Assembly (NCBI GenBank): GCA_030867875.1
Contig: JAOWCC010000577.1
Location: 2,930,660 to 2,994,659 of the forward strand
DNA: 64,000 nt
Reading direction: 5' to 3'
Source: Actinernus sp. WN-2022
Lineage: Eukaryota; Cnidaria; Anthozoa; Actiniaria; Actinernidae
The position numbers were made by a program, and so were the translations under genes. Shown in pieces: positions 1 through 64,000 of the stretch. The notes below the pieces were generated by a model that was not told where the DNA came from, made no database searches, and saw only the letters and a program-made list of their open reading frames with translations. Numbering within the stretch: the first letter of the stretch is position 1; every line of letters begins with the position of its first letter.

Positions 1-65
1 GGCGATTTATGTTTTCTATATTAGGAGCGAGAAGAATGCACGCTATAAGGAGCCTATTACCCGGA
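1..65. other. left flank of the 36-bp array
   Basis: Unique sequence before the tandem array. Bases 49-68 (AGGAGCC, then ATTACCC, then GGAGCGTCC) are mirrored in inverted orientation at about 4336-4362 on the far side of the array, so this edge may be one terminal repeat of the unit that carries the array. No coding evidence is seen. Confidence 0.5.
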
Positions 66-3000
66 GCGTCCATCTCCCATACTACGTCTATATATGATGT
101 AGCGTCCATCTCCCATACTACGTCTATATATGATGTAGCGTCCATCTCCCATACTACGTCTATATATGATGTAGCGTCCATCTCCCATACTACGTCTATA
201 TATGATGTAGCGTCCATCTCCCATACTACGTCTATATATGATGTAGCGTCCATCTCCCATACTACGTCTATATATGATGTAGCGTCCATCTCCCATACTA
301 CGTCTATATATGATGTAGCGTCCATCTCCCATACTACGTCTATATATGATGTAGCGTCCATCTCCCATACTACGTCTATATATGATGTAGCGTCCATCTC
401 CCATACTACGTCTATATATGATGTAGCGTCCATCTCCCATACTACGTCTATATATGATGTAGCGTCCATCTCCCATACTACGTCTATATATGATGTAGCG
501 TCCATCTCCCATACGTCTATATATGATGTAGCGTCCATCTCCCATACGTCTATATATGATGTAGCGTCCATCTCCCATACTACGTCTATATATGATGTAG
601 CGTCCATCTCCCATACTACGTCTATATATGATGTAGCGTCCATCTCCCATACTACGTCTATATATGATGTAGCGTCCATCTCCCATACTACGTCTATATA
701 TGATGTAGCGTCCATCTCCCATACTACGTCTATATATGATGTAGCGTCCATCTCCCATACTACGTCTATATATGATGTAGCGTCCATCTCCCATACTACG
801 TCTATATATGATGTAGCGTCCATCTCCCATACGTCTATATATGATGTAGCGTCCATCTCCCATACGTCTATATATGATGTAGCGTCCATCTCCCATACTA
901 CGTCTATATATGATGTAGCGTCCATCTCCCATACTACGTCTATATATGATGTAGCGTCCATCTCCCATACTACGTCTATATATGATGTAGCGTCCATCTC
1001 CCATACTACGTCTATATATGATGTAGCGTCCATCTCCCATACTACGTCTATATATGATGTACATAGCGTCCATCTCCCATACTACGTCTATATATGATGT
1101 AGCGTCCATCTCCCATACTACGTCTATATATGATGTAGCGTCCATCTCCCATACTACGTCTATATATGATGTAGCGTCCATCTCCCATACTACGTCTATA
1201 TATGATGTAGCGTCCATCTCCCATACTACGTCTATATATGATGTAGCGTCCATCTCCCATACTACGTCTATATATGATGTAGCGTCCATCTCCCATACTA
1301 CGTCTATATATGATGTAGCGTCCATCTCCCATACTACGTCTATATATGATGTAGCGTCCATCTCCCATACTACGTCTATATATGATGTAGCGTCCATCTC
1401 CCATACTACGTCTATATATGATGTAGCGTCCATCTCCCATACTACGTCTATATATGATGTAGCGTCCATCTCCCATACTACGTCTATGTATGATGTAGCG
1501 TCCATCTCCCATACTACGTCTATATATGATGTAGCGTCCATCTCCCATACTACGTCTATATATGATGTAGCGTCCATCTCCCATACTACGTCTATGTATG
1601 ATGTAGCGTCCATCTCCCATACTACGTCTATATATGATGTAGCGTCCATCTCCCATACTACGTCTATATATGATGTAGCGTCCATCTCCCATACTACGTC
1701 TATGTATGATGTAGCGTCCATCTCCCATACTACGTCTATATATGATGTAGCGTCCATCTCCCATACTACGTCTATATATGATGTAGCGTCCATCTCCCAT
1801 ACTACGTCTATGTATGATGTAGCGTCCATCTCCCATACTACGTCTATATATGATGTAGCGTCCATCTCCCATACTACGTCTATGTATGATGTAGCGTCCA
1901 TCTCCCATACTACGTCTATATATGATGTAGCGTCCATCTCCCATACTACGTCTATATATGATGTAGCGTCCATCTCCCATACTACGTCTATGTATGATGT
2001 AGCGTCCATCTCCCATACTACGTCTATGTATGATGTAGCGTCCATCTCCCATACTACGTCTATCTATGATGTAACGTCCATCTCCCATACTACGTCTATA
2101 TATGATGTAGCGTCCATCTCCCATACTACGTCTATATATGATGTAGCGTCCATCTCCCATACTACGTCTATATATGATGTAGCGTCCATCTCCCATACTA
2201 CGTCTATATATGATGTAGCGTCCATCTCCCATACTACGTCTATGTATGATGTAGCGTCCATCTCCCATACTACGTCTATGTATGATGTAGCGTCCATCTC
2301 CCATACTACGTCTATCTATGATGTAACGTCCATCTCCCATACTACGTCTATATATGATGTAGCGTCCATCTCCCATACTACGTCTATATATGATGTAGCG
2401 TCCATCTCCCATACTACGTCTATATATGATGTAGCGTCCATCTCCCATACTACGTCTATATATGATGTAGCGTCCATCTCCCATACTACGTCTATATATG
2501 ATGTAGCGTCCATCTCCCATACTACGTCTATATATGATGTAGCGTCCATCTCCCATACTACGTCTATGTATGATGTAGCGTCCATCTCCCATACTACGTC
2601 TATGTATGATGTAGCGTCCATCTCCCATACTACGTCTATATATGATGTAGCGTCCATCTCCCATACTACGTCTATATATCAATGATGTAGCGTCCATCTC
2701 CCATGCTACGTCTATATATCAATGATGTAGCGTCCATCTCCCATACTACGTCTATATATGATGTAGCGTCCATCTCCCATACTACGTCTATGTATGATGT
2801 AGCGTCCATCTCCCATACTACGTCTATGTATGATGTAGCGTCCATCTCCCATACTACGTCTATATATGATGTAGCGTCCATCTCCCATACTACGTCTATA
2901 TATGATGTAGCGTCCATCTCCCATACTACGTCTATGTATGATGTAGCGTCCATCTCCCATACTACGTCTATGTATGATGTAGCGTCCATCTCCCATACTA

Positions 3001-4241
3001 CGTCTATGTATGATGTAGCGTCCATCTCCCATACTACGTCTATATATGATGTAGCGTCCATCTCCCATACTACGTCTATATATGATGTAGCGTCCATCTC
3101 CCATACTACGTCTATGTATGATGTAGCGTCCATCTCCCATACTACGTCTATGTATGATGTAGCGTCCATCTCCCATACTACGTCTATATATGATGTAGCG
3201 TCCATCTCCCATACTACGTCTATATATGATGTAGCGTCCATCTCCCATACTACGTCTATATATGATGTAGCGTCCATCTCCCATACTACGTCTATATATG
3301 ATGTAGCGTCCATCTCCCATACTACGTCTATGTATGATGTAGCGTCCATCTCCCATACTACGTCTATGTATGATGTAGCGTCCATCTCCCATACTACGTC
3401 TATGTATGATGTAGCGTCCATCTCCCATACTACGTCTATGTATGATGTAGCGTCCATCTCCCATACTACGTCTATGTATGATGTAGCGTCCATCTCCCAT
3501 ACTACGTCTATGTATGATGTAGCGTCCATCTCCCATACTACGTCTATATATGATGTAGCGTCCATCTCCCATACTACGTCTATGTATGATGTAGCGTCCA
3601 TCTCCCATACTACGTCTATGTATGATGTAGCGTCCATCTCCCATACTACGTCTATGTATGATGTAGCGTCCATCTCCCATACTACGTCTATGTATGATGT
3701 AGCGTCCATCTCCCATACTACGTCTATGTATGATGTAGCGTCCATCTCCCATACTACGTCTATGTATGATGTAGCGTCCATCTCCCATACTACGTCTATG
3801 TATGATGTAGCGTCCATCTCCCATACTACGTCTATGTATGATGTAGCGTCCATCTCCCATACTACGTCTATATATGATGTAGCGTCCATCTCCCATACTA
3901 CGTCTATATATGATGTAGCGTCCATCTCCCATACTACGTCTATGTATGATGTAGCGTCCATCTCCCATACTACGTCTATGTATGATGTAGCGTTAATCTC
4001 CCATACTACGTCTATATATGATGTAGCGTCCATCTCCCATACTACGTCTATATATGATGTAGCGTCCATCTCCCATACTACGTCTATATATGATGCAGCG
4101 TCCATCTCCCATACTACGTCTATATATGATGTAGCGTCCATCTCCCATACTACGTCTATATATGATGTAGCGTCCATCTCCCATACTACGTCTATATATG
4201 ATGTAGCGTCCATCTCCCATACTACGTCTATATATGATGCA
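66..4241. repeat. 36-bp minisatellite, about 115 copies
   Basis: Near-perfect head-to-tail copies of a 36-bp unit (GTAGCGTCCATCTCCCATAC followed by 16 bases ending in ATATATGAT). Variants are: four 33-bp units lacking one ACT (about 512-560 and 830-870), a 3-bp insertion near 1059, a TATATA-to-TATGTA change that becomes frequent after 1490, a TATCTATGATGTAACG variant at 2061 and again exactly 252 bp (7 units) later at 2313, and two CAA insertions at 2678-2722. Because 36 is a multiple of 3 and the unit has no stop in several frames, long repetitive ORFs run on both strands. They encode 12-residue periods in every open frame and are not evidence of a gene. The array lies upstream of, and probably in an intron of, the bHLH gene whose exons start at 4457. 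Confidence 0.97.
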
Positions 4242-4456
4242 GATAGCGTTTTAACAGACGTTTTAACAGGCATTTTTTGTTAACAATATCTGTGAAACGG
4301 TCTGTGAAACGCTGCCTCAAATATCTGACAAATGGATGCTGCGGGTAATGGCTCCTGCGCTCTATGGAGACGTGTGTAGTATTCCTCTCCTTTTCAACAT
4401 TTAAAAATGTTTAGAACTATTCATAAGCCCTATTTTACGAGTTATTACTTTTCAAG
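4242..4456. other. right flank of the array, intron side
   Basis: Short internal repeats (GTTTTAACAGACGTTTTAACAG; CTGTGAAACGGTCTGTGAAACG) are followed at 4336-4362 by the inverted match to the left flank of the array. The last 15 bases before 4457 are pyrimidine-rich and end in TTTTCAAG, a usable splice acceptor. Confidence 0.5.
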
Positions 4457-4579
4457 GAGGCCAAAACGCAAGCGATCACTGACGTTTAAAGAAGGTAAGA
4501 CCAGCGAGTCTCCGTCGTGGACCCCGGCATCAGCTGCTGAGAGAAAAGAGATTCACCTGGGGAAGGAACGGAAGAGAAG
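4457..4579 (+). CDS. bHLH transcription factor, internal exon with basic region
   Basis: Exon of a TCFL5/SOHLH-like bHLH factor. It encodes a PKRKR nuclear-localisation-type stretch, a Ser/Pro-rich linker and the first part of the basic region (IHLGKERKRR). Upstream acceptor TTTTCAAG; downstream donor AG|GCAAGT, a GC-AG intron boundary that matches the GC consensus. Phase 2 at both ends. When joined to the exon at 6460 the frame restores a continuous basic region followed by helix 1. Upstream exons were not found in this window. Confidence 0.75.
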
Positions 4580-7401
4580 GCAAGTAGAGAGAAAGCGCAA
4601 AAATATGAACTGGTACCAGAGGTTCTAATACTAGCTCTCTCTCTCTCCAAAGTTCAAGAAGCGAAGCGACGAGAGGAAAATAATCTCGAATGACATGGCC
4701 TAGGTTTGCACTTCCATGTTTGGATCAGGTACACCTTTTGTACCTTGTTGCCGATTGGTTCTCTACTTCACGGGACATACATAATTCTACCAATCGTGTA
4801 GATCCTCTGCCACCAGATGTTCTTTTCCTCTCTCGTCGCTACAACTTGTTGGACCAACACTTGGTCTTAGAATAACATAGAAGGTGCTTCCTTTGTGAAA
4901 TAATTTCGTCCTCGAACTACAAACAGTTAGACACTGATTCAAGTCCAGTTCTCGGATAAGGACCAGCGAGGACTCGCAGCCATAAAGCAATGAGTTTGAG
5001 ATTTCCATTGGGCCACAAAAAGCGATACTGTAGTTTATTGTTTGCATTAGTACTGCCTTGAATCCGTACCAGTTAAGGGTACATGTTACGTGGAGCAACG
5101 AGTAACGGTAACGTGTACACAAATTGGTTGGATTTGTCAGTCCAAGTTTGTGTCAATATAGTCCCCCGCCCTCCTACCCTCTGGGAATTTCGTTCGCGCC
5201 CAATCTGCCCTCGGCCAAAACATCATTTTTCGTGAATCGAGACCAAGAAAAATAAAGGGACTGTTCGCAGTCTTTAAATGTAGCGATACTTACTGCACGT
5301 CATCCGGTCATTAATGTACCAACCAGAGATCCATTGGTTCTTGACACAAAGCGACCTTTTGAAATCATGCATGGTTGGACATTAGCATAACAATTGTAAT
5401 GTTTATCAACACCAAACATCGCTTTTGAGCCAAACGTAATGGTAATGGGGCTCCCGACGTCCCCAAACTCAGTAAACATGGTTGATAGGCCTTTTGCAGG
5501 AAAGTCACGTGTGAATTGAGCTCGTGATCCCCATGGGAAATGCGTTGCCATGGATGCTGGAGGGCAAGCTATCTTTAAAGACGCTGTTTCAGAAATATCG
5601 ATAATAAATTGGAGGTGGAAAATAGCATTTACCTATTGTTTGCTGCGGTACGGCATGACCAGGGAATAGGCCTTTTGCAGGAAACAGTCACGTTCTGATA
5701 TAATCATACATGTACTTCGTTAACGAATGAATCGAGCTCGTGATCCCCATGGAACACACGTTGCCATCGATGCTGCATGGCAAGCTATCTTTAAAAACGC
5801 CGTTTTAGAAAGGTCGACAATCGATTGGAGGTGGAAAATAGCATTGACAAACAGGTTTTGCTGATAACACCACCAATCTCGTACAATATAAATAGAGTGT
5901 CCCTCGAACAAAGGCCATTCTGTGCGATGCCTTGAGACTTAATGAGACCTAAGAGTCCGATGATTGTTCATTCAATATATTTTGAATATGAAATTGTTGC
6001 TGAACAAATGTTTGAGACAACCAATTAACTCGACTTTGCAACAATCGGCTTAGGTATCCGGGTATAATTTATTTAAGTTGCGATTTCGCTTATTTTCGAA
6101 AGATAAATTGACATTTTATTCAATCAAAAGACGAAGGAAGGGTTAAATTAGCAGAAACTGAAAAAAACATTGCTTAAATATCAACGTTACTGGGAGAAAT
6201 TATTACCTAAAAATACAAGAAAATCGTTATAAGACGGCCATCTTGTTCAAACGCAATCCAAGACTCGCGGGTTCGCAAAACATGCTGGTGAAACATCCTC
6301 CTTTGCCCCACATTGACGTCGACATCTGTACCCCCTCCACGTCCAGTGGACGTTAAAACTCAGCATATGTCGACGGTCCCTTATTTCACTCTAGATGAAA
6401 GATAAAATTGATAATTGTGATAATCTTTATTAATTGCCATCTTTTCTTTTCTTGTTCAGAGAGAGGATTGCGCGCTGTTGGTATTTCCTGAGGAACATGA
6501 TTCCCTCGTGTAACGAGAACACGGACAAGGCGACAGTATTCGAAATGACCGTAGCCTACCTTCATCACTGCTGGAAATACCATGCAGATATCATCCAGAA
6601 AATCAACAAGGTGAACTCGGGGTGAACTCTCCCTTTCTCCCTTAGGTCGGTGCGCAGGCTAGAGGTTTATTTTGAGCATGTCACGATTTTTGGACATTTT
6701 CTTCGTTAAGCTTTAGGACCAGTACCAGTCGTTGCTGTGCAAATCACTACGAGATTGGGCGTCATGAAAGTGGTATACAAGTTTGGACCTCTAAAGACAT
6801 CATCAGTATTTCCTTTCAATTTTAAAAATCATAAGACAAAACCATGACGTCATCCAAGATAATATATTCCTCCAAAATTGCTTCAAACTCTTAAGATGGA
6901 GAATAGATGATCATAACCGCACAACCCAGCTATCAGAATGACCAAGAGACCTTCGCATCATTGCCGTCCAACTGAATAACCATGGTTTGATAATCTTTAA
7001 TCTCACATTCATGTGCAAACGCTTTGGTGTGGCAACGTGAACACGAGGCTAGTCTCCAGGACAATACTTATTTAATTTGGACGCCATTTGTGGAACGGTC
7101 TATTATGTCAAATAATGATAATTATGTAAAGTATCTTAGAAAGGTTCGTGCATTATCAAAGATGAATATATATATTGCATCAGCTTGCATGCTCTTTTAA
7201 AAGGCGAACGCAGAACGTATACTTATATATTTTTCACTGAAAGTATATAATCAGGACCGGCATTGTTCTTTGCAGGATTTCAAGTTGCTGTGCAGTGTTA
7301 ATGAACCACCAGAGAACATGGACACCATGGAGACTATGGTGAATAGTCTACTGGAAAAGGAACAACAAGCTTTGTGCGATACACCAACCAGATTGCATTA
7401 A
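4457..7401 (+). CDS. TCFL5/SOHLH-like bHLH transcription factor (3' end of gene)
   Basis: Three exons (4457-4579, 6460-6610, 7276-7401) join in frame to a protein end with stop TAA at 7399. Basic region and helix 1 read IHLGKERKRRERIARC, with the H..KER.RR.R pattern of E-box-binding bHLH proteins. The loop and helix 2 contain IPSCNENTDKATVFEMTVAY, closest to the TDKAT motif of TCFL5 and the EMTV motif of SOHLH proteins. The last exon is acidic, about 41 residues, with no known domain. The family acts in the nucleus as dimeric DNA-binding regulators, often in germ cells; that role here is inferred from family only. The 5' part of the gene is not in view, and the minisatellite at 66-4241 probably lies in its preceding intron. 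Confidence 0.72.
4580..6459 (+). other. intron with GC donor, containing a local duplication
   Basis: Intron of the bHLH gene (GC...AG). It contains part of a SINE-like sequence around 4790-5000 and an imperfect direct duplication: about 5487-5633 and 5669-5850 share the start GGCCTTTTGCAGGAAA and the end GGAGGTGGAAAATAGCATT, with an insertion in the second copy. No other coding evidence. Confidence 0.6.
6460..6610 (+). CDS. bHLH exon (helix 1-loop-helix 2)
   Basis: Acceptor CTTGTTCAG, donor AAG|GTGAAC, phase 2 in and phase 0 out. It encodes most of the helix-loop-helix, with conserved hydrophobics in both helices and the TDKATVFEMTV start of helix 2. See the gene entry at 4457-7401. Confidence 0.8.
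7276..7401 (+). CDS. bHLH gene terminal exon
   Basis: Acceptor TTCTTTGCAG, phase 0. 41 codons then TAA. Glu/Met-rich (PPENMDTMETMVNSLL), no recognised domain. AT-rich sequence without ORFs follows, as expected for a 3' UTR. Confidence 0.7.
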   Translation, partial: DFKLLCSVNEPPENMDTMETMVNSLLEKEQQALCDTPTRLH

Positions 7402-8549
7402 AATACTACTATTTCTGCCTTAAGCAGTTTAAATAGGCTAGTCCTCTTCCAGGGCGCTTCAACACATTCGTGTCAGTTACGAAAGTTATAAAGTTATTCA
7501 ACTTCAAGGCAGATTGTCTCGAGATCTCATCTTTTTCAGCTACATTTGTAATTCAAGTGATCAGGCCGGTGTTGATTATCACAACAATATTTAAGAAAAA
7601 AACAATATGAAAATACATTTTGGCTACTGGGTTGAAGAAAAAAGGAATCTTAAGTGAAAAGAACTTACTACACGCTTTATGAATTTCGGTATGCAAGAAA
7701 ACATGGCTGGTCAATCGACAAGCGTTATTTTCTGTTTCAGTCATACATGCATCATCACATGTAAAAAAAAGTATTGGGTAAAGAGAAATACAAATCTCCT
7801 TCGAAAGTTACATTTATTAATTTATTTGATACATCTATACAAGAAGGTTGTCTAATCCTTCACATTAAAACAAATGTTATCAACTAAAATACATTAATGT
7901 CATACACTGTATCTATAATTTATTGATATGTACCATGGATATATTACTGATATCATATTATTTAAAATTCCAATGTTATTATTTATTGATTAAAAGTGGA
8001 TTGAATACATTGATTTGGTTAAAGCTGCTTAAAAACAGAAAAAGTTAACATTTTATTGTATTAATATTAAACTTTGAATTTGATATCATTACAAATGCAA
8101 TCACAAAAGTAATGTTCATAGACACTCAGAACGAAGACTCAATTTCGCTCTTAACCAAGGCAATGTATTCATCTCCAACATTAAGAATATAATGGATCTA
8201 ATATCCCTACTGTACAGAAATACTGTATATATGATATACATGTACATAAACCAATTACTATATTTTCATATAATTGCAATCATTTTCTGTTGCATTAAAA
8301 TTAAAACATTTCTCTCAATTATAAACATTTGCTGTGCCATATGGCATATAATCTGTATTTTATCAGCAAGCTCTGGTGCACTGGTATAATTCATTATTTA
8401 TTGTTGATACATACATGTACCTTTTTAAAGCCATCCAAATAAATGCATTAACTGTATTGACTATTGTAGCTGGAATCCCCTTCACTACTTTAAAGTACAA
8501 CTTAGAACATTCTAACATAAAATACAAAATGTACCACACTTTCACTTAT
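7402..8549. other. intergenic or UTR, nothing recognised
   Basis: AT-rich sequence between the end of the plus-strand bHLH gene and the downstream minus-strand gene. Short ORFs here have no splice context or recognisable protein pattern. Confidence 0.5.
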
Positions 8550-8923
8550 CCCAGGTATCCCAGGCTCTGTAAATGGCAATCTGTGGGATTTTTAGCCTTC
8601 CATTTAACATAAATCCTGGATAAAAATTGACAAAACTTGCAGGGTGTCTTTGTGTTCCTTAGCTATGTCTTGGCAAATTTTCAGCAAATTTCAGCCAACA
8701 TTTTCCTTGCCACCTACATTGTACTCTGAGTACTCTACAAAAAGGTTGCTGAAATTTGTTGGAAATGTGTGAGTTTGTCTGGCATAGACATTAGCTAAGG
8801 AACACAAGACACCCTGTAAGTTGTTGATTTTTATCCAAAATTTACATTGAAAATGGCAGGCTAAAAAATCCCATATAAACACTATTAAATATTGCCATTT
8901 ACAGAGGTTGGGCTACCTGTGCC
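8550..8923. mobile_element. palindromic MITE, about 370 bp
   Basis: The two ends are inverted copies of each other over roughly 130 bases: CTCTGTAAATGGCAAT at the left matches ATTGCCATTTACAGAG at the right, and GGGTGTCTTTGTGTTCCTTAGCT matches AGCTAAGGAACACAAGACACCC with small gaps. Non-coding. The superfamily cannot be assigned from these ends. Confidence 0.8.
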
Positions 8924-9303
8924 AAAACATGTTTGTAACCCTTTTGGGGGCTCACTCTGTTCAAGGCAAAAAAAAAAAGAGGCAAAAAGAATCCCCCTCC
9001 CAAAGCCGTTTTTTCTCTCTCATTCTATCACATCAAATTTGGAATGGATCACCCCAAAAGTAGGCTTACGGTATACATCGATTTTGGGATATTTGGAAAT
9101 TCTTACAACATAATATTTAATGCTTCAGTATAAAGGACACTAGAATATTGCTTGTTTCCCTGGCAGCTTAAATGCATTTATTTAATGCTAAATATATAAA
9201 TGAGGTCTGGGTTGTTTTGTTTGGTGACAAGGCACAAAAATGTTTTCTCTAAATGGCAAGCCACCTTGTTGATTGATATCAGCTCCTTTTGTAACCCACT
9301 GGC

Positions 9304-9474
9304 TTAGGGGACTGGTCATGAATTAGCAGGGGGATGGGGGTGGACAAAGGGGGAGGGTCATAATTTTTTTAACCCCCAAATATGGAGGATGATAAAAAGA
9401 GGGGTGAGGGGCATAATATTTCATGCTTATTATACTCCACCCCCATCCCCTGCTAATTTATTACCAGTCCCTAA
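9304..9474. mobile_element. short palindromic MITE
   Basis: Inverted ends: TTAGGGGACTGGTCATGAATTAGCAGGGG at left (given only as a pattern) is mirrored by CCCCTGCTAATTTATTACCAGTCCCTAA at right, about 40 bp per arm, with a G-rich centre. Non-coding. Confidence 0.75.
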
Positions 9475-10180
9475 ACAGAGTGAATGAATACAAGTACATG
9501 TATCTGGGGTCCTTAATAGGTAACTGTCATGCCATTCATGTTGTGATACAAATTCTTGACTATTAAGAAGTTAAATGATTTGTTGGACTGTATCTTGGGG
9601 ACTCCTAACAAACAAAAACAGTGAATGATCATTTAGGGCACATTTATGGGGCATATTTCAGGAATTCCAAAAAATGAATACACCAAAAAAAATATGTTTA
9701 CATTATCAAACACAACAAATATTTCATATAGGACGTACTAAATATAGCATCTACTTTTGGGAGAGGGATATATGCAGTATTTAAAGTTGAAATACACTCA
9801 ACAAAATATCTGGACTCTGATTGGTCAATAGTGATAAAAAGTTGCTCTCAGCAAATGGTTGTTCCTTATATTATAAACAAAAAAATGCATGAACTGCTAA
9901 CAAGTGCAAACTTTCAAAATATCACTCAGTGCCCATAAATCATGTGTAGCACTTGTGTTCATGCAATTTCTTCTACGTATTCTAATTATGGAAAAGCTGG
10001 AAGTCACAAAAAAAGGCCCAATTATTTAGAACGATTTTGAGGACTGTACAAGTCATGTTCCTGCACTTCTCTTTGAGATTTTGAGCATTTCCTTTCAATA
10101 AACAGTACACCCAAAACTGAATCCACAAAGAAGCCATGAAAATAATTACAAATTATTGTAATTAAAAGAAAGTCACCTAC

Positions 10181-10260
10181 CCCTTGTAGCATCATTCTCT
10201 TGGCATTCTTGAATGCTGTGTCTGTGAACTGTTTTACTTTCAGTACATTCCCATCATCAA
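10181..10260 (-). CDS. exon 4 of the small minus-strand gene
   Basis: Acceptor TTTCTTGTAG, donor GGG|GTAGGT; 26 full codons, containing VKQFTDTAFKNAKRMMLQG. Phase 1 in, phase 0 out. Confidence 0.6.
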
Positions 10261-12395
10261 CTACAAGAAAAAAATACTGTAAGTCACTGCACGATCTCCT
10301 TTGTACTGAAGTACAAAAAATGGTTTTATAATGATATCATTTGTTCTTTTGTACAGAAAACTAATTATTTTTGAACTACTATAATATTTACATGTAGATA
10401 GAAATGACCAGTGTTTTGGAAAACAAAACAATTTTAGAATTGCCTTACTCTGGAATCCAACTTTAGGTCTGATAGAGCAAACATGTGGAGAGAGCAAGGG
10501 AGAAAGGAAAAACCTGACCCATATAGAGGAGAACACCTCTACCCTGGACAGTGCTCGAACTTAACCTTTTGCTCTAGTGGTCCATGGGACCAGTGAGCTA
10601 AAAATGCACTGGCCCAAAATGGAAAGTCAATGGTCCCAACTTATTATTATTTGTTCCTTTCCTTTAGACAATAAAAGAAGCTGGTAATCCGTGACTCTGT
10701 TTACGAATTACACACACGTCGCGACTCACCAATTTTTACTGCAGCATGCAGAAAATTATGAATATGGTGCCGCATTGTTTCCTATGATTCAATTCATGAT
10801 AAGTCGAACCCAGACCTCTAGTTGCCAAAATCTAGCAGGTCCTGGCATATTTTTTTTGTTTGCTTTCTTTCGTGTCAGCAATCGCAGGTAAATCATCACT
10901 TATAACTGTTTGTGTCATGTTCTACTTCTAAATCTAAATCAAATTTAGTGAACAAATAAGTCTACTTGTCCAGGGCACGAGTGGAGGAAAAACTTACTAG
11001 ATTTTTACTCGTTTTAGACGAGTGGACGACCGTTAAGTTCGAGCACTGCTGGACCGTTGAGATCTCATTTTCATGCCCATTCTGGTTCATATTTTGAACC
11101 TTTGGCTTCTTACACTCAGACCCATACAACATTTTTTATTGGCTCAGAAATGTAGGCACAGGAGCAAGGTTAATAACATGGAAGTGAGGTTCTCAGTGGT
11201 GTCAAAGCCAGATGACTTTCTTTTCTGCTCTGTCCACCTAATGGTGTTTGAATTTGCCAAAATTAAATCTCAGAAGACTGATATGGGTTTTTCATAATTA
11301 TAAACTAAACAGTATCATATTCAGGCACCTGAACTATCAACTTCAGCCTCCTCGTCGAATAGTCTTTGTGACTCAAGTGCACATTTTCTTGCCTTTTCTT
11401 TGAATTCTTCCATACTTTTGTGTATTCTGCAAAATGACAGTCTGTTGTCAAATACATAATTCTTAAAATTACGGATATCACAGGTACACAAAGTATTGCT
11501 TTAATTTACACATAAAATAACCGACATGCTGAAAATATGGTTTTAAAAGCAAATTAATAGCTGAGCAATTAAAGACTCTGTTGCCCGTTATGCTTTGTGA
11601 GGGTGTAGCTATTGTAAACTTGTTACATACCTCCTGGTAATACAAAAAAATAATGCTAAATTATATCTCTATTGTTGTTATGCTTTCAAGCTTGGAATTT
11701 CATATGTGAAATTAGCTGGAGTCACGTAACAATCAACATAGTCTCTTCACGGGCTTACCATCCTCAAAATTGGTTTTGGGCTTCCTGTGGCCGGATTCGT
11801 CAGTTTTCTAACGGATTTCCACCTGGATTTTGCCTTGTTTACCTCAAATTTGCAGGATGAATATAGCGTTAATTCTAAAGTTGAAATCTTTAAACTTGTA
11901 TCAAAATAAACTTTACTTATTATATTTACCAGTTCTGTGTGTCTTCTTGTCGTCCGATGCATTTTAAAGATGCTACAGGTTACGGTCGAGTATGTCCTAC
12001 AATGTAGATGAATATTGACAAGGCATGCAACTAGACACCGCCAAACCGCTAACCACCACTCGATTACCTGCCAAAATTCCCCTTAAATCTAATTGCTTGC
12101 TCGTCTACTTTGGGAATATGAAAGAACGATTATTCATGGGCATCTTGTAATTGGCCAAGTTTGAGGTCAATTGATGTGAGAGAAGTGCATAAAAAACACT
12201 CTTGAAGTCAAAATTTTAGCTTTCGAAAGGGGTCCTGCAGACATTGCTGTCCCTTTCAAAATTTAACGGGTCGTCGCCGAGTAGAATTCCCTTCTCCTAC
12301 CCTCCCCACTCACTAATATTTTTGCAGCCAAATGCAAACTCACCAGGGTCAACACAGTAGACATTTTCACTAAACTTGTTTACGTTTCCCGGCAT
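10181..12395 (-). CDS. small protein of unknown function, spliced (5' part)
   Basis: Minus-strand gene. Exon 1 12395-12344 starts at ATG (MPGNVNKFSENVYCVDP) and ends at donor G|GTGAGT. Exon 2 is 11972-11930 (acceptor CCTGTAG, donor CTG|GTAAAT). Later exons are 11426-11329, encoding an acidic/basic helical stretch (KSMEEFKEKARKCALESQRL), and 10260-10181 (VDDGNVLKVKQFTDTAFKNA and a few more residues) ending at donor GTAGGT. Exons 3 and 4 are in phase (1 to 1). Exon 2 joined directly to exon 3 creates TGA at the junction; a 3-nt exon at 11631-11633 would remove it (see findings). The end of the gene lies left of 10181 and was not found. I do not recognise the family; the visible part looks helical and soluble, about 90 residues. 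Confidence 0.55.
11329..11426 (-). CDS. exon 3 of the small minus-strand gene
   Basis: Acceptor TCATTTTGCAG, donor CAG|GTGCCT. Only the frame continuing into 10260-10181 is open across both exons. Encodes a charged, probably helical segment ending in FDEEAEVDSS. Confidence 0.6.
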
Positions 12396-12445
12396 TTTGA
12401 ACTAGCTACGGACGAGATTTTAGTGCCAAAAAGTAGCCAAACAGC
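11705..12445. repeat. left arm of an inverted duplication
   Basis: About 700 bases that recur in reverse orientation at about 14319-15030. The arm contains exons 1 and 2 and the first intron of the small minus-strand gene. This copy keeps the ATG and open frame, so it is the likely functional one. Confidence 0.85.
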
Positions 12446-12912
12446 CAAAGAGATGCCTTTGCAGAGAGAAGGGTAAATTCTCCTTTTCATGTTCACTCTT
12501 ATAATTCATAATTTTCAAGAGATATCATAACTGTCAAGAGATATCATGATGGACCAGTTTTAATACAGATAGTATGCGCAAGATAGTATGTTTTTCAGAT
12601 CCGTTTGAACCTACATTGTACATGAAGTAATTAAGCGAAACCAAAACTACATTGATACGAAAGGTTGATACGAACATAAGTACTGTTTAAAACACGTGCT
12701 GTGAGTGTTTTAAACGGCTTCAAAAACGCTTTAAGAATGCAATGAAAGAAAGACGCACATCTCAAGGGAATGGTTACTTAATGAACCATTGAACCTTTGT
12801 ATTAACAATGCCATGCAAAATATTTGAGTAATCACCACCTGCAATTACAAACATCTCAAGGGAATGACATGAAGAAATTACCATACTATGTTGTGTGAAG
12901 CGGCGTTTCGCA

Positions 12913-13037
12913 ATGCAAGAAGAACCTGCACTTGAAGGATTTGGTGTCGTGGTTTACCTCAATAAAGTTCAAGACTTGGAAAACGATGTGACTGACATGA
13001 CGGCAGACTCTAAATTTTTGACTCCGGCACAAAATAT
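12913..13037 (+). CDS. possible first exon, plus strand
   Basis: An ATG opens 41 codons (start MQEEPALEGFGVVVYLNK) and ends precisely at a strong donor AT|GTAAGT. It lies in the spacer of the inverted duplication and would be divergent from the small gene starting at 12395. No downstream partner exon was found and the protein is not recognised. It could be a chance ORF; the evidence is the coincidence of an open frame with a consensus donor. Confidence 0.3.
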
Positions 13038-13236
13038 GTAAGTTTCATGCACGTTTTTATTATTTTACGGCTTTGAGTTTGGTTTAATAATTGGAACTAA
13101 ACAGTGGCTCGGTAAACAAGTAATGGTAGTTGGATAATTTAGTGCAAAATTTATTATCTAGGTACCTTATATTCCATGTACTTTTTGCTATCTTTGGGTC
13201 TTTATCAGTGAATTCTTAATTAGGATGAAACTTTAT

Positions 13237-13363
13237 AAACTAATTGAGATTTTGAGACGCGATACCGAATTATATTGCCGGCCAGTTGGGAGAAAATATA
13301 TTCCGTATTGGGCGGAGTCGCGCAATATAATTCGGTATCGCGTCTCAAAATCTCAATTAGTTT
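13237..13363. mobile_element. hairpin MITE with perfect 41-bp arms
   Basis: Bases 13237-13277 and 13323-13363 are exact reverse complements over 41 bases (ends AAACTAATTGAGATTTTGAG), with a 45-base centre. A diverged relative of the arm (CTGAGACGCAATACC ... GGCGTCTCAAAAG) follows at about 13758-13798. Non-coding; the perfect arms indicate recent insertion or arm homogenisation. Confidence 0.85.
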
Positions 13364-14363
13364 TGTATCGCGATTCAACAGTTAAGTCGGGAATTGTTAA
13401 AAGAAAGAAGAGAATGAAGCACCAAACTTATTCTGATCGTAATTTCAATTCTCAAAAGGCGCCTAGTATATCTATGGCAACGGTTTCACGGCTTGAGTGG
13501 CGAAAACTTTCGCTACGTGTTTCGAAATCTCTTCAAAAATTATGAAAATTGTACTTTTAGCAAATAAGAGTGTTAGATTTCTGACGGAAACTACAATGCC
13601 AACCTTACCTTTAGGATTGAATGATGCTTATCTTGTAATTTACAGTGTTTTGAAGGTGAAATTGTAGAAATCTTGCTGTTGAACAAACGACTTTTGACCT
13701 TGACCTGGAACCCATGTAACTGCAAGGGCTCGCGCAAGAGCCAATCAGAGGCTGGTATTCTGAGACGCAATACCATGTTATATTGGCGTCTCAAAAGTAA
13801 ACAAAGTGATCAGTGAATCGTGATACTATATAAAATTTCATGTTCATTAGACAGTATTCTTTATATAAAACGTTCATCCTCTGATTAGCAATTCAATGAA
13901 AAAGCTGAAACATCAATAGAAATTCTATTGTCTCAATCATTAACCCCATTTCCCCCCGAGACAGAATTCAAATCCCTCTGTGGGCCTTTTAGAATGATGA
14001 GATTTTATCAGGTATAAAGGAGCATGCACGTGACTGATGCTTCATTTGATTGGACAAAATGCTCATTAATTATTCATGAGTTTTTGAAGTACATTTAAAG
14101 CATAACCGGAGCAATGGGCTCCTGAGTATAAACTAACGTATTACCTCAGTTTGTCATGGCTGTTCATCTTCCACTGAGAAACTGAAGAACTCTGAGTAAA
14201 AACTAAAGAACGACCGTCAGAGCTCAAGAATATCGTAGGGTTGAGAATTTGGCTGCTACTGGAAAGCAAATATTTGACTGATTCTGTTTCGTATACATCT
14301 GCTGTCACGATTATCTAGAAAACTATTTTTTGCCACTAAAATCTTGTCCATAGCTAGTTCAAA

Positions 14364-14416
14364 ACGCCGGGAAACGTAAACAAGATTTAGTGAAAAATTC
14401 TACTGTGTTGACCCTG
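14364..14416 (+). pseudogene. decayed copy of the small gene's exon 1
   Basis: Inverted duplicate of 12395-12344. The initiator is ACG instead of ATG, and one extra base after codon 7 shifts the frame into a TAG. The donor GTGAGT is retained. The copied exon 2 at 14761-14803 is identical to the original, so divergence is uneven. Confidence 0.7.
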
Positions 14417-14760
14417 GTGAGTTTGCATTTGGCTGCAAAAATATTAGGAAGTGGGGAGGGGAGGAGAAGGGAATTCTACTCAGCGGCGATCGTTAAATTT
14501 TGAAAGGGACAGCGACTTCGAGAGTGTTTTTTATGCACTTCTCTCACATGCACTTCTTTATTGACCTCAAACTTGGCCAGGTTGGCCATGAATAATCGTT
14601 CTTTCATATTCCCAAAGTAGATGAGCAAGTGATTAGATTTAAGGGGAATTTTGGCGGGTAATCGAGTGGTGGTTAGCGGTTTAGTGGCGTCTAGTTGCAT
14701 GCCTTGTCAATATTCATCTACATGTACATGAAGGACGACGTACTCGACTGTAACCTGTAG

Positions 14761-14803
14761 CATCTTTAAAATGCATCGGACGACAAGAAGACACACAGAA
14801 CTG
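14761..14803 (+). pseudogene. copy of the small gene's exon 2
   Basis: 43 bases identical to exon 2 of the minus-strand gene (11972-11930), with acceptor CCTGTAG and donor GTAAAT preserved. Downstream of a broken exon 1, so presumably not translated. Confidence 0.6.
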
Positions 14804-15030
14804 GTAAATATAATAAGTAAAGTTTATTTTGATACAAGTTTAAAGATTTCAACTTTATAATTAACGCCATATTCATCCTGCAAATTTGAGGTAAACAAGG
14901 CAAAATCCGGAAGAAAATCCGTTTGACAGCTGATGAATCCGGCCACAGGGAGCCCAAAACCAATTTTGAGGATGGTACAGGTAAGCCTGTGGTCTCTTAC
15001 AGTACATAGCTTGACATTCATTTCACTTAC

Positions 15031-16923
15031 GTAGTTACAGCCATTTTGTTAATTCCTCCCCATGTGTCAGCATTATAGAAACAGTTCTTCATATATCTTA
15101 GTATTTGCCTTTTGTGAAAATAAAGTGTTGAATGATACAGTCAGATACAGTATGTATATACATGTACTGTTTTGATATGAATTTTAATGACATGACTATA
15201 ATTAATTAAAATATACTAGCATTGTATGAGTTTGCAAGCATTAATTGCAAGCCCTTGGGAATTCCTATCATCATAAGAAAATATTTTGAGGGCCCCAACT
15301 AAAAACTGGTAAGTCAGAAAAGAATCCTAGCTGGCCCTGCTCCTATACAATCATGTAGATCTGCCGATGATGACGATAAAAACCATACTGACTGTTCTGA
15401 GTAATTTTTGAGCAAGGCAGTAAGCCACTGAAATATTGCAGCAAACATTACAATAGTTAAAACCCTTTTTTAACGTGTAACCATTTAAAATACCCACCCT
15501 GTCGGGAGAGAACGTCTACGCAAAGCTGGTACTAATCGAGTTATGTGACATCAGAGCCTTTTGCACAATATCATAATCTTTCCAACCACCAGGTTTGTTT
15601 GCACAAAACACACCAAGTGACTGTGAAGCATGCTATTCTTAACGCTGCACTTCTCTCCACCATGGTTTCCTGCTCCCACCTCCAATTGGATGCTGGGTAA
15701 TCAACAAAAAATTACAAGGGGTCCCCCCTTCTGGGACTCCTGTAGGATTCTTTTAATAAGTCTGTTACCCCTACAACCAAGAGCGGTGATTTGGACTCAA
15801 ACCATTGCTTTAAAGTGACAAAAACACATCCTAATAGGTTTAGCACGGGGAAAGCTGAAGACACCAACTGCAGAATTTCAAGGATTTCATTGAAAATCTT
15901 TTCATATGTCTCAATAGCAGAAACACAGATGAAAAACCCTGTGAAATCCTCTCACAAAGCTTACTACATGTAACAGCAAACAAAGTACTTTTCAGCCATC
16001 CTCAGACTTAATGATGTCCTCTAGCTCTCTTACAGTGGCCTTTTCTCCAAAATCAGGGCAGATTTCATAAGAAATCCTACAGAAGTAGCAATACATGTAC
16101 CTACCCTCAATGAGTGCACAGAATTTTCCTGGATGGCATTGTGGAGACCGTTTGAGCCCTTGGCTTAAAAAGTCAGCAGTATTTAACTATACTCTGGGCT
16201 AGCCAAACTGGAACTGTGGGGGAAGGGTGAGCACTCTGGATTTCACCAATTGAGCCCAAACACGTCCAGTAGTGAAAGGGTTAATAAATGAAATGGGCAG
16301 ACAGTCCTTATGTTGGTCATTTTGTTTTCCAGTTTGACTTTAAAATCAAAGATAACTAGCTAGGGATTATATGGACTTTAAAGAGGCTTTCTGTGTGTCG
16401 AGAGGGCATTATACCCCTACAAGTGTCTTGTGTATTTTATGTGAATTTATATTAGGTTGAGCAAGGGCAAATTAGAATATAACTATTTACCTGTTAGGTT
16501 GCCTGTTGTACATGTACAACAGGCAACATATCGAAATAAATGTAAAGAATGTAAAAAAAACATACCATACACTGTTCTTTCCCCTTTGCCACTGAGGAAA
16601 TGCAACTTCCAGGTTAAGAACACTGAAACAAGAAAATAGCATTCCTATAATAATTACACCTGCATATACATTTGTATTTCAAGATGTATTTTTGCAATGA
16701 AGCATAATATACTTATATTTATTTGATAAAAATGCTAATTTTCCTTTCACATCATCTTTGTTCTATTAGCGGTTTTCCTGGTCAAGGGCAGTTATTTTGA
16801 TAGCAATTAAAGGAAAAATTACAAAGGTTCATGATGACTGTGGACTAGCTGTACTGTTCATAATATTTACATGTATTGTACATGTGTACATCAGGTACTT
16901 AAGCATATGGGTGGAGCTCCAAT
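15031..16923. other. intergenic/intronic, one unassigned Cys-rich ORF
   Basis: No confident gene. On the minus strand about 16176-16012 is open for roughly 54 codons without an ATG, ending in TGA, with a cysteine pattern (CHPGKFC ... CYFCRISYEIC) and a charged C-terminus. It could be the last exon of an unidentified gene. A near-perfect palindrome lies at 16497-16528, centred on TACATGTA. Confidence 0.4.
16497..16528. repeat. 30-bp palindrome
   Basis: GTTGCCTGTTGTA, CATG, TACAACAGGCAAC: a perfect dyad able to form a cruciform or hairpin. No gene context decides its role. Confidence 0.8.
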
Positions 16924-17218
16924 AGTCCAGTTTCGTATATAATATTTATTTGAAAATTGCTGCTGAATGCAATTACTACAGACACACTTATACAGGGTTA
17001 GCCTCATTCTGAAGTTAAACATTCATAAATACCAAATGCTATTTCACAACTCTGTGTTTAAAACTCAAAACGACAACACTACACAGAGTTGTGAATAGCT
17101 AGTCCACCTCACTGCTGGTATTTACGAATGTTAAACTTCAGAATGAGACTAACCCTGTATAAATGTGTCTGACATTGTCATAGCATTCAGTGTCAGTGTT
17201 CAAATATGAAACTGGACT
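16924..17218. mobile_element. palindromic MITE, about 295 bp
   Basis: Arms of about 130 bases: AGTCCAGTTTCGTATAT at left is mirrored by ATATGAAACTGGACT at right, and ACAGGGTTAGCCTCATTCTG by CAGAATGAGACTAACCCTGT. The centre has a smaller dyad, CACAACTCTGTGT/ACACAGAGTTGTG. Non-coding. Confidence 0.85.
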
Positions 17219-17738
17219 AATACTATCTGATCACAGCTAGTAAAATGGAAAATAATAGAAGCTAATTTTTTGTTACATTGAAATGTCATTTGATAGTGAT
17301 GGCAAAGGCTTTAAAATGCACTGGGCTTTTTGATACAATAGTGGCCTGAGTCCAAAACCCTATATGTACATAATAGTTTTTGAATAGTTTTTCTTATTTT
17401 TCTTGAGAAAAATACCAGAATGTGGAAAGAAGAGTTCAACAACATGATTTCCGAAGTAAAAAAAAAGAATGATGACTTAATTGGTCATGGGCTCAAGCCC
17501 ACAACCAATCTGGCAACTCTTGATCTTAACTTGATAGCAGTATGCTGCCTGATAAGCTATAACAGCATAATAATAGATACGTTTGGAAATTAGTAGCAAT
17601 TATAATAAAATTATTATTTATCAATCGCTGTGTATGGTACACCACCTATACAGGCCACTTCTGGCTTTGCCTTAATTAAGTTGTCCATGATCATGAAATA
17701 ATGTAAACAAACTTTTGCATAATTAACTACATACTTAC

Positions 17739-17807
17739 CCATTTGGGTGAATTTGAGGATGAAAAACAGGGGTAGTAAACTTAAGCAAAGGCCTGCTGTC
17801 AGGAAAA
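17739..17807 (-). CDS. UBC-fold gene exon 4
   Basis: Acceptor TTTATACAG, donor GG|GTAAGT. Encodes FPDSRPLLKFTTPVFHPQIH, the conserved UBC strand with the FHP motif. Confidence 0.75.
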
Positions 17808-20800
17808 CTGTATAAATGTGAAAATAAATAAAGGATATTACATGGCTGCATGGAGATACGTTTTTATCTTCAAGTGGTAAATGTCGTAATAATTATATGA
17901 GTGAGTGCAGCATTTCAAAAAACACATTTGTGAATAGGCTTACTTTTAATCATGAACTAGGAATTTAAGACTTTTTTTAGTAGGTACAGTTGTATGTATT
18001 TCCTAGTCTCTCTAAAGTAGGTATTTTTAATGTACATTAGCCTTTTTTCAATCCATTGTAAAATTTGTAATGTGTTTTAACAAATTGAAATAGACATTAT
18101 TATTATTATTTATACATGTTACACATCAACACATACAGACAAGATAATGTGCTTTGAGTGAGGGCAGCATTTATACATTTTACACGTCAACAAAGACAAG
18201 ATACAGTGGAACCTCGATTTAACGAAGTGCCAAGGGAAATTGATTCGTTATACCGAGGTATAGTCAACAATTGTTTTGTAACGAAGTTAATGAGAACTAA
18301 TAAGAGACAAAGAGGATAAAGCGGATCTGTAGATGTCTCGATAGTGCCAGTCTCTGTACTGTATAATTTTTCACATCTAATGAGCTGTTGACTGAGAGGT
18401 TGTTCTCTTGTTATAGGATTAAAGGATTTTCATTGCTGTTGGTCAAGCTGTTCCGCATTCATCTTTTGTTACGTGTTGACGTTTATTCATTGTATCGGGG
18501 TAGATTTTACGTTTGGGCTGCCGGATTGTGTTCATTATAACGAGGATTTCGTTATATCGAGGTTTGTTACATACAATTTACTTGTAATTTTGCCGGGCTG
18601 AAGAATATCATTTGTTATACCGAGGACTTCATTATATAGAGGTTCCACTGTAACATGCTTTGAACTTGTGCCATAGCTTAGTAACCAGGCATTTGATTGA
18701 AAGAGAGAAAACTACATGTAGACACTAGAAGATATTGTCTAAGTGTTTTCATTGATAAGCCACACCCAATTTGAAATGAAGATGTTAGTTTAAAAGGCAT
18801 GGCTATTAATATCTATGAGTGTTTATGGTAATCAGTTTAACACACTGTACAACAAACTCAGTACTAAATATTATGGTAAACACACAGATAAACAACACCA
18901 TTTTACCCCAAATCTTTGTTCCTAAATAATTAATCAGGGGTGTGGCTTATTTGCGAGAACATCAAGAAAAGATTCCATAAATTAACATTTTAAAGTAAGC
19001 TACATGATTGTACTAATAAATACTACACAAAACCAAAAGAAAGTAAGCACTGATCATTGCTTTTGCAAGTTTGGTGGCTAAAAATGTTGTTCCTCCACGA
19101 GAGAGATAATACCACACTGAATGGCCCACTGTTTCTTTGCTGTTTAGCACTTTAATGACAAATTTGTAGAATTGATTTCCACCTCAAATTTTACTCAGGA
19201 CCTATAGATCCTGGTAAACAAATAATATGGAAAGATAGATCATGTGTCCAAGTACAGTTGTAGGTAGGCATGAAGTTTATACTATTTCAGACGTGAAATT
19301 ACAGATATTAGACTGGAGTTTTCTCCAGTTTGAAAGTTACGTTTGATTTTCCTCCAAAAACTTTTTTCGAAAATATGAGCTTATAAACTTGGGGTGCAGA
19401 TTATCTGAGTCAACTACCCAAAATACTAGTGGATTTTCAGTTTTGCTTATTTATGGCATTCCATAACTTCATGTAAATGAAGAAGCCACATAATAAACAT
19501 CTTATTAAACCTTCTAAATTGTGATGCATTGAGCTGGTTCATGTCTTATCTGTCTGGTCACAACCAGGCTGTGCATGTCAATAGAGCTATCTCAGACAGT
19601 TATGACATAGTATAGGCTGTCTGTGGCATTCCCCTTGGTTGGTACTGGGGCCAATATTATATCTGATATACACGTCACTGATGGGAGACATTTTACGATC
19701 ACATGACATGAGATTTCATCTATATGCTGATGACACTCAGATTTATGCTTCTTTTAACTATAAGGACAAGGATGACCTTGAGCAAGTCAAGTCTTGTGTG
19801 GAACTCTGTTTAGTAGACATTATTGACTGGATGGCAGTGAACAAGTTGAAGCTTAATACGGATAAGATGGAACTTCTGATTCTGAGTTATAAATTTCGGC
19901 CTGAACCTTTTTTCTCCTCACTGACTGTAGGCTCAAGATATAATCACTCCAGTGCCTCATGCTCAAAATATTGGGGTCACATTACATGTAGATAAATTTA
20001 TTACTATATCTAGATACATATTAACAACATTATTTAATTGTAAGTCAGCATTTTACCACCTTAGAACCATTGCTCATTCTAGAAGATATCTGTCGTTTAA
20101 GACAACTGAAATGCTTGTTCATGTTGCTTTTGTGACTGTTAAGCTTGATAATGCCAATGCACTGTTGTATGGACATCCACAGGATCAGATCAGAAAGTTA
20201 CAGCGTGCTCTTAATTCAGCAACATGCTTGATATTAGGAGCTCACAAGAATTAGTAAGATCATATCACCCCTATTTTAATACAGTTACACTGGCTCCCAG
20301 TAGAGCAACGTATTATTTACAAGATTATTTTATTGACATTTAAAGCACTACATGGACTTGCCCCACAATATGTCATGGACATGATCAGTCATTATGTGCC
20401 TAGTAGAAACCTTAGATCTTCAAAAGCTAAGTAAACCTACTTAAAGAACCTAGATTTAATGTAAATAGCTTTGGTGGTAGAGCTTTTTCTGTTTGTAGCC
20501 CTAGGCTGTGGAATAAGCTACCTGCTTCTATTAGAGGATGTGATAATGCTTCTAAATTTAAGAGCAAACTGAAGGCACACTTGTTGAAAACAGCCTATAA
20601 TGTGTTGGGTGGTGATATTTTGTAAGTTATTTATATGAAGTTGTAGATTTCAGATTTTATTAATTGATATGTAAATTGTACGACCAATGTAATATTAGAC
20701 CAATGTAAGATTTTATGATTGATATGTAAATTTTATGACCAATGTACTGGTAATAGTAGACCAATATAAAGCGCTTAGATCTCTTTGTTATAAGCACTAT

Positions 20801-23800
20801 ATAATCTTTAATATATTATTATTATTGTTTCCTCAGTCCATACCATAAGTTATGGATCCTCATCCCCCCCCCCCCCCCCCCAAACCACCCACGGCATGAA
20901 CAAATCATCTACTAGCCTCTGTTTTCGCTAATTATGGTATGTCATTTTACTATCGTGGGTCTGTCCTCTTCTATATGCACTGATGACGTCAAAAACGATG
21001 AGAACAACAGTGACACCATCTTGTGGCATACTTCATTCTTCTCATCACATTTTCACATCAACTGTGCATCTATACAGGACTTTATAATGCCATACTTACT
21101 CATCCTGTAGAAAGATAAAAAATCTAAATATTCCATCTCTGTAAGGTCCTGCTCTTAGAAATACAATGCCATGCCACACTGGAAGAAAATAATGTGAATA
21201 TGTAAAAAAATGCTTAAAAAATGCAATAATATAATTATGGTAACACCAGGATTTATAATATTAATTAAATAAAAATGATAATATTCACAATTATAAGACC
21301 TTTTCAAGGGCTTTATCACCTAGTTTGATTCCAGGCAATTGTTATTTGTTTTAAACAAACTAAAATCACCTTAATTTTGAAGGGTTTAGCTTCATAATAT
21401 ATTGCTTACTTTCTGTACATGTATGCTCACAAATCCAGTCTGTACTAGCCTGCATATTACTACCATTCTGAATAGGGAAGCTCTCTGCTATCAAATGGTT
21501 AAATCATCCACACATTTCCATCTCCACATGTCCTGATGGCCCGAATACACTGCCCTTGGAGATTCCAGCTGGAATTAACTTCCAGTCGGACCTTATACAC
21601 CCACTGACGCAAACCCTCTGCAACCTATAAGGAACCTAATGCATGACATGATACAATTGATCTACTTCCAGTTCCTGCAGTGCATCCATGACAATACCAT
21701 GATCTACCCTGTGAAAACCCTTACTGAAATCGCAAAAAAAAAACAGTCTGGTGGCATTATTAGCCAAGGGTTGTCGGTATTTATATACGGGAAATTATGA
21801 GGTCAACTAGAGCACAGGTTGCATATGATCCCTTCAATGAGCAAAGTGCCTGTTATCCATTATTAATTACATGGTTCATGAATACAGAAATCTGAGGAAA
21901 AATTCAAGGACTTTTGAAGGACTGCTGGAACTTTTTCAAGGACTTTGTTTTGATTAAGTATTAGAAAGCATGACTCAATATTTGAGGGGAATAATTCACT
22001 TATAATCACTTTCCATATCAATGAGGGGGCTGCAGCACAGGAAAAGACCTATACCCAAGACTTGCATCTTGCAGGTCAAATTTCTCCACTCTTGAAGGTT
22101 GCTGTGATTGATTCTGATTGGCAAGGCAAAAGAAATCGTGAGTCCATGTTTCTTTCAGTACGAATGGGCGAATTCCTTTGTTGTTTTGAAGTTGGTGGGC
22201 TGGAGCTGTCGCAGTTCTTCCAAACAACGAGCGAAAGTTTTCAAGTGATCTACAATTTGGAGTTCCACTCGAACCAGTGATGACGCTTGCTACTTGTAGG
22301 CTAGTAGTAGTACTGCTAGAACTAGTGCCAGCTCTATCGCTAATATTTCTGAAGACTAATGATTCGGCCTGTCTCAAGAGATGAACAACCTCTGAAACTA
22401 TCACCATAAGTTGTAGTAGTTTCGTTGTTCTGATCAGCCATCTTGAAATTCACTCAAGCAGAGATTGAACTGGCATGGCATAAATGATAATCTGGTAAGA
22501 ACAAGTCAGGGTAACTAGGCCTGCTCACTTCCAAGTGTGTAGGTGGTCTGGGTACAAGTAACACGGCGGATGGTGTGATAGACTGGGCACAGGTGGCTCA
22601 ACTCGAATATCACAATTCACTCGGAATGAAATTTGGTTGTCACAATTCACTTCAAGGAATGAAATTTGGTTGTCACAATGAATCACTCGGAATGAAATTT
22701 GGTTACCACAATTCACTTGGAATGAAATTTGGTACCAATGAAACACAAATTTGGTAAATGGCCATAAAATTTAGCTCCCATTATTGAATTTGGTCAGTCT
22801 CACAATTAGTACCTGCATGGAATTCAATAACCACAATTTAGTTTAGCAAAAGAAAATTTAATGCTTAATTTTGGTGGGGATCACTAGCCATACTTTTCTA
22901 CCTCAAGGGAAAACATCCTTCAATATTGATACAATGTTTATTATATGCATGATAGATTTCACAAATCAGTTCAGGCCACTAGACTTGTTGATATTAATCT
23001 TGGCCGCTTCAGACATTAGGAAATCAAATGATGGGCCACAGGACTGGCTATCAAGTGGCTTGTACATACTCTTCGACAACTTGAGGAAAATGTTATTTAA
23101 GTAATGGTGCGTAATTAAGAACTGGAGCAAGATCTATTGTTCCACGGAATGAATGTGATTTCACTAATCCCACATAGAAAATGGTTCAATTTTTTCTAAA
23201 TATATCTCTTGACTAGTGGTATTAATGTTAGAACTCAAATAAAAATGTATGAAATCGCTCGTTGTGTACATTTGTATATGTTTTTGATTCCAAAACAAAT
23301 TCAGCCAGTAGAAAGACACTAAATAAAAGTGGAGATATTATAAAATATTTCAATGTTCCCCACATAGGATTTCTTTCTCTCTTTTTACATAGTTACATAT
23401 TGTCCACTTCAATTATTTTCTTTACAAAAATATTGTGAAATCAGAGTTCTTTCCTATTTTTAGGAGGTTTATTTCTGTTTAACCAATGAGATATCAAGTT
23501 TCAACAATAGAAAAATTAACACCTTTGTGCATTCCTGGCCATTGAGTGCTCCTGTTCTTACGCAAACCATTACTTAAAGGAACAGTGTCATGCTTAGTGC
23601 GCATGTGCGAATGTTTGAATTTTGGTTGGGTTGTCCAGAAATCAAAAGAAGGGGAGAGATTTGATATGCGAAAGAAATCCTTTTCCATCAGCTTTGCCTA
23701 AATTAAGTTTAATTTGACCTTATACCTATTTAGAATAGTAATCTAGTTTTGTATCTTAGGATTTAAGATGGTATTTCGTTCATCTCTGTAATTTTTGGAG

Positions 23801-26427
23801 TATTTTTGACTCTGAATTCAGTGCCCTTGGACGTTCGTTGAGCGGAGGAATTAATGGCTACAGAAGAAAGCTTCCGTCTCCTGGTAGTTTCGTCCAAAGC
23901 ATTTGAGAGGGAGACAATGAACGGCCTAGGAAACTTGGAGACAGTGAGAATGTAGGGGGAGACATTTACTCTGCTTGTAAGTCGCTGAATGTACTATGTA
24001 TTTATTGAAGTGTCAACACGGCCTTCCCTCGGTACAGTTCAAGGCCTCGATATTTAGCAAAATCAAACTCTTTTCTTCCCCGATTTTGTAGTGGAAGTGT
24101 TCTTATAATTGTACAACAACTCATTCTAAAATCACAAAGCCCCAAAGCTATGAAGTCAGAACGTTAGTTTCCCCATAGTTTCGCTTTCACTTCGCGAAAC
24201 TGCAGTAGAACGGAATATTATAATTCACACAGAAGTTGTTGTTTGTTTATGAGTCGGCATTGCCGAGTGGATTCCTAAAAGTATTATCCCGAATACCATA
24301 CATGTAGATCTTTGAAGCACTATCTCATGGTCCAGTGGGGAGTTTATATGATTCTAAATTCAGAACTTCTGATCAACTGATGCATATTACAAAACTAACT
24401 CTACTAGTTTCGCGTGAGCGAAAATTCCAATCATTGATGGTGGGAGATTTCCAGCTTTACTCTTTAGCAAAGATATTGCCTTGATCCCTTTCCACCATTG
24501 ACCTGGCCTGGTTGACTTGGTCTCTGCGAGTTTATCCTTGTAGTACTTCCTTTGGGCGATCTTGACCTCCTTGCAACTTTATTACAGATTGAAGTAATTC
24601 TTGGGCACAACTGCAGAATACCCCCTCCCAGATGTGTGTTGCCAGTATCAAGATACGCGTATCAGACGTATCACTCGGTATAATTGTACATCAGGATTTT
24701 TTCAGTTTCAGTTTGAATAGAATTTACATTATTTACGTAAGAATAATAACAAGATATGCGTACGTATCACTCAGAATATTTGTATGGACATTTTTCACGG
24801 CTTAGTTGCAGAATACCTAGAGTTCTTGAGGAGAGGAATCGCTCACTTAATTAATTTATGAAATGATCATATAAACTAACATAAATTAGCAGTGGTTTTA
24901 AAATGTACAAATTTGACAGCAAATGAGCAACGATGGTTGTTTAGTGTAGTGGTTGCGGCGTTTGCCTTACGAGTAGGCAGGAGCGGGGTTCGAGTTCCAG
25001 AAAATCTCCTTTTTTTTTTTTACATCACCATTTTCTTGAGACGTTTTTCTTGAGAACCCTAGCTCTAGATGGGTAAGATCTTGTTTACTGACCGGTTAGT
25101 TAATTTTTTTTTTTCAGGGTAAGATTTTAGTTAGTTTATATCAAGCGTATCAGGTGTATCAGACGTATCACTCGTATCAGGAGTACCTGTATCAGGGGTA
25201 TCAAGCGTATCAGATGTATCAGGTGTATCAGACGTATATATAGAGGTTTATCAGTTCACGGGTGTCACGTTTATCAGACGTGTCACGGGTGTCACGTTTA
25301 TCAGTGTCAGGGGTGTCACGTTCATCAGACGTGTCAGGGGTGTCCCGGGTGTCAGACGTGTCAGGGGTATCAGTCGTATCTTTGGTTGTGAGATTCGTTA
25401 TTCGGAGGGGGTATTCTGCAGTTACTCCAATTCTTGAACTTACAGTGATTCTTAAGCTTATGCATGTATAAAAATTTGGTTACCATCAGAAATTTATTTA
25501 GGTCCAGGTTGCACTTTGAACTGCAAATTTGATTAATTTGGCCAAAATTCTTTCATCACATGTGCCAAGATATAGTTTGATAATATTATTTATGGAGGAA
25601 AAACTAAATTTTTGGAAAGATCGAAATGTGCCCTTTTCCAGCCCTCAGGTCTCTACTTTTTGGCAATTAGTATGCAAAAGTATTGTATTAGCCATGCACG
25701 AAGCTGTCAAGTTAAACTTCCTGCTGTCAATCAAACTCAAAAATTACATGGGAAAGAAATTCATATTGCAAAATTTGGATTTTGCCTTCATGTACATGTG
25801 ACAGAAACGTTACTCACCTTGCAGTGATTTTAGTGATGGTACAACATAGACTCCTCCTTGAGGATTTTTGAACACGGATTTACTGTAGATTGAGAATGAA
25901 AAAAGCAGAGTTAGATAATTTTGTATTGCCGAGACACTTTCATTCCTCTAGCTGCTATTATTCCATTTCATAATCTTATCATCACAAAGTGTTGATTACC
26001 GTATCCCTTAATTGGCAAGGAGAGGAGTATGACTCGGGAAAAGATACAAAATTAATTGCTTTTGAAAAGAAATATCATGTCTCAAGACTCACTATTCTAC
26101 GAGTATGAAGTGTTCCCTGAAGAAGGTCCGAAAATCTTCCGAACGTTGAGTCCTTGATTTCACACCCTTCGTAGACTCATCTTCGTGAATCTTGTCGTTG
26201 TCTCCAGTAGAGCGAGTTAGCCTTGTTTGGCCAGAGTGCTGTGGTATGAGCCTTCTTGCTGATTTTAAACGTTCGCTGAAAGTCGGGCTCTCGGAACTTG
26301 AGCTGTTTTTACTCGGGCTTGAATCGCTGCTTCGTGAAGGCGAGGTTGGAGTGTGTTCACTGTCGTTTGTGGCGTTCGAGGTCTCCGCTTCGGTTTTTCG
26401 CGAATAAACTGGACTTATTGAAGGCAT
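17739..26427 (-). CDS. AKTIP/crossbronx-like UBC-fold protein (exons 1-4)
   Basis: Minus-strand gene. Exons: 26427-26093 (start MPSISPVYSRKTEAE; a Ser/Thr-rich, probably disordered N-terminus of about 90 residues, then the first UBC helix), 25882-25818, 21178-21100, 17807-17739. All junctions are GT-AG and the phases agree (2, 1, 2, 2). The joined protein shows the UBC order: GGVYVVPSLKSLQVWHGIVF, GPYRDGIFRFFIFL, then the DFPDSRPLLKFTTPVFHPQ core with the conserved FHP before the active-site region. The pattern GPY.DGIF.F and FHP match AKTIP (FTS) and Drosophila crossbronx, which are E2 variants acting in the FTS-Hook-FHIP dynein adaptor complex. The segment after IHPN, where AKTIP lacks the catalytic Cys, was not located, so catalytic status is undecided. 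It shares a 1.4-kb divergent promoter region with the RhoGAP gene. Confidence 0.68.
18204..18650. mobile_element. TA-flanked MITE with CAGTGGAACCTC termini
   Basis: 447-bp element starting CAGTGGAACCTCGATTTAAC and ending in the inverse GGTTCCACTG, with TA on both sides (18202-18203 and 18651-18652). Subterminal repeats (CGTTATACCGAGG, CGTTATATCGAGG) occur inside both ends. Termini of this type with TA duplication are typical of Tc1/mariner-pogo (Tigger-like) non-autonomous elements. No transposase. Confidence 0.85.
19530..20827 (+). mobile_element. degenerate LINE (L2/CR1-like) 3' portion
   Basis: Broken reverse transcriptase. At 19639-19995 the frame reads GPILYLIYT ... YADDTQIYASF ... IDWMAVNKLKLNTDK, including the YADD catalytic box. 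It is followed in shifted frames by the typical C-terminal pieces HWLPVEQRIIYK, FKALHGLAPQYV, and NSFGGRAFSV with LWNKLP. Several frameshifts and stops. The 3' end (AAGCGCTTAGATC ... GCACTATATAATC) closes with an ATT-rich tail near 20827, as in CR1/L2-type elements. 5' truncated. Confidence 0.85.
20865..20884. repeat. poly-C run
   Basis: Homopolymeric C tract of about 18 bases between unremarkable sequences; a likely indel hotspot. Confidence 0.9.
21100..21178 (-). CDS. UBC-fold gene exon 3
   Basis: Acceptor TTTCTTCCAG, donor GA|GTAAGT. Encodes WHGIVFLRAGPYRDGIFRFF and a few further residues, the central beta strands of the UBC fold. Confidence 0.78.
22018..22441 (-). pseudogene. fragment of an expanded cnidarian protein family
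   Basis: From ATG at 22441 the frame reads MADQNNETTTT and then shifts by one base into a frame open to 22018 (AESLVFRNISDRAGTSSSS ... LENFRSLFG ... KETWTHDFFCLAN). I recognise the ETWTH-FCLA pattern from proteins present in many coral copies, without a known function; this is recollection, not a search. The frameshift and the lack of a C-terminal part indicate a dead 5' fragment. Confidence 0.45.
22605..22745. repeat. about 30-bp tandem repeat, 4-5 copies
   Basis: Imperfect copies of AATTCACTCGGAATGAAATT plus TGGTTGTCAC, degenerate at the end. Non-coding. Confidence 0.75.
24943..25015 (+). mobile_element. tRNA-derived sequence (SINE head)
   Basis: A box-like TAGTGTAGTGG and B box-like GGGTTCGAGTTCC with tRNA-like spacing, followed by a T tract. 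The 5' and 3' ends do not pair into an acceptor stem, so this is a tRNA-derived repeat, not a tRNA gene. Confidence 0.5.
25139..25383. repeat. 9-10 bp degenerate tandem repeat
   Basis: Runs of TATCAGACG, TATCAGGTG and GTGTCAGGG type units. Any ORF across it (RLSDVSRVS-type) is a by-product of the repeat. Confidence 0.85.
25818..25882 (-). CDS. UBC-fold gene exon 2
   Basis: Acceptor AATCTACAG, donor CAAG|GTGAGT. Encodes KSVFKNPQGGVYVVPSLKSL; the GVYV.PS pattern is that of AKTIP-type E2 variants. Confidence 0.75.
26093..26427 (-). CDS. UBC-fold gene exon 1
   Basis: ATG at 26427; 111 codons plus two bases to donor TA|GTGAGT. Low-complexity Ser/Thr/Glu N-terminus, then SEDFRTFFREHFILVE, the first helix of the UBC fold. 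No in-frame upstream ATG was seen. Confidence 0.72.
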
Positions 26428-27871
26428 CGTGAAAAATCGGTAGCTTGTAAATGTCCTGTTTACCGGCCAATCGTTCTTTAAGAAATGCTCTCACAGTGCA
26501 TTGGTATCAAGTTTCGATGTGACGAAACTTCCGATGCCCAACGACCAAAGCAAGGCAGCCCCAATCCAAGTTTTCGAATGGCACACAAACACTCCAAGAT
26601 TAACAAAACCTTTAATGACTTGGGCTTTGAGGTTTAATGCGAGGCAACGCATGAAATTTTCAAAGCAAACACTCAAAATGTCCGTGCGAATTTTCGTCGT
26701 CGTTCTATTAAAATAAATTCCGAAATGAAAATTCCATCACATAATTTTTAATGTCACAGGCAATCAAACACTGGGGCGTTAAAATAATGTTGTGGGTTTA
26801 GGTCTTTGATCTCTGGCCACGTGAAGTCAAAATGGAGTTGGTCAATAATTTATCGTGAAAATATCTCGTGAATTATCACCCGTTAAATTGGCGCCAGCTT
26901 GATTTAGGTTTACTGGTGATTTGGTAAAAACGAAAACAAAGATCTTTTTATGAAATGAACTTTCCTTTAAATTATGATACAACAGGCTTATAAACTAAAA
27001 AAAAAAGAAAGTAATGTACCTTAGAATTGATTTTCATCTTTCAATCAGATTCGTTCTTTTGACTTCTTCATTACTCCACTCTTCAGTTCTTCCCGGGGCA
27101 CCACCGGTGCCGGGGTTCTTGTACCCGTAAGACGACATGCAACCTAGCCTGCGTACAGCATCCCCTACTTGAGGGAGAACGGCGATTTCATCGTTTCCGT
27201 TTCTCTCCATGTAGGGGAGAAATGGGGAGAAACGATGAAATCGTCGTTCTCCCTCAAGTAGGGGATGCTGTACGCAGCTACATGCAACCACGATCATCAC
27301 GATGCAGATGTTTTCTCACGTAAACAGTTTTTTGAGGTTTCAGAAATTCGAAGTTAGGAAAATATCGTCTTGCGTAAACCCCATAACCATTGGCCTTGAT
27401 ATGAATCGGATTTTTCCAAAGGAACGCTGAATTGTGAAGAAAACCTAAAAAAATTTTCACCGAACTCGAAACATCCGCCATTTTTGTTTGGACTACTTTT
27501 TTGATTGTGAAATATCTGTCAGGAGAGGGGACAGGCGAACATTTAAAATCTAGCGTAAAACTATTACTTTGGAAGTTAAAACGTAAAATAAAAAGCTTAC
27601 TTTTCGTATAAGTGCTACAGTGTTTCTATGAAAAACATTTTTTAAAGGAAAATATTTATTGGAAAATCCAAGTGCTCGTTCCACTACCCCTCCCATACTT
27701 AGAATATAATTTGACTGCATTGCTGCGCGCTGATTGGTCAGTTCGGTAACCGTTATTTTGATTGGTGAAAATTCACTTCGCGGGGACATTTGAGATGTGA
27801 ATGCGTTCAGTTTGAAGACTTATCTACTTAGAATTACATTTTCTAATATTTACGTACACGATTTCTTCAAG
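26428..27871. promoter_or_regulatory. divergent promoter region, UBC-fold gene and ARHGAP19-like gene
   Basis: 1.44 kb between two start codons facing away from each other. No obvious TATA box is decisive. The region contains the hairpin element at 27149-27277. The placement makes shared regulation possible; that is inference. Confidence 0.45.
27149..27277. mobile_element. hairpin MITE in the divergent promoter
   Basis: Arms of about 50 bases are inverted copies (CTGCGTACAGCATCCCCTAC at left, its inverse at right) around a 29-base centre. A diverged single-arm relative lies at 50698-50757 (AACAGCATCCCCTACTTGAG). Non-coding. Confidence 0.85.
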
Positions 27872-28082
27872 ATGAGCAAGAAAGATACTAGTGACCCTTA
27901 TGCAACTATCTGCCTGAGCAGATTGACTAGAATCCTTGATCTGAAAATGCTAGAAGATCTCCAAGAGCTGGAAGACAGCGGCAATGTGGCGAGGAACTTG
28001 GAACTTGAGAGCCACTTCAAACCTCATCGAAGCTTCTTGGAGAAGTCTTCGGAGCGATTTAACAAAATTATAAGCCGTAGAA
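27872..28082 (+). CDS. ARHGAP19-like exon 1
   Basis: Starts MSKKDTSDPYATICLSRL; donor GAA|GTAAGT, phase 1. Aligns by eye to the helical region before the RhoGAP domain of ARHGAP19. Confidence 0.8.
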
Positions 28083-31000
28083 GTAAGTTGTATGATGTAT
28101 TTATGTAGTTATGGATTGTTTTCATGTTTCTTTTGTTTTAATACGGGAAGAATATTCATTTCCACAGAGACCCGAACTACTGACAGAAAATATGATCAGT
28201 CTTATCGGTGTCAAAGTCACCAACTTGTCATCTACATTTAGTCAAGATGACCATTTCCTGGATTTCCTCTGTTTATTATTCAGCCTTTTTTATAATGATT
28301 ATGTTATTACTTGCTTGTATATGCACATAGAGGATATGAGTATAAAAATACCTGTTGCAGTAATTAAACTCATTTGTATGCCATGTGCTTGGTTTTGTAT
28401 TTTGTAAGAGATCTTTTGTCTTTGAGCGGTTGGCGGTTTATTTTGACAGTTGATTTGTGTGCATGCTGGTCCAATATTAAATATAGGCCATGTTTATCTT
28501 TTGAACTTTTTTAAAAAGGAGGATATGGCCAGTTTTTTATTCTATTTTTATTCTTTCAATTAACTTTACTTTTCCCTGACACTGAAAACTATTTGGTACA
28601 ATGTATGAGTTTGAGGATGTTTGAGCATAAATTAACAACTGCATGGTGATCAGCTTTCTTGTCACCTTTTTATTGTGGAGCTCCTGTGCGGGCTGTTCTA
28701 TGCCATCATCTTTTCTGTTACATTTCTGCTTGAAACTCCTATGCATGTGCAGTATTTATTTTCATAATAACATCTGTATGCACATGTATGCATTGCATTT
28801 TTTGTTACATATACGCATGCAACTCAACTGCACGTGCACTAGGGAGCCGGGGTGGCACAGTGGTTAAGCGCTTTGCCTCTCACCTCTGTGGCACAAGTTC
28901 GATTCCTGCATATGCCACATGTGAGTTGCGTTTGTTGGTATCTGACCCTTGCTCCAAGGGTTTTTCTCCAGTTCTCTGGTTTTCCTCCCTCCTCAAAAAC
29001 CAACCCAAGTTATAATTCGACTGAGGAATCTGTGTCCCAGATTAGTAGACCCTTTCCAGGGTCAGCTAGATGACTAGACACAAACAAAGTTGTTTATTTT
29101 ATTTTATTTTAGTATTTATTATCGTAATTTAATTTCCATTACATATATATGCACATGTATCTCTTTGTATCTGATTATTGGGAGCTCTGCCCTTAGCTGT
29201 TTATTAGACATGTAGTACCGTAATAGCTTACATCTGACCAATTTACTTGTAATCTGACCCTGGATGCCAGAGGTTCTACTGCCCTTAAAGCCAAAGTTTA
29301 TAGCGGTGCTTTGGCTTAGATCAGAGAGCGCATTAAATAGAACCTCTAGCATCCAGGGTACTTGTAATCAGACTCAATGTTTAATAAGGAAGCAGGCAGG
29401 AATATGTTTTTTTACTTGGTCTTCTGCATATATATAAATTTATTTATACATATAACAATATCAATATATACTAGGAAATTAAACTGATTTAATAAATATA
29501 ATTTAATGTTGTGATGCATAATGCATGTTACTGGTTTTCTTTTGGCTTAGCTGTTTGAATAAATATAAAGTTGAATTATTTTAAAAAGACAAAGATCACT
29601 GCATCCAGCAGTGCATATTAGTACACAGAGTACCTATTTACCCAGATTGAGAATCTCACAAGATCTTGGCAAGATTCTCAACCTGGGAAGTCATGCATCT
29701 GTACATATATTATATATAGAGCATATTCTGTATGAGTGGGACAAACTATGGCACTGACTATAGCATGCTTACTGTAAGGCAGGCCATGATTTGGAAATGG
29801 TTTTATTGTTTTTGTCCTGCTGCTCCAATCATATTACAGAGAGATACGGTACAGCACAGTTACATGTACAGTATGGTTATGGTAAGGCTATAGACATGCC
29901 ATAGTTTGTCCCACTCATATGAAATCTGCTCTAGCCATGCACAGCAGCATTTATTTAATGTCAAAAGCCAACCCAATTTCCTTTAATATAATGTGTACCA
30001 ATTTCAGCTCACCACAAGATATTTGGTTACCAACTGACTGGTGATGGTGTACACAGAGTTCTACCACTAATAAACTACTTGAAGTCATGTAAGTCAGCTG
30101 ATACATTAAAAATATTGTGTATGACTGTATGCAGATCTACCACTAATAAACTACTTGAAGTCATGTAAATCAGCTGATACATTAAATATTAACAGTGTTC
30201 AATGAATTAAATTATTAAACACCATATCAGGGATGTAGCTAGTTTTTTAATAGGTGGGCATCGCGGATTAGCACAAGCAGGTATTCATTAAAGTCACATT
30301 TAAAAAAGCTGTTTCTGATTTCTGAGCCAGAAAAGTAGTTGTATTATTTATTTATCTACATCCCTGCATATACAGTGAAGCTCTAGCTGTCAGGACAATA
30401 AAGGAATTAAATCATGATTTATCTACAGCTAGTAGAGCTACATGTACATGTAGATCAACTCAGAGTTAGATGAAAACAGAAATTGAAGCTTGCCTGTCAG
30501 GCATTAGCTTCTACAAATATTTCACTAGCCTGTGGTTTGACTTAATCAAGCTTGCCCAATTTTAATTTAATTTAAAAACTTATTTTGGCTCCTTAATTGT
30601 CCAATGGATCTACTAGCTAGCCCGACAGGGAAATGCACTAGCCCAGGGCAGCACTTGTATTGCACCCTGCAACTGATGTTCACTTGATTTGTTTTGCAGA
30701 TATTTGTCAAGTTATAATAAAGTATTAGCTGCTGGGCCATGCACTTGTGGGCTATTCTGGGTGTGTGTGCATGTGTGTTTTTTGGGGGAGGGGGTGGGGC
30801 CGAGTATGATTTTAAGTTTCCTGCCCAGTGGGCTGTCAAGGCCTAGCTGTGATCATAGTGATTGAGATCACCATTCCTTCTTCTCATGAGTTCCAAACCA
30901 TTTTATGGCAATGCCATTTCCAAATCTACATCAGTCCTAAATTTCATTGGAAGGCTGCATGGGTACTCTACTATCAGCTGTAATGAATAGCAGAATTATA

Positions 31001-34000
31001 GTTGCATATATTAAATGAATATACTGTAGTGCTCAGTTTCAACAGTATTGATCCAAATGCCTCACTTCAATGTATTTTATGAAGCAGCATATATTGAAAC
31101 TGACATTCTTGTATCATAATGACAATTAACCACCTTAACATTAACACACAACTTATTAGATATTATATACCGTAAACACCCGTAGATAAGCCGCACCTTT
31201 TCACCCAAAATTTTCGTTCAAAATCGGGGGTGCGGCTTATCTATGGGAACACCTAGAAAGGAGACCCAACATTACTACCATTTGCAAGCTACCGTTAAGC
31301 GTGAACCTTTTTCCGCGTTCGTTTATGTTTGAAACTAGACGTCTGGCGTGCCAAACCTGTGCAATTCGTCGGCAAACTAATTAGTTTCAACCTTGATGTT
31401 GAAAACCTTTGATATGTCTTCTACCGTCGTGCAACTCAGATTACGCCAAGAGACAGTTATTTTCTTGCATCTCTCATAATTCTGAGCGTCCAAAACTTTA
31501 ACTTGAACCGACATTTATATGATTTAGCGCGTAGCGCGAAGGAAAATCTAGCTGAAAAGTTTCCAAACCTGAATCCCACTCGCTGAAACGTGAAGGCGGG
31601 ACATGTCAAAGGTTGTCACAATCGCGGTTAAATTGCAAAGGTTTGTGTCGCCAAACGTCTAGGTTTCAAACATAAACGAACCCGGAAAAAGGTTCACGCT
31701 TAACGGTAGCTTGCAAATGATAGTAACATATATTTACCTATCATGAACCTGTATGAAGCTTTTATTATGCGACAGTGCGTATATTACAATCGGGTTCAAA
31801 TCGCATCCGATTGTGTAATATAGCAATTTCTAATTATTATTTGTATTTTTCGAAAAAGTTTTTTTCCTAAATTCAAGCTTCAAAACTTTGGGGTGCGGCT
31901 TATACATGGGGGTTTACGGTAATTTTATATACAGTTTGAATAGTGCTTCATTTCATTGAATCAAAGTGATTAACTAAAGGCATTTGGATCAATTAATACC
32001 ACTGAAACTGCTACCTTATTACACTTTATTTTCACGACACTGTAATTTCACGATTTTGGGATGGTCATATTTCGTGACACTTTATTTTCACGATTTTGTT
32101 AAATTAATAGAAACTGAGTCACTTTATTTTAGTGATTGCATCGATAACTCAATCATTAAATACCTTTGCTATTTGAGTTAAAAACGAAAATAAACCAGAC
32201 TACCTTATACAATTTTTGATTTGTATTTCTCTTATGCTTGTAATCATGGCACACCGGTTGGTAAAAACCTGCAAGGTGCAATGTCCAGTGTTAAAAATAG
32301 AGATTAACTGCAACAAAACTGTAACTTGGGCATTTTAGGTAAAGGAAGATTGTGTAACTTCCCATTAGGCCAATGAGTGAAACGGTGAATGGTAATAAAC
32401 TGTCTTACCACAAGAAACCTCAATGGCTAAATTAATTTACAGTCATTTATGCCCCACAAGGTTTGCAAAGGCACCTAGGAACTAAATGGTTCATGAATAA
32501 ATGAATTGGTATGGGTCAATTGGTGGTAGAGAAGAACATTCAAGCCGTTGAAATGTTCAAGTCTTTGGTTGAACTCAGTTATAAGGAGCCGTAAATGGAA
32601 ATTTCAATGAATGTACATTAAGCGAAATACTCAAAGAACTTGGTGAAGAGGAGATCGAAGATGAGGACGGCAAAAATAAGTGGACTCAGAATGATTATTA
32701 AAGGACTAATATTTCACTTAAAGCTTATATGTATGGTCACTTAATTTTCGCGCATGCAAATTTTCACAACACTTTATTTTCGCGACACTTTCATTTCGTG
32801 ATTTTAAATGAAAGTGTTGCGAAAATAAAGTGTAATAAGGCATTCAAAGATGCAACATTATCTGCTATTTGACTGCATTTATTGCCTCTTTAGGTGTTGA
32901 CAGAGAAGGCTTATTTCGTATCTCTGGTAATAAGAAGAGGCAGGAAGAGCTTAAAGAGCTGATTGACAAGGGGGAGGAGCCAAAGCTTGGCTGTGGCAAG
33001 TTTACTGCTCATGATGTTGCATCAGTGTTGAAGCAATTCCTTGGAGAACTGCCTGAGCCATTGCTCACACAGGCACCGCATAAAGCATACATACAAGTAA
33101 CAGGTATGCAGAGTTCCCACTACAAAAATAGGGGTGGGTCATGCAGAGTTCCCACTACTTGTTAAAAATAGGGGTCCTTGGGACCTCCAGTTTAATTTTT
33201 AATTATTATAAGAGTGACGGTCCACATCCACAGCAAATTGCAACAAATTTGCTTGAGTTATTTTGCATTTCATCTTGTTTTCATCATATGTAAGCCATAT
33301 AAACTTTTTGAGCCATTAAAAAAAATTATGTTTCTTAGGTTGGGAAGTTTCATGTGAATCACCTTTCCTTTTCTTTCCCAGAGAACTTTGTAAAATTACA
33401 CAGAGTGCAACTGTTATTGCTTTGACAAATATCAACCCAAGTCAAGAAAAGAGAGGGGTGGGGGCATGGACTTCGAGAGGGGGGTCGATTGTCAATTTCA
33501 GGCCTGATAATAATTTTTTCCCTCCCCCCCTTCATAAATGATGACCGGTCCCTTACAAGTGTCATTTTCACCACGTAAGGCCACGTGCATGCGTGCATTT
33601 AGGAATTTAGGAGGGCTGTCGGAAAGACAAAGACCCCAAAAACGAAGACCTAAGACCCATAAAACGAAGACCACTAAAACGCAGACCCCCTAAAATTTAA
33701 TTCTACAATATATGTAGTTCATAAAAAATACCTGTGACTGTGGTCTGTGTAGAAGCTTTCCTCAGTAAGTTATATCGTTGCTTGTTTTCGCGTAACATGC
33801 CACCGAGTTCGTGCAGTTTTGGCTCTGCATTGGAGCTTACACTCAACCTAGGTAATCCATCATCTGTTATCTGCCTAATTTCCCACAATTTATCATTCTC
33901 TGAAGAGACAGCTACAGATCAGAAACGTACCACAATTGCTCCAGGCTCCATCACGCCAAATGTAGCCGCCATTTTGGAAACGTGCATTACCAGCCCCCCG

Positions 34001-37000
34001 CTGTCGGAAAAACACAGACCTTAAAAACGAAGATATAGGTTTATATCATTCTGAGATACATGTAAACTTACGAAAACGCTGTGACATAGGCCTAGCATAC
34101 GGGATCCTGTTCATGTCTACTTTTGATCAACCAAGACCTCACACGAGTCAACATATATCAACAGAATTTGTTTACCATCTCCTCTTTACGTGTAAAGTCG
34201 TTATAAATACCGATTTAAATAAATTAAGTTCTGTTTTTCTCTTTTGGTTTTCATCTTTACGTTACCGGACTTCCTGTGTTTTGTGTGTTTGGGCTCCCTG
34301 TGGTGGTGTTTATAAGTTTTAATGCCAGATCTATCTCTTGTGAGAATGATAAACTGGGAAATTAGGCAGGTAACAGTTGATGGATTACCTATGTTGAGCG
34401 TAAGCTCCAATGCAGAGCCAGAACCGCACGAGTTACGCGAGAACAAGCAACGATAAAACTTACTGAGGAAAGCTTCTACACAGTCACAGGTATTTTTAAT
34501 TGACTACATATATTGTAGAATTGAATTGCATTACATATTTTAGAGGGTCTTCGTTTTAGGGGTCTTTAAGGTCTACGTTTTGGGAGTCTTTGTTTTTCCG
34601 ACAGGCGCCCATTTAGGTGCGCCAGTTTATCCATAATCATGTGAGAAATTTTCATCCAAAGTCTTCCTAGAAAAACTCAGCATCTAAGCATCTAAGAAAC
34701 CTTTGGTTTCAGCAAAACTTCGCAAACTCCAATTCGATCTGTGATTTAGCCGGGTCCTGGCTTTGATCAGCCCCTATGGTTGTTTCAGGCCCCATCGTGT
34801 CGAAATATATAAAATCTCTGGGTAAAAAACGTCCTTCGGCTCCGACAAGGGCGCCAGTTGAAATATCCTGAGCCTGTTGGAAGGCTTACTCGAGCTTACC
34901 CACGAATGAAGTTAAATAAAACATTAAGTAGCCTGCGTCGCATCCAAACTGAACCCCGGTTAAATCCGTCTGCGAATTTTTGGTCCCCAGCAGAGTAGCA
35001 CGATTATATGTACCCTCCTGATTGGTTTTTACAAATGCTCATTCTTACACGTCTTCTGAATGGCCATTCAACTGTCACCAGTGCGACTTACGGCCAATAG
35101 TACATTTCAAAATATGGCGGCTTTTAAGCAATGGCATCTGTATATAAGTAAGAGTTTCATACCGAGAATCGAGGTTCTAAGCCCTAAACATCCCGAGGGC
35201 CGTAGGTCCCGAGGGATGTTTAGGGATTTGAACCGAAGGTTCGAGGTATGAAACTGACTTATATCACATTTGGCGAGGTTTTCTCAAATAGAAAGGAGGT
35301 TTAAAACTGAGTTATAAACTTCCCTGTAACAGTTATAAACCTCAGATTTATGATTTAATTAGTCTATTGTTGAACGGGTTTATACCAGAGTTTCACCCCC
35401 ATGAAGAACAAAGAAAAAAGTGTGATATAATATCAATTTGAAATCAAGATTGGTTTGCTAGTAACGAGTAACAGTAATTGACCGGAGTTGAGTTCAGATG
35501 TAGCACATACCACAGGCAGCCCAAGCTCAAGTTACGAAAATATAAGGGTTTGTATGGGAGCGTAGCGAGCTCAAGTTACGAAAATATAAGGGTTTGTATG
35601 GGAGCGTAGCGAACTCCGGCTGAAATCAGCTTAAATCTACCCAACAAGGAGAGCAACACGACAGAGGACATCACAGTGGCAAGGTAAGTCATTTTATTCA
35701 AATATTTTACAGTATTTCTGGCTAGTAAACGGAGTTCGCTACGCTCCCATACTGAAACCCTTATATTTTCGTAACTTGAGCTCGCTACGCTCCCATACAA
35801 ACCCTTATATTTTCGTAGCTTGTGCTGCCTGTGCACATACTAGATCTTTCCAAGCTGCATGGAAATTTTTTTTGTGTGTTCCTCGAACGAGCATTTTGTC
35901 GTGAGAGATTCTATTTAATGTGTTCGGCAAGCCAGCCTATTATGTTACATTACTTCAAAACCTGACCCGAAATTGAAATAAACCTAACTTTCTCCGATAG
36001 TAAAACACAAGGAAATGACGACTGAGCTCGTCTAGGGCGAGAAATCCCGACAAGTAAACAGCTGACTTACATGCAAACGAACAGTTTCAACCAAGCGGCC
36101 TCTGATCTGACATGGACTGCCCATCATTACAATCTCCGGGGCTGGTGACAGTTGAATGGCCAGTCAGAAGACGTGTAAAAATGAGCATTAGTAAAAACCA
36201 ATCAGAGGAGGGTACATATAACCGCTGGGGGTCCAAAACAAGCTTTTGTTCGTTAATTAGCAGACGGACTTAACCGGAGTTCAGTTCGGATGCGACGCAG
36301 GCTAACATTAAGCTGCTTACATTTGAGAGATGGGACTCCAAATTTGAGATAAATATCCCGGTCTGTGTCCCGCAGTGTCCCGAGCAATATCGAATCTGAT
36401 TGGTTGATCCGGTCACGTGAGGCCTGGCCTGAGTAATAATGTGACAGAAGTACAAAAATAACGCACAACGAATCACGTGGTTGTACTGGAGAGCAAAAAA
36501 ATATGTCAGATAGATTGTCCACGTGGCAGTACGTCAGATTGCTTTCTGTTTACTTCCGTTTGAGAAGATTGTCCACGTGGCAGGACGCTTGTCAGATTGC
36601 TTTCCGTTTCCTTCCGTTTGAGATTCTATGTCAGATAGATTGTCCACGTGGCAGGACGCTTGTCAGATTGCTTTCCGTTTCCTTCCGTTTGAGATTCTAT
36701 GTCAGATAGATTGTCCACGTGGCAGGACGCTGGTCAGATTGCTTTCCGTTTCCTTCCGTTTGAGATTCTATGTCAGATAGATTGTCCACGTGGCAGGACG
36801 CTGGTCAGATTGCTTTCCGTTTCCTTCCGTTTGAGATTCTATGTCAGATAGATTGTCCACGTGGCAGGACGCTGGTCAGATTGCTTTCTGTTTCCTTCCG
36901 TTTGAGATTCTATGTCAGATAGATTTTCAACATGGTATGACGCTGGTGTTAAGAAAAAGGATCTTACGATTTTAGACAAAATTCTACGTTAGGAGAAACA

Positions 37001-40000
37001 TAATAAATTAACAAGTTCTAGTTTAGCATCCAAAGTTGAGTTACTTTAATTAAAACATTCTTTTGTTAAACTCGTTTGGTCACGAGCCTGTATTTACTAA
37101 GGTCATTTTTGACCCATTGACAACATTGAATATAACTCATTTTCCAACAACCTGTGTTGTTACAGGGAACTAATTAAGTATTGATTATATCTTAAGCTAT
37201 CGGTACCAAGCGATCCCGACAACAAGCCAATAAGATTTGAGTATTTCTAATTACAGTTCCGTACTTTGTCAGGTACCAAATCCATTGAACTTCCGTCAAT
37301 GCAAATTAGTTACCAACTTCAAGTTGAATTTCTATGGAACATATATAAAGACTCGTATAATGTTTTACGCTCAAACTATGATATTTGATTTCTAGTTTCA
37401 CCTTTGACATATCTTATCTATGTTGTCGATCGTTTGAAACACCTTTCTTTCAAGGTCAGTTTTGCTTTGTTTGAGCCAAGACCCTACTTACAATAGGAGT
37501 TCATGTAAAGACAGCTGTATTGCTTGAGAACTATTCTGGTCAAGGACATGTCTACCACAGAGACCATTATAGCTGAGAACTATTCTGGTCAAGGACATCT
37601 GCCTACCACAGGGACCATTGTTTGTAAATGACATAAATACAGAACGAATACTCTTGTAAGTTGCCAGTCATTGAGACCAGTAATAAAGTACGTTAAGATC
37701 CAACCTTGGTTGTCGTCACAGCTCTACGAGAATCCCCTCAGCTCAGGAAAAGACTCCCTGACACTGGTCTGATTGCTTTCTGTTTCCTTCCGTTTGAGAA
37801 TTACTGTCCTACTAACAGAGTTCGCACTATTACTGGAAAACGCCTGGAATTTTTTTTCTCCATCAACTCTATAGACATATTAGGTGAATGTATATATAAC
37901 ATCGTTGTTTCTCTTTTTGTGTGTGAAATATTAGGGTTCAGGGTCCTAGAAAAAAAATGTTTTTATTCCCTAGTAAACTCCTAGAACGCCATCATTTCGA
38001 AGCAGTACGAAACCTGGGGCCGGATTCACCAAACGTTTCCTTAGACATGTCATAAGATATAAAATTTGTGACTGTCCTGAGAGATGTCGTAAATGCAATT
38101 CAGCAACTCTGTCCTAGAGTACTCCTAAGATTTTCTCAGCTAAGACATCACTAAGTTTCCAGCCTCCGTGAAATTATCGATTACAATGAAAACGCCAATC
38201 AGCGATGGCCTTATATATGGACTAATTATTTTATAATGCATGTTATGTGTTTAAATTAGTCATTCGCGAAATTAGTCGTTGTGGCTGCAGACGCAAAGAA
38301 GCGAAGGCCCAATTTTACCAAACAAGAAGGAGCGGTTTTGGTAGAAGCCGTACAAAGTAGGAAATACATTTTATTTAACTCCTTAAATAACACGGACACA
38401 AATGTTCAGAAGAAATGCGCATGGGAGAAGGTATGCGATGAGGTGAGGGCTGTGTCTGGCAACAATCGGTCGGTGGATGAAGTACGAAAGAAATGGATGA
38501 CCTTGAAGAGCGAAACAGAAAAGAAAGCGGCTTCAAACCGCAAAGAAGCAAGGAAGACTGGGGGCGGTCCTCCACCGCCACAACTTAAGGAAATAGAGGA
38601 GAAAATCATAGGTGTTATGGGTGAAGCGATACTGCCTCAACAGGATTTCCTCTTCCAAATCCAAGGGATTGGCGCAATCTCAAAAAAGTCGTTCCCGTCT
38701 TAACGCTCGCCGACGTTGGAGCGCCAATAACATGGCCGCCATTTTTGTGTTTAGGACATATCCTAAAAGTTAACACATCGATTTTGACCTCTTAAATTTA
38801 GGACACGTCTTGAGACTTAGGAGGTGTTCGTGAATAACACTTTTGTCCTAAAGTCTATCTTAGGAGGCTCTTGTGTCCTAAGACACCTTCGTGAATCTGG
38901 CCCCTGGTAACTAAATTATAATCTATCCCATAGACAACTGTTATACATTCCAACAAAATCCCTGAATTTAAACACAGAAATCAGTAATGACCAGGACAAT
39001 GTGAAGCACGTTGAAGCACTGCAGCTGCTGTTCCTAATGATGCCACCAGACAATCGAGCCCTACTATACAACCTGCTGGGTCTACTGAACATGGTGTCAG
39101 AGAATCCTAACAACAAAATGACTGCATATAATCTAGCTGTGGTGTTCTGCCCCAATATACTCTACACTAAAACGGTGAGTATTTAATCTGTAACGGTTGC
39201 TGGTTAATAAAAAAAATGTTTGGCTTGTGAAAAAAAATCGAGTAGGTTAGGTGGCGCAGTGGTTATAAGCGCTTCGCCTCAACTCTGTCACGGGCGGATC
39301 CAGGAAATGCAGAAAGAGGGGGCCGTAAAAGTGTGGCTTAAGCCTAACCTCGCACCGTATAGGCGCGATTTGCTTGGGGTGTGCGGTGCCCAGCCAACGA
39401 AAGGGGGGCCGCGGCCCCCTTTGCCCCCCCCCTCCCCAATAAATCAGTTTGTTGGTATCTCGACCTTGCTCAGAGGGTTTTTCTCCGGTTTTCCTCCATC
39501 CGCGAAAACCAACACTCTAAATTCCAATTCGAACCATGAATTAGCCGGGTCCTGACGCTGACCAACCGCCTCCCGGTTAGCTCAGTGGTTAAGCGCCGGT
39601 CTGTTGAGCGGTAGGTCGCGGGTTCAAACCCCGGCCGGACCAACACTCAGGGTCTTAAAATAACGGAGTAGAAGCCGGGAGTAGAAGGTGCTGCCTTTGT
39701 GAAACAACTGCAAATGGTTAGACCTTCACGTCTTCTCGGATAAGGATGTAAAATCGTAGGTCTCCCGTCGGCCTCAAGTTTATCAGTCTCACTAGACTGT
39801 CACGAGTTACCGACGTTAAATAAAGTTGCTACACTTTTTAAAGGTTGGATAACGCTATCCACCGAATAAATCGCTATCATAAGTATAAATCTAACCTACA
39901 TATTTATTTTATCCACTGGATATGGGTTTATCTGGGGCCTTAAAATGTGAACCGGACTGCAAAGGTGTTTCTGCGTCGGGACTATCGTCTGATGTTTACT

Positions 40001-43000
40001 CTAAAAAAAACGAATAATGTTCTAGAAACTCCATTTACGCCATCGCGGCACCATTTATCCGCGAACAAATTCAGACCACTAACTGACTCACTCACTCTGA
40101 AACCCTTTTTGATAACAATCATTTATGTTCAAATTCAGACTAGAAACCCTTTTTGATAACAATCATTTATGTTTTATGTACCTTATAGAAAGTCACATGT
40201 ATAAGGCATTTTTCTCAAGATATGGAAGTTATGAATGAAGCAGTAGCATTCATGGTCCTTCATGCCAAGGAACTTTTCAAGGTACATCATTCAAATGTCA
40301 TTCAAACATTAACATGTCCAATAGTATTATCGTTTGCACGACACAAAGTTCTATTACCACATACAGCTATGTGATCTCAAGCGAGACCAGTAAGGCCAAA
40401 GGCCTTCACATGGATTTGGAAATGCGTCGGAGAACTTTGAATGCAATTAACCATTTGCATCAGAATAAACGTGAACAGCGTATCAAATCTTACAGAATGA
40501 AAGATACTGATTGACGACGTTCCTTTTTCTATCAATTTGCTAATTTAGTGCTGAAAATGGCCAGGCTATTTGTAATAGACCGATTCAGATCATGTGACAG
40601 CTCTCCAGAGGATTCAGTGTATTCACTTCTGTGTATTCTGGAATATGGTCAATCGAACACACCCATACAGATATTAATTTTGAAATCTTAACAAACAATA
40701 AACTACCATAATTTTTTTTTTTACAACAACAAACTGAAATAAAAAAGCGGGCAGAGCTTTGAGGAAGTAGACAATTGAAATCTAGGAGCGCGCGCGAGCG
40801 ATCTACCGTTGATTGGCTTCTCGAATTCTTTGTTTTCATTGGCTTGCTCGTGAGGTTCCTGCTTTTTGATTGGTTCATCAAAGATATGCACGCAGTTAGA
40901 CACACAATGATGCTATACATTTGTTCTGTAATCACTGCTGCTTTGAACCTACCAAATTGCAGAAAACACCAATGATTTCAAAATTAATTATATTCATTTT
41001 TAAATCACTGGTGTTTCCTGCAAGTTGATACACTACAGTACACACAAAGGGGTTACGACTTCGAGCGCTAAAAAAATATATTTTTCTGTCGTTTACCTTC
41101 TCTTCTTGTTTACCTGTGAACCCTAGCTCTACGTGAGTGAGAACCCTCCTTTACCCGTAAACTCGCCCGATGGTTAGGTTAGGTTTGTGGTCCGGGTTAG
41201 GATTTGTCTTAGAATTAACAATAATAGTTATTTCAAGCGTGTTTTCCATTTAAGGATAGTTGTTAATTCAACAGGGAGACTGCGTTGAAATAGAAGTGGA
41301 AACGCTCGCTCTTCGCTGACTCGTGTTCCCATTGTCATTTCTCGTTCTCTCAAACTCCCACTCGTGTTTCTATATTAAACTATGGAAACACGGAATATGT
41401 TTTCTATTTCTTAAATAGTTAAGAATGTAAATGTTGTCTTGGTTTCCTTGTTGCAGATTCCAGAAGAATTAAAGAAAGAACTAAAACAGATCGAGCACAA
41501 TATTAGGAGGGGAAAAGTGAGTACCTTTCAGATTCAATGTCAATTCATTCAGATTTTGGTTTTTACTTTTTTTACTTTTGCAGGAAGATGAGGTTCCCAT
41601 GGTTCATACATACTGTCAACAAATACAGGACCACAAACATATGGTACAGCAGTCTACCACAGAAGCCTTAGTCCAGTTATATAACCACGTCATGGATATG
41701 CCGGATGGACCAATGAAACAGAAATTCATTGAGAAGGTATTCACTCGATGTCTCCTTGAACCCCCACCCCACCCCTCCTGCTACCAACTGCTGCTGCTAC
41801 TACTACTACTAATACTATAAATAGAAAATTACATGCCTGACGAGGTAATTCCACGGAAAATGCAGTTTATCGTGTTCTTTTCCTTGAATCGCTTTATTCG
41901 ATCAATTACTTAATGATTTATTACTGTTTGTTGATATGTTGCTGAGGCCATCCCAATAAAATGTTTCGTTTCCCATCGATCGTCCGACTGACCCAATTTT
42001 TTGGAAAAGTTAAAAAAACGATTGAAGAACATTTTTTTTAACTACATCTCTTTTCCGAGCCCTCAAGTAATAGTTTTTTTGCCTTTCTCGTACAAATTGT
42101 CTATCCACAACTAGTAGAGGAAAAATTAGTCGAGGAATACGACCGGGACGAACATTTTTACGCGAGTCTTCAAGCCGACTTGGTTCCAGATCCCCTAACG
42201 ATTTCCCCCGTCCCACCGACCGACCGACCCACCATCACGAGAGAGGGGGCGATGGGAAACCAAACATTACATTGGCATAAATAGCGCGCGTAGCCTCTCA
42301 GCCAATCAGCATTTGATTTCACAAATGCATTAGTGCGATTCAGCTGTGATTGCTATTACTGATGCTGCTGCTACTAATGTACAATTAGACTACATCCAAG
42401 CTTGAAGTTTCTATCCGCTGATAGTGGCTTATCAACTATCAGCCATAGGAACTGAGAGCGAGTAGTCGAACTGTTTTAGTAGAAACCAACTAGTTTATCG
42501 CGGAGAATGAGACACTTTGCTGCCTCTTAACTAAGGCCCGATTCAAAGTCTAACTTTTCACGAGCCGAACACAATTAAAACAAATGATAATTAGGCGGCA
42601 TCTTTTGTTCATGAGAAGTTCGATGATGATGTCATGCCTCCTGAGAATACCAAGACAATGGTCTAAATTAGAGTAACAAAATAACATTCTGGTAGTGTAG
42701 GTATCATGCATAAGGTCTATTCTCTCCCCTGAGAATACCAAGACAATGGTCTAAATTAGAGTAACAAAAGAACATTCTGGTAGTGTAGGTATCATGCATT
42801 AGGTCTATTCTCTCCTCTGAGAATACCAAGACTGGTCTAAATTAGAGTAACAAAATAACATTCTGGTAGTGTAGGTATCATGCATAAGGTCTATTCTCTC
42901 CTCTGAGAATACCAAGACTGGTCTAAATTAGAGTAACAAAAGAACATTCTGGTAGTGTAGGTATCATGCATAAGGTCTATTCTCTCCCCTGAGAATACCA

Positions 43001-46000
43001 AGACAATGGTCTAAATTAGAGTAACAAAAGAACATTCTGCTAGTGTAGGTAACATGCATAAGGTCTATTCTCTCCTGAGAATACCAAGACAATGGTCTAA
43101 ATTAGAGTAACAAAAGAACATTCTGGTAGTGTAGGTATCATGCATAAGGTCTATTCTCTCCTCTGAGAATACCAAGACTGGTCTAAATTAGAGTAACAAA
43201 AGAACATTATGGTAGTGTAGGTATCATGCATAAGGTCTATTCTCTCCTCTGAGAATACCAAGACAATGGTCTAAATTAAAGTAACAAAAGAACATTATGG
43301 TAGTGTAGGTATCATGCATAAGGTCTATTCTCTCCTCTGAGAATACCAAGACAATGGTCTAAATTAAAGTAACAAAAGAACATTATGGTAGTGTAGGTAT
43401 CATGCATAAGGTCTATCCTCTCCTCTGAGAATACCAAGACAATGGTCTAAATTAGAGTAACAAAAGAACATTCTGGTAGTGTAGGTATCATGCATAAGGT
43501 CTATTCTCTCCTCTGAGAATACCAAGACTGGTCTAAATTAGAGTAACAAAAGAACATTCTGGTAGTGTAGGTATCATGCATAAGGTCTATTCTCTCCTCT
43601 GAGAATACCAAGACTGGTCTAAATTAGAGTAACAAAATAACATTCTGGTAGTGTAGGTATCATGCATAAGGTCTATTCTCTCCCCTGAGAATACCAAGAC
43701 AATGGTCTAAATTAGAGTAACAAAAGAACATTCTGCTAGTGTAGGTAACATGCATAAGGTCTATTCTCTCCTGAGAATACCAAGACAATGGTCTAAATTA
43801 GAGTAACAAAAGAACATTCTGGTAGTGTAGGTATCATGCATAAGGTCTATTCTCTCCTCTGAGAATACCAAGACTGGTCTAAATTAGAGTAACAAAAGAA
43901 CATTATGGTAGTGTAGGTATCATGCATAAGGTCTATTCTCTCCTCTGAGAATACCAAGACAATGGTCTAAATTAAAGTAACAAAAGAACATTATGGTAGT
44001 GTAGGTATCATGCATAAGGTCTATTCTCTCCTCTGAGAATACCAAGACAATGGTCTAAATTAGAGTACCAAAAGAACATTATGGTAGTGTAGGTATCATG
44101 CATAAGGTCTATTCTCTCCTCTGAGAATACCAAGACAATGGTCTAAATTAAAGTAACAAAAGAACATTATGGTAGTGTAGGTATCATGCATAAGGTCTAT
44201 CCTCTCCTCTGAGAATACCAAGACAATGGTCTAAATTAGAGTAACAAAAGAACATTCTGGTAGTGTAGGTATCATGCATAAGGTCTATTCTCTCCTGAGA
44301 ATACCAAGACAATGGTCTAAATTAGAGTAACAAAAGAACATTCTGGTAGTGTAGGTATCATGCATAAGGTCTATTCTCTCCTCTGAGAATACCAAGACTG
44401 GTCTAAATTAGAGTAACAAAAGAACATTATGGTAGTGTAGGTATCATGCATAAGGTCTATTCTCTCCTCTGAGAATACCAAGACAATGGTCTAAATTAAA
44501 GTAGCAAAAGAACATTATGGTAGTGTAGGTATCATGCATAAGGTCTATTCTCTCCTCTGAGAATACCAAGACAATGGTCTAAATTAGAGTAACAAAAGAA
44601 CATTATGGTAGTGTAGGTATCATGCATAAGGTCTATTCTCTCCTCTGAGAATACCAAGACAATGGTCTAAATTAAAGTAACAAAAGAACATTATGGTAGT
44701 GTAGGTATCATGCATAAGGTCTATCCTCTCCTCTGAGAATACCAAGACAATGGTCTAAATTAGAGTAACAAAAGAACATTATGGTAGTGTAGGTATCATG
44801 CATAAGATCTATCCTCTCCTCTGAGAATACCAAGACAATGGTCTAAATTAGAGTAACAAAAGAACATTATGGTAGTGTAGGTATCATGCATAAGGTCTAT
44901 CCTCTCCTCTGAGAATACCAAGACAATGGTCTAAATTAGAGTAACAAAAGAACATTCTGGTAGTGTAGGTATCATGCATAAGGTATATTCTCTCCTCTGA
45001 AAATACCAAGACAATGGTCTAAATTAGAGTAACAAAAGAATATTATGGTAGTGTAGGTATCATGCATAAGGTCTATTCTCTCCTCTGAAAATACCAAGAC
45101 AATGGTCTAAATTAGAGTAACAAAAGAACATTCTGGTAGTGTAGGTATCATGCATAAGGTCTATTCTCTCCTCTGAAAATACCAAGACAATGGTCTAAAT
45201 TAGAGTAACAAAAGAACATTATGGTAGTGTAGGTATCATGCATAAGGTCTATTCTCTCCTCTGAAAATACCAAGACAATGGTCTAAATTAGAGTAACAAA
45301 AGAACATTCTGGTAGTGTAGGTATCATGCATAAGGTCTATTCTCTCCTCTGAAAATACCAAGACAATGGTCTAAATTAGAGTAACAAAAGAACATTATGG
45401 TAGTGTAGGTATCATGCATAAGGTCTATTCTCTCCTCTGAAAATACCAAGACAATGGTCTAAATTAGAGTAACAAAAGAACATTATGGTAGTGTAGGTAT
45501 CATGCATAAGGTCTATTCTCTCCTCTGAAAATACCAAGACAATGGTCTAAATTAGAGTAACAAAAGAACATTATGGTAGTGTAGGTATCATGCATAAGGT
45601 CTATTCTCTCCTCTGAAAATACCAAGACAATGGTCTAAATTAGAGTAACAAAAGAACATTATGGTAGTGTAGGTATCATGCATAAGGTCTATTCTCTCCT
45701 CTGAAAATACCAAGACAATGGTCTAAATTAGAGTAACAAAAGAACATTCTGGTAGTGTAGGTATCATGCATAAGGTCTATTCTCTCCTCTGAAAATACCA
45801 AGACAATGGTCTAAATTAGAGTAACAAAAGAACATTCTGGTAGTGTAGGTATCATGCATAAGGTCTATTCTCTCCTCTGAAAATACCAAGACAATGGTCT
45901 AAATTAGAGTAACAAAAGAACATTCTGGTAGTGTAGGTATCATGCATAAGGTCTATTCTCTCCTCTGAAAATACCAAGACAATGGTCTAAATTAGAGTAA

Positions 46001-49000
46001 CAAAAGAACATTATGGTAGTGTAGGTATCATGCATAAGGTCTATTCTCTCCTCTGAAAATACCAAGACAATGGTCTAAATTAGAGTAACAAAAGAACATT
46101 CTGGTAGTGTAGGTATCATGCATAAGGTCTATTCTCTCCTCTGAAAATACCAAGACAATGGTCTAAATTAGAGTAACAAAAGAACATTATGGTAGTGTAG
46201 GTATCATGCATAAGGTCTATTCTCTCCTCTGAAAATACCAAGACAATGGTCTAAATTAGAGTAACAAAAGAACATTCTGGTAGTGTAGGTATCATGCATA
46301 AGGTCTATTCTCTCCTGAGAATACCAAGACAATGGTCTAAATTAGAGTAACAAAAGAACATTATGGTATTGTGGTACCATGCAGAAGGCCGATACATCAG
46401 TGAATTGCGCGGGGAATTTGAAATATTGGGTCTAATTACGAGAGAAAGTAGTAAAATGTCGACTGCTTTCACTTAAAAGCGGTTTTGTACTCTTAAGCAT
46501 AAAACGTATTGGTTTTTAACGCTGCAAACGTTTTTTTAAGGAATACATATGCATATTTTTATACCAAAGCTTGATGCGATACATCCATGGCCTTATGTCC
46601 GTTTTACTTTACGCACTGATGTTAGAAAAATCCAGATTTTAAACCTGCTAATTGAAGCTCTTTTCCCATAATCAATAATGATAATGAATAGAGCGGTGAA
46701 GTGGGTTTTACTCGCTCCTGTGATTGGTTGAAGTGGGTTTTACTCGCTCCTGTGATTGGTTGAAGTGGGTTTTGCGACAATCAAATTTTTAAAGTGCCAC
46801 TACGACGAAATTTGACCATTTCTTTTACCACTTTTTTGTATTCCATAAGAACAAACAGTGGCAGAAATATCCAAATCAGTGAAAAAAGTTTGCAATGGGG
46901 TCAATTAGACCACACATTTTAAAGAGAGTTTACCGTCAAAATCACGTCCGCCATTACGCGAATCCGTTCCCGTGGGCGAGGAATGCCTAGTCATGTTTTA
47001 GCGTATGTGACGTCATACACTTAACGCATCGTTCTCAAGTTGCTTTGAACCCATACATTCTTCTTATATTGGCTACAAACTCACACTGCGAATTTTGCTG
47101 TGGTTTAGTAAATAACGACCTAAAATGTGCATCAGATTCTTCAGAACATAGTAATGTGTCTTTCTGTTTAAATTTATTGCCGGATGTAGATGATTTAGAG
47201 GAAATGGAGCCGCTGGCGAAAGCTGGACGAATAGTCGCTAAAATCGCTTGGGAAGTGGCCTGCTAGTAAGTAGTGCTAGCTAGCAGAGGTTTCTTATCTT
47301 TTGGGGGTAATTGTTTTCCCAGGGTATTTTCCTTGGTTCGGCTTTCAGATTGTGCTGTTACTGGATCCGGGCTACAGGGAGAATTCAGCGGAGAAATCAC
47401 TAAGGTAATGATCAGTTGATATAAGTCCTAAGTTTGTTCATTGTTTTATTGCTAGTTCGTAAATGACAGAGATCGAGAATTATCTGTGTCCCGGCAATAG
47501 ATTTTCCGGCGAATACATTCTAAAATACAATGTAATTGCTATAAAATTAAATCGCTCTCTTGTCTAACATGAAATCGTGAGTGATAAGAATTTACTAGAG
47601 ACTAAAAAAATGTATTGAAACTGACTGATCTGCAGCTTTTACAGTGGCGATCACAGAACCAAACTTCGCGCGCCCCCGTTTGACACACAAACAACTGAAA
47701 CAAGGTACTTCATGAAATAATATTGGTGGTTTCTTCTGTGGTTTATTGTCTTGAAAATAAAATTAGCAGTAAATTAAAAGGCATACTACATCGATAGGTT
47801 TATCTGTTTATAGGAAACAGCAATACGAGTTATTTATGCACTAGTCAATTGAAACCTCGACCCCCGGGACATAGTGGGGCATTAACGGGGACATGGCCAT
47901 GGAATAACGCACATTTAACGCTGCATTTTCCGGTGGAGCGAGGAAAGTAACGATTTTGCAAAATTTGCGGTGGTTGTAACGCCAGCCACGACAGAGCGGG
48001 ACTGGGCCCGAGCATCAACAACGTGTATAAAAAAAGGCGGAAGGGACACAGTCGCTGGGAAAGGAAAGTTGCATCCTTTGATGCAACTACCAAACACGCG
48101 TTACAATCAGTTGCAATGATACATACAAAAATGCATCAAGGCCATATGACGCCAAACCTCACTATATTGCTTACTGAAGTACTCATCACGAAGTTACTTT
48201 TAGTTTTGTCTTTTTTTCTTATATTACCTCTTGTTTTCTTTATCATTGTGTCATAAATATTAAAGAAAGGACCACAACGAGCAAAAATCGTAGTTAATTT
48301 AAACAAGTCCTGGGTGTTTCCATCAGAGGCAGTGTTTATACTGTGTTAAGTCACGAGTAGTAGATGCAGTGATCTGAAAGTGTTTATTATTACACACTCT
48401 TTGTTATTTGCAACAAGCCGGTTTTGTTAAAGTTTGCGTCAAGGCAAAATATCAGATTGAATATATTTCAACGCAGCTACATGACATTTCCTTTATATTC
48501 CTTTGTCGCATTGCTTTTTTGTTGACAGACAACGGTTTCTAATAAAGAAGACAATGGTGGAGACTGTAAAAGTGCGAAAAGCTTGTATAGTAATAGAAAA
48601 TGTGCTTCAGATTTTTTATTTTTTATTTTTTATAATAGAACAATAGATTGAAGCTTATGTATATTCAATTTATCAATGCCTCCTCCCAATTGAAAATTCT
48701 GAAGCACATGCCCGGGCCATAGGGGCGGGTGTTGTAACAGCCAATTGTCCCCGATGGGCGGGGAAAAGGTCCAAATGTAACACTGTATAAATGTTACATT
48801 CCCCGCTATGTCTTGGGGGTCGGGGGGCCGGTGTTTCAATTGACTAGTGCATTATGACAAACTGTTCTCAGCAAACGTAGCCGCTTATTTTTCGATTTAT
48901 CTATACTAGTAGTAGTCTGAGTAGTACATTCTGTCAGTTGGTTCGGCTGTTTTGACCTTCTTCTGAACTGTTATATTGGACTCTGGTACGATCTTACCGG

Positions 49001-52000
49001 CTATTCCATGTGATACAAACAATTATGGAGAAGCTTCTGTCCTCAAAACGTATACACAAACCACCTTGCACGAGGCTTGAAGATAATTACAAACCGTATT
49101 CTTGGTACTCAACTAGAAGGCTTGAATGTACCGAAATGCCAGCTTTGTGGTTCGTTAAATTGCTACAGTCCTGTACAATGCACAAACTTGAAGGATTATT
49201 TCTATTCAAAACTTTTGTTTGCTTTTCAAAGCGGGAAAATGGTACACTTTCTTGCTACATATGTTAGTTCGCGTGAAGGTTTGTATGGGAAAGGTAGCCA
49301 CACGTGTTGTTGTGTTAAGTGTATGACGTCACGTACGCTAAAAAAAATGACTAGGCATTCCTCGCCCACAGGAACGGGTTCGCGTAATGGCGGACGTAAA
49401 ATTCAAGATTCGGAGTCCAAAAAATAAGACTTCCCTTCGTCGTATCGAAAAACGGTTTGAACTGGTAATAATATAGCAACTCTACTTTATGAATATGAGA
49501 AAAAAATTGATATGTGAAAATTTGATCGTAGGGGCACTTTAAGACCTGGTTCGTTTAACGAAAAATAGATTTACTGTAAATAAATATTTCTTACAGGAAC
49601 AATAGTTTAAACAAAATCTAATTCCACTGTAATACTAATATCCACTTCCTTAAGATCATTAAGGGGATGATTGTCGTATCATGTGATCGATGACGTCATA
49701 ATTAGAGAAAATCGTTTAAGTGAAATGTGGTTGCGACGATAACATATGAATAGAAAGTAACCCTGCTGAAATACTCGTCTTCCAGCAGTGTTTTAGACCA
49801 CACTTAGAAAACATGATTATCATATAAAGATAAGAAAATATTTAGGATACAAGAAGTCACGTGACCTATTTCGCATATTTTCGCCTTACAAACACCGAAC
49901 TTTCGATCAGCTATAGATACCGGTACCATGGAGTGACCTGAAACTCGATCAAGATACGTACACGTGTGCGAGGATCAGCTATAGATACCGGTACCATGGA
50001 GTGACCTGAAACTCGATCAAGATACGTACACGTGTGCGAGGATCAGCTATAGATACCGGTACCATGGAGTGACCTGAAACTCGATCAAGATACGTACACG
50101 TGTGCGAGGATCAGCTATAGATACCGGTACCATGGAGTGACCTGAAACTCGATCAAGATACGTACACGTGTGCGAGGATCAGAAACTCGATCAAGATACG
50201 TACACGTGTGCGAGTACGCTTTGAAATAAACTGTATGTGAATCGGACCGCTCTAATCGGCTAGAGTTACTTCAAAAACGTTGCGGATCAAGTTTACACGA
50301 GAAGCGTTTTGGGTACGGCACACAGGCGGACCGAGACAACCACAGGGTCTCTGTACCCCTAATATAGATGTTCGGGCACCCGGAACATGTACCCGCAAAA
50401 AATCAGGTGTGTCGTGCTGGAAAAATATTAGCACGCGTACCAAAATTTAGGAGTGCCGTGCGCACAATTCTTGTTGTGTAAACCGGACTTTGGAAGCAAA
50501 GCAACGCTTTGAATCATAAGGGTACTACTGAGCCAATCCAGACCCAGCATTCGGGTCACGTGGATACACTGTAAACCCTATACAAAATCCTAGTTAGCCG
50601 CCTATTAGTATTCTGTATCATTGATACAGAATACTATGAGACCTATAAGTATTCCTTATCGAATGATACAGAGTACTAACTAAAGCCAACTAGAATCTAG
50701 CCTGCGAACAGCATCCCCTACTTGAGGGTCTAGAACGGCGATTTCATCATTTCCGTTCCTACAGGATACTAACATGCTAGCGTTAGTATGAGGAGGTCTC
50801 ACTACCGATCACTGACTTCCCCTACCCCGGGTCGGGTGAAATGACAAGGTACATCGCCCTCTCGTGACTGAAGGGTCGATCGGTCGGATCATTCAAACAT
50901 CCATCGACTAATATCTTGTACTTGGTTATAATTTTCCTCTTTCAGTTCGAAAAAACACATCCCGGTACACCGCCATTCATGCCCCAGACCAGGACGCGCG
51001 TTAGGGTAAGTAACACGTGACCAGGAGTCGTGTTGTCGTTGTCTTCCTTTTCGCGCTTTTCTCATCTGAACGGAAGAAAACTGTTTTTGTTGGTTAGACC
51101 ATGAGGCATTCCTGAAGACGATTCTTGAGCTTAAAGGCACTTTGTCAACCCGGAAATGATAAATGTTCTCTTGATGAAAGACAAAAATGACTAGTACTCA
51201 GATATGGATTAGCAGAGTATGATTTCCTCGCATGCTGGCGAAAATTTGAGACAAATGATGAAGGCAAAGATTATAGAAGATACTGCTTTTAAGAGAAATA
51301 AGAGCAACATAAAATCGGTTCACTGGAACCGAAATCAAGTTTCTAGAATAAGCCGGCTTTTGTAATCCACTTTAATTTTTGCCATCCTCTATCGAAAACG
51401 TTTTAAAGTGCATATGAAGCGAAAATCAAGTTGGTCTAATTTTAAAATGCTTTCGAAATGACGAATAATGACATTTTCCGTTTGTCAACATCTTATCTCG
51501 TTTCCTCAGGTTTTTGTAATATGCAAATGAGATGACCTATGATATCATGTTGGTTGCACAGCCTGGAGACAAATCGCAAAATGAAGAACATTTCTGCAAA
51601 TATTGGGTAAAAACTACTAAAACTTTGCACATGTATGACACTATGGAAAGTACACATCATTTTGCAAATCATGGTGTTGCCATGGAAACACTCATGGCCC
51701 CACGCACCTTTCACCTTGAACATAAAATTGAAATTTCTTTCCTTGTTGCTTAAACCACAGGCAGCCCAAGCTCTGTATTTGCACTGTGTGACTATTATTT
51801 CACAAAATTCTCAGATTGAGAAAATAAACTTACCTTAAGAGTTTTGTTGTTGTCCTGTTGTTTCTCTGGGGTCTAGAAATGGCGGTTATGGGGCATTTCT
51901 CTCACTTTGGGTTTTTCTCTCTTCTCTGTCTAAAAGAAAGGAAAGGCTGCACACTCAAATTCAAACCACGAGGCACTTGAGACCGATTTTTCGCACGAAA

Positions 52001-55000
52001 ACCCGTCCGATAGGCGTAATTTCCTCCGTCAGGTGAAAGGTAGGTAGTTTTTCTTACCCCAGAAGTTTTCAGACTTGAGAAATCATTATCCTAACTCTTC
52101 CAAATGAATTCATTTCTTTGAAAAAGCCCTCTCATTCTTCGTCAGAAACTACGTGTTTGCTGCTATTCGGTCATGACCGTGGCGAACTCGGCTTTGTAGC
52201 CTGGTCTGCTGACAAAATTCCTCTTTCCGGCAGAGGGACAGTCAATAAATTGCCAGATACGTTACTCTCTCCCCACGGAGTCTAACGTGCCGCCTATTGT
52301 ACTGAGTAGCCAATCGCGTGGCTACGATTTCAAACAAGTCGACAACGCTTGACGACGGCTAGTTCCCAAAGATCACGGGCTCAGAACTTATACATTATAT
52401 ACCTTATTTTGAAACTTGTCTACAAGTGAATTGGCTCTATGGTAAAGTGGTTTAGAGCGCGCGCCTCGAATCCAACGATTCGGAGTTCGATTCCACACAA
52501 GTCAGTAACATTTTTTCTTAATTCTTTTTCTCCTTTCTCAGTTTTATTTTATCTTTTCCTCTATTTTAAGCTCTATTTTATGTTTGAGTTTATAATTAAG
52601 CAAATTGATGTATCAGTTAATTTTCACGGATTTTTATTGATTCAAATGATTGCATGCAAAGTATGTTAATCTATTAAAACTGTAGTGTTCGATACTTTCA
52701 CAGGATTTTATATCATTGCACTATAATAATATAAATAAATATCGAGGTCATGACGACCGTGTTGAAGCTTGAGAGCCAATGCAAAACAAAGTTTTAGTGT
52801 GGAAGGCGGCTCTAATAGCTTAAAATAGAGGAAAAGATAAAATAAAACTGAGAAAGGAGAAAAGATTTTTTTAAAAATGTTACTGGCTTGTGTGGAATCG
52901 AACTCCGAATCGTTGGATTCCAGGCGCGCGCTCTAAACCACTTTACCATAGAGCCGATTCACTTGTAGACAAGTTTCAAAATAAGGTATATAATGTATAA
53001 GTTCTGAGCCCGTGATCTTTGGGAACTAGCCGTCGTCAAGCGTTGTCAACTTGTTTGAAATTGTAGCCACGCGATTGGCTACTCAGTACAATAGGTGGCA
53101 CGTTAGACCCCGTGGGGAGAGAGTAACGTATCTGGCAATTTATTGACTGTCCCTCTGCCGGAAAGAGGAATTTTGTCAGCAGACCAGGCTCCGAATAGCA
53201 GCAAACACGTAGTTTCTGACGAAGAATGAGAGGGCTTTTTCAAAGAAATGAGTTCATTTGGAAGAGTTAGGATAATGATTTCTCAAGTCTGCAAACTTCT
53301 GGGGTAAGAAAAACTACCTACCTTTCACCTGACGGAGGAAATTACGCCTATCGGTCGGACGGGTTTTCGTGCGAAAGATCGGCCTCAAGTGCCTCGTGGT
53401 TTGAATTTGAGTGTGCAGCCTTTCCTTTCTTTTAGACAGAGAAGAGAGAGAAACCCAAAGTGAGAGAAATGCCCCATAACCGCCATTTCTAGACCCCAGA
53501 GAAACAGTTTATTTTCTTTATCTGAGAATTTTGTGAAATAATAGTCACACAGTGCAAATACAGAGCTTGGGCTGCCTGTGCTTAAACTAGTCATACAATG
53601 CCTACATTGTTCCAAATCTTTTGGATCCACACCAAAAGAATTGTGTTTGACAAAGGAGAAATTAGGGAAGCTGGTGTTATTTGTAGAGGAAGCCTGGGGC
53701 CAGAGTGGTTTTTTTCTGGATCAGAAAAGTTAATGTTATATAATTCAAAACTTCTGAGCTCTGAGAGAACTAGTCTAGTCACAAAGTCTGATTACAAATT
53801 CGCCGAAACTTTCTCCACTCAAGAGAAAACTCTCATTTTGCCAAATGGCACACTACAAAGAAGTTTGACTCACCGATTAACTTCTCCTAGTAATAAAATG
53901 CTTGTAAAATCCTCACTTTCTTGTTTTTGGAAGCGAAGTTAACAGCCATTTGTATTCACAAACTTCACCGTGAAAGCACTTTGCAAAGCTACCACGGCTT
54001 GCGAGTGACGTCATTTTCATTGTATGTACTTATTTTGCATATAGCGGAGAGCCAATCAGAAAGCGAGAAAATTGGATGTTGTTGTAAAAAAAACTTTTTC
54101 ACGTTGGCGCCAACTGGCGACCAGCCAATATTTTTTAGTCGCCGAAAGACCAATTGTGGTCGCCACACGTCAAGCGACACACGACAAAGAACATTTGCTG
54201 GCATGTTTTATTGGCTAAATTACATAGAACATCGTGTGACTTCGGGACATTGTGAAAGCCAGCTGGCGACTAACTCTGACACTTTGGTAGCCAACGCTCA
54301 AAATTTAGTCGCATTGGCGCCAAATAAGGCGCAATTTCGGACCCTGATGATGTGTATTTTCCAAAGTACCACATGTGTGTAAAGTTTCAATAGTTTTTAC
54401 GCAATATTTGCAGAGATGTTCTTCATTTTGTGATTTGTCTCCAGGCTGTGCAACCAATATGACGTCATCGGTCATCTCATTTGCATATTACAAAAACCTG
54501 AATATCTCTGAAACTAGATGACATGTTGACAAATGGAAAATGTCAATATTCCTCATTTCGAAAGCATCTTAAAATTAGATCAACTTAATTTTCGCTTCAT
54601 GTGCACAGCGTATCAGGACATTCATATGGTATTTCTCTTACACTGAGTATGCGGCTCAGGGTGACAAGACAAGAAGACAAAACAATAATTTATTTTTGTG
54701 TTATTTTGTAGTTTTGCTTTAAAGAACTTGAAGGTTCAATTCAATTAAAATAACCACTTTGAGGCAGTTTCTACACGAGAGAACTTTTAGCGCAACATCT
54801 AACTAGCACCTAGGTTCCTACCCCGAAATCCTCGTTTGAAAATTGGCGGACGAGTGGAGTCTTGGTTTGTTGACGTAGCTTCGTATTCGTGGGCGTAGCG
54901 AACAGGTTTCAGGGTGTTACACGAAGCAACTCCAACTAAATTCAGGCAACAATGTTGGAGGTTTTTGAAAGTAATTCAAAATCTTGCAACAGGTTGCCGC

Positions 55001-55657
55001 AAAGAAGATTGTGTTACAAATCGTCCAGAGAGCAATGGCGCGAAAAAACCATCGCCGTTTAACATCGTCGCGTGTAACATAACCTTTCTCTCATATCATC
55101 ATGACTCAACCTTACCTTAGTTGTAACTTCAATTAATTAATCACAACTTCAATTCTTAGGTTATAAAACCAAGCCAGCTAACATGCTCTACGCCAATCAG
55201 ATCAACCTGCACCCCTGGATCCCTCGCTAGGAATCCCCTCTCACCAATCAGCGCCAACTTATCCAAGTCATTCACCGATCAAAAAAAGGTCACCTTCAAA
55301 CATCCTGAAGCTCCTAAAACAGTCCACAAGACAATCTTTAACAGAGTTGTACCTTATGGACAGGCAATGCGGACACCCTCTGGGGTAATTTGTTCATTCA
55401 AGTCACCTAAAAGTAGCAACAACTGTTCAAGGCACAAGCGCACCCTATCGGCTGGCAGCGCCAGTATCTCTCCATTTCGACGCAGACGTACGCGCACTTC
55501 ACACGAGGCAAGTGTACAGGCCATTTCCATACAGACGCCATCGGGACGAATCTACTTCAGTCCTGACACAACCAATACGCCGCCGGGCGTATCTATTAGG
55601 AGAATGTATGGGTCGCCTGCTATTAGGAAACGGATAACCCGTATTGACTATGGCAAG
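27872..55657 (+). CDS. ARHGAP19: Rho GTPase-activating protein, ARHGAP19-like (exons 1-8)
   Basis: Eight exons: 27872-28082, 30008-30088, 32894-33103, 38978-39174, 40189-40281, 41457-41516, 41584-41736, 55160-55657. Phases agree throughout and total 501 codons; human ARHGAP19 is 494 residues. The order matches ARHGAP19: N-terminal helix (SRLTRILDLKMLEDLQEL), IFGYQLTGDGV, the RhoGAP arginine finger in GLFRISGN (Arg106 by my count), KFTAHDVASVLKQFLGELPE, EALQLLFLMMPPDNR, NKMTAYNLAVVFCPNIL, then LYNHVMDMP and a basic C-terminal exon ending TRIDYGK. The family accelerates GTP hydrolysis on RhoA and acts in cytokinesis. Exon 8 ends at a donor (AAG|GTAAGG), so the stop codon lies beyond. An in-frame ATG exists 75 bases upstream (27797), but the 27872 start fits the family better. 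Introns 7 (13.4 kb) and 8 (over 8.3 kb) hold satellites and the viral element. Confidence 0.88.
28848..29095 (+). mobile_element. tRNA-derived SINE
   Basis: Head with A box TGGCACAGTGG and B box GTTCGATTCC, then a tail shared with the SINE at 39236-39560 (GGTTTTTCTCC, TTTTCCTCC, AAAACCAAC). A-rich/T-rich end near 29095. Intron 1 of the RhoGAP gene. Confidence 0.8.
29719..29935. mobile_element. short foldback MITE
   Basis: Ends are inverted copies: GAGTGGGACAAACTATGGCA at left is mirrored by TGCCATAGTTTGTCCCACTC at right, plus AGAGCATATTCTG / GAAATCTGCTCT. Intronic, non-coding. Confidence 0.8.
30008..30088 (+). CDS. ARHGAP19-like exon 2
   Basis: Acceptor CCAATTTCAG, donor CAT|GTAAGT. Encodes HHKIFGYQLTGDGVHRVLPL and INYLKS, the start of the RhoGAP domain. 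A partial copy of its end follows at 30135-30164. Confidence 0.85.
30135..30164 (+). other. possible duplicated 30-nt exon
   Basis: 30061-30111 is repeated at 30137-30190 with one change near the donor. The copy keeps the last 28 bases of exon 2 and a GT donor (GTAAAT) and is preceded by TGTATGCAG, a usable acceptor. The 30-nt insert would keep frame and add YLPLINYLKS. Whether it is spliced in is unknown. Confidence 0.4.
31169..31920. mobile_element. MITE with ACCGTAAACACCC termini
   Basis: About 752 bp. Terminal inverted repeats contain ATAAGCCGCACC / GGTGCGGCTTAT and ACCGTAAAC / GTTTACGGT, flanked by TA. A second inverted pair lies inside: GTTCGTTTATGTTTGAAAC at 31318 and its mirror at 31665, each next to GCTACCGTTAAGCGTGAACC. 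Non-coding, in intron 2. Confidence 0.85.
32014..32840. mobile_element. MITE with CCTTATTACACTTTATTTTC termini
   Basis: Ends CCTTATTACACTTTATTTTC and its inverse, with subterminal repeats of ACTTTATTTTCACGA type. It stops 53 bases before RhoGAP exon 3 and therefore supplies sequence close to that exon's branch-point region. Confidence 0.85.
32894..33103 (+). CDS. ARHGAP19-like exon 3 (arginine finger)
   Basis: Acceptor CCTCTTTAG, donor ACAG|GTATGC. Encodes GLFRISGNKKRQEELKELID with the catalytic Arg, and DVASVLKQFLGELPEPLLTQ. Confident RhoGAP domain. Confidence 0.9.
33616..34604. mobile_element. foldback element, about 990 bp
   Basis: Ends CTGTCGGAAAGACAAAGACC and its inverse near 34604. 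Arms of about 300 bases match in inverted order (AGCTTTCCTCAGTAAGTT at 33763, its mirror at 34456). A third copy of the terminus (CTGTCGGAAAAACACAGACC) lies inside at 34000. Non-coding. Confidence 0.8.
34925..36306. mobile_element. foldback element with about 180-bp arms
   Basis: GCCTGCGTCGCATCCAAACT at the left is mirrored by AGTTCGGATGCGACGCAGGC at the right; the arms continue to CAACTGTCACCA / TGGTGACAGTTG. It carries a nested foldback element at 35508-35838. Confidence 0.85.
35508..35838. mobile_element. nested foldback element
   Basis: Arms contain AGTTACGAAAATATAAGGG and GGGAGCGTAGCGA, doubled in the left arm and partly doubled in the right. The end CACAGGCAGCCCAAGCTC recurs at 51761 and, inverted, at 53567, suggesting a related family there. 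Confidence 0.75.
36503..36935. repeat. 71-bp tandem repeat, about 6 copies
   Basis: Unit GTCAGATAGATTGTCCACGT plus 51 more bases, ending TTTGAGATTCTAT. Every full unit holds the palindrome CCACGTGG (E-box core CACGTG). The first copies are shorter and the last is diverged. A further diverged piece (GATTGCTTTCTGTTTCCTTC) occurs at 37769. Confidence 0.9.
37521..37630. repeat. two-copy direct repeat
   Basis: GAGAACTATTCTGGTCAAGG and the following 35 bases occur twice in tandem (about 57-bp period). Non-coding. Confidence 0.85.
38019..38908. mobile_element. PIF/Harbinger-type element carrying a Myb-like gene
   Basis: Outer ends GGGGCCGGATTCACCAAACG and, inverted, CTTCGTGAATCTGGCCCC, with subterminal repeats of CTTAGGAC/GTCCTAAG type. 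Encloses a Myb/SANT-like ORF but no DDE transposase, so it is non-autonomous. In intron 3 of the RhoGAP gene, 70 bases before exon 4. Confidence 0.75.
38281..38703 (+). CDS. Myb/SANT-like protein of Harbinger type (NAIF1-like)
   Basis: About 140 residues. The N-terminus KKRRPNFTKQEGAVLVEAV, the three Trp-type positions around CAWEKVCDEV and VRKKWMTLKSE, and the GGGPPPPQL linker followed by EEKIIGVMGEA match the trihelix/Myb-like DNA-binding domain of PIF/Harbinger accessory proteins and NAIF1. In transposons this protein binds element ends and brings the transposase to the nucleus. The frame has no ATG: the apparent first codon is GTG in the place where MAADAKK would begin, and TAG stops the frame upstream. 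It may therefore be inactive or use a non-AUG start. Confidence 0.7.
   Translation: MAADAKKRRPNFTKQEGAVLVEAVQSRKYILFNSLNNTDTNVQKKCAWEKVCDEVRAVSGNNRSVDEVRKKWMTLKSETEKKAASNRKEARKTGGGPPPPQLKEIEEKIIGVMGEAILPQQDFLFQIQGIGAISKKSFPS
38978..39174 (+). CDS. ARHGAP19-like exon 4
   Basis: Encodes EISNDQDNVKHVEALQLLFL, MMPPDNRALL and NKMTAYNLAVVFCPNILYTK; donor ACG|GTGAGT. The acceptor AAACACAG is chosen because it alone fits the phase of exon 3; its pyrimidine tract is poor. The better-looking acceptor at 38932 (CATAG) would put the frame in phase 2 and does not fit. Confidence 0.78.
39236..39560 (+). mobile_element. SINE related to 28848-29095, with insertion
   Basis: tRNA-like head (TAGGTGGCGCAGTGGTTATA) and the tail GGTTTTTCTCCGGTTTTCCTCC. 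A roughly 150-base G/C-rich insertion, including CACGGGCGGATCCAGGA and a poly-C end, interrupts it, probably another inserted repeat. Confidence 0.7.
39565..39840 (+). mobile_element. tRNA-derived SINE
   Basis: Head with A box TTAGCTCAGTGGTTAAGCG and B box GGGTTCAAACCCC, then a body (GAAGGTGCTGCCTTTGTGAA, TCTCGGATAAGGA) ending GTTAAATAAAGTTG. A rearranged minus-strand copy is at 56955-57270. The acceptor stem is imperfect, so not scored as a tRNA gene. Confidence 0.75.
40189..40281 (+). CDS. ARHGAP19-like exon 5
   Basis: Acceptor TACCTTATAG, donor AAG|GTACAT; 31 codons, phase 0. Encodes VMNEAVAFMVLHAKELFK, corresponding to the GMAFMIKHSQKLFK region of human ARHGAP19. Confidence 0.85.
41457..41516 (+). 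CDS. ARHGAP19-like exon 6
   Basis: Acceptor CTTGTTGCAG, donor AAA|GTGAGT; 20 codons, IPEELKKELKQIEHNIRRGK. Phase 0. Confidence 0.8.
41584..41736 (+). CDS. ARHGAP19-like exon 7
   Basis: Acceptor TTACTTTTGCAG, donor AAG|GTATTC; 51 codons, phase 0. TEALVQLYNHVMDMPDGPMK matches the EALRELFQHVHDMPESAKKK segment of human ARHGAP19. Confidence 0.88.
41737..42642. other. intron 7, left part
   Basis: No gene. Contains a MITE-end-like stretch at 42471-42495 (TGTTTTAGTAGAAACCAACT) resembling the termini of the element at 56267-56456. Confidence 0.5.
42643..46380. repeat. 88-bp satellite array, about 43 copies
   Basis: Unit begins GAGAATACCAAGACAATGGT and ends AGGTCTATTCTCTCCTCT. Shorter variants lack ACA of AGACAATGG or TC of the terminal TCCTCT. 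Two diagnostic sites vary: ATTCTGG/ATTATGG and GAGAATACC/GAAAATACC. GAAAATACC units are confined to about 44990-46300; the left part shows repeated multi-unit blocks (43020-43440 resembles 43680-44100). A pattern of regional homogenisation and higher-order duplication. No coding signal. Confidence 0.95.
46697..46770. repeat. 32-bp direct repeat
   Basis: TGAAGTGGGTTTTACTCGCT plus CCTGTGATTGGT twice in tandem, with a third partial copy. Confidence 0.8.
46793..49553. mobile_element. DNA transposon with long inverted ends, about 2.8 kb
   Basis: Outer ends TTAAAGTGCCACTACGACGA and, inverted, ATCGTAGGGGCACTTTAA. The inner part of the arms also matches (CGCCATTACGCGAATCCGTT / AACGGGTTCGCGTAATGGCG; GGCGAGGAATGCCTAGTCAT and its inverse). 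Arms are about 240 bases. Interior ORFs are short (47045-47266, 49077-49427) with some Cys pairs but no recognisable transposase, so it is non-autonomous or decayed. Termini with TTAA would fit Kolobok or piggyBac-like families; this is not proven. Confidence 0.75.
49906..50215. repeat. 68-bp tandem repeat, 4.5 copies
   Basis: Unit ATCAGCTATAGATACCGGTA plus 48 bases ending ACACGTGTGCGAGG, nearly identical between copies; the last copy is internally deleted. Each unit contains the palindromes GGTACC and ACACGTGT. Confidence 0.93.
50606..50637. repeat. short perfect hairpin
   Basis: TAGTATTCTGTATCA followed by its reverse complement TGATACAGAATACTA. A similar but diverged dyad follows at 50646-50675. 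Confidence 0.8.
52433..52505 (+). other. tRNA-like sequence, left arm
   Basis: GGCTCTATGGTAAAGTGGTT with B box-like GAGTTCGATTCC at tRNA spacing. No acceptor-stem pairing is visible. An inverted second copy is at about 52884-52960. Best read as tRNA-derived sequence within the repeat. Confidence 0.45.
53600..54345. other. extra segment in the right arm
   Basis: Present only in the right arm of the inverted repeat. Two overlapping ORFs (53598-53942, 53921-54382) have no recognised domain. The second half has repeated words of the type TTGGCGCCAA and GTCGC. Nothing firmer can be said. Confidence 0.4.
54616..55159. other. intron 7, right end
   Basis: No gene or repeat recognised. Ends in the exon 8 acceptor CAATTCTTAG. 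Confidence 0.5.
55160..55657 (+). CDS. ARHGAP19-like exon 8 (basic C-terminal region)
   Basis: 166 codons, phase 0 in and out, donor AAG|GTAAGG. Ser/Thr/Pro and Arg-rich, with repeated TPSG motifs (MRTPSGVICSF, IQTPSGRIYFSP) and FRRRRTRTS, a likely nuclear-localisation and phosphorylation region as in the ARHGAP19 tail. It begins VIKPSQLTCSTPIRS. No stop, so a further exon is expected to the right of the window. Confidence 0.8.
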
Positions 55658-55894
55658 GTAAGGTGTTCAATTTTCTCAGAATAAATTATTCTTTCAAGTC
55701 AGGTGTGCCCCTAAAGCTTCGGGCAAACGGTTTCAGCATCGATTCAACAAAAGAACAAAAGACTTCAACATATGTTCAATAACGAGCTTTTCAATTACGT
55801 CTATTCTCGGAATGTTTTCAGGCCATCTCACGGTGTCAACATTGGTTGCAATAAACGTTGAAGAGATGTTGAACCCGTTTGACTTGACAGTGTG
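55658..55894. other. start of intron 8
   Basis: Nothing recognised beyond the splice donor. Confidence 0.5.
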
Positions 55895-56640
55895 ACTGCT
55901 ATAACCACTTAGACTACGAGAACCAATCACACTTGCTATAACCACTTAGACTACGAGAACCAATCACACTTGCTATAACCACTTAGACTACGAGAACCAA
56001 TCACACTTGCTATAACCACTTAGACTACGAGAACCAATCACACCTGCTATAGCCACTTAGACTACGAGAACCAATCACACTTGCTATAACCACTTAGACT
56101 ACGAGAACCAATCACACTTGCTATAACCACTTAGACTACGAGAACCAATCACACTTGCTATTTAACAATTAGACCCGCAGCCCGAATGGGCTACGAGTCA
56201 ATAGCCCATGAGGCGCAGCCGAATGGGCTATTTAACTCGTAGCCCATGAGGGCGAGAGGTCTAATTGTTTTAGTATAAACTAACTAGTCGGACAGTAGAA
56301 ATAATAGAAAGAAACAAATTGAAGTTGAAAAAATGTTATTATTTCGTGAAAATGCGTGCGGGTTTTCTCTACCATGGGCTATCACAAATAGACCTATAGT
56401 AGCGTAGCCAATCAGAATGCAGGATTTGTAATAGTCCACTAGTTGGTTTATACTAAAACCACTTAGACTACGAGAACCAATCACACTTGCTATAACCACT
56501 TAGACTACGAGAACCAATCACACTTGCTATAACCACTTAGACTACGAGAACCAATCACACTTGCTATAACCACTTAGACTACGAGAACCAATCACACTTG
56601 CTATAACCACTTAGACTACGAGAACCAATCACACTTGCAC
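55895..56640. repeat. 37-bp tandem repeat split by a MITE
   Basis: Unit GCTATAACCACTTAGACTAC plus GAGAACCAATCACACTT. About 7 copies before 56160 and 5 copies after 56455. The interruption is an inserted palindromic sequence (56162-56456). Confidence 0.93.
56267..56456. mobile_element. MITE with TTTTAGTATAAACTAACTAG termini
   Basis: Left end TTTTAGTATAAACTAACTAG, right end the inverse with one change. Adjacent bases 56162-56266 hold a second dyad (GCCCGAATGGGC, AGCCCATGAGG). Sits within the 37-bp array, so it is younger than the array. Confidence 0.8.
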
Positions 56641-57210
56641 AACGACAACAAAGCATTCCAACTTACTACAAGACAATAGCATTTCGCCCCCCCCCCCCTC
56701 CCCTGCGGCAAATAGCTATTGAATTCGTTGTCAACGTATGGAGGATGAAAAACATTTTCTTATTGATTGTGACATTTACTCTGTCAAAAGGAATGCACTA
56801 TTTCAAGAAATTGGCAAAGAACTTAAGCACTATAAAGAACTAGGATATATAAATCTTTAATTGCAAAATATATTTATGAATGTTTGATTTGATTTGAGAC
56901 ATTTGGATCAGAGCTGATCACAGGAGTACAAACAATAGGACTCAAGTTGCCTTCTAGGCCTGCGTCCGTCAGTGGGCCTACGATTTTACGTTCTTATCCG
57001 AGAAAACGTGACGGTCTAACCATTTGCAGTTGTTTCACAAAGGCGGCACCTTCTACTCAGTTATTTTAACTGACCCTGAGTGTTGGTCCGGCCGGGGTTT
57101 GGATCCGCGACCTCCCGCTCGACAGACCGGAGCGTAACCAAGTTTTTTAGAGGGCCACAAGTTTATCAGTTTGTAACTGTTTAGAGTCACCCTCGTTAAA
57201 TAAAGTCGTC

Positions 57211-57245
<35 letters not shown>

Positions 57246-57502
57246 CACTGAGCTAACCGGGAGGCGGTAATAAGGAAACGGAAACTGCGGGAATAAGGTT
57301 TCGAATTAAGGAAACGTTACAATAACTTCTATTATTACCTAGTATTAATATTTATTTATCCCCGTAGTATTTATCCTATTAGAGCTATTACGCCTATGTA
57401 CATCTGTATATGGCTCTCTAATAATACATGTCTTGTCTAGAATTCGCCCTCCCCGGGGCGAGATCACTTGTGAATTCGCCCCCTGTTAATTAGTACTACT
57501 AC

Positions 57503-57545
<43 letters not shown>

Positions 57546-58086
57546 GGTATTCTGCTGCATTTGATACTTTGAGGGATCTCTAGTAGTATAGAGGGTGGGG
57601 GCACCGGACCATTTTCCATCATATGGTTTCTGATCTCATACCCCCACCCTATTATTTATCGATCGTATTTTTTATTCTTCTCAAGGTCAAGGTCAAGGTC
57701 GAATTCTCCATAACCGGTTTAACCAGTTCAATCTTTGGATGTCAAATTCTTGGAAATCTCCATAACTGGTTTCAATCTTTGGATGTCTAAAGGCTTGATC
57801 TATAGTGATGTGTACGTATATTTTCGAAATGTGTTTGAACCAGCCGATTGATGGTTCTTCTCTTCGTTCTTCTCATACTATAGTATTCAACTTTTCAAAG
57901 TTGCATTCTAGGCTATCCATTCTAATGGCTTCATTGCCTTGCCTGCTATCCGCTATTGCCATATATTGGCTTCTGCGAGTTTCTTCTATAGTATTTTCCT
58001 TTCTTTCTATTTCATAGTGCGTTCGAGGTATCTTGCATCTTCTCTATGTAATGGATGCTGGTGCATGGTACTCTATATTTAATATC
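56641..58086. other. AT-rich repeats and candidate left edge of the viral block
   Basis: Contains a poly-C run near 56690, a rearranged minus-strand SINE (56955-57270), ATT microsatellites at 57206-57243 and about 57500-57545, and a short inverted repeat AGGGTGGGGGCAC ... TACCCCCACCCT at 57590-57650. The words CTCCATAACTGG and CAATCTTTGGATGTC are doubled at 57705-57790. No gene is supported; a 70-codon ORF at 57805 has no recognised pattern. Confidence 0.5.
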
Positions 58087-58103
58087 TAATATAGTAGTAT
58101 AGG
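58087..58103 (+). promoter_or_regulatory. start-proximal motif, VLTF-3-like gene
   Basis: TAATATAGTAGTATAGG directly before the ATG. It is the most diverged of five copies of the TAATCAAATARTATA motif. Confidence 0.5.
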
Positions 58104-58700
58104 ATGAACTGCAATTCAGAAATCCATGATGAGATGAAAGACTTTGGAGAGTTGTGTCCTTTCTGCAATGAGCGATTGATAGATTACGTACGCGAGAAAG
58201 AGAGTGAGTCGTGTTGTGGCAATACAGAGATAATTAATGATAATGGTATGTATGTTTGCCAAAGCTGTGGTGTAGTTCATTCGTATGGTTTGGTGAATGG
58301 ATATATCGATTACTACGAAAATAGGTATCGAATGAGACGTAAGTCTATCTACCATAGGAAATACCATATTGATAATATATTCATTGCGAAATTTGATTTA
58401 CGATATGATGAGTACATTGATATTCGTCGGTTGTTCAATAAATTCGAAAGTGCTATTAATGTTATATTGAAAGGGAAGAGGTATCCAATACTAGATTTCG
58501 TATTCTATAAGTTGTTCGAAATGAAATTTCGCGAATCTGGAATCAATAACTATCACATTCATATGCAAAAGTGTACTAGGTATATATCGAAGATTACTGT
58601 TAAACGATATGTGAGGATATGGAAGAAGATTTGTGATATGAATGAATGGTTATACATAGAGACTCATAATGGTGTTTTCGTAAGAAGTGAAGATAATTGA
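58104..58700 (+). CDS. zinc-ribbon protein, VLTF-3-like late transcription factor
   Basis: 198 residues. Cys pairs at 18/21, 37/38 and 52/55 form a zinc-ribbon pattern (CPFC, CC, CQSCG), followed by an aromatic/basic stretch with YHRKYH, the position of the Y.R..HF motif of NCLDV VLTF-3 proteins. The rest is helical and basic, as in the TFIIB-like core. VLTF-3 proteins drive late gene transcription in poxviruses and related large DNA viruses. Similar short proteins occur next to capsid genes in cnidarian elements (recollection). It reads toward the other structural genes but stands alone on this strand at the left end. The ORF is intact. It could instead be a more general TFIIB-like zinc ribbon; the link to late transcription is inference. 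Confidence 0.6.
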   Translation: MNCNSEIHDEMKDFGELCPFCNERLIDYVREKESESCCGNTEIINDNGMYVCQSCGVVHSYGLVNGYIDYYENRYRMRRKSIYHRKYHIDNIFIAKFDLRYDEYIDIRRLFNKFESAINVILKGKRYPILDFVFYKLFEMKFRESGINNYHIHMQKCTRYISKITVKRYVRIWKKICDMNEWLYIETHNGVFVRSEDN

Positions 58701-58711
58701 TATGGCAATGA

Positions 58712-59209
58712 TCAACTAGTTGCGTACTTCTTATTGTATCTCTCTCTGAATCTATCAACTAGTGGACATAGGTCACTAACTTGATCATCCAACCAGTTCA
58801 ACTCTAATGTAAATCTTTCGATGTCGAGTTCTTCTCCACGCAGGTATGCCCTTATTTTATTCAAGATCTTCTGATATGATGTGTACGCAAATTTGCTCAT
58901 TTCTGTTTTCCTATTGTAGTTTTTCATTTTTAGTAGTCCTTGGAGCAATAGTCCAGATCCCGATATTGTACCAAGAATGATTGGATTTAGTGTTATAGAT
59001 CCAATGATTACGCCTGTACTTGTGAGACCAATTGACGATAAGTGTAGAATTGTACTAACCTTCTTGAATCGTTTGTATGCTCGCTTGTGGCAGAAGCATT
59101 TTTTGTGGTAGTGTGCATATAGCTTCTTTAACATTTCGACGTCTGCTTCACTTAAGTTCTTATCGATATGATTGAAATTGAAAACGTTAATTTTCGTTTT
59201 AACCGTGAT
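58712..59209 (-). CDS. two-helix membrane protein of the viral block
   Basis: From the first ATG (59134) the protein has 140 residues: a Cys/Lys/Tyr-rich start, two hydrophobic segments at about 29-48 and 51-68 separated by an NP turn, and a charged helical C-terminus ending in an acidic/Arg-rich stretch. The frame stays open a further 25 codons upstream to a stop in the promoter-like motif, and the upstream residues look protein-like, but no ATG occurs there; ATC at 59207 or ATA at 59213 stand where the start is expected. Homologues in other cnidarian elements, as I recall, include this longer N-terminus. Function unknown; possibly a virion membrane or packaging-related protein. It ends 12 bases from the VLTF-3-like gene, which is convergent with it. 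Confidence 0.6.
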   Translation of the reverse strand: MTVKTKINVFNFNHIDKNLSEADVEMLKKLYAHYHKKCFCHKRAYKRFKKVSTILHLSSIGLTSTGVIIGSITLNPIILGTISGSGLLLQGLLKMKNYNRKTEMSKFAYTSYQKILNKIRAYLRGEELDIERFTLELNWLDDQVSDLCPLVDRFRERYNKKYATS

Positions 59210-59212
59210 TCT

Positions 59213-59227
59213 TATATTATTTGATTA
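59213..59227 (-). promoter_or_regulatory. start-proximal motif, membrane-protein gene
   Basis: TAATCAAATAATATA on the minus strand, next to the expected but missing ATG. It fixes where the start should be. Confidence 0.6.
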
Positions 59228-59239
59228 TATAATTTTAAA

Positions 59240-59866
59240 TTATTCAGATGTGTATACCAAAACACCATTTGATGTTGACTTAGTCATTCCTACGATTTCT
59301 TCTAAACTCATTTTAGACACAGTGTAGCCATTCCATGCTGCATTTGGATTTCTGTACACTCTATTCATGGTAACGTTGCCACCATCTGTTATCTTAACTT
59401 GCAATTTATATCTGTGTGGTTGTGTGTCAAGTGGTTGATGGAAGGTCGTATCTGATACGCACACCATTGCTTCGGTATCCTTAGGCAATTGGCAGCCAAA
59501 ACCACTTCTATTACGAGCCAAAAGTGTTGCATTTGGTAGGTTGTTAGTGCCAATGTCAGTGTGTATTCTAACGTTAATTTGTGTTGTAAATGACAATAAT
59601 ACCCACTTAAACCAAACATTTGCACCACCGCTATCATTGCCCAAATATAAAACGCATGATAATCTTATCATATTGTTAATACTTTTAGGTGTGTATCGAA
59701 TTTCAAATTCAGGTAGATCTATCCATCCAGTGTCGCTATGACTCCATAAATTTGAAATCTCTCTTACGATATAGGTAGCCAACTTAATAGAAGCTGAGTC
59801 ATTTATCACCGTGATTTGTGTTTCGCAAGCAGGTTTCTTGATATTTAAATCGTTAAATACTCCCAT
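59240..59866 (-). CDS. fibre-like protein, globular paralogue of the collagen-like protein
   Basis: 208 residues, no collagen repeat. Begins MGVFNDLNIKK and goes straight into a domain shared over about 170 residues with the C-terminus of the collagen-like protein (59888-61408): both have YI.(K/R)EIS.LWSH, DTGWIDLP/DMEWGDIP, LS(C).(L/I)YLG.D(S/T)GGANVWF(K/R)W and EE(I/V).G(M/I)TKS. The gene lies 21 bases downstream of that paralogue on the same strand, so it arose by tandem duplication with loss or gain of the collagen segment. Likely a surface or fibre-tip domain of the virion; this is inference from the pairing with a collagen stalk. Confidence 0.7.
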   Translation of the reverse strand: MGVFNDLNIKKPACETQITVINDSASIKLATYIVREISNLWSHSDTGWIDLPEFEIRYTPKSINNMIRLSCVLYLGNDSGGANVWFKWVLLSFTTQINVRIHTDIGTNNLPNATLLARNRSGFGCQLPKDTEAMVCVSDTTFHQPLDTQPHRYKLQVKITDGGNVTMNRVYRNPNAAWNGYTVSKMSLEEIVGMTKSTSNGVLVYTSE

Positions 59867-59885
59867 TGATTATATTATTTGGTTA
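59867..59885 (-). promoter_or_regulatory. start-proximal motif, fibre-like gene
   Basis: TAACCAAATAATATAATCA precedes the ATG and fills almost the whole 21-base gap to the upstream gene. Confidence 0.65.
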
Positions 59886-59887
59886 TA

Positions 59888-61408
59888 TTATTCTGATGTG
59901 CATATTACATCCCCATTACTATCAAAACTCTTCGTTATCCCAGAGACTTCCTCTACGATCATACTTGAGGTAACATAGCTATTCCACTTAGCATTTCCAT
60001 CATTGTATATTTTATTGATTGTAACGGTTCCTGTGTCTTTCACTTTTATCTGTAATTTATATATGTGTGGGGTTTTATCAAATGGTACATGGAATGCCTT
60101 ATGGGACACGCAGGCAAGAGTTTCTGGATTGATCGCTAATTGTGCACCAAAGCTAGCTCTGTTACGGGTTTGAATGATACTATTTGGTAAAGAATTCGTA
60201 CCGATGTAAGACAGTAATCCACTACTCGAATTTACAACGACCCATCGAAACCACACATTAGCTCCTCCTGTGTCGCATCCAAGGTAAATAGTACACGATA
60301 ATCGAATTAAATTTGTCGTTTCCTTGGGAGATATTGTGATTGAGAAACGTGGTATGTCTCCCCACTCCATGTCTGCGTGACTCCATAAGTGTGAAATCTC
60401 CTTTGCTATGTAAGTGACTGTCTTGATAGGAACTATTTCTTGCACTCTTTGTTCAATAATGTACTCATTATCATCAAAGACAGTAGGATTCACGAAGGTA
60501 TTTGCATCTAATGCTCCAGCAATGATTGCAACATAGATAGTTATTAGCTGATTGGTTGACTGATTATGACTCAACGTAAATGATAGTTTACCTATGCTAT
60601 TGGCAGATGTTGTTATGCTGAGCTCTTGGAAAGCAGTGTTTGTAGATCCTATCCTTCCACTTTTTAGCGTGTTTGAGATGAAACTTAGATTCTCTTCAAT
60701 TGATAAAGAGCTTAGTATTATGGATCCAATGTTGTTTGCATAAGCTTCAACTCGAACTGTGTAGGTGCTATTGCCTTTTAACCCTAAAGTCGTATTATCA
60801 TTTTTTGGTATAGTCATAGTCAACGTTTCTGTTGAGTTCGGTTTAAAAGTCTCTAGGATCCTAAAACCTCGATGTTCTGGAGTGATGTTATTCATAGAGT
60901 ATGCGTCATCTACAATCATAAATGAGCTTACACTGCTTGATGATGCCCAATTACTAGACTTCATAAGGAAATTACCACAATTGAATGTTAGACTACTATG
61001 CATAACACTAGACCCAGGCCCAGGCCCTCGAGCACCAGTGTCACCTTTATCGCCTTTGTTGCCTTTCGATCCTATTGTGCCTTGAATTCCTATCAAACCG
61101 CGTGGACCTAATGCTCCCTGTGGTCCCATACTTCCTTTTGGTCCTGTTATTCCAATATCTCCCGTATCGCCTTTTAGTCCTTGAATGCCTTGAATACCGG
61201 TATCGCCTTTGTTACCTTTTGATCCTATCGCACCCGGATTTCCTGTCAAACCACGTGGACCTAATGCCCCTTGTGGTCCTGTACTTCCTTTTGGTCCTGT
61301 TATTCCAATATCTCCCTTGTCGCCTTTTGGACCTTGGAGACCTGGGTCGCCTTTTGACCCTCCTTTTGGATCTTGTTCTTTGTTATCCAAATCATTAAAA
61401 ATCCCCAT
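59888..61408 (-). CDS. collagen-like structural protein with fibre-like C-terminal domain
   Basis: 506 residues. N-terminus MGIFNDLDNKEQ, then Gly-X-Y repeats from about 16 to 134, a middle beta-rich region, and from about 335 a C-terminal domain paralogous to 59240-59866. The collagen part has an internal duplication: GDIGITGPKGS(T/M)GPQGA and its neighbours recur with a 17-triplet (51-residue) spacing. Collagen-like proteins of large DNA viruses and Polintons form virion surface fibres or stalks. No signal peptide; the Gly-X-Y stretch is uninterrupted by stops. It is 19 bases from the upstream ATPase gene. Alternative: a host collagen fragment, which the compact viral context and the shared N-terminal MG.FNDL make unlikely. 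Confidence 0.8.
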   Translation of the reverse strand: MGIFNDLDNKEQDPKGGSKGDPGLQGPKGDKGDIGITGPKGSTGPQGALGPRGLTGNPGAIGSKGNKGDTGIQGIQGLKGDTGDIGITGPKGSMGPQGALGPRGLIGIQGTIGSKGNKGDKGDTGARGPGPGSSVMHSSLTFNCGNFLMKSSNWASSSSVSSFMIVDDAYSMNNITPEHRGFRILETFKPNSTETLTMTIPKNDNTTLGLKGNSTYTVRVEAYANNIGSIILSSLSIEENLSFISNTLKSGRIGSTNTAFQELSITTSANSIGKLSFTLSHNQSTNQLITIYVAIIAGALDANTFVNPTVFDDNEYIIEQRVQEIVPIKTVTYIAKEISHLWSHADMEWGDIPRFSITISPKETTNLIRLSCTIYLGCDTGGANVWFRWVVVNSSSGLLSYIGTNSLPNSIIQTRNRASFGAQLAINPETLACVSHKAFHVPFDKTPHIYKLQIKVKDTGTVTINKIYNDGNAKWNSYVTSSMIVEEVSGITKSFDSNGDVICTSE

Positions 61409-61410
61409 TC

Positions 61411-61425
61411 TATACTATTTGATTA
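61411..61425 (-). promoter_or_regulatory. start-proximal motif, collagen-like gene
   Basis: TAATCAAATAGTATA, two bases before the ATG; identical over 15 bases to the motif before the capsid-type gene at 63244, on the other strand. Confidence 0.75.
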
Positions 61426-61427
61426 TA

Positions 61428-62066
61428 TTAAACCTTTCCATAGAAATTTCTCCTAATCGTTTTCGCTGGCTTGTCAACGTATAAGAATGAATATGGTTCT
61501 CTAGTAGCGCCTCCATATTGCTCTTTGCTTACTCCCAGTTCTCGAGATATGAGGCCTCGTTCATTAGTGCTTGGAAACTCGAATACACAATAATGAGAAC
61601 AATTCAATCGTATATCTTTTGGGGTCTTATAGAAACTTTGACTTAAGTAGATCACGCTGCAATTTTTATGTCTACCTCTAATAAAATAATCGATTAGTGG
61701 TTTCTGATTCTTTTCACACACAAAATCGTCAAATATGACAAGTTTTTGACTGTCGCTATCGATTTCACTAACAGGAATAATATCATCATTACCACACTCA
61801 ATGACGTCATAACCCACGTGATTGCTGATTTCATTAAACTGTTTTGCCAAATCCTGATACTTTCCTTGTTCTAAGTTCTTAGCGTATAGATAGATTTTGT
61901 CATAATACACTAGTGGTTTTCTGAGCACATGTGTCAAAACATTTGTCTTACCACAGCCACTTGGTCCAGTAATTAACATTCTAAAATTGTTTTTCGGCAT
62001 GAATGGATGAAGCTGCTTATAGTTCGTAACAGCATCATTTCCGTTGTCATAGTTTGGAATTTCCAT
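61428..62066 (-). CDS. A32/FtsK-HerA-type DNA packaging ATPase
   Basis: 212 residues. Walker A GPSGCGKT at 34-41, Walker B LVIFDD at 109-114, followed by YFIRGRHKNCSVIYLSQSF with the sensor Gln, the order of the A32-type genome-packaging ATPases of Polintons, virophages and NCLDVs. Its usual job is to drive viral DNA into preformed capsids with energy from ATP. Length and motif spacing are normal for Polinton ATPases and the frame is intact. It is the first gene of the minus-strand cluster and is divergent from the virion-protein gene at 62176. It lacks the TAATCAAATA motif; instead, GATAAG words lie at its start and across the divergent region. Confidence 0.85.
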   Translation of the reverse strand: MEIPNYDNGNDAVTNYKQLHPFMPKNNFRMLITGPSGCGKTNVLTHVLRKPLVYYDKIYLYAKNLEQGKYQDLAKQFNEISNHVGYDVIECGNDDIIPVSEIDSDSQKLVIFDDFVCEKNQKPLIDYFIRGRHKNCSVIYLSQSFYKTPKDIRLNCSHYCVFEFPSTNERGLISRELGVSKEQYGGATREPYSFLYVDKPAKTIRRNFYGKV

Positions 62067-62175
62067 CTTATCTATACATATTGAATAGACTATTTAACAC
62101 TACGTTCTTGATATATGTCGTGAAAAAGATAAGTCGAGATAAGTTGAGATAAGTTATATAACGTATATGTATACA
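62067..62175. promoter_or_regulatory. divergent control region with GATAAG repeats
   Basis: 109 bases between two divergent genes. Holds three tandem copies of an 11-base word (GATAAGTYGA type, 62128-62157), and a further GATAAG adjoins the ATPase start. A different class of promoter from the TAATCAAATA motif genes is a reasonable guess. Confidence 0.5.
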
Positions 62176-63246
62176 ATGGATATAAATGAGTTTAAAAAGC
62201 ACGTCATTCCAAAGATTGAATCTGGTAAAATGGTCGATATTGTCCGTAAAGCCATTAAAGATGGAGAAAATAATAAGCAGGACAAATATGAAAAACGAAA
62301 AGAAGTGTACAAACCAATCGTTCAACAACTGGAAAAAGAGATAGATGAGATAAGTGGTTTAAGGGAAGAGTACGTTAAGTCTGCAAATAAGCCAATCACA
62401 TACACTCAACAAGTTCAACAACTAGCTATAAATGATGGAAAAGATGAGATAAAAATCATAGCTAATATGGATAAAGGGTTTACGCCTGAAGAATTCGTCA
62501 TTATGGAGAAATACAATCTACCATTACCCTCTAAGGTTCTATTAGACACACTAAAGGATGATAAAACAGTTGGTGATGTTTTGAGAGAAAGTAGCGATAT
62601 TAATAAACTGTTGGGTCAACAACAAGGTCATATTTCTACAACGAAAAAATCTAGGAGTCAGAATAAAGATGAAATAGCTAAGTACAAGAAGGAGATTAAT
62701 GCAATAAAAAAATATAGAAAACGAATAGGTTTTACTGAAGAAGGAATAAAGACACTACAAACAGGAAAGGGTATTTACAATCAACCAAAAAGGAATGCTT
62801 ACAAGATCACAAGTGGTGGGCAATATGGCAACCTAAGTATAGATGTACCCCAACTGTTTGGTCAACTTAAATTGATAGCAAGTAAAGATGGTAAGAACGT
62901 ATATAATACGATGGTTGATTTTGACACTATCGATTTGCTCACGAAACGCTTTAATAGTAAGAAAAAATACAGCGATCTCTCTAAGAGTGTTTTCAACGAT
63001 CTCAACGATCTATCCGAAATCCCAATACATAGAACATCTAAGAAGTACTCTAAAATAGGAGCTGGAGTAGTATACTATAATGATCCACAAGATCTATTGA
63101 ATCGTTTGGAATTGCTTGGTGGCTCGATTGCGGCAGGTAACGATTCACTAAAAAACGAGTTCTCGGAGGTTGCGCACACACTGAGACGGTTGAATGTATT
63201 TTCTAATGATCATCTCGAGAAATTGTTGGATGAATATATTATGTAA
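62176..63246 (+). CDS. conserved Polinton-type virion protein
   Basis: About 356 residues from the second ATG (MDINEFKKHVIPKI); an in-frame ATG nine bases upstream (62167) would add three residues. The first half is Lys/Glu-rich and probably coiled coil. The last 150 residues contain the conserved run: YGNLSIDVPQLFGQL, DLLTKRFNSKKKYS, LSEIPIHRTSKKYSK, VVYYNDPQDLLNRLELLGGS, and KNEFSEVAHTL. I recall this C-terminal pattern from proteins beside the capsid and ATPase genes in animal Polintons; its function is not established, perhaps core or minor capsid. Intact, 12 bases before the next gene. Confidence 0.6.
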   Translation: MDINEFKKHVIPKIESGKMVDIVRKAIKDGENNKQDKYEKRKEVYKPIVQQLEKEIDEISGLREEYVKSANKPITYTQQVQQLAINDGKDEIKIIANMDKGFTPEEFVIMEKYNLPLPSKVLLDTLKDDKTVGDVLRESSDINKLLGQQQGHISTTKKSRSQNKDEIAKYKKEINAIKKYRKRIGFTEEGIKTLQTGKGIYNQPKRNAYKITSGGQYGNLSIDVPQLFGQLKLIASKDGKNVYNTMVDFDTIDLLTKRFNSKKKYSDLSKSVFNDLNDLSEIPIHRTSKKYSKIGAGVVYYNDPQDLLNRLELLGGSIAAGNDSLKNEFSEVAHTLRRLNVFSNDHLEKLLDEYIM

Positions 63247-63258
63247 TCAAATAGTATA
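63244..63258 (+). promoter_or_regulatory. start-proximal motif, capsid-type gene
   Basis: TAATCAAATAGTATA directly abutting ATG; the first TAA is also the stop codon of the preceding gene. Confidence 0.75.
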
Positions 63259-64000
63259 ATGTCGAATGTGAGAGAAAGAGCAATATATATTTCATCTGTT
63301 GATAGAGAAAAGCGTGGTGTGAGTAAGTCTGAAGATTTCACCATAAAATTTAATCCTTCAATAATGCTTCCTTCTGACAAGGAACACGAAGTGGCTGTGG
63401 ATAAAATATCAATGACATACTCATGGCAAAATATCACTCCAGAATATGACAACAACACCATAAAATATAGTCATGACGGAAGTACATGGACTACAGTGAT
63501 ATTCCCTAATGGGATGTATTCTTACCTTGACATAAATGACTATATACATCAAGTAATGAAAATAAATGGCCACAAGACCACAGTCAATGGTGTAGATAAG
63601 TTCGATATTAACGTAATCTTCGTGTTAACCACATACAAAGTAGTTGTTGAAATTAGTAAGAACTACCAATTAGACCTAAGAGAATCGAATTTTGGAGAAC
63701 TCATTGGATTCAATAAGAAAATCGTCAATACGACTGAGTACGGATCCAAGCTACCGAATATCACAAATAGTATCGACACGCTACACGTGAATACAGATAT
63801 TATAAATGACAGCATCGTTGGAGGATCTAATAGCAATACTTTATTCGTCATTCCAACAGACGGTTTCACTCGATCATACCCATTTACTGTTGAGCCAAAA
63901 AGAGCATTATTCAATTCAGTTTCAACAAACATCATCAGCAAAATGCGTTTCTATATAACGGACTCAATAAGAAGACCAGTAAATCTAAATGGAATTGAAT
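63259..64000 (+). CDS. capsid-type structural protein (penton/minor capsid candidate), partial
   Basis: Open from ATG at 63259 to the window edge (247 codons, no stop). N-terminus MSNVRERAIYISSVDREKRG followed by a DF-type strand (EDFTIKF), beta-rich throughout, with ESNFGELIGF in the centre and TDSIRRPVNLNGIE near the end. The N-terminal strand pattern and the closing RP-LNG motif are those of jelly-roll structural proteins encoded next to ATPase and virion proteins in cnidarian Polinton-like elements. The near-C-terminal motif implies a total length of about 260-270 residues, which suits a minor capsid (penton) protein better than a double-jelly-roll major capsid protein. Assignment from pattern memory; a structure prediction would settle it. 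Confidence 0.55.
   Translation, partial: MSNVRERAIYISSVDREKRGVSKSEDFTIKFNPSIMLPSDKEHEVAVDKISMTYSWQNITPEYDNNTIKYSHDGSTWTTVIFPNGMYSYLDINDYIHQVMKINGHKTTVNGVDKFDINVIFVLTTYKVVVEISKNYQLDLRESNFGELIGFNKKIVNTTEYGSKLPNITNSIDTLHVNTDIINDSIVGGSNSNTLFVIPTDGFTRSYPFTVEPKRALFNSVSTNIISKMRFYITDSIRRPVNLNGIE

Follow-up and report, generated by a model that had tools for sequence, protein, structure and literature searches.

The right end of the window (the whole 64,000-nucleotide stretch of DNA analysed here) carries virus-like genes that share a short sequence at their start codons, which raises the question whether this sequence is a promoter and, if so, what machinery reads it. The preliminary description had proposed a 15-base late promoter, paired with a VLTF-3-like zinc ribbon, in a Polinton-like virus.

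The right end of the window is the left 6.4 kb (6,421 nt) of a complete 15.9-kb element, and the genome holds many copies of this virus-like mobile element. The virus-like character proposed earlier is borne out, but the element is more exactly an adintovirus-like Maverick/Polinton, with terminal inverted repeats, a target duplication, PolB, integrase, penton, ATPase and protease. Specifically, its left and right ends align in inverted orientation over 488 nt at 99.8% identity (blastn; one base lies in the duplication), an identical 6 bp outside both ends forms the target-site duplication, and the right end lies at L009:9825, which is 73525 in window numbering. The integrase is of retroviral type (rve, PF00665, with a chromodomain, at L009:4279-5100) and the protease of adenain type (PF00770). 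The PolB ORF has no direct Pfam PolB match, and its sequence matches in PDB are all weak or at chance level; it is 45% identical to an ORF with DNA_pol_B_2 (E 1.6e-16). The one named relative found for the penton is 'penton [Corynactis coral adintovirus]', 58% identical. A 278-aa gene and a 426-aa ORF that follows the penton lie past the window end; the latter, a candidate double jelly-roll major capsid protein, has no Pfam or PHROG match and is labelled capsid-type by its position. Pfam scans recognised no RNA polymerase gene in the element. The features within the window are as follows.

57582..58068, no strand: left terminal inverted repeat, target-site duplication immediately outside
58082..58101, plus: diverged 20-nt motif of the VLTF3-like gene, 11 of 12 specified positions
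58104..58700, plus: VLTF3-like zinc-ribbon gene, 198 aa, homologs with PF04947 Pox_VLTF3
58712..59134, minus: membrane-type gene (label of the preliminary description), 140 aa if begun at the first ATG, reading frame continuing upstream as far as the motif
59213..59232, minus: 20-nt motif of the membrane-type gene, 15-mer exact at 59213-59227
59240..59866, minus: fibre-like gene, 208 aa, paralogous to the C-terminal part of the collagen-like gene, no Pfam match
59871..59890, minus: 20-nt motif of the fibre-like gene, 15-mer with one mismatch at 59871-59885
59888..61408, minus: collagen-like gene, 506 aa, PF01391 Collagen 62.5 bits
61411..61430, minus: 20-nt motif of the collagen-like gene, 15-mer exact at 61411-61425
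61428..62066, minus: A32-type packaging ATPase gene, 212 aa, PF04665 Pox_A32 52.7 bits, 2526 relatives
62073..62092, minus: weak motif of the ATPase gene, 7 of 12 positions, 6 nt before ATG
62154..62173, plus: motif of the coiled-coil gene, 10 of 12 positions, 2 nt before the second ATG
62167..63246, plus: coiled-coil-type gene, 359 aa, Pfam matches weak and below cut-off
63239..63258, plus: 20-nt motif of the penton gene, 15-mer exact at 63244-63258
63259..63999, plus: penton gene, continuing past the window end, 724 relatives

The 15-base motif is present at the sites first described, but it is part of a longer conserved unit of about 20 nt, TTATNTAAYNNANTARTATA, that extends to the capsid-type and 278-aa genes. 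This unit ends 0-6 nt before the ATG of the penton, capsid-type, collagen-like, fibre-like, 278-aa, coiled-coil and VLTF3-like genes, and is common to non-homologous genes on both strands. The spacing of 0-6 nt proposed for the 15-mers holds at the penton (0), collagen-like (2) and fibre-like (4) genes, but not at the membrane gene, where the motif is followed by 78 nt of open frame before the first ATG (59134) is reached. In three sister copies the homologous membrane-gene ORF (164 aa) starts 3 nt after such a motif, so that the motif marks where this gene begins. The exact 15-mer is found at the membrane gene in 7 of 10 copies inspected, the present element included, and is missing from L060 and L061. 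As had been noted, a diverged copy precedes the zinc-ribbon gene, with three mismatches at 58087-58101, 2 nt before the ATG.

The motif is not confined to structural genes, a restriction that the preliminary description had named as support for its idea. The genes that carry it are mostly of virion type, but the VLTF3-like gene, with which the shared start-codon element had been paired, is itself preceded by it, as is the coiled-coil gene, and the 20-nt motif is absent at the PolB, integrase and protease genes of the present element. Scores are weak at the ATPase (7 of 12), PLA2 (8) and 119-aa (8) genes. In one sister clade (L098) a TATA immediately precedes the PolB ATG, so that a strict late-only rule fails. 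A rule of structural genes only was accordingly dropped.

Chance can be rejected as the source of the motif. The 6,421-nt element part contains three exact 15-mers and four with at most one mismatch, where 0.01-0.02 of the latter are expected; simulations (4 x 300) yielded a maximum of one such match in any run, and the 57.5 kb of flanking DNA in the window contains none. A de novo search of the 100 nt upstream of seven starts recovered one 15-mer (at most one mismatch) at four of the seven, against a null maximum of two. Restricted to 50 nt, which puts the membrane motif out of range, it found two of seven, a result that one of two nulls equalled in 16 of 300 runs. Of 14 genes, 10 have a TATA no more than 12 nt from the ATG, versus 76 of 681 ATGs. 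Upstream of this TATA, eight genes (fibre and membrane excluded) agree at 7.82 of 16 positions, compared with 4.34 +/- 0.38 for draws from the element's 252 other TATA sites and a maximum of 6.14 in 20,000 draws. The 20-nt consensus was derived from the present element, so that the seven high scores within this element are circular evidence. Gene duplication was likewise rejected as the cause, since the de novo search still found the 15-mer at three of six starts once the fibre gene was removed; the exception is the collagen-like and fibre-like pair, which match one common stretch and are paralogs, so that these two motif copies may share descent.

The motif also recurs in related elements; its absence there, which would have spoken against a promoter, was looked for in the families of this genome, and the motif proved present and conserved. 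In this comparison of related families inside one genome, rather than of independent species, mean pairwise identity is higher in the motif than in its flank for the VLTF3-like (0.99 vs 0.66), capsid-type (0.68 vs 0.42), penton (0.57 vs 0.35) and collagen-like (0.61 vs 0.49) genes, and barely so for the 119-aa gene (0.33 vs 0.29). The capsid-type mean excludes the start of the 77% family, whose TATA overlaps the ATG. At the penton, motif and stop codon overlap, and the flank is coding. At least 9 of 12 positions are matched at 19 of 21 starts in seven other families, a scoring that excluded the 119-aa, ATPase and coiled-coil starts save the ATPase of the 61% family; of the 2,570 ATGs in the parts of the window that flank the element, 1 reaches this score. 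Penton starts have a TATA within 12 nt in 20 of 20 cases (copies 59-98% identical). The motif of the VLTF3-like gene is kept in all 10 retrieved copies whose protein is 80-94% identical, one with a changed base, and is present, slightly changed, in the 77% family.

Genome-wide, a close form of the 20-mer followed by ATG has 329 matches versus one for the reversed control, and among the 100 places listed many adjoin penton, capsid-type, 278-aa or membrane-type loci. The relaxed 15-mer plus ATG gives 433 versus 157 reversed. The 15-mer itself gives 326 versus 51 reversed, a count inflated by a host repeat: of eight exact loci inspected, only three belong to element genes, while L003, L005, L006 and L008 all fall in a single unrelated repeat and L004 in neither, so that 326 overstates the elements. 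The genome loci scored are lower bounds, namely the best 150 of 541 for the penton (fragments included), 150 of 377 for the VLTF3-like gene, 98 of 563 for the capsid-type gene, 150 of 4,045 for the ATPase and 36 of 7,067 for PolB. No relatives were found in the viral contig collection with penton, ATPase and VLTF3-like queries, nor in the genome contig collection with the penton query.

The assignment of the zinc ribbon as VLTF-3-like holds through its homologs, but not for the window protein taken by itself. Of 16 homologs, 11 carry a precomputed PF04947 (Pox_VLTF3), and 5 of 10 rescanned pass its cut-off; the window protein has no PF04947 match, and a search of the whole genome with PF04947 matched one other place. 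As such, the gene is VLTF3-like through its homologs and is not filed as a Pox_VLTF3 member. Profile comparison links the protein only weakly to a giant-virus VLTF3 (probability 8%, E 0.004), and its sequence matches in PDB are all weak or at chance level. Recognition of the motif by this protein is a plausible hypothesis.

The closest layout among known systems is the late promoter of African swine fever virus, although its upstream sequence differs; that virus has a large genome with its own polymerase. Its late promoter needs TATATA at the initiation site together with an upstream AT-rich block, and the poxvirus late promoter TAAAT is likewise AT-rich and overlaps the start codon beside an upstream AT-rich part (both as described in an excerpt of PMC5294985). 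Like the poxvirus pairing of TAAAT(G/A) with VLTF-3, the present element combines an AT-rich start-codon sequence with a VLTF3-like protein; unlike it, the core is ARTATA, no RNA polymerase gene was recognised and the VLTF3 relation runs via homologs. An AT-rich element at or overlapping the start codons of virion genes, as in poxvirus- and asfarvirus-type late promoters, was found here by both position and conservation. The motif is probably a late-class core promoter of the Maverick/Polinton that works in the manner of poxvirus and asfarvirus late promoters, transcription beginning at the ATG or beside it. RNA synthesis would start within or just after the TATA and yield almost leaderless mRNAs. 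With less assurance, the VLTF3-like protein may serve the element as a late factor of its own that reads the upstream half TTATNTAAY and brings in the RNA polymerase of a host or helper, an outside enzyme being proposed because no polymerase gene was recognised in the element; for the same reason, the module first suggested to be 'autonomous' may not be so, as it would need such an outside polymerase. With the motif also before the VLTF3-like gene itself, a feed-forward switch that follows DNA replication is conceivable.

A plain RNA polymerase II core promoter of the TATA/initiator type, used by host factors alone and without the VLTF3-like protein, would fit the lack of a recognised viral RNA polymerase, and TATA is indeed the most constant part of the motif and persists in a family without detectable VLTF3. 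A normal TATA box, however, acts 25-30 bp upstream of initiation (PMC5294985, excerpt), which would place initiation inside these genes, and neither an upstream half that is common and conserved beyond the TATA nor the rarity of the motif in flanking DNA (those 1 of 2,570 ATGs) sits well with an ordinary host promoter, which we consider unlikely. Virophages offer another model, in which the motif imitates the late promoter of a giant virus that acts as helper and whose machinery expresses the element: mavirus-type elements share the TCTA late motif with CroV (excerpts of PMC8547959 and PMC10945749), and one contig of the same assembly, 196 kb long, carries capsid and VLTF3 genes of giant-virus type. 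In 8.5 kb of that contig, however, 0 of 162 TATA sites score at least 9 and six tested gene starts lack the motif, while the 20-mer form has three single matches in the viral contig collection, none within 7 nt of an ATG. On the sequence so covered, a copied helper promoter is improbable. The present element resembles such virophages and EMALEs in having a shared motif before the genes of an integrated polinton-related element (PMC8547959, excerpt), but differs in that no helper match was found in the sequences searched and in its own VLTF3-like gene.

The position of the motif at start codons, often directly behind or overlapping the preceding stop codon, could also suggest an RNA-level signal, either a translation-aiding leader or a signal for the 3' end of the gene before it. 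Yet the motif stays at a short distance from the start that follows, no gene precedes the VLTF3-like gene in the element, 7 of 10 copies (the present one included) retain the membrane-gene motif despite its 78-nt distance from the first ATG, and a specific 20 nt exceeds the needs of an A-rich leader, all of which makes such a signal very improbable. Poly(A) signals near gene ends followed no clear pattern.

A broader version of the late-promoter reading is that animal Mavericks have a self-contained late switch, in which a VLTF3-like factor and the start-codon TATA direct host RNA polymerase II to produce leaderless late mRNAs in elements without a polymerase gene of their own, and that a lineage that lost the factor also lost the upstream half. 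In the 61% family, a single lineage of which one copy was read, no VLTF3-like gene is detectable and only the short TATA core is kept: 0 of 8 starts reach 9 of 12 positions, and a count over the nine pieces together with their host flanks finds 1 of 210 TATA sites that does. The GC content of this family is higher (0.44-0.50 vs 0.36-0.37), which alone could erode an AT-rich motif. The 68% family retains the motif (penton 9, capsid-type 12), and no VLTF3-like gene was found in the expected 3 kb, a stretch that is decayed; this lowers the probability of the self-contained switch, which we advance as a tentative possibility. Beta- and gammaherpesviruses offer a parallel for such use of host machinery, as the viral factors of their late complex recruit host RNA polymerase II at a late element rich in TA (PMC12197705, excerpt), but there six viral proteins are involved and the TA-rich element is located upstream of where transcription starts.

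Taken together, the motif and the VLTF3-like gene suggest that such elements have a late gene programme of their own. Maverick/Polinton particles were unobserved as of 2021 (PMC8097293, excerpt) and the expression of their capsid genes is a gap, for which a start-codon promoter with a VLTF3-like gene provides a testable rule of timing and mode. If the self-contained switch were real, the poxvirus-type late system would predate Nucleocytoviricota or extend beyond them, and would not depend on a viral polymerase. VLTF2 and VLTF3 homologs are stated in an excerpt of PMC11253617 to be undetectable outside Nucleocytoviricota; the use of VLTF3 as a diagnostic is affected, as the present element and Amoebidium elements carry VLTF3-like or VLTF3 genes. 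The adintovirus-like insertions of Amoebidium share VLTF3 and PolB with the present element, but reside in a unicellular host, and the phrase 'promoter motif' is absent from the available text of PMC11244446, which describes them. No description of the motif was found in the literature searched; the original adintovirus paper (veaa055), which lay outside it, may contain one. In Maverick annotation the motif can serve to mark gene starts, as for the membrane gene. At the coiled-coil gene, GATAAG repeats lie immediately upstream of the motif.

A complete Maverick/Polinton (adintovirus-like) element of 15.9 kb starts at 57582, its left part making up the right end of the window, and stops at what would be window position 73525 (L009:9825, on the neighbouring piece L009). 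Its ends carry inverted repeats (a 488-nt alignment, 99.8% identical), both flanked by an identical 6 bp. Genes for VLTF3-like, membrane-type, fibre-like, collagen-like, A32-type ATPase, coiled-coil and penton proteins lie in the window, and L009 adds a 119-aa gene, a 426-aa gene called capsid-type by position, and 278-aa, adenain-type protease, PLA2-domain, integrase and PolB genes, the last labelled via a homolog. The first ATG of the integrase frame comes a short way past the PLA2-domain gene, and the frame is open 5' of this ATG (L009:4177-4300). Among the best 150 of 541 candidate places scored, penton identity rounds to 100% at 10, window copy included, which indicates that the family expanded recently.

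The preliminary description had placed a 15-base motif 0-6 bases before start codons as a candidate late promoter, and its positions in the window are reproduced here. With at most one mismatch, the 15-mer occurs 4 times in 6.4 kb of the element, against 0.01-0.02 expected by chance. Aligning the starts on the nearest TATA defined a longer common element, TTATNTAAYNNANTARTATA, followed in the window's element by 0-6 nt and ATG. Since this consensus was derived from the same starts, their scores, of which 7 of 13 reach at least 9 of 12 specified positions, are not independent:

Scores of gene starts in the window's element (of 12 specified positions)
At least 9: VLTF3-like, fibre, collagen, coiled-coil, penton, capsid-type, 278-aa
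8 (weak): PLA2; 119-aa gene
7 (weak): ATPase
3: protease (without the element)
No TATA in range: integrase; PolB

Random TATA sites within the same element agree with one another far less than gene starts do, and genome-wide a close form of the longer element followed by ATG occurs 329 times, compared with once for the reversed pattern. The longer element also marks the membrane gene, where the claimed spacing of 0-6 nt did not hold: the first ATG lies 78 nt further on. The exact 15-mer is present at 7 of 10 copies of this locus, window copy included, and three sister copies have a homologous 164-aa membrane-type ORF that starts 3 nt past such a motif, making the motif a better predictor of the start than the first ATG. 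At 3 of 100 listed genome places (G000:C235:37158542, C398:22981509 and C635:8692606) two exact copies of the 15-mer lie in tandem, their position placing them ahead of the collagen-like gene. The exact 15-mer also occurs within an unrelated host repeat (pieces L003, L005, L006 and L008, around position 1501), which accounts for part of the genome-wide 15-mer count.

Related copies, with pentons 59-98% identical, were collected via protein similarity rather than the motif, as were the VLTF3-like and PolB starts. TATA lies within 12 nt of the ATG in 20/20 penton starts, and 19 of 21 scored starts in seven other families reach at least 9. The 16 nt before TATA have a higher mean identity than the preceding 20 nt in all five genes compared; the margin is clear in four and slight in the 119-aa gene. 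The capsid-type motif of the 68% family (families are named by percent identity) is nearly letter-identical to that of the window's element, whereas the preceding bases differ. GATAAG repeats occupy the divergent ATPase/coiled-coil intergenic region (window 62067-62166), recur in all six other families displayed, and are possibly a second promoter class.

An ordinary TATA box acts 25-30 bp upstream (PMC5294985), a spacing at odds with a TATA that ends 0-6 nt from the ATG. This placement agrees instead with transcription initiating inside the motif, by analogy with the poxvirus TAAAT and asfarvirus TATATA late promoters, which share that feature (PMC5294985). None of the element's 14 genes was recognised as encoding an RNA polymerase, so a host or helper polymerase would have to transcribe it. 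Promoter motifs are known in virophages (PMC8547959, PMC10945749), start-codon late promoters in large DNA viruses (PMC5294985) and VLTF3 in adintovirus-like elements of Amoebidium (PMC11244446); for animal Mavericks, the literature searched, which left out the founding adintovirus paper, yielded no description of a promoter motif.

Of 16 homologs of the zinc-ribbon protein, 11 are annotated Pox_VLTF3, and 5 of 10 rescanned homologs pass the cut-off of that model. The window protein itself does not match it, and its profile comparison with a giant-virus VLTF3 is weak; "VLTF3-like" is a fair label, short of family membership. Its start carries the motif in 10/10 related copies collected. Many copies of a VLTF3-like gene, 93-95% identical, lie away from the penton places listed (the best 150 of 541) and perhaps come from a Maverick clade whose penton is a different one.

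Whether this factor reads the motif can be weighed in the 61% family, represented by one copy (on C685) read as nine pieces. Neither tblastn in eight of the pieces nor a profile search of all nine turned up a VLTF3-like gene there, while the same profile detects the gene in the window's element, the 77% family and the 65% family, where it is diverged and partial. An F-box/ankyrin gene lies near the end where VLTF3 sits in the window's element. None of 8 scored starts and only 1 of 210 TATA sites across the nine pieces reaches at least 9, and short cores such as AATATAG remain beside ATGs. This pattern is consistent with a factor that reads the upstream half. Against this, the contrast is a single lineage, GC is higher in the 61% family, and the motif persists in the 68% family even though the decayed 3 kb expected to hold a VLTF3-like gene yielded none. 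The 61% family (L107:528-1721 and C685) is a sister Maverick family with an inverted PolB and tandem repeats inside its terminal repeats.

The motif is not shared by the single contig of giant-virus type seen in the assembly, as judged from 8.5 kb of it; Pox_D5 (PF03288) had no match in a genome search. This 196-kb contig carries giant-virus genes, including a major capsid protein (PF04451/PF16903) and a full VLTF3 (PF04947, 198 bits); its piece L110 (G000:C1216:180000-188500) has a GC content of 29%.
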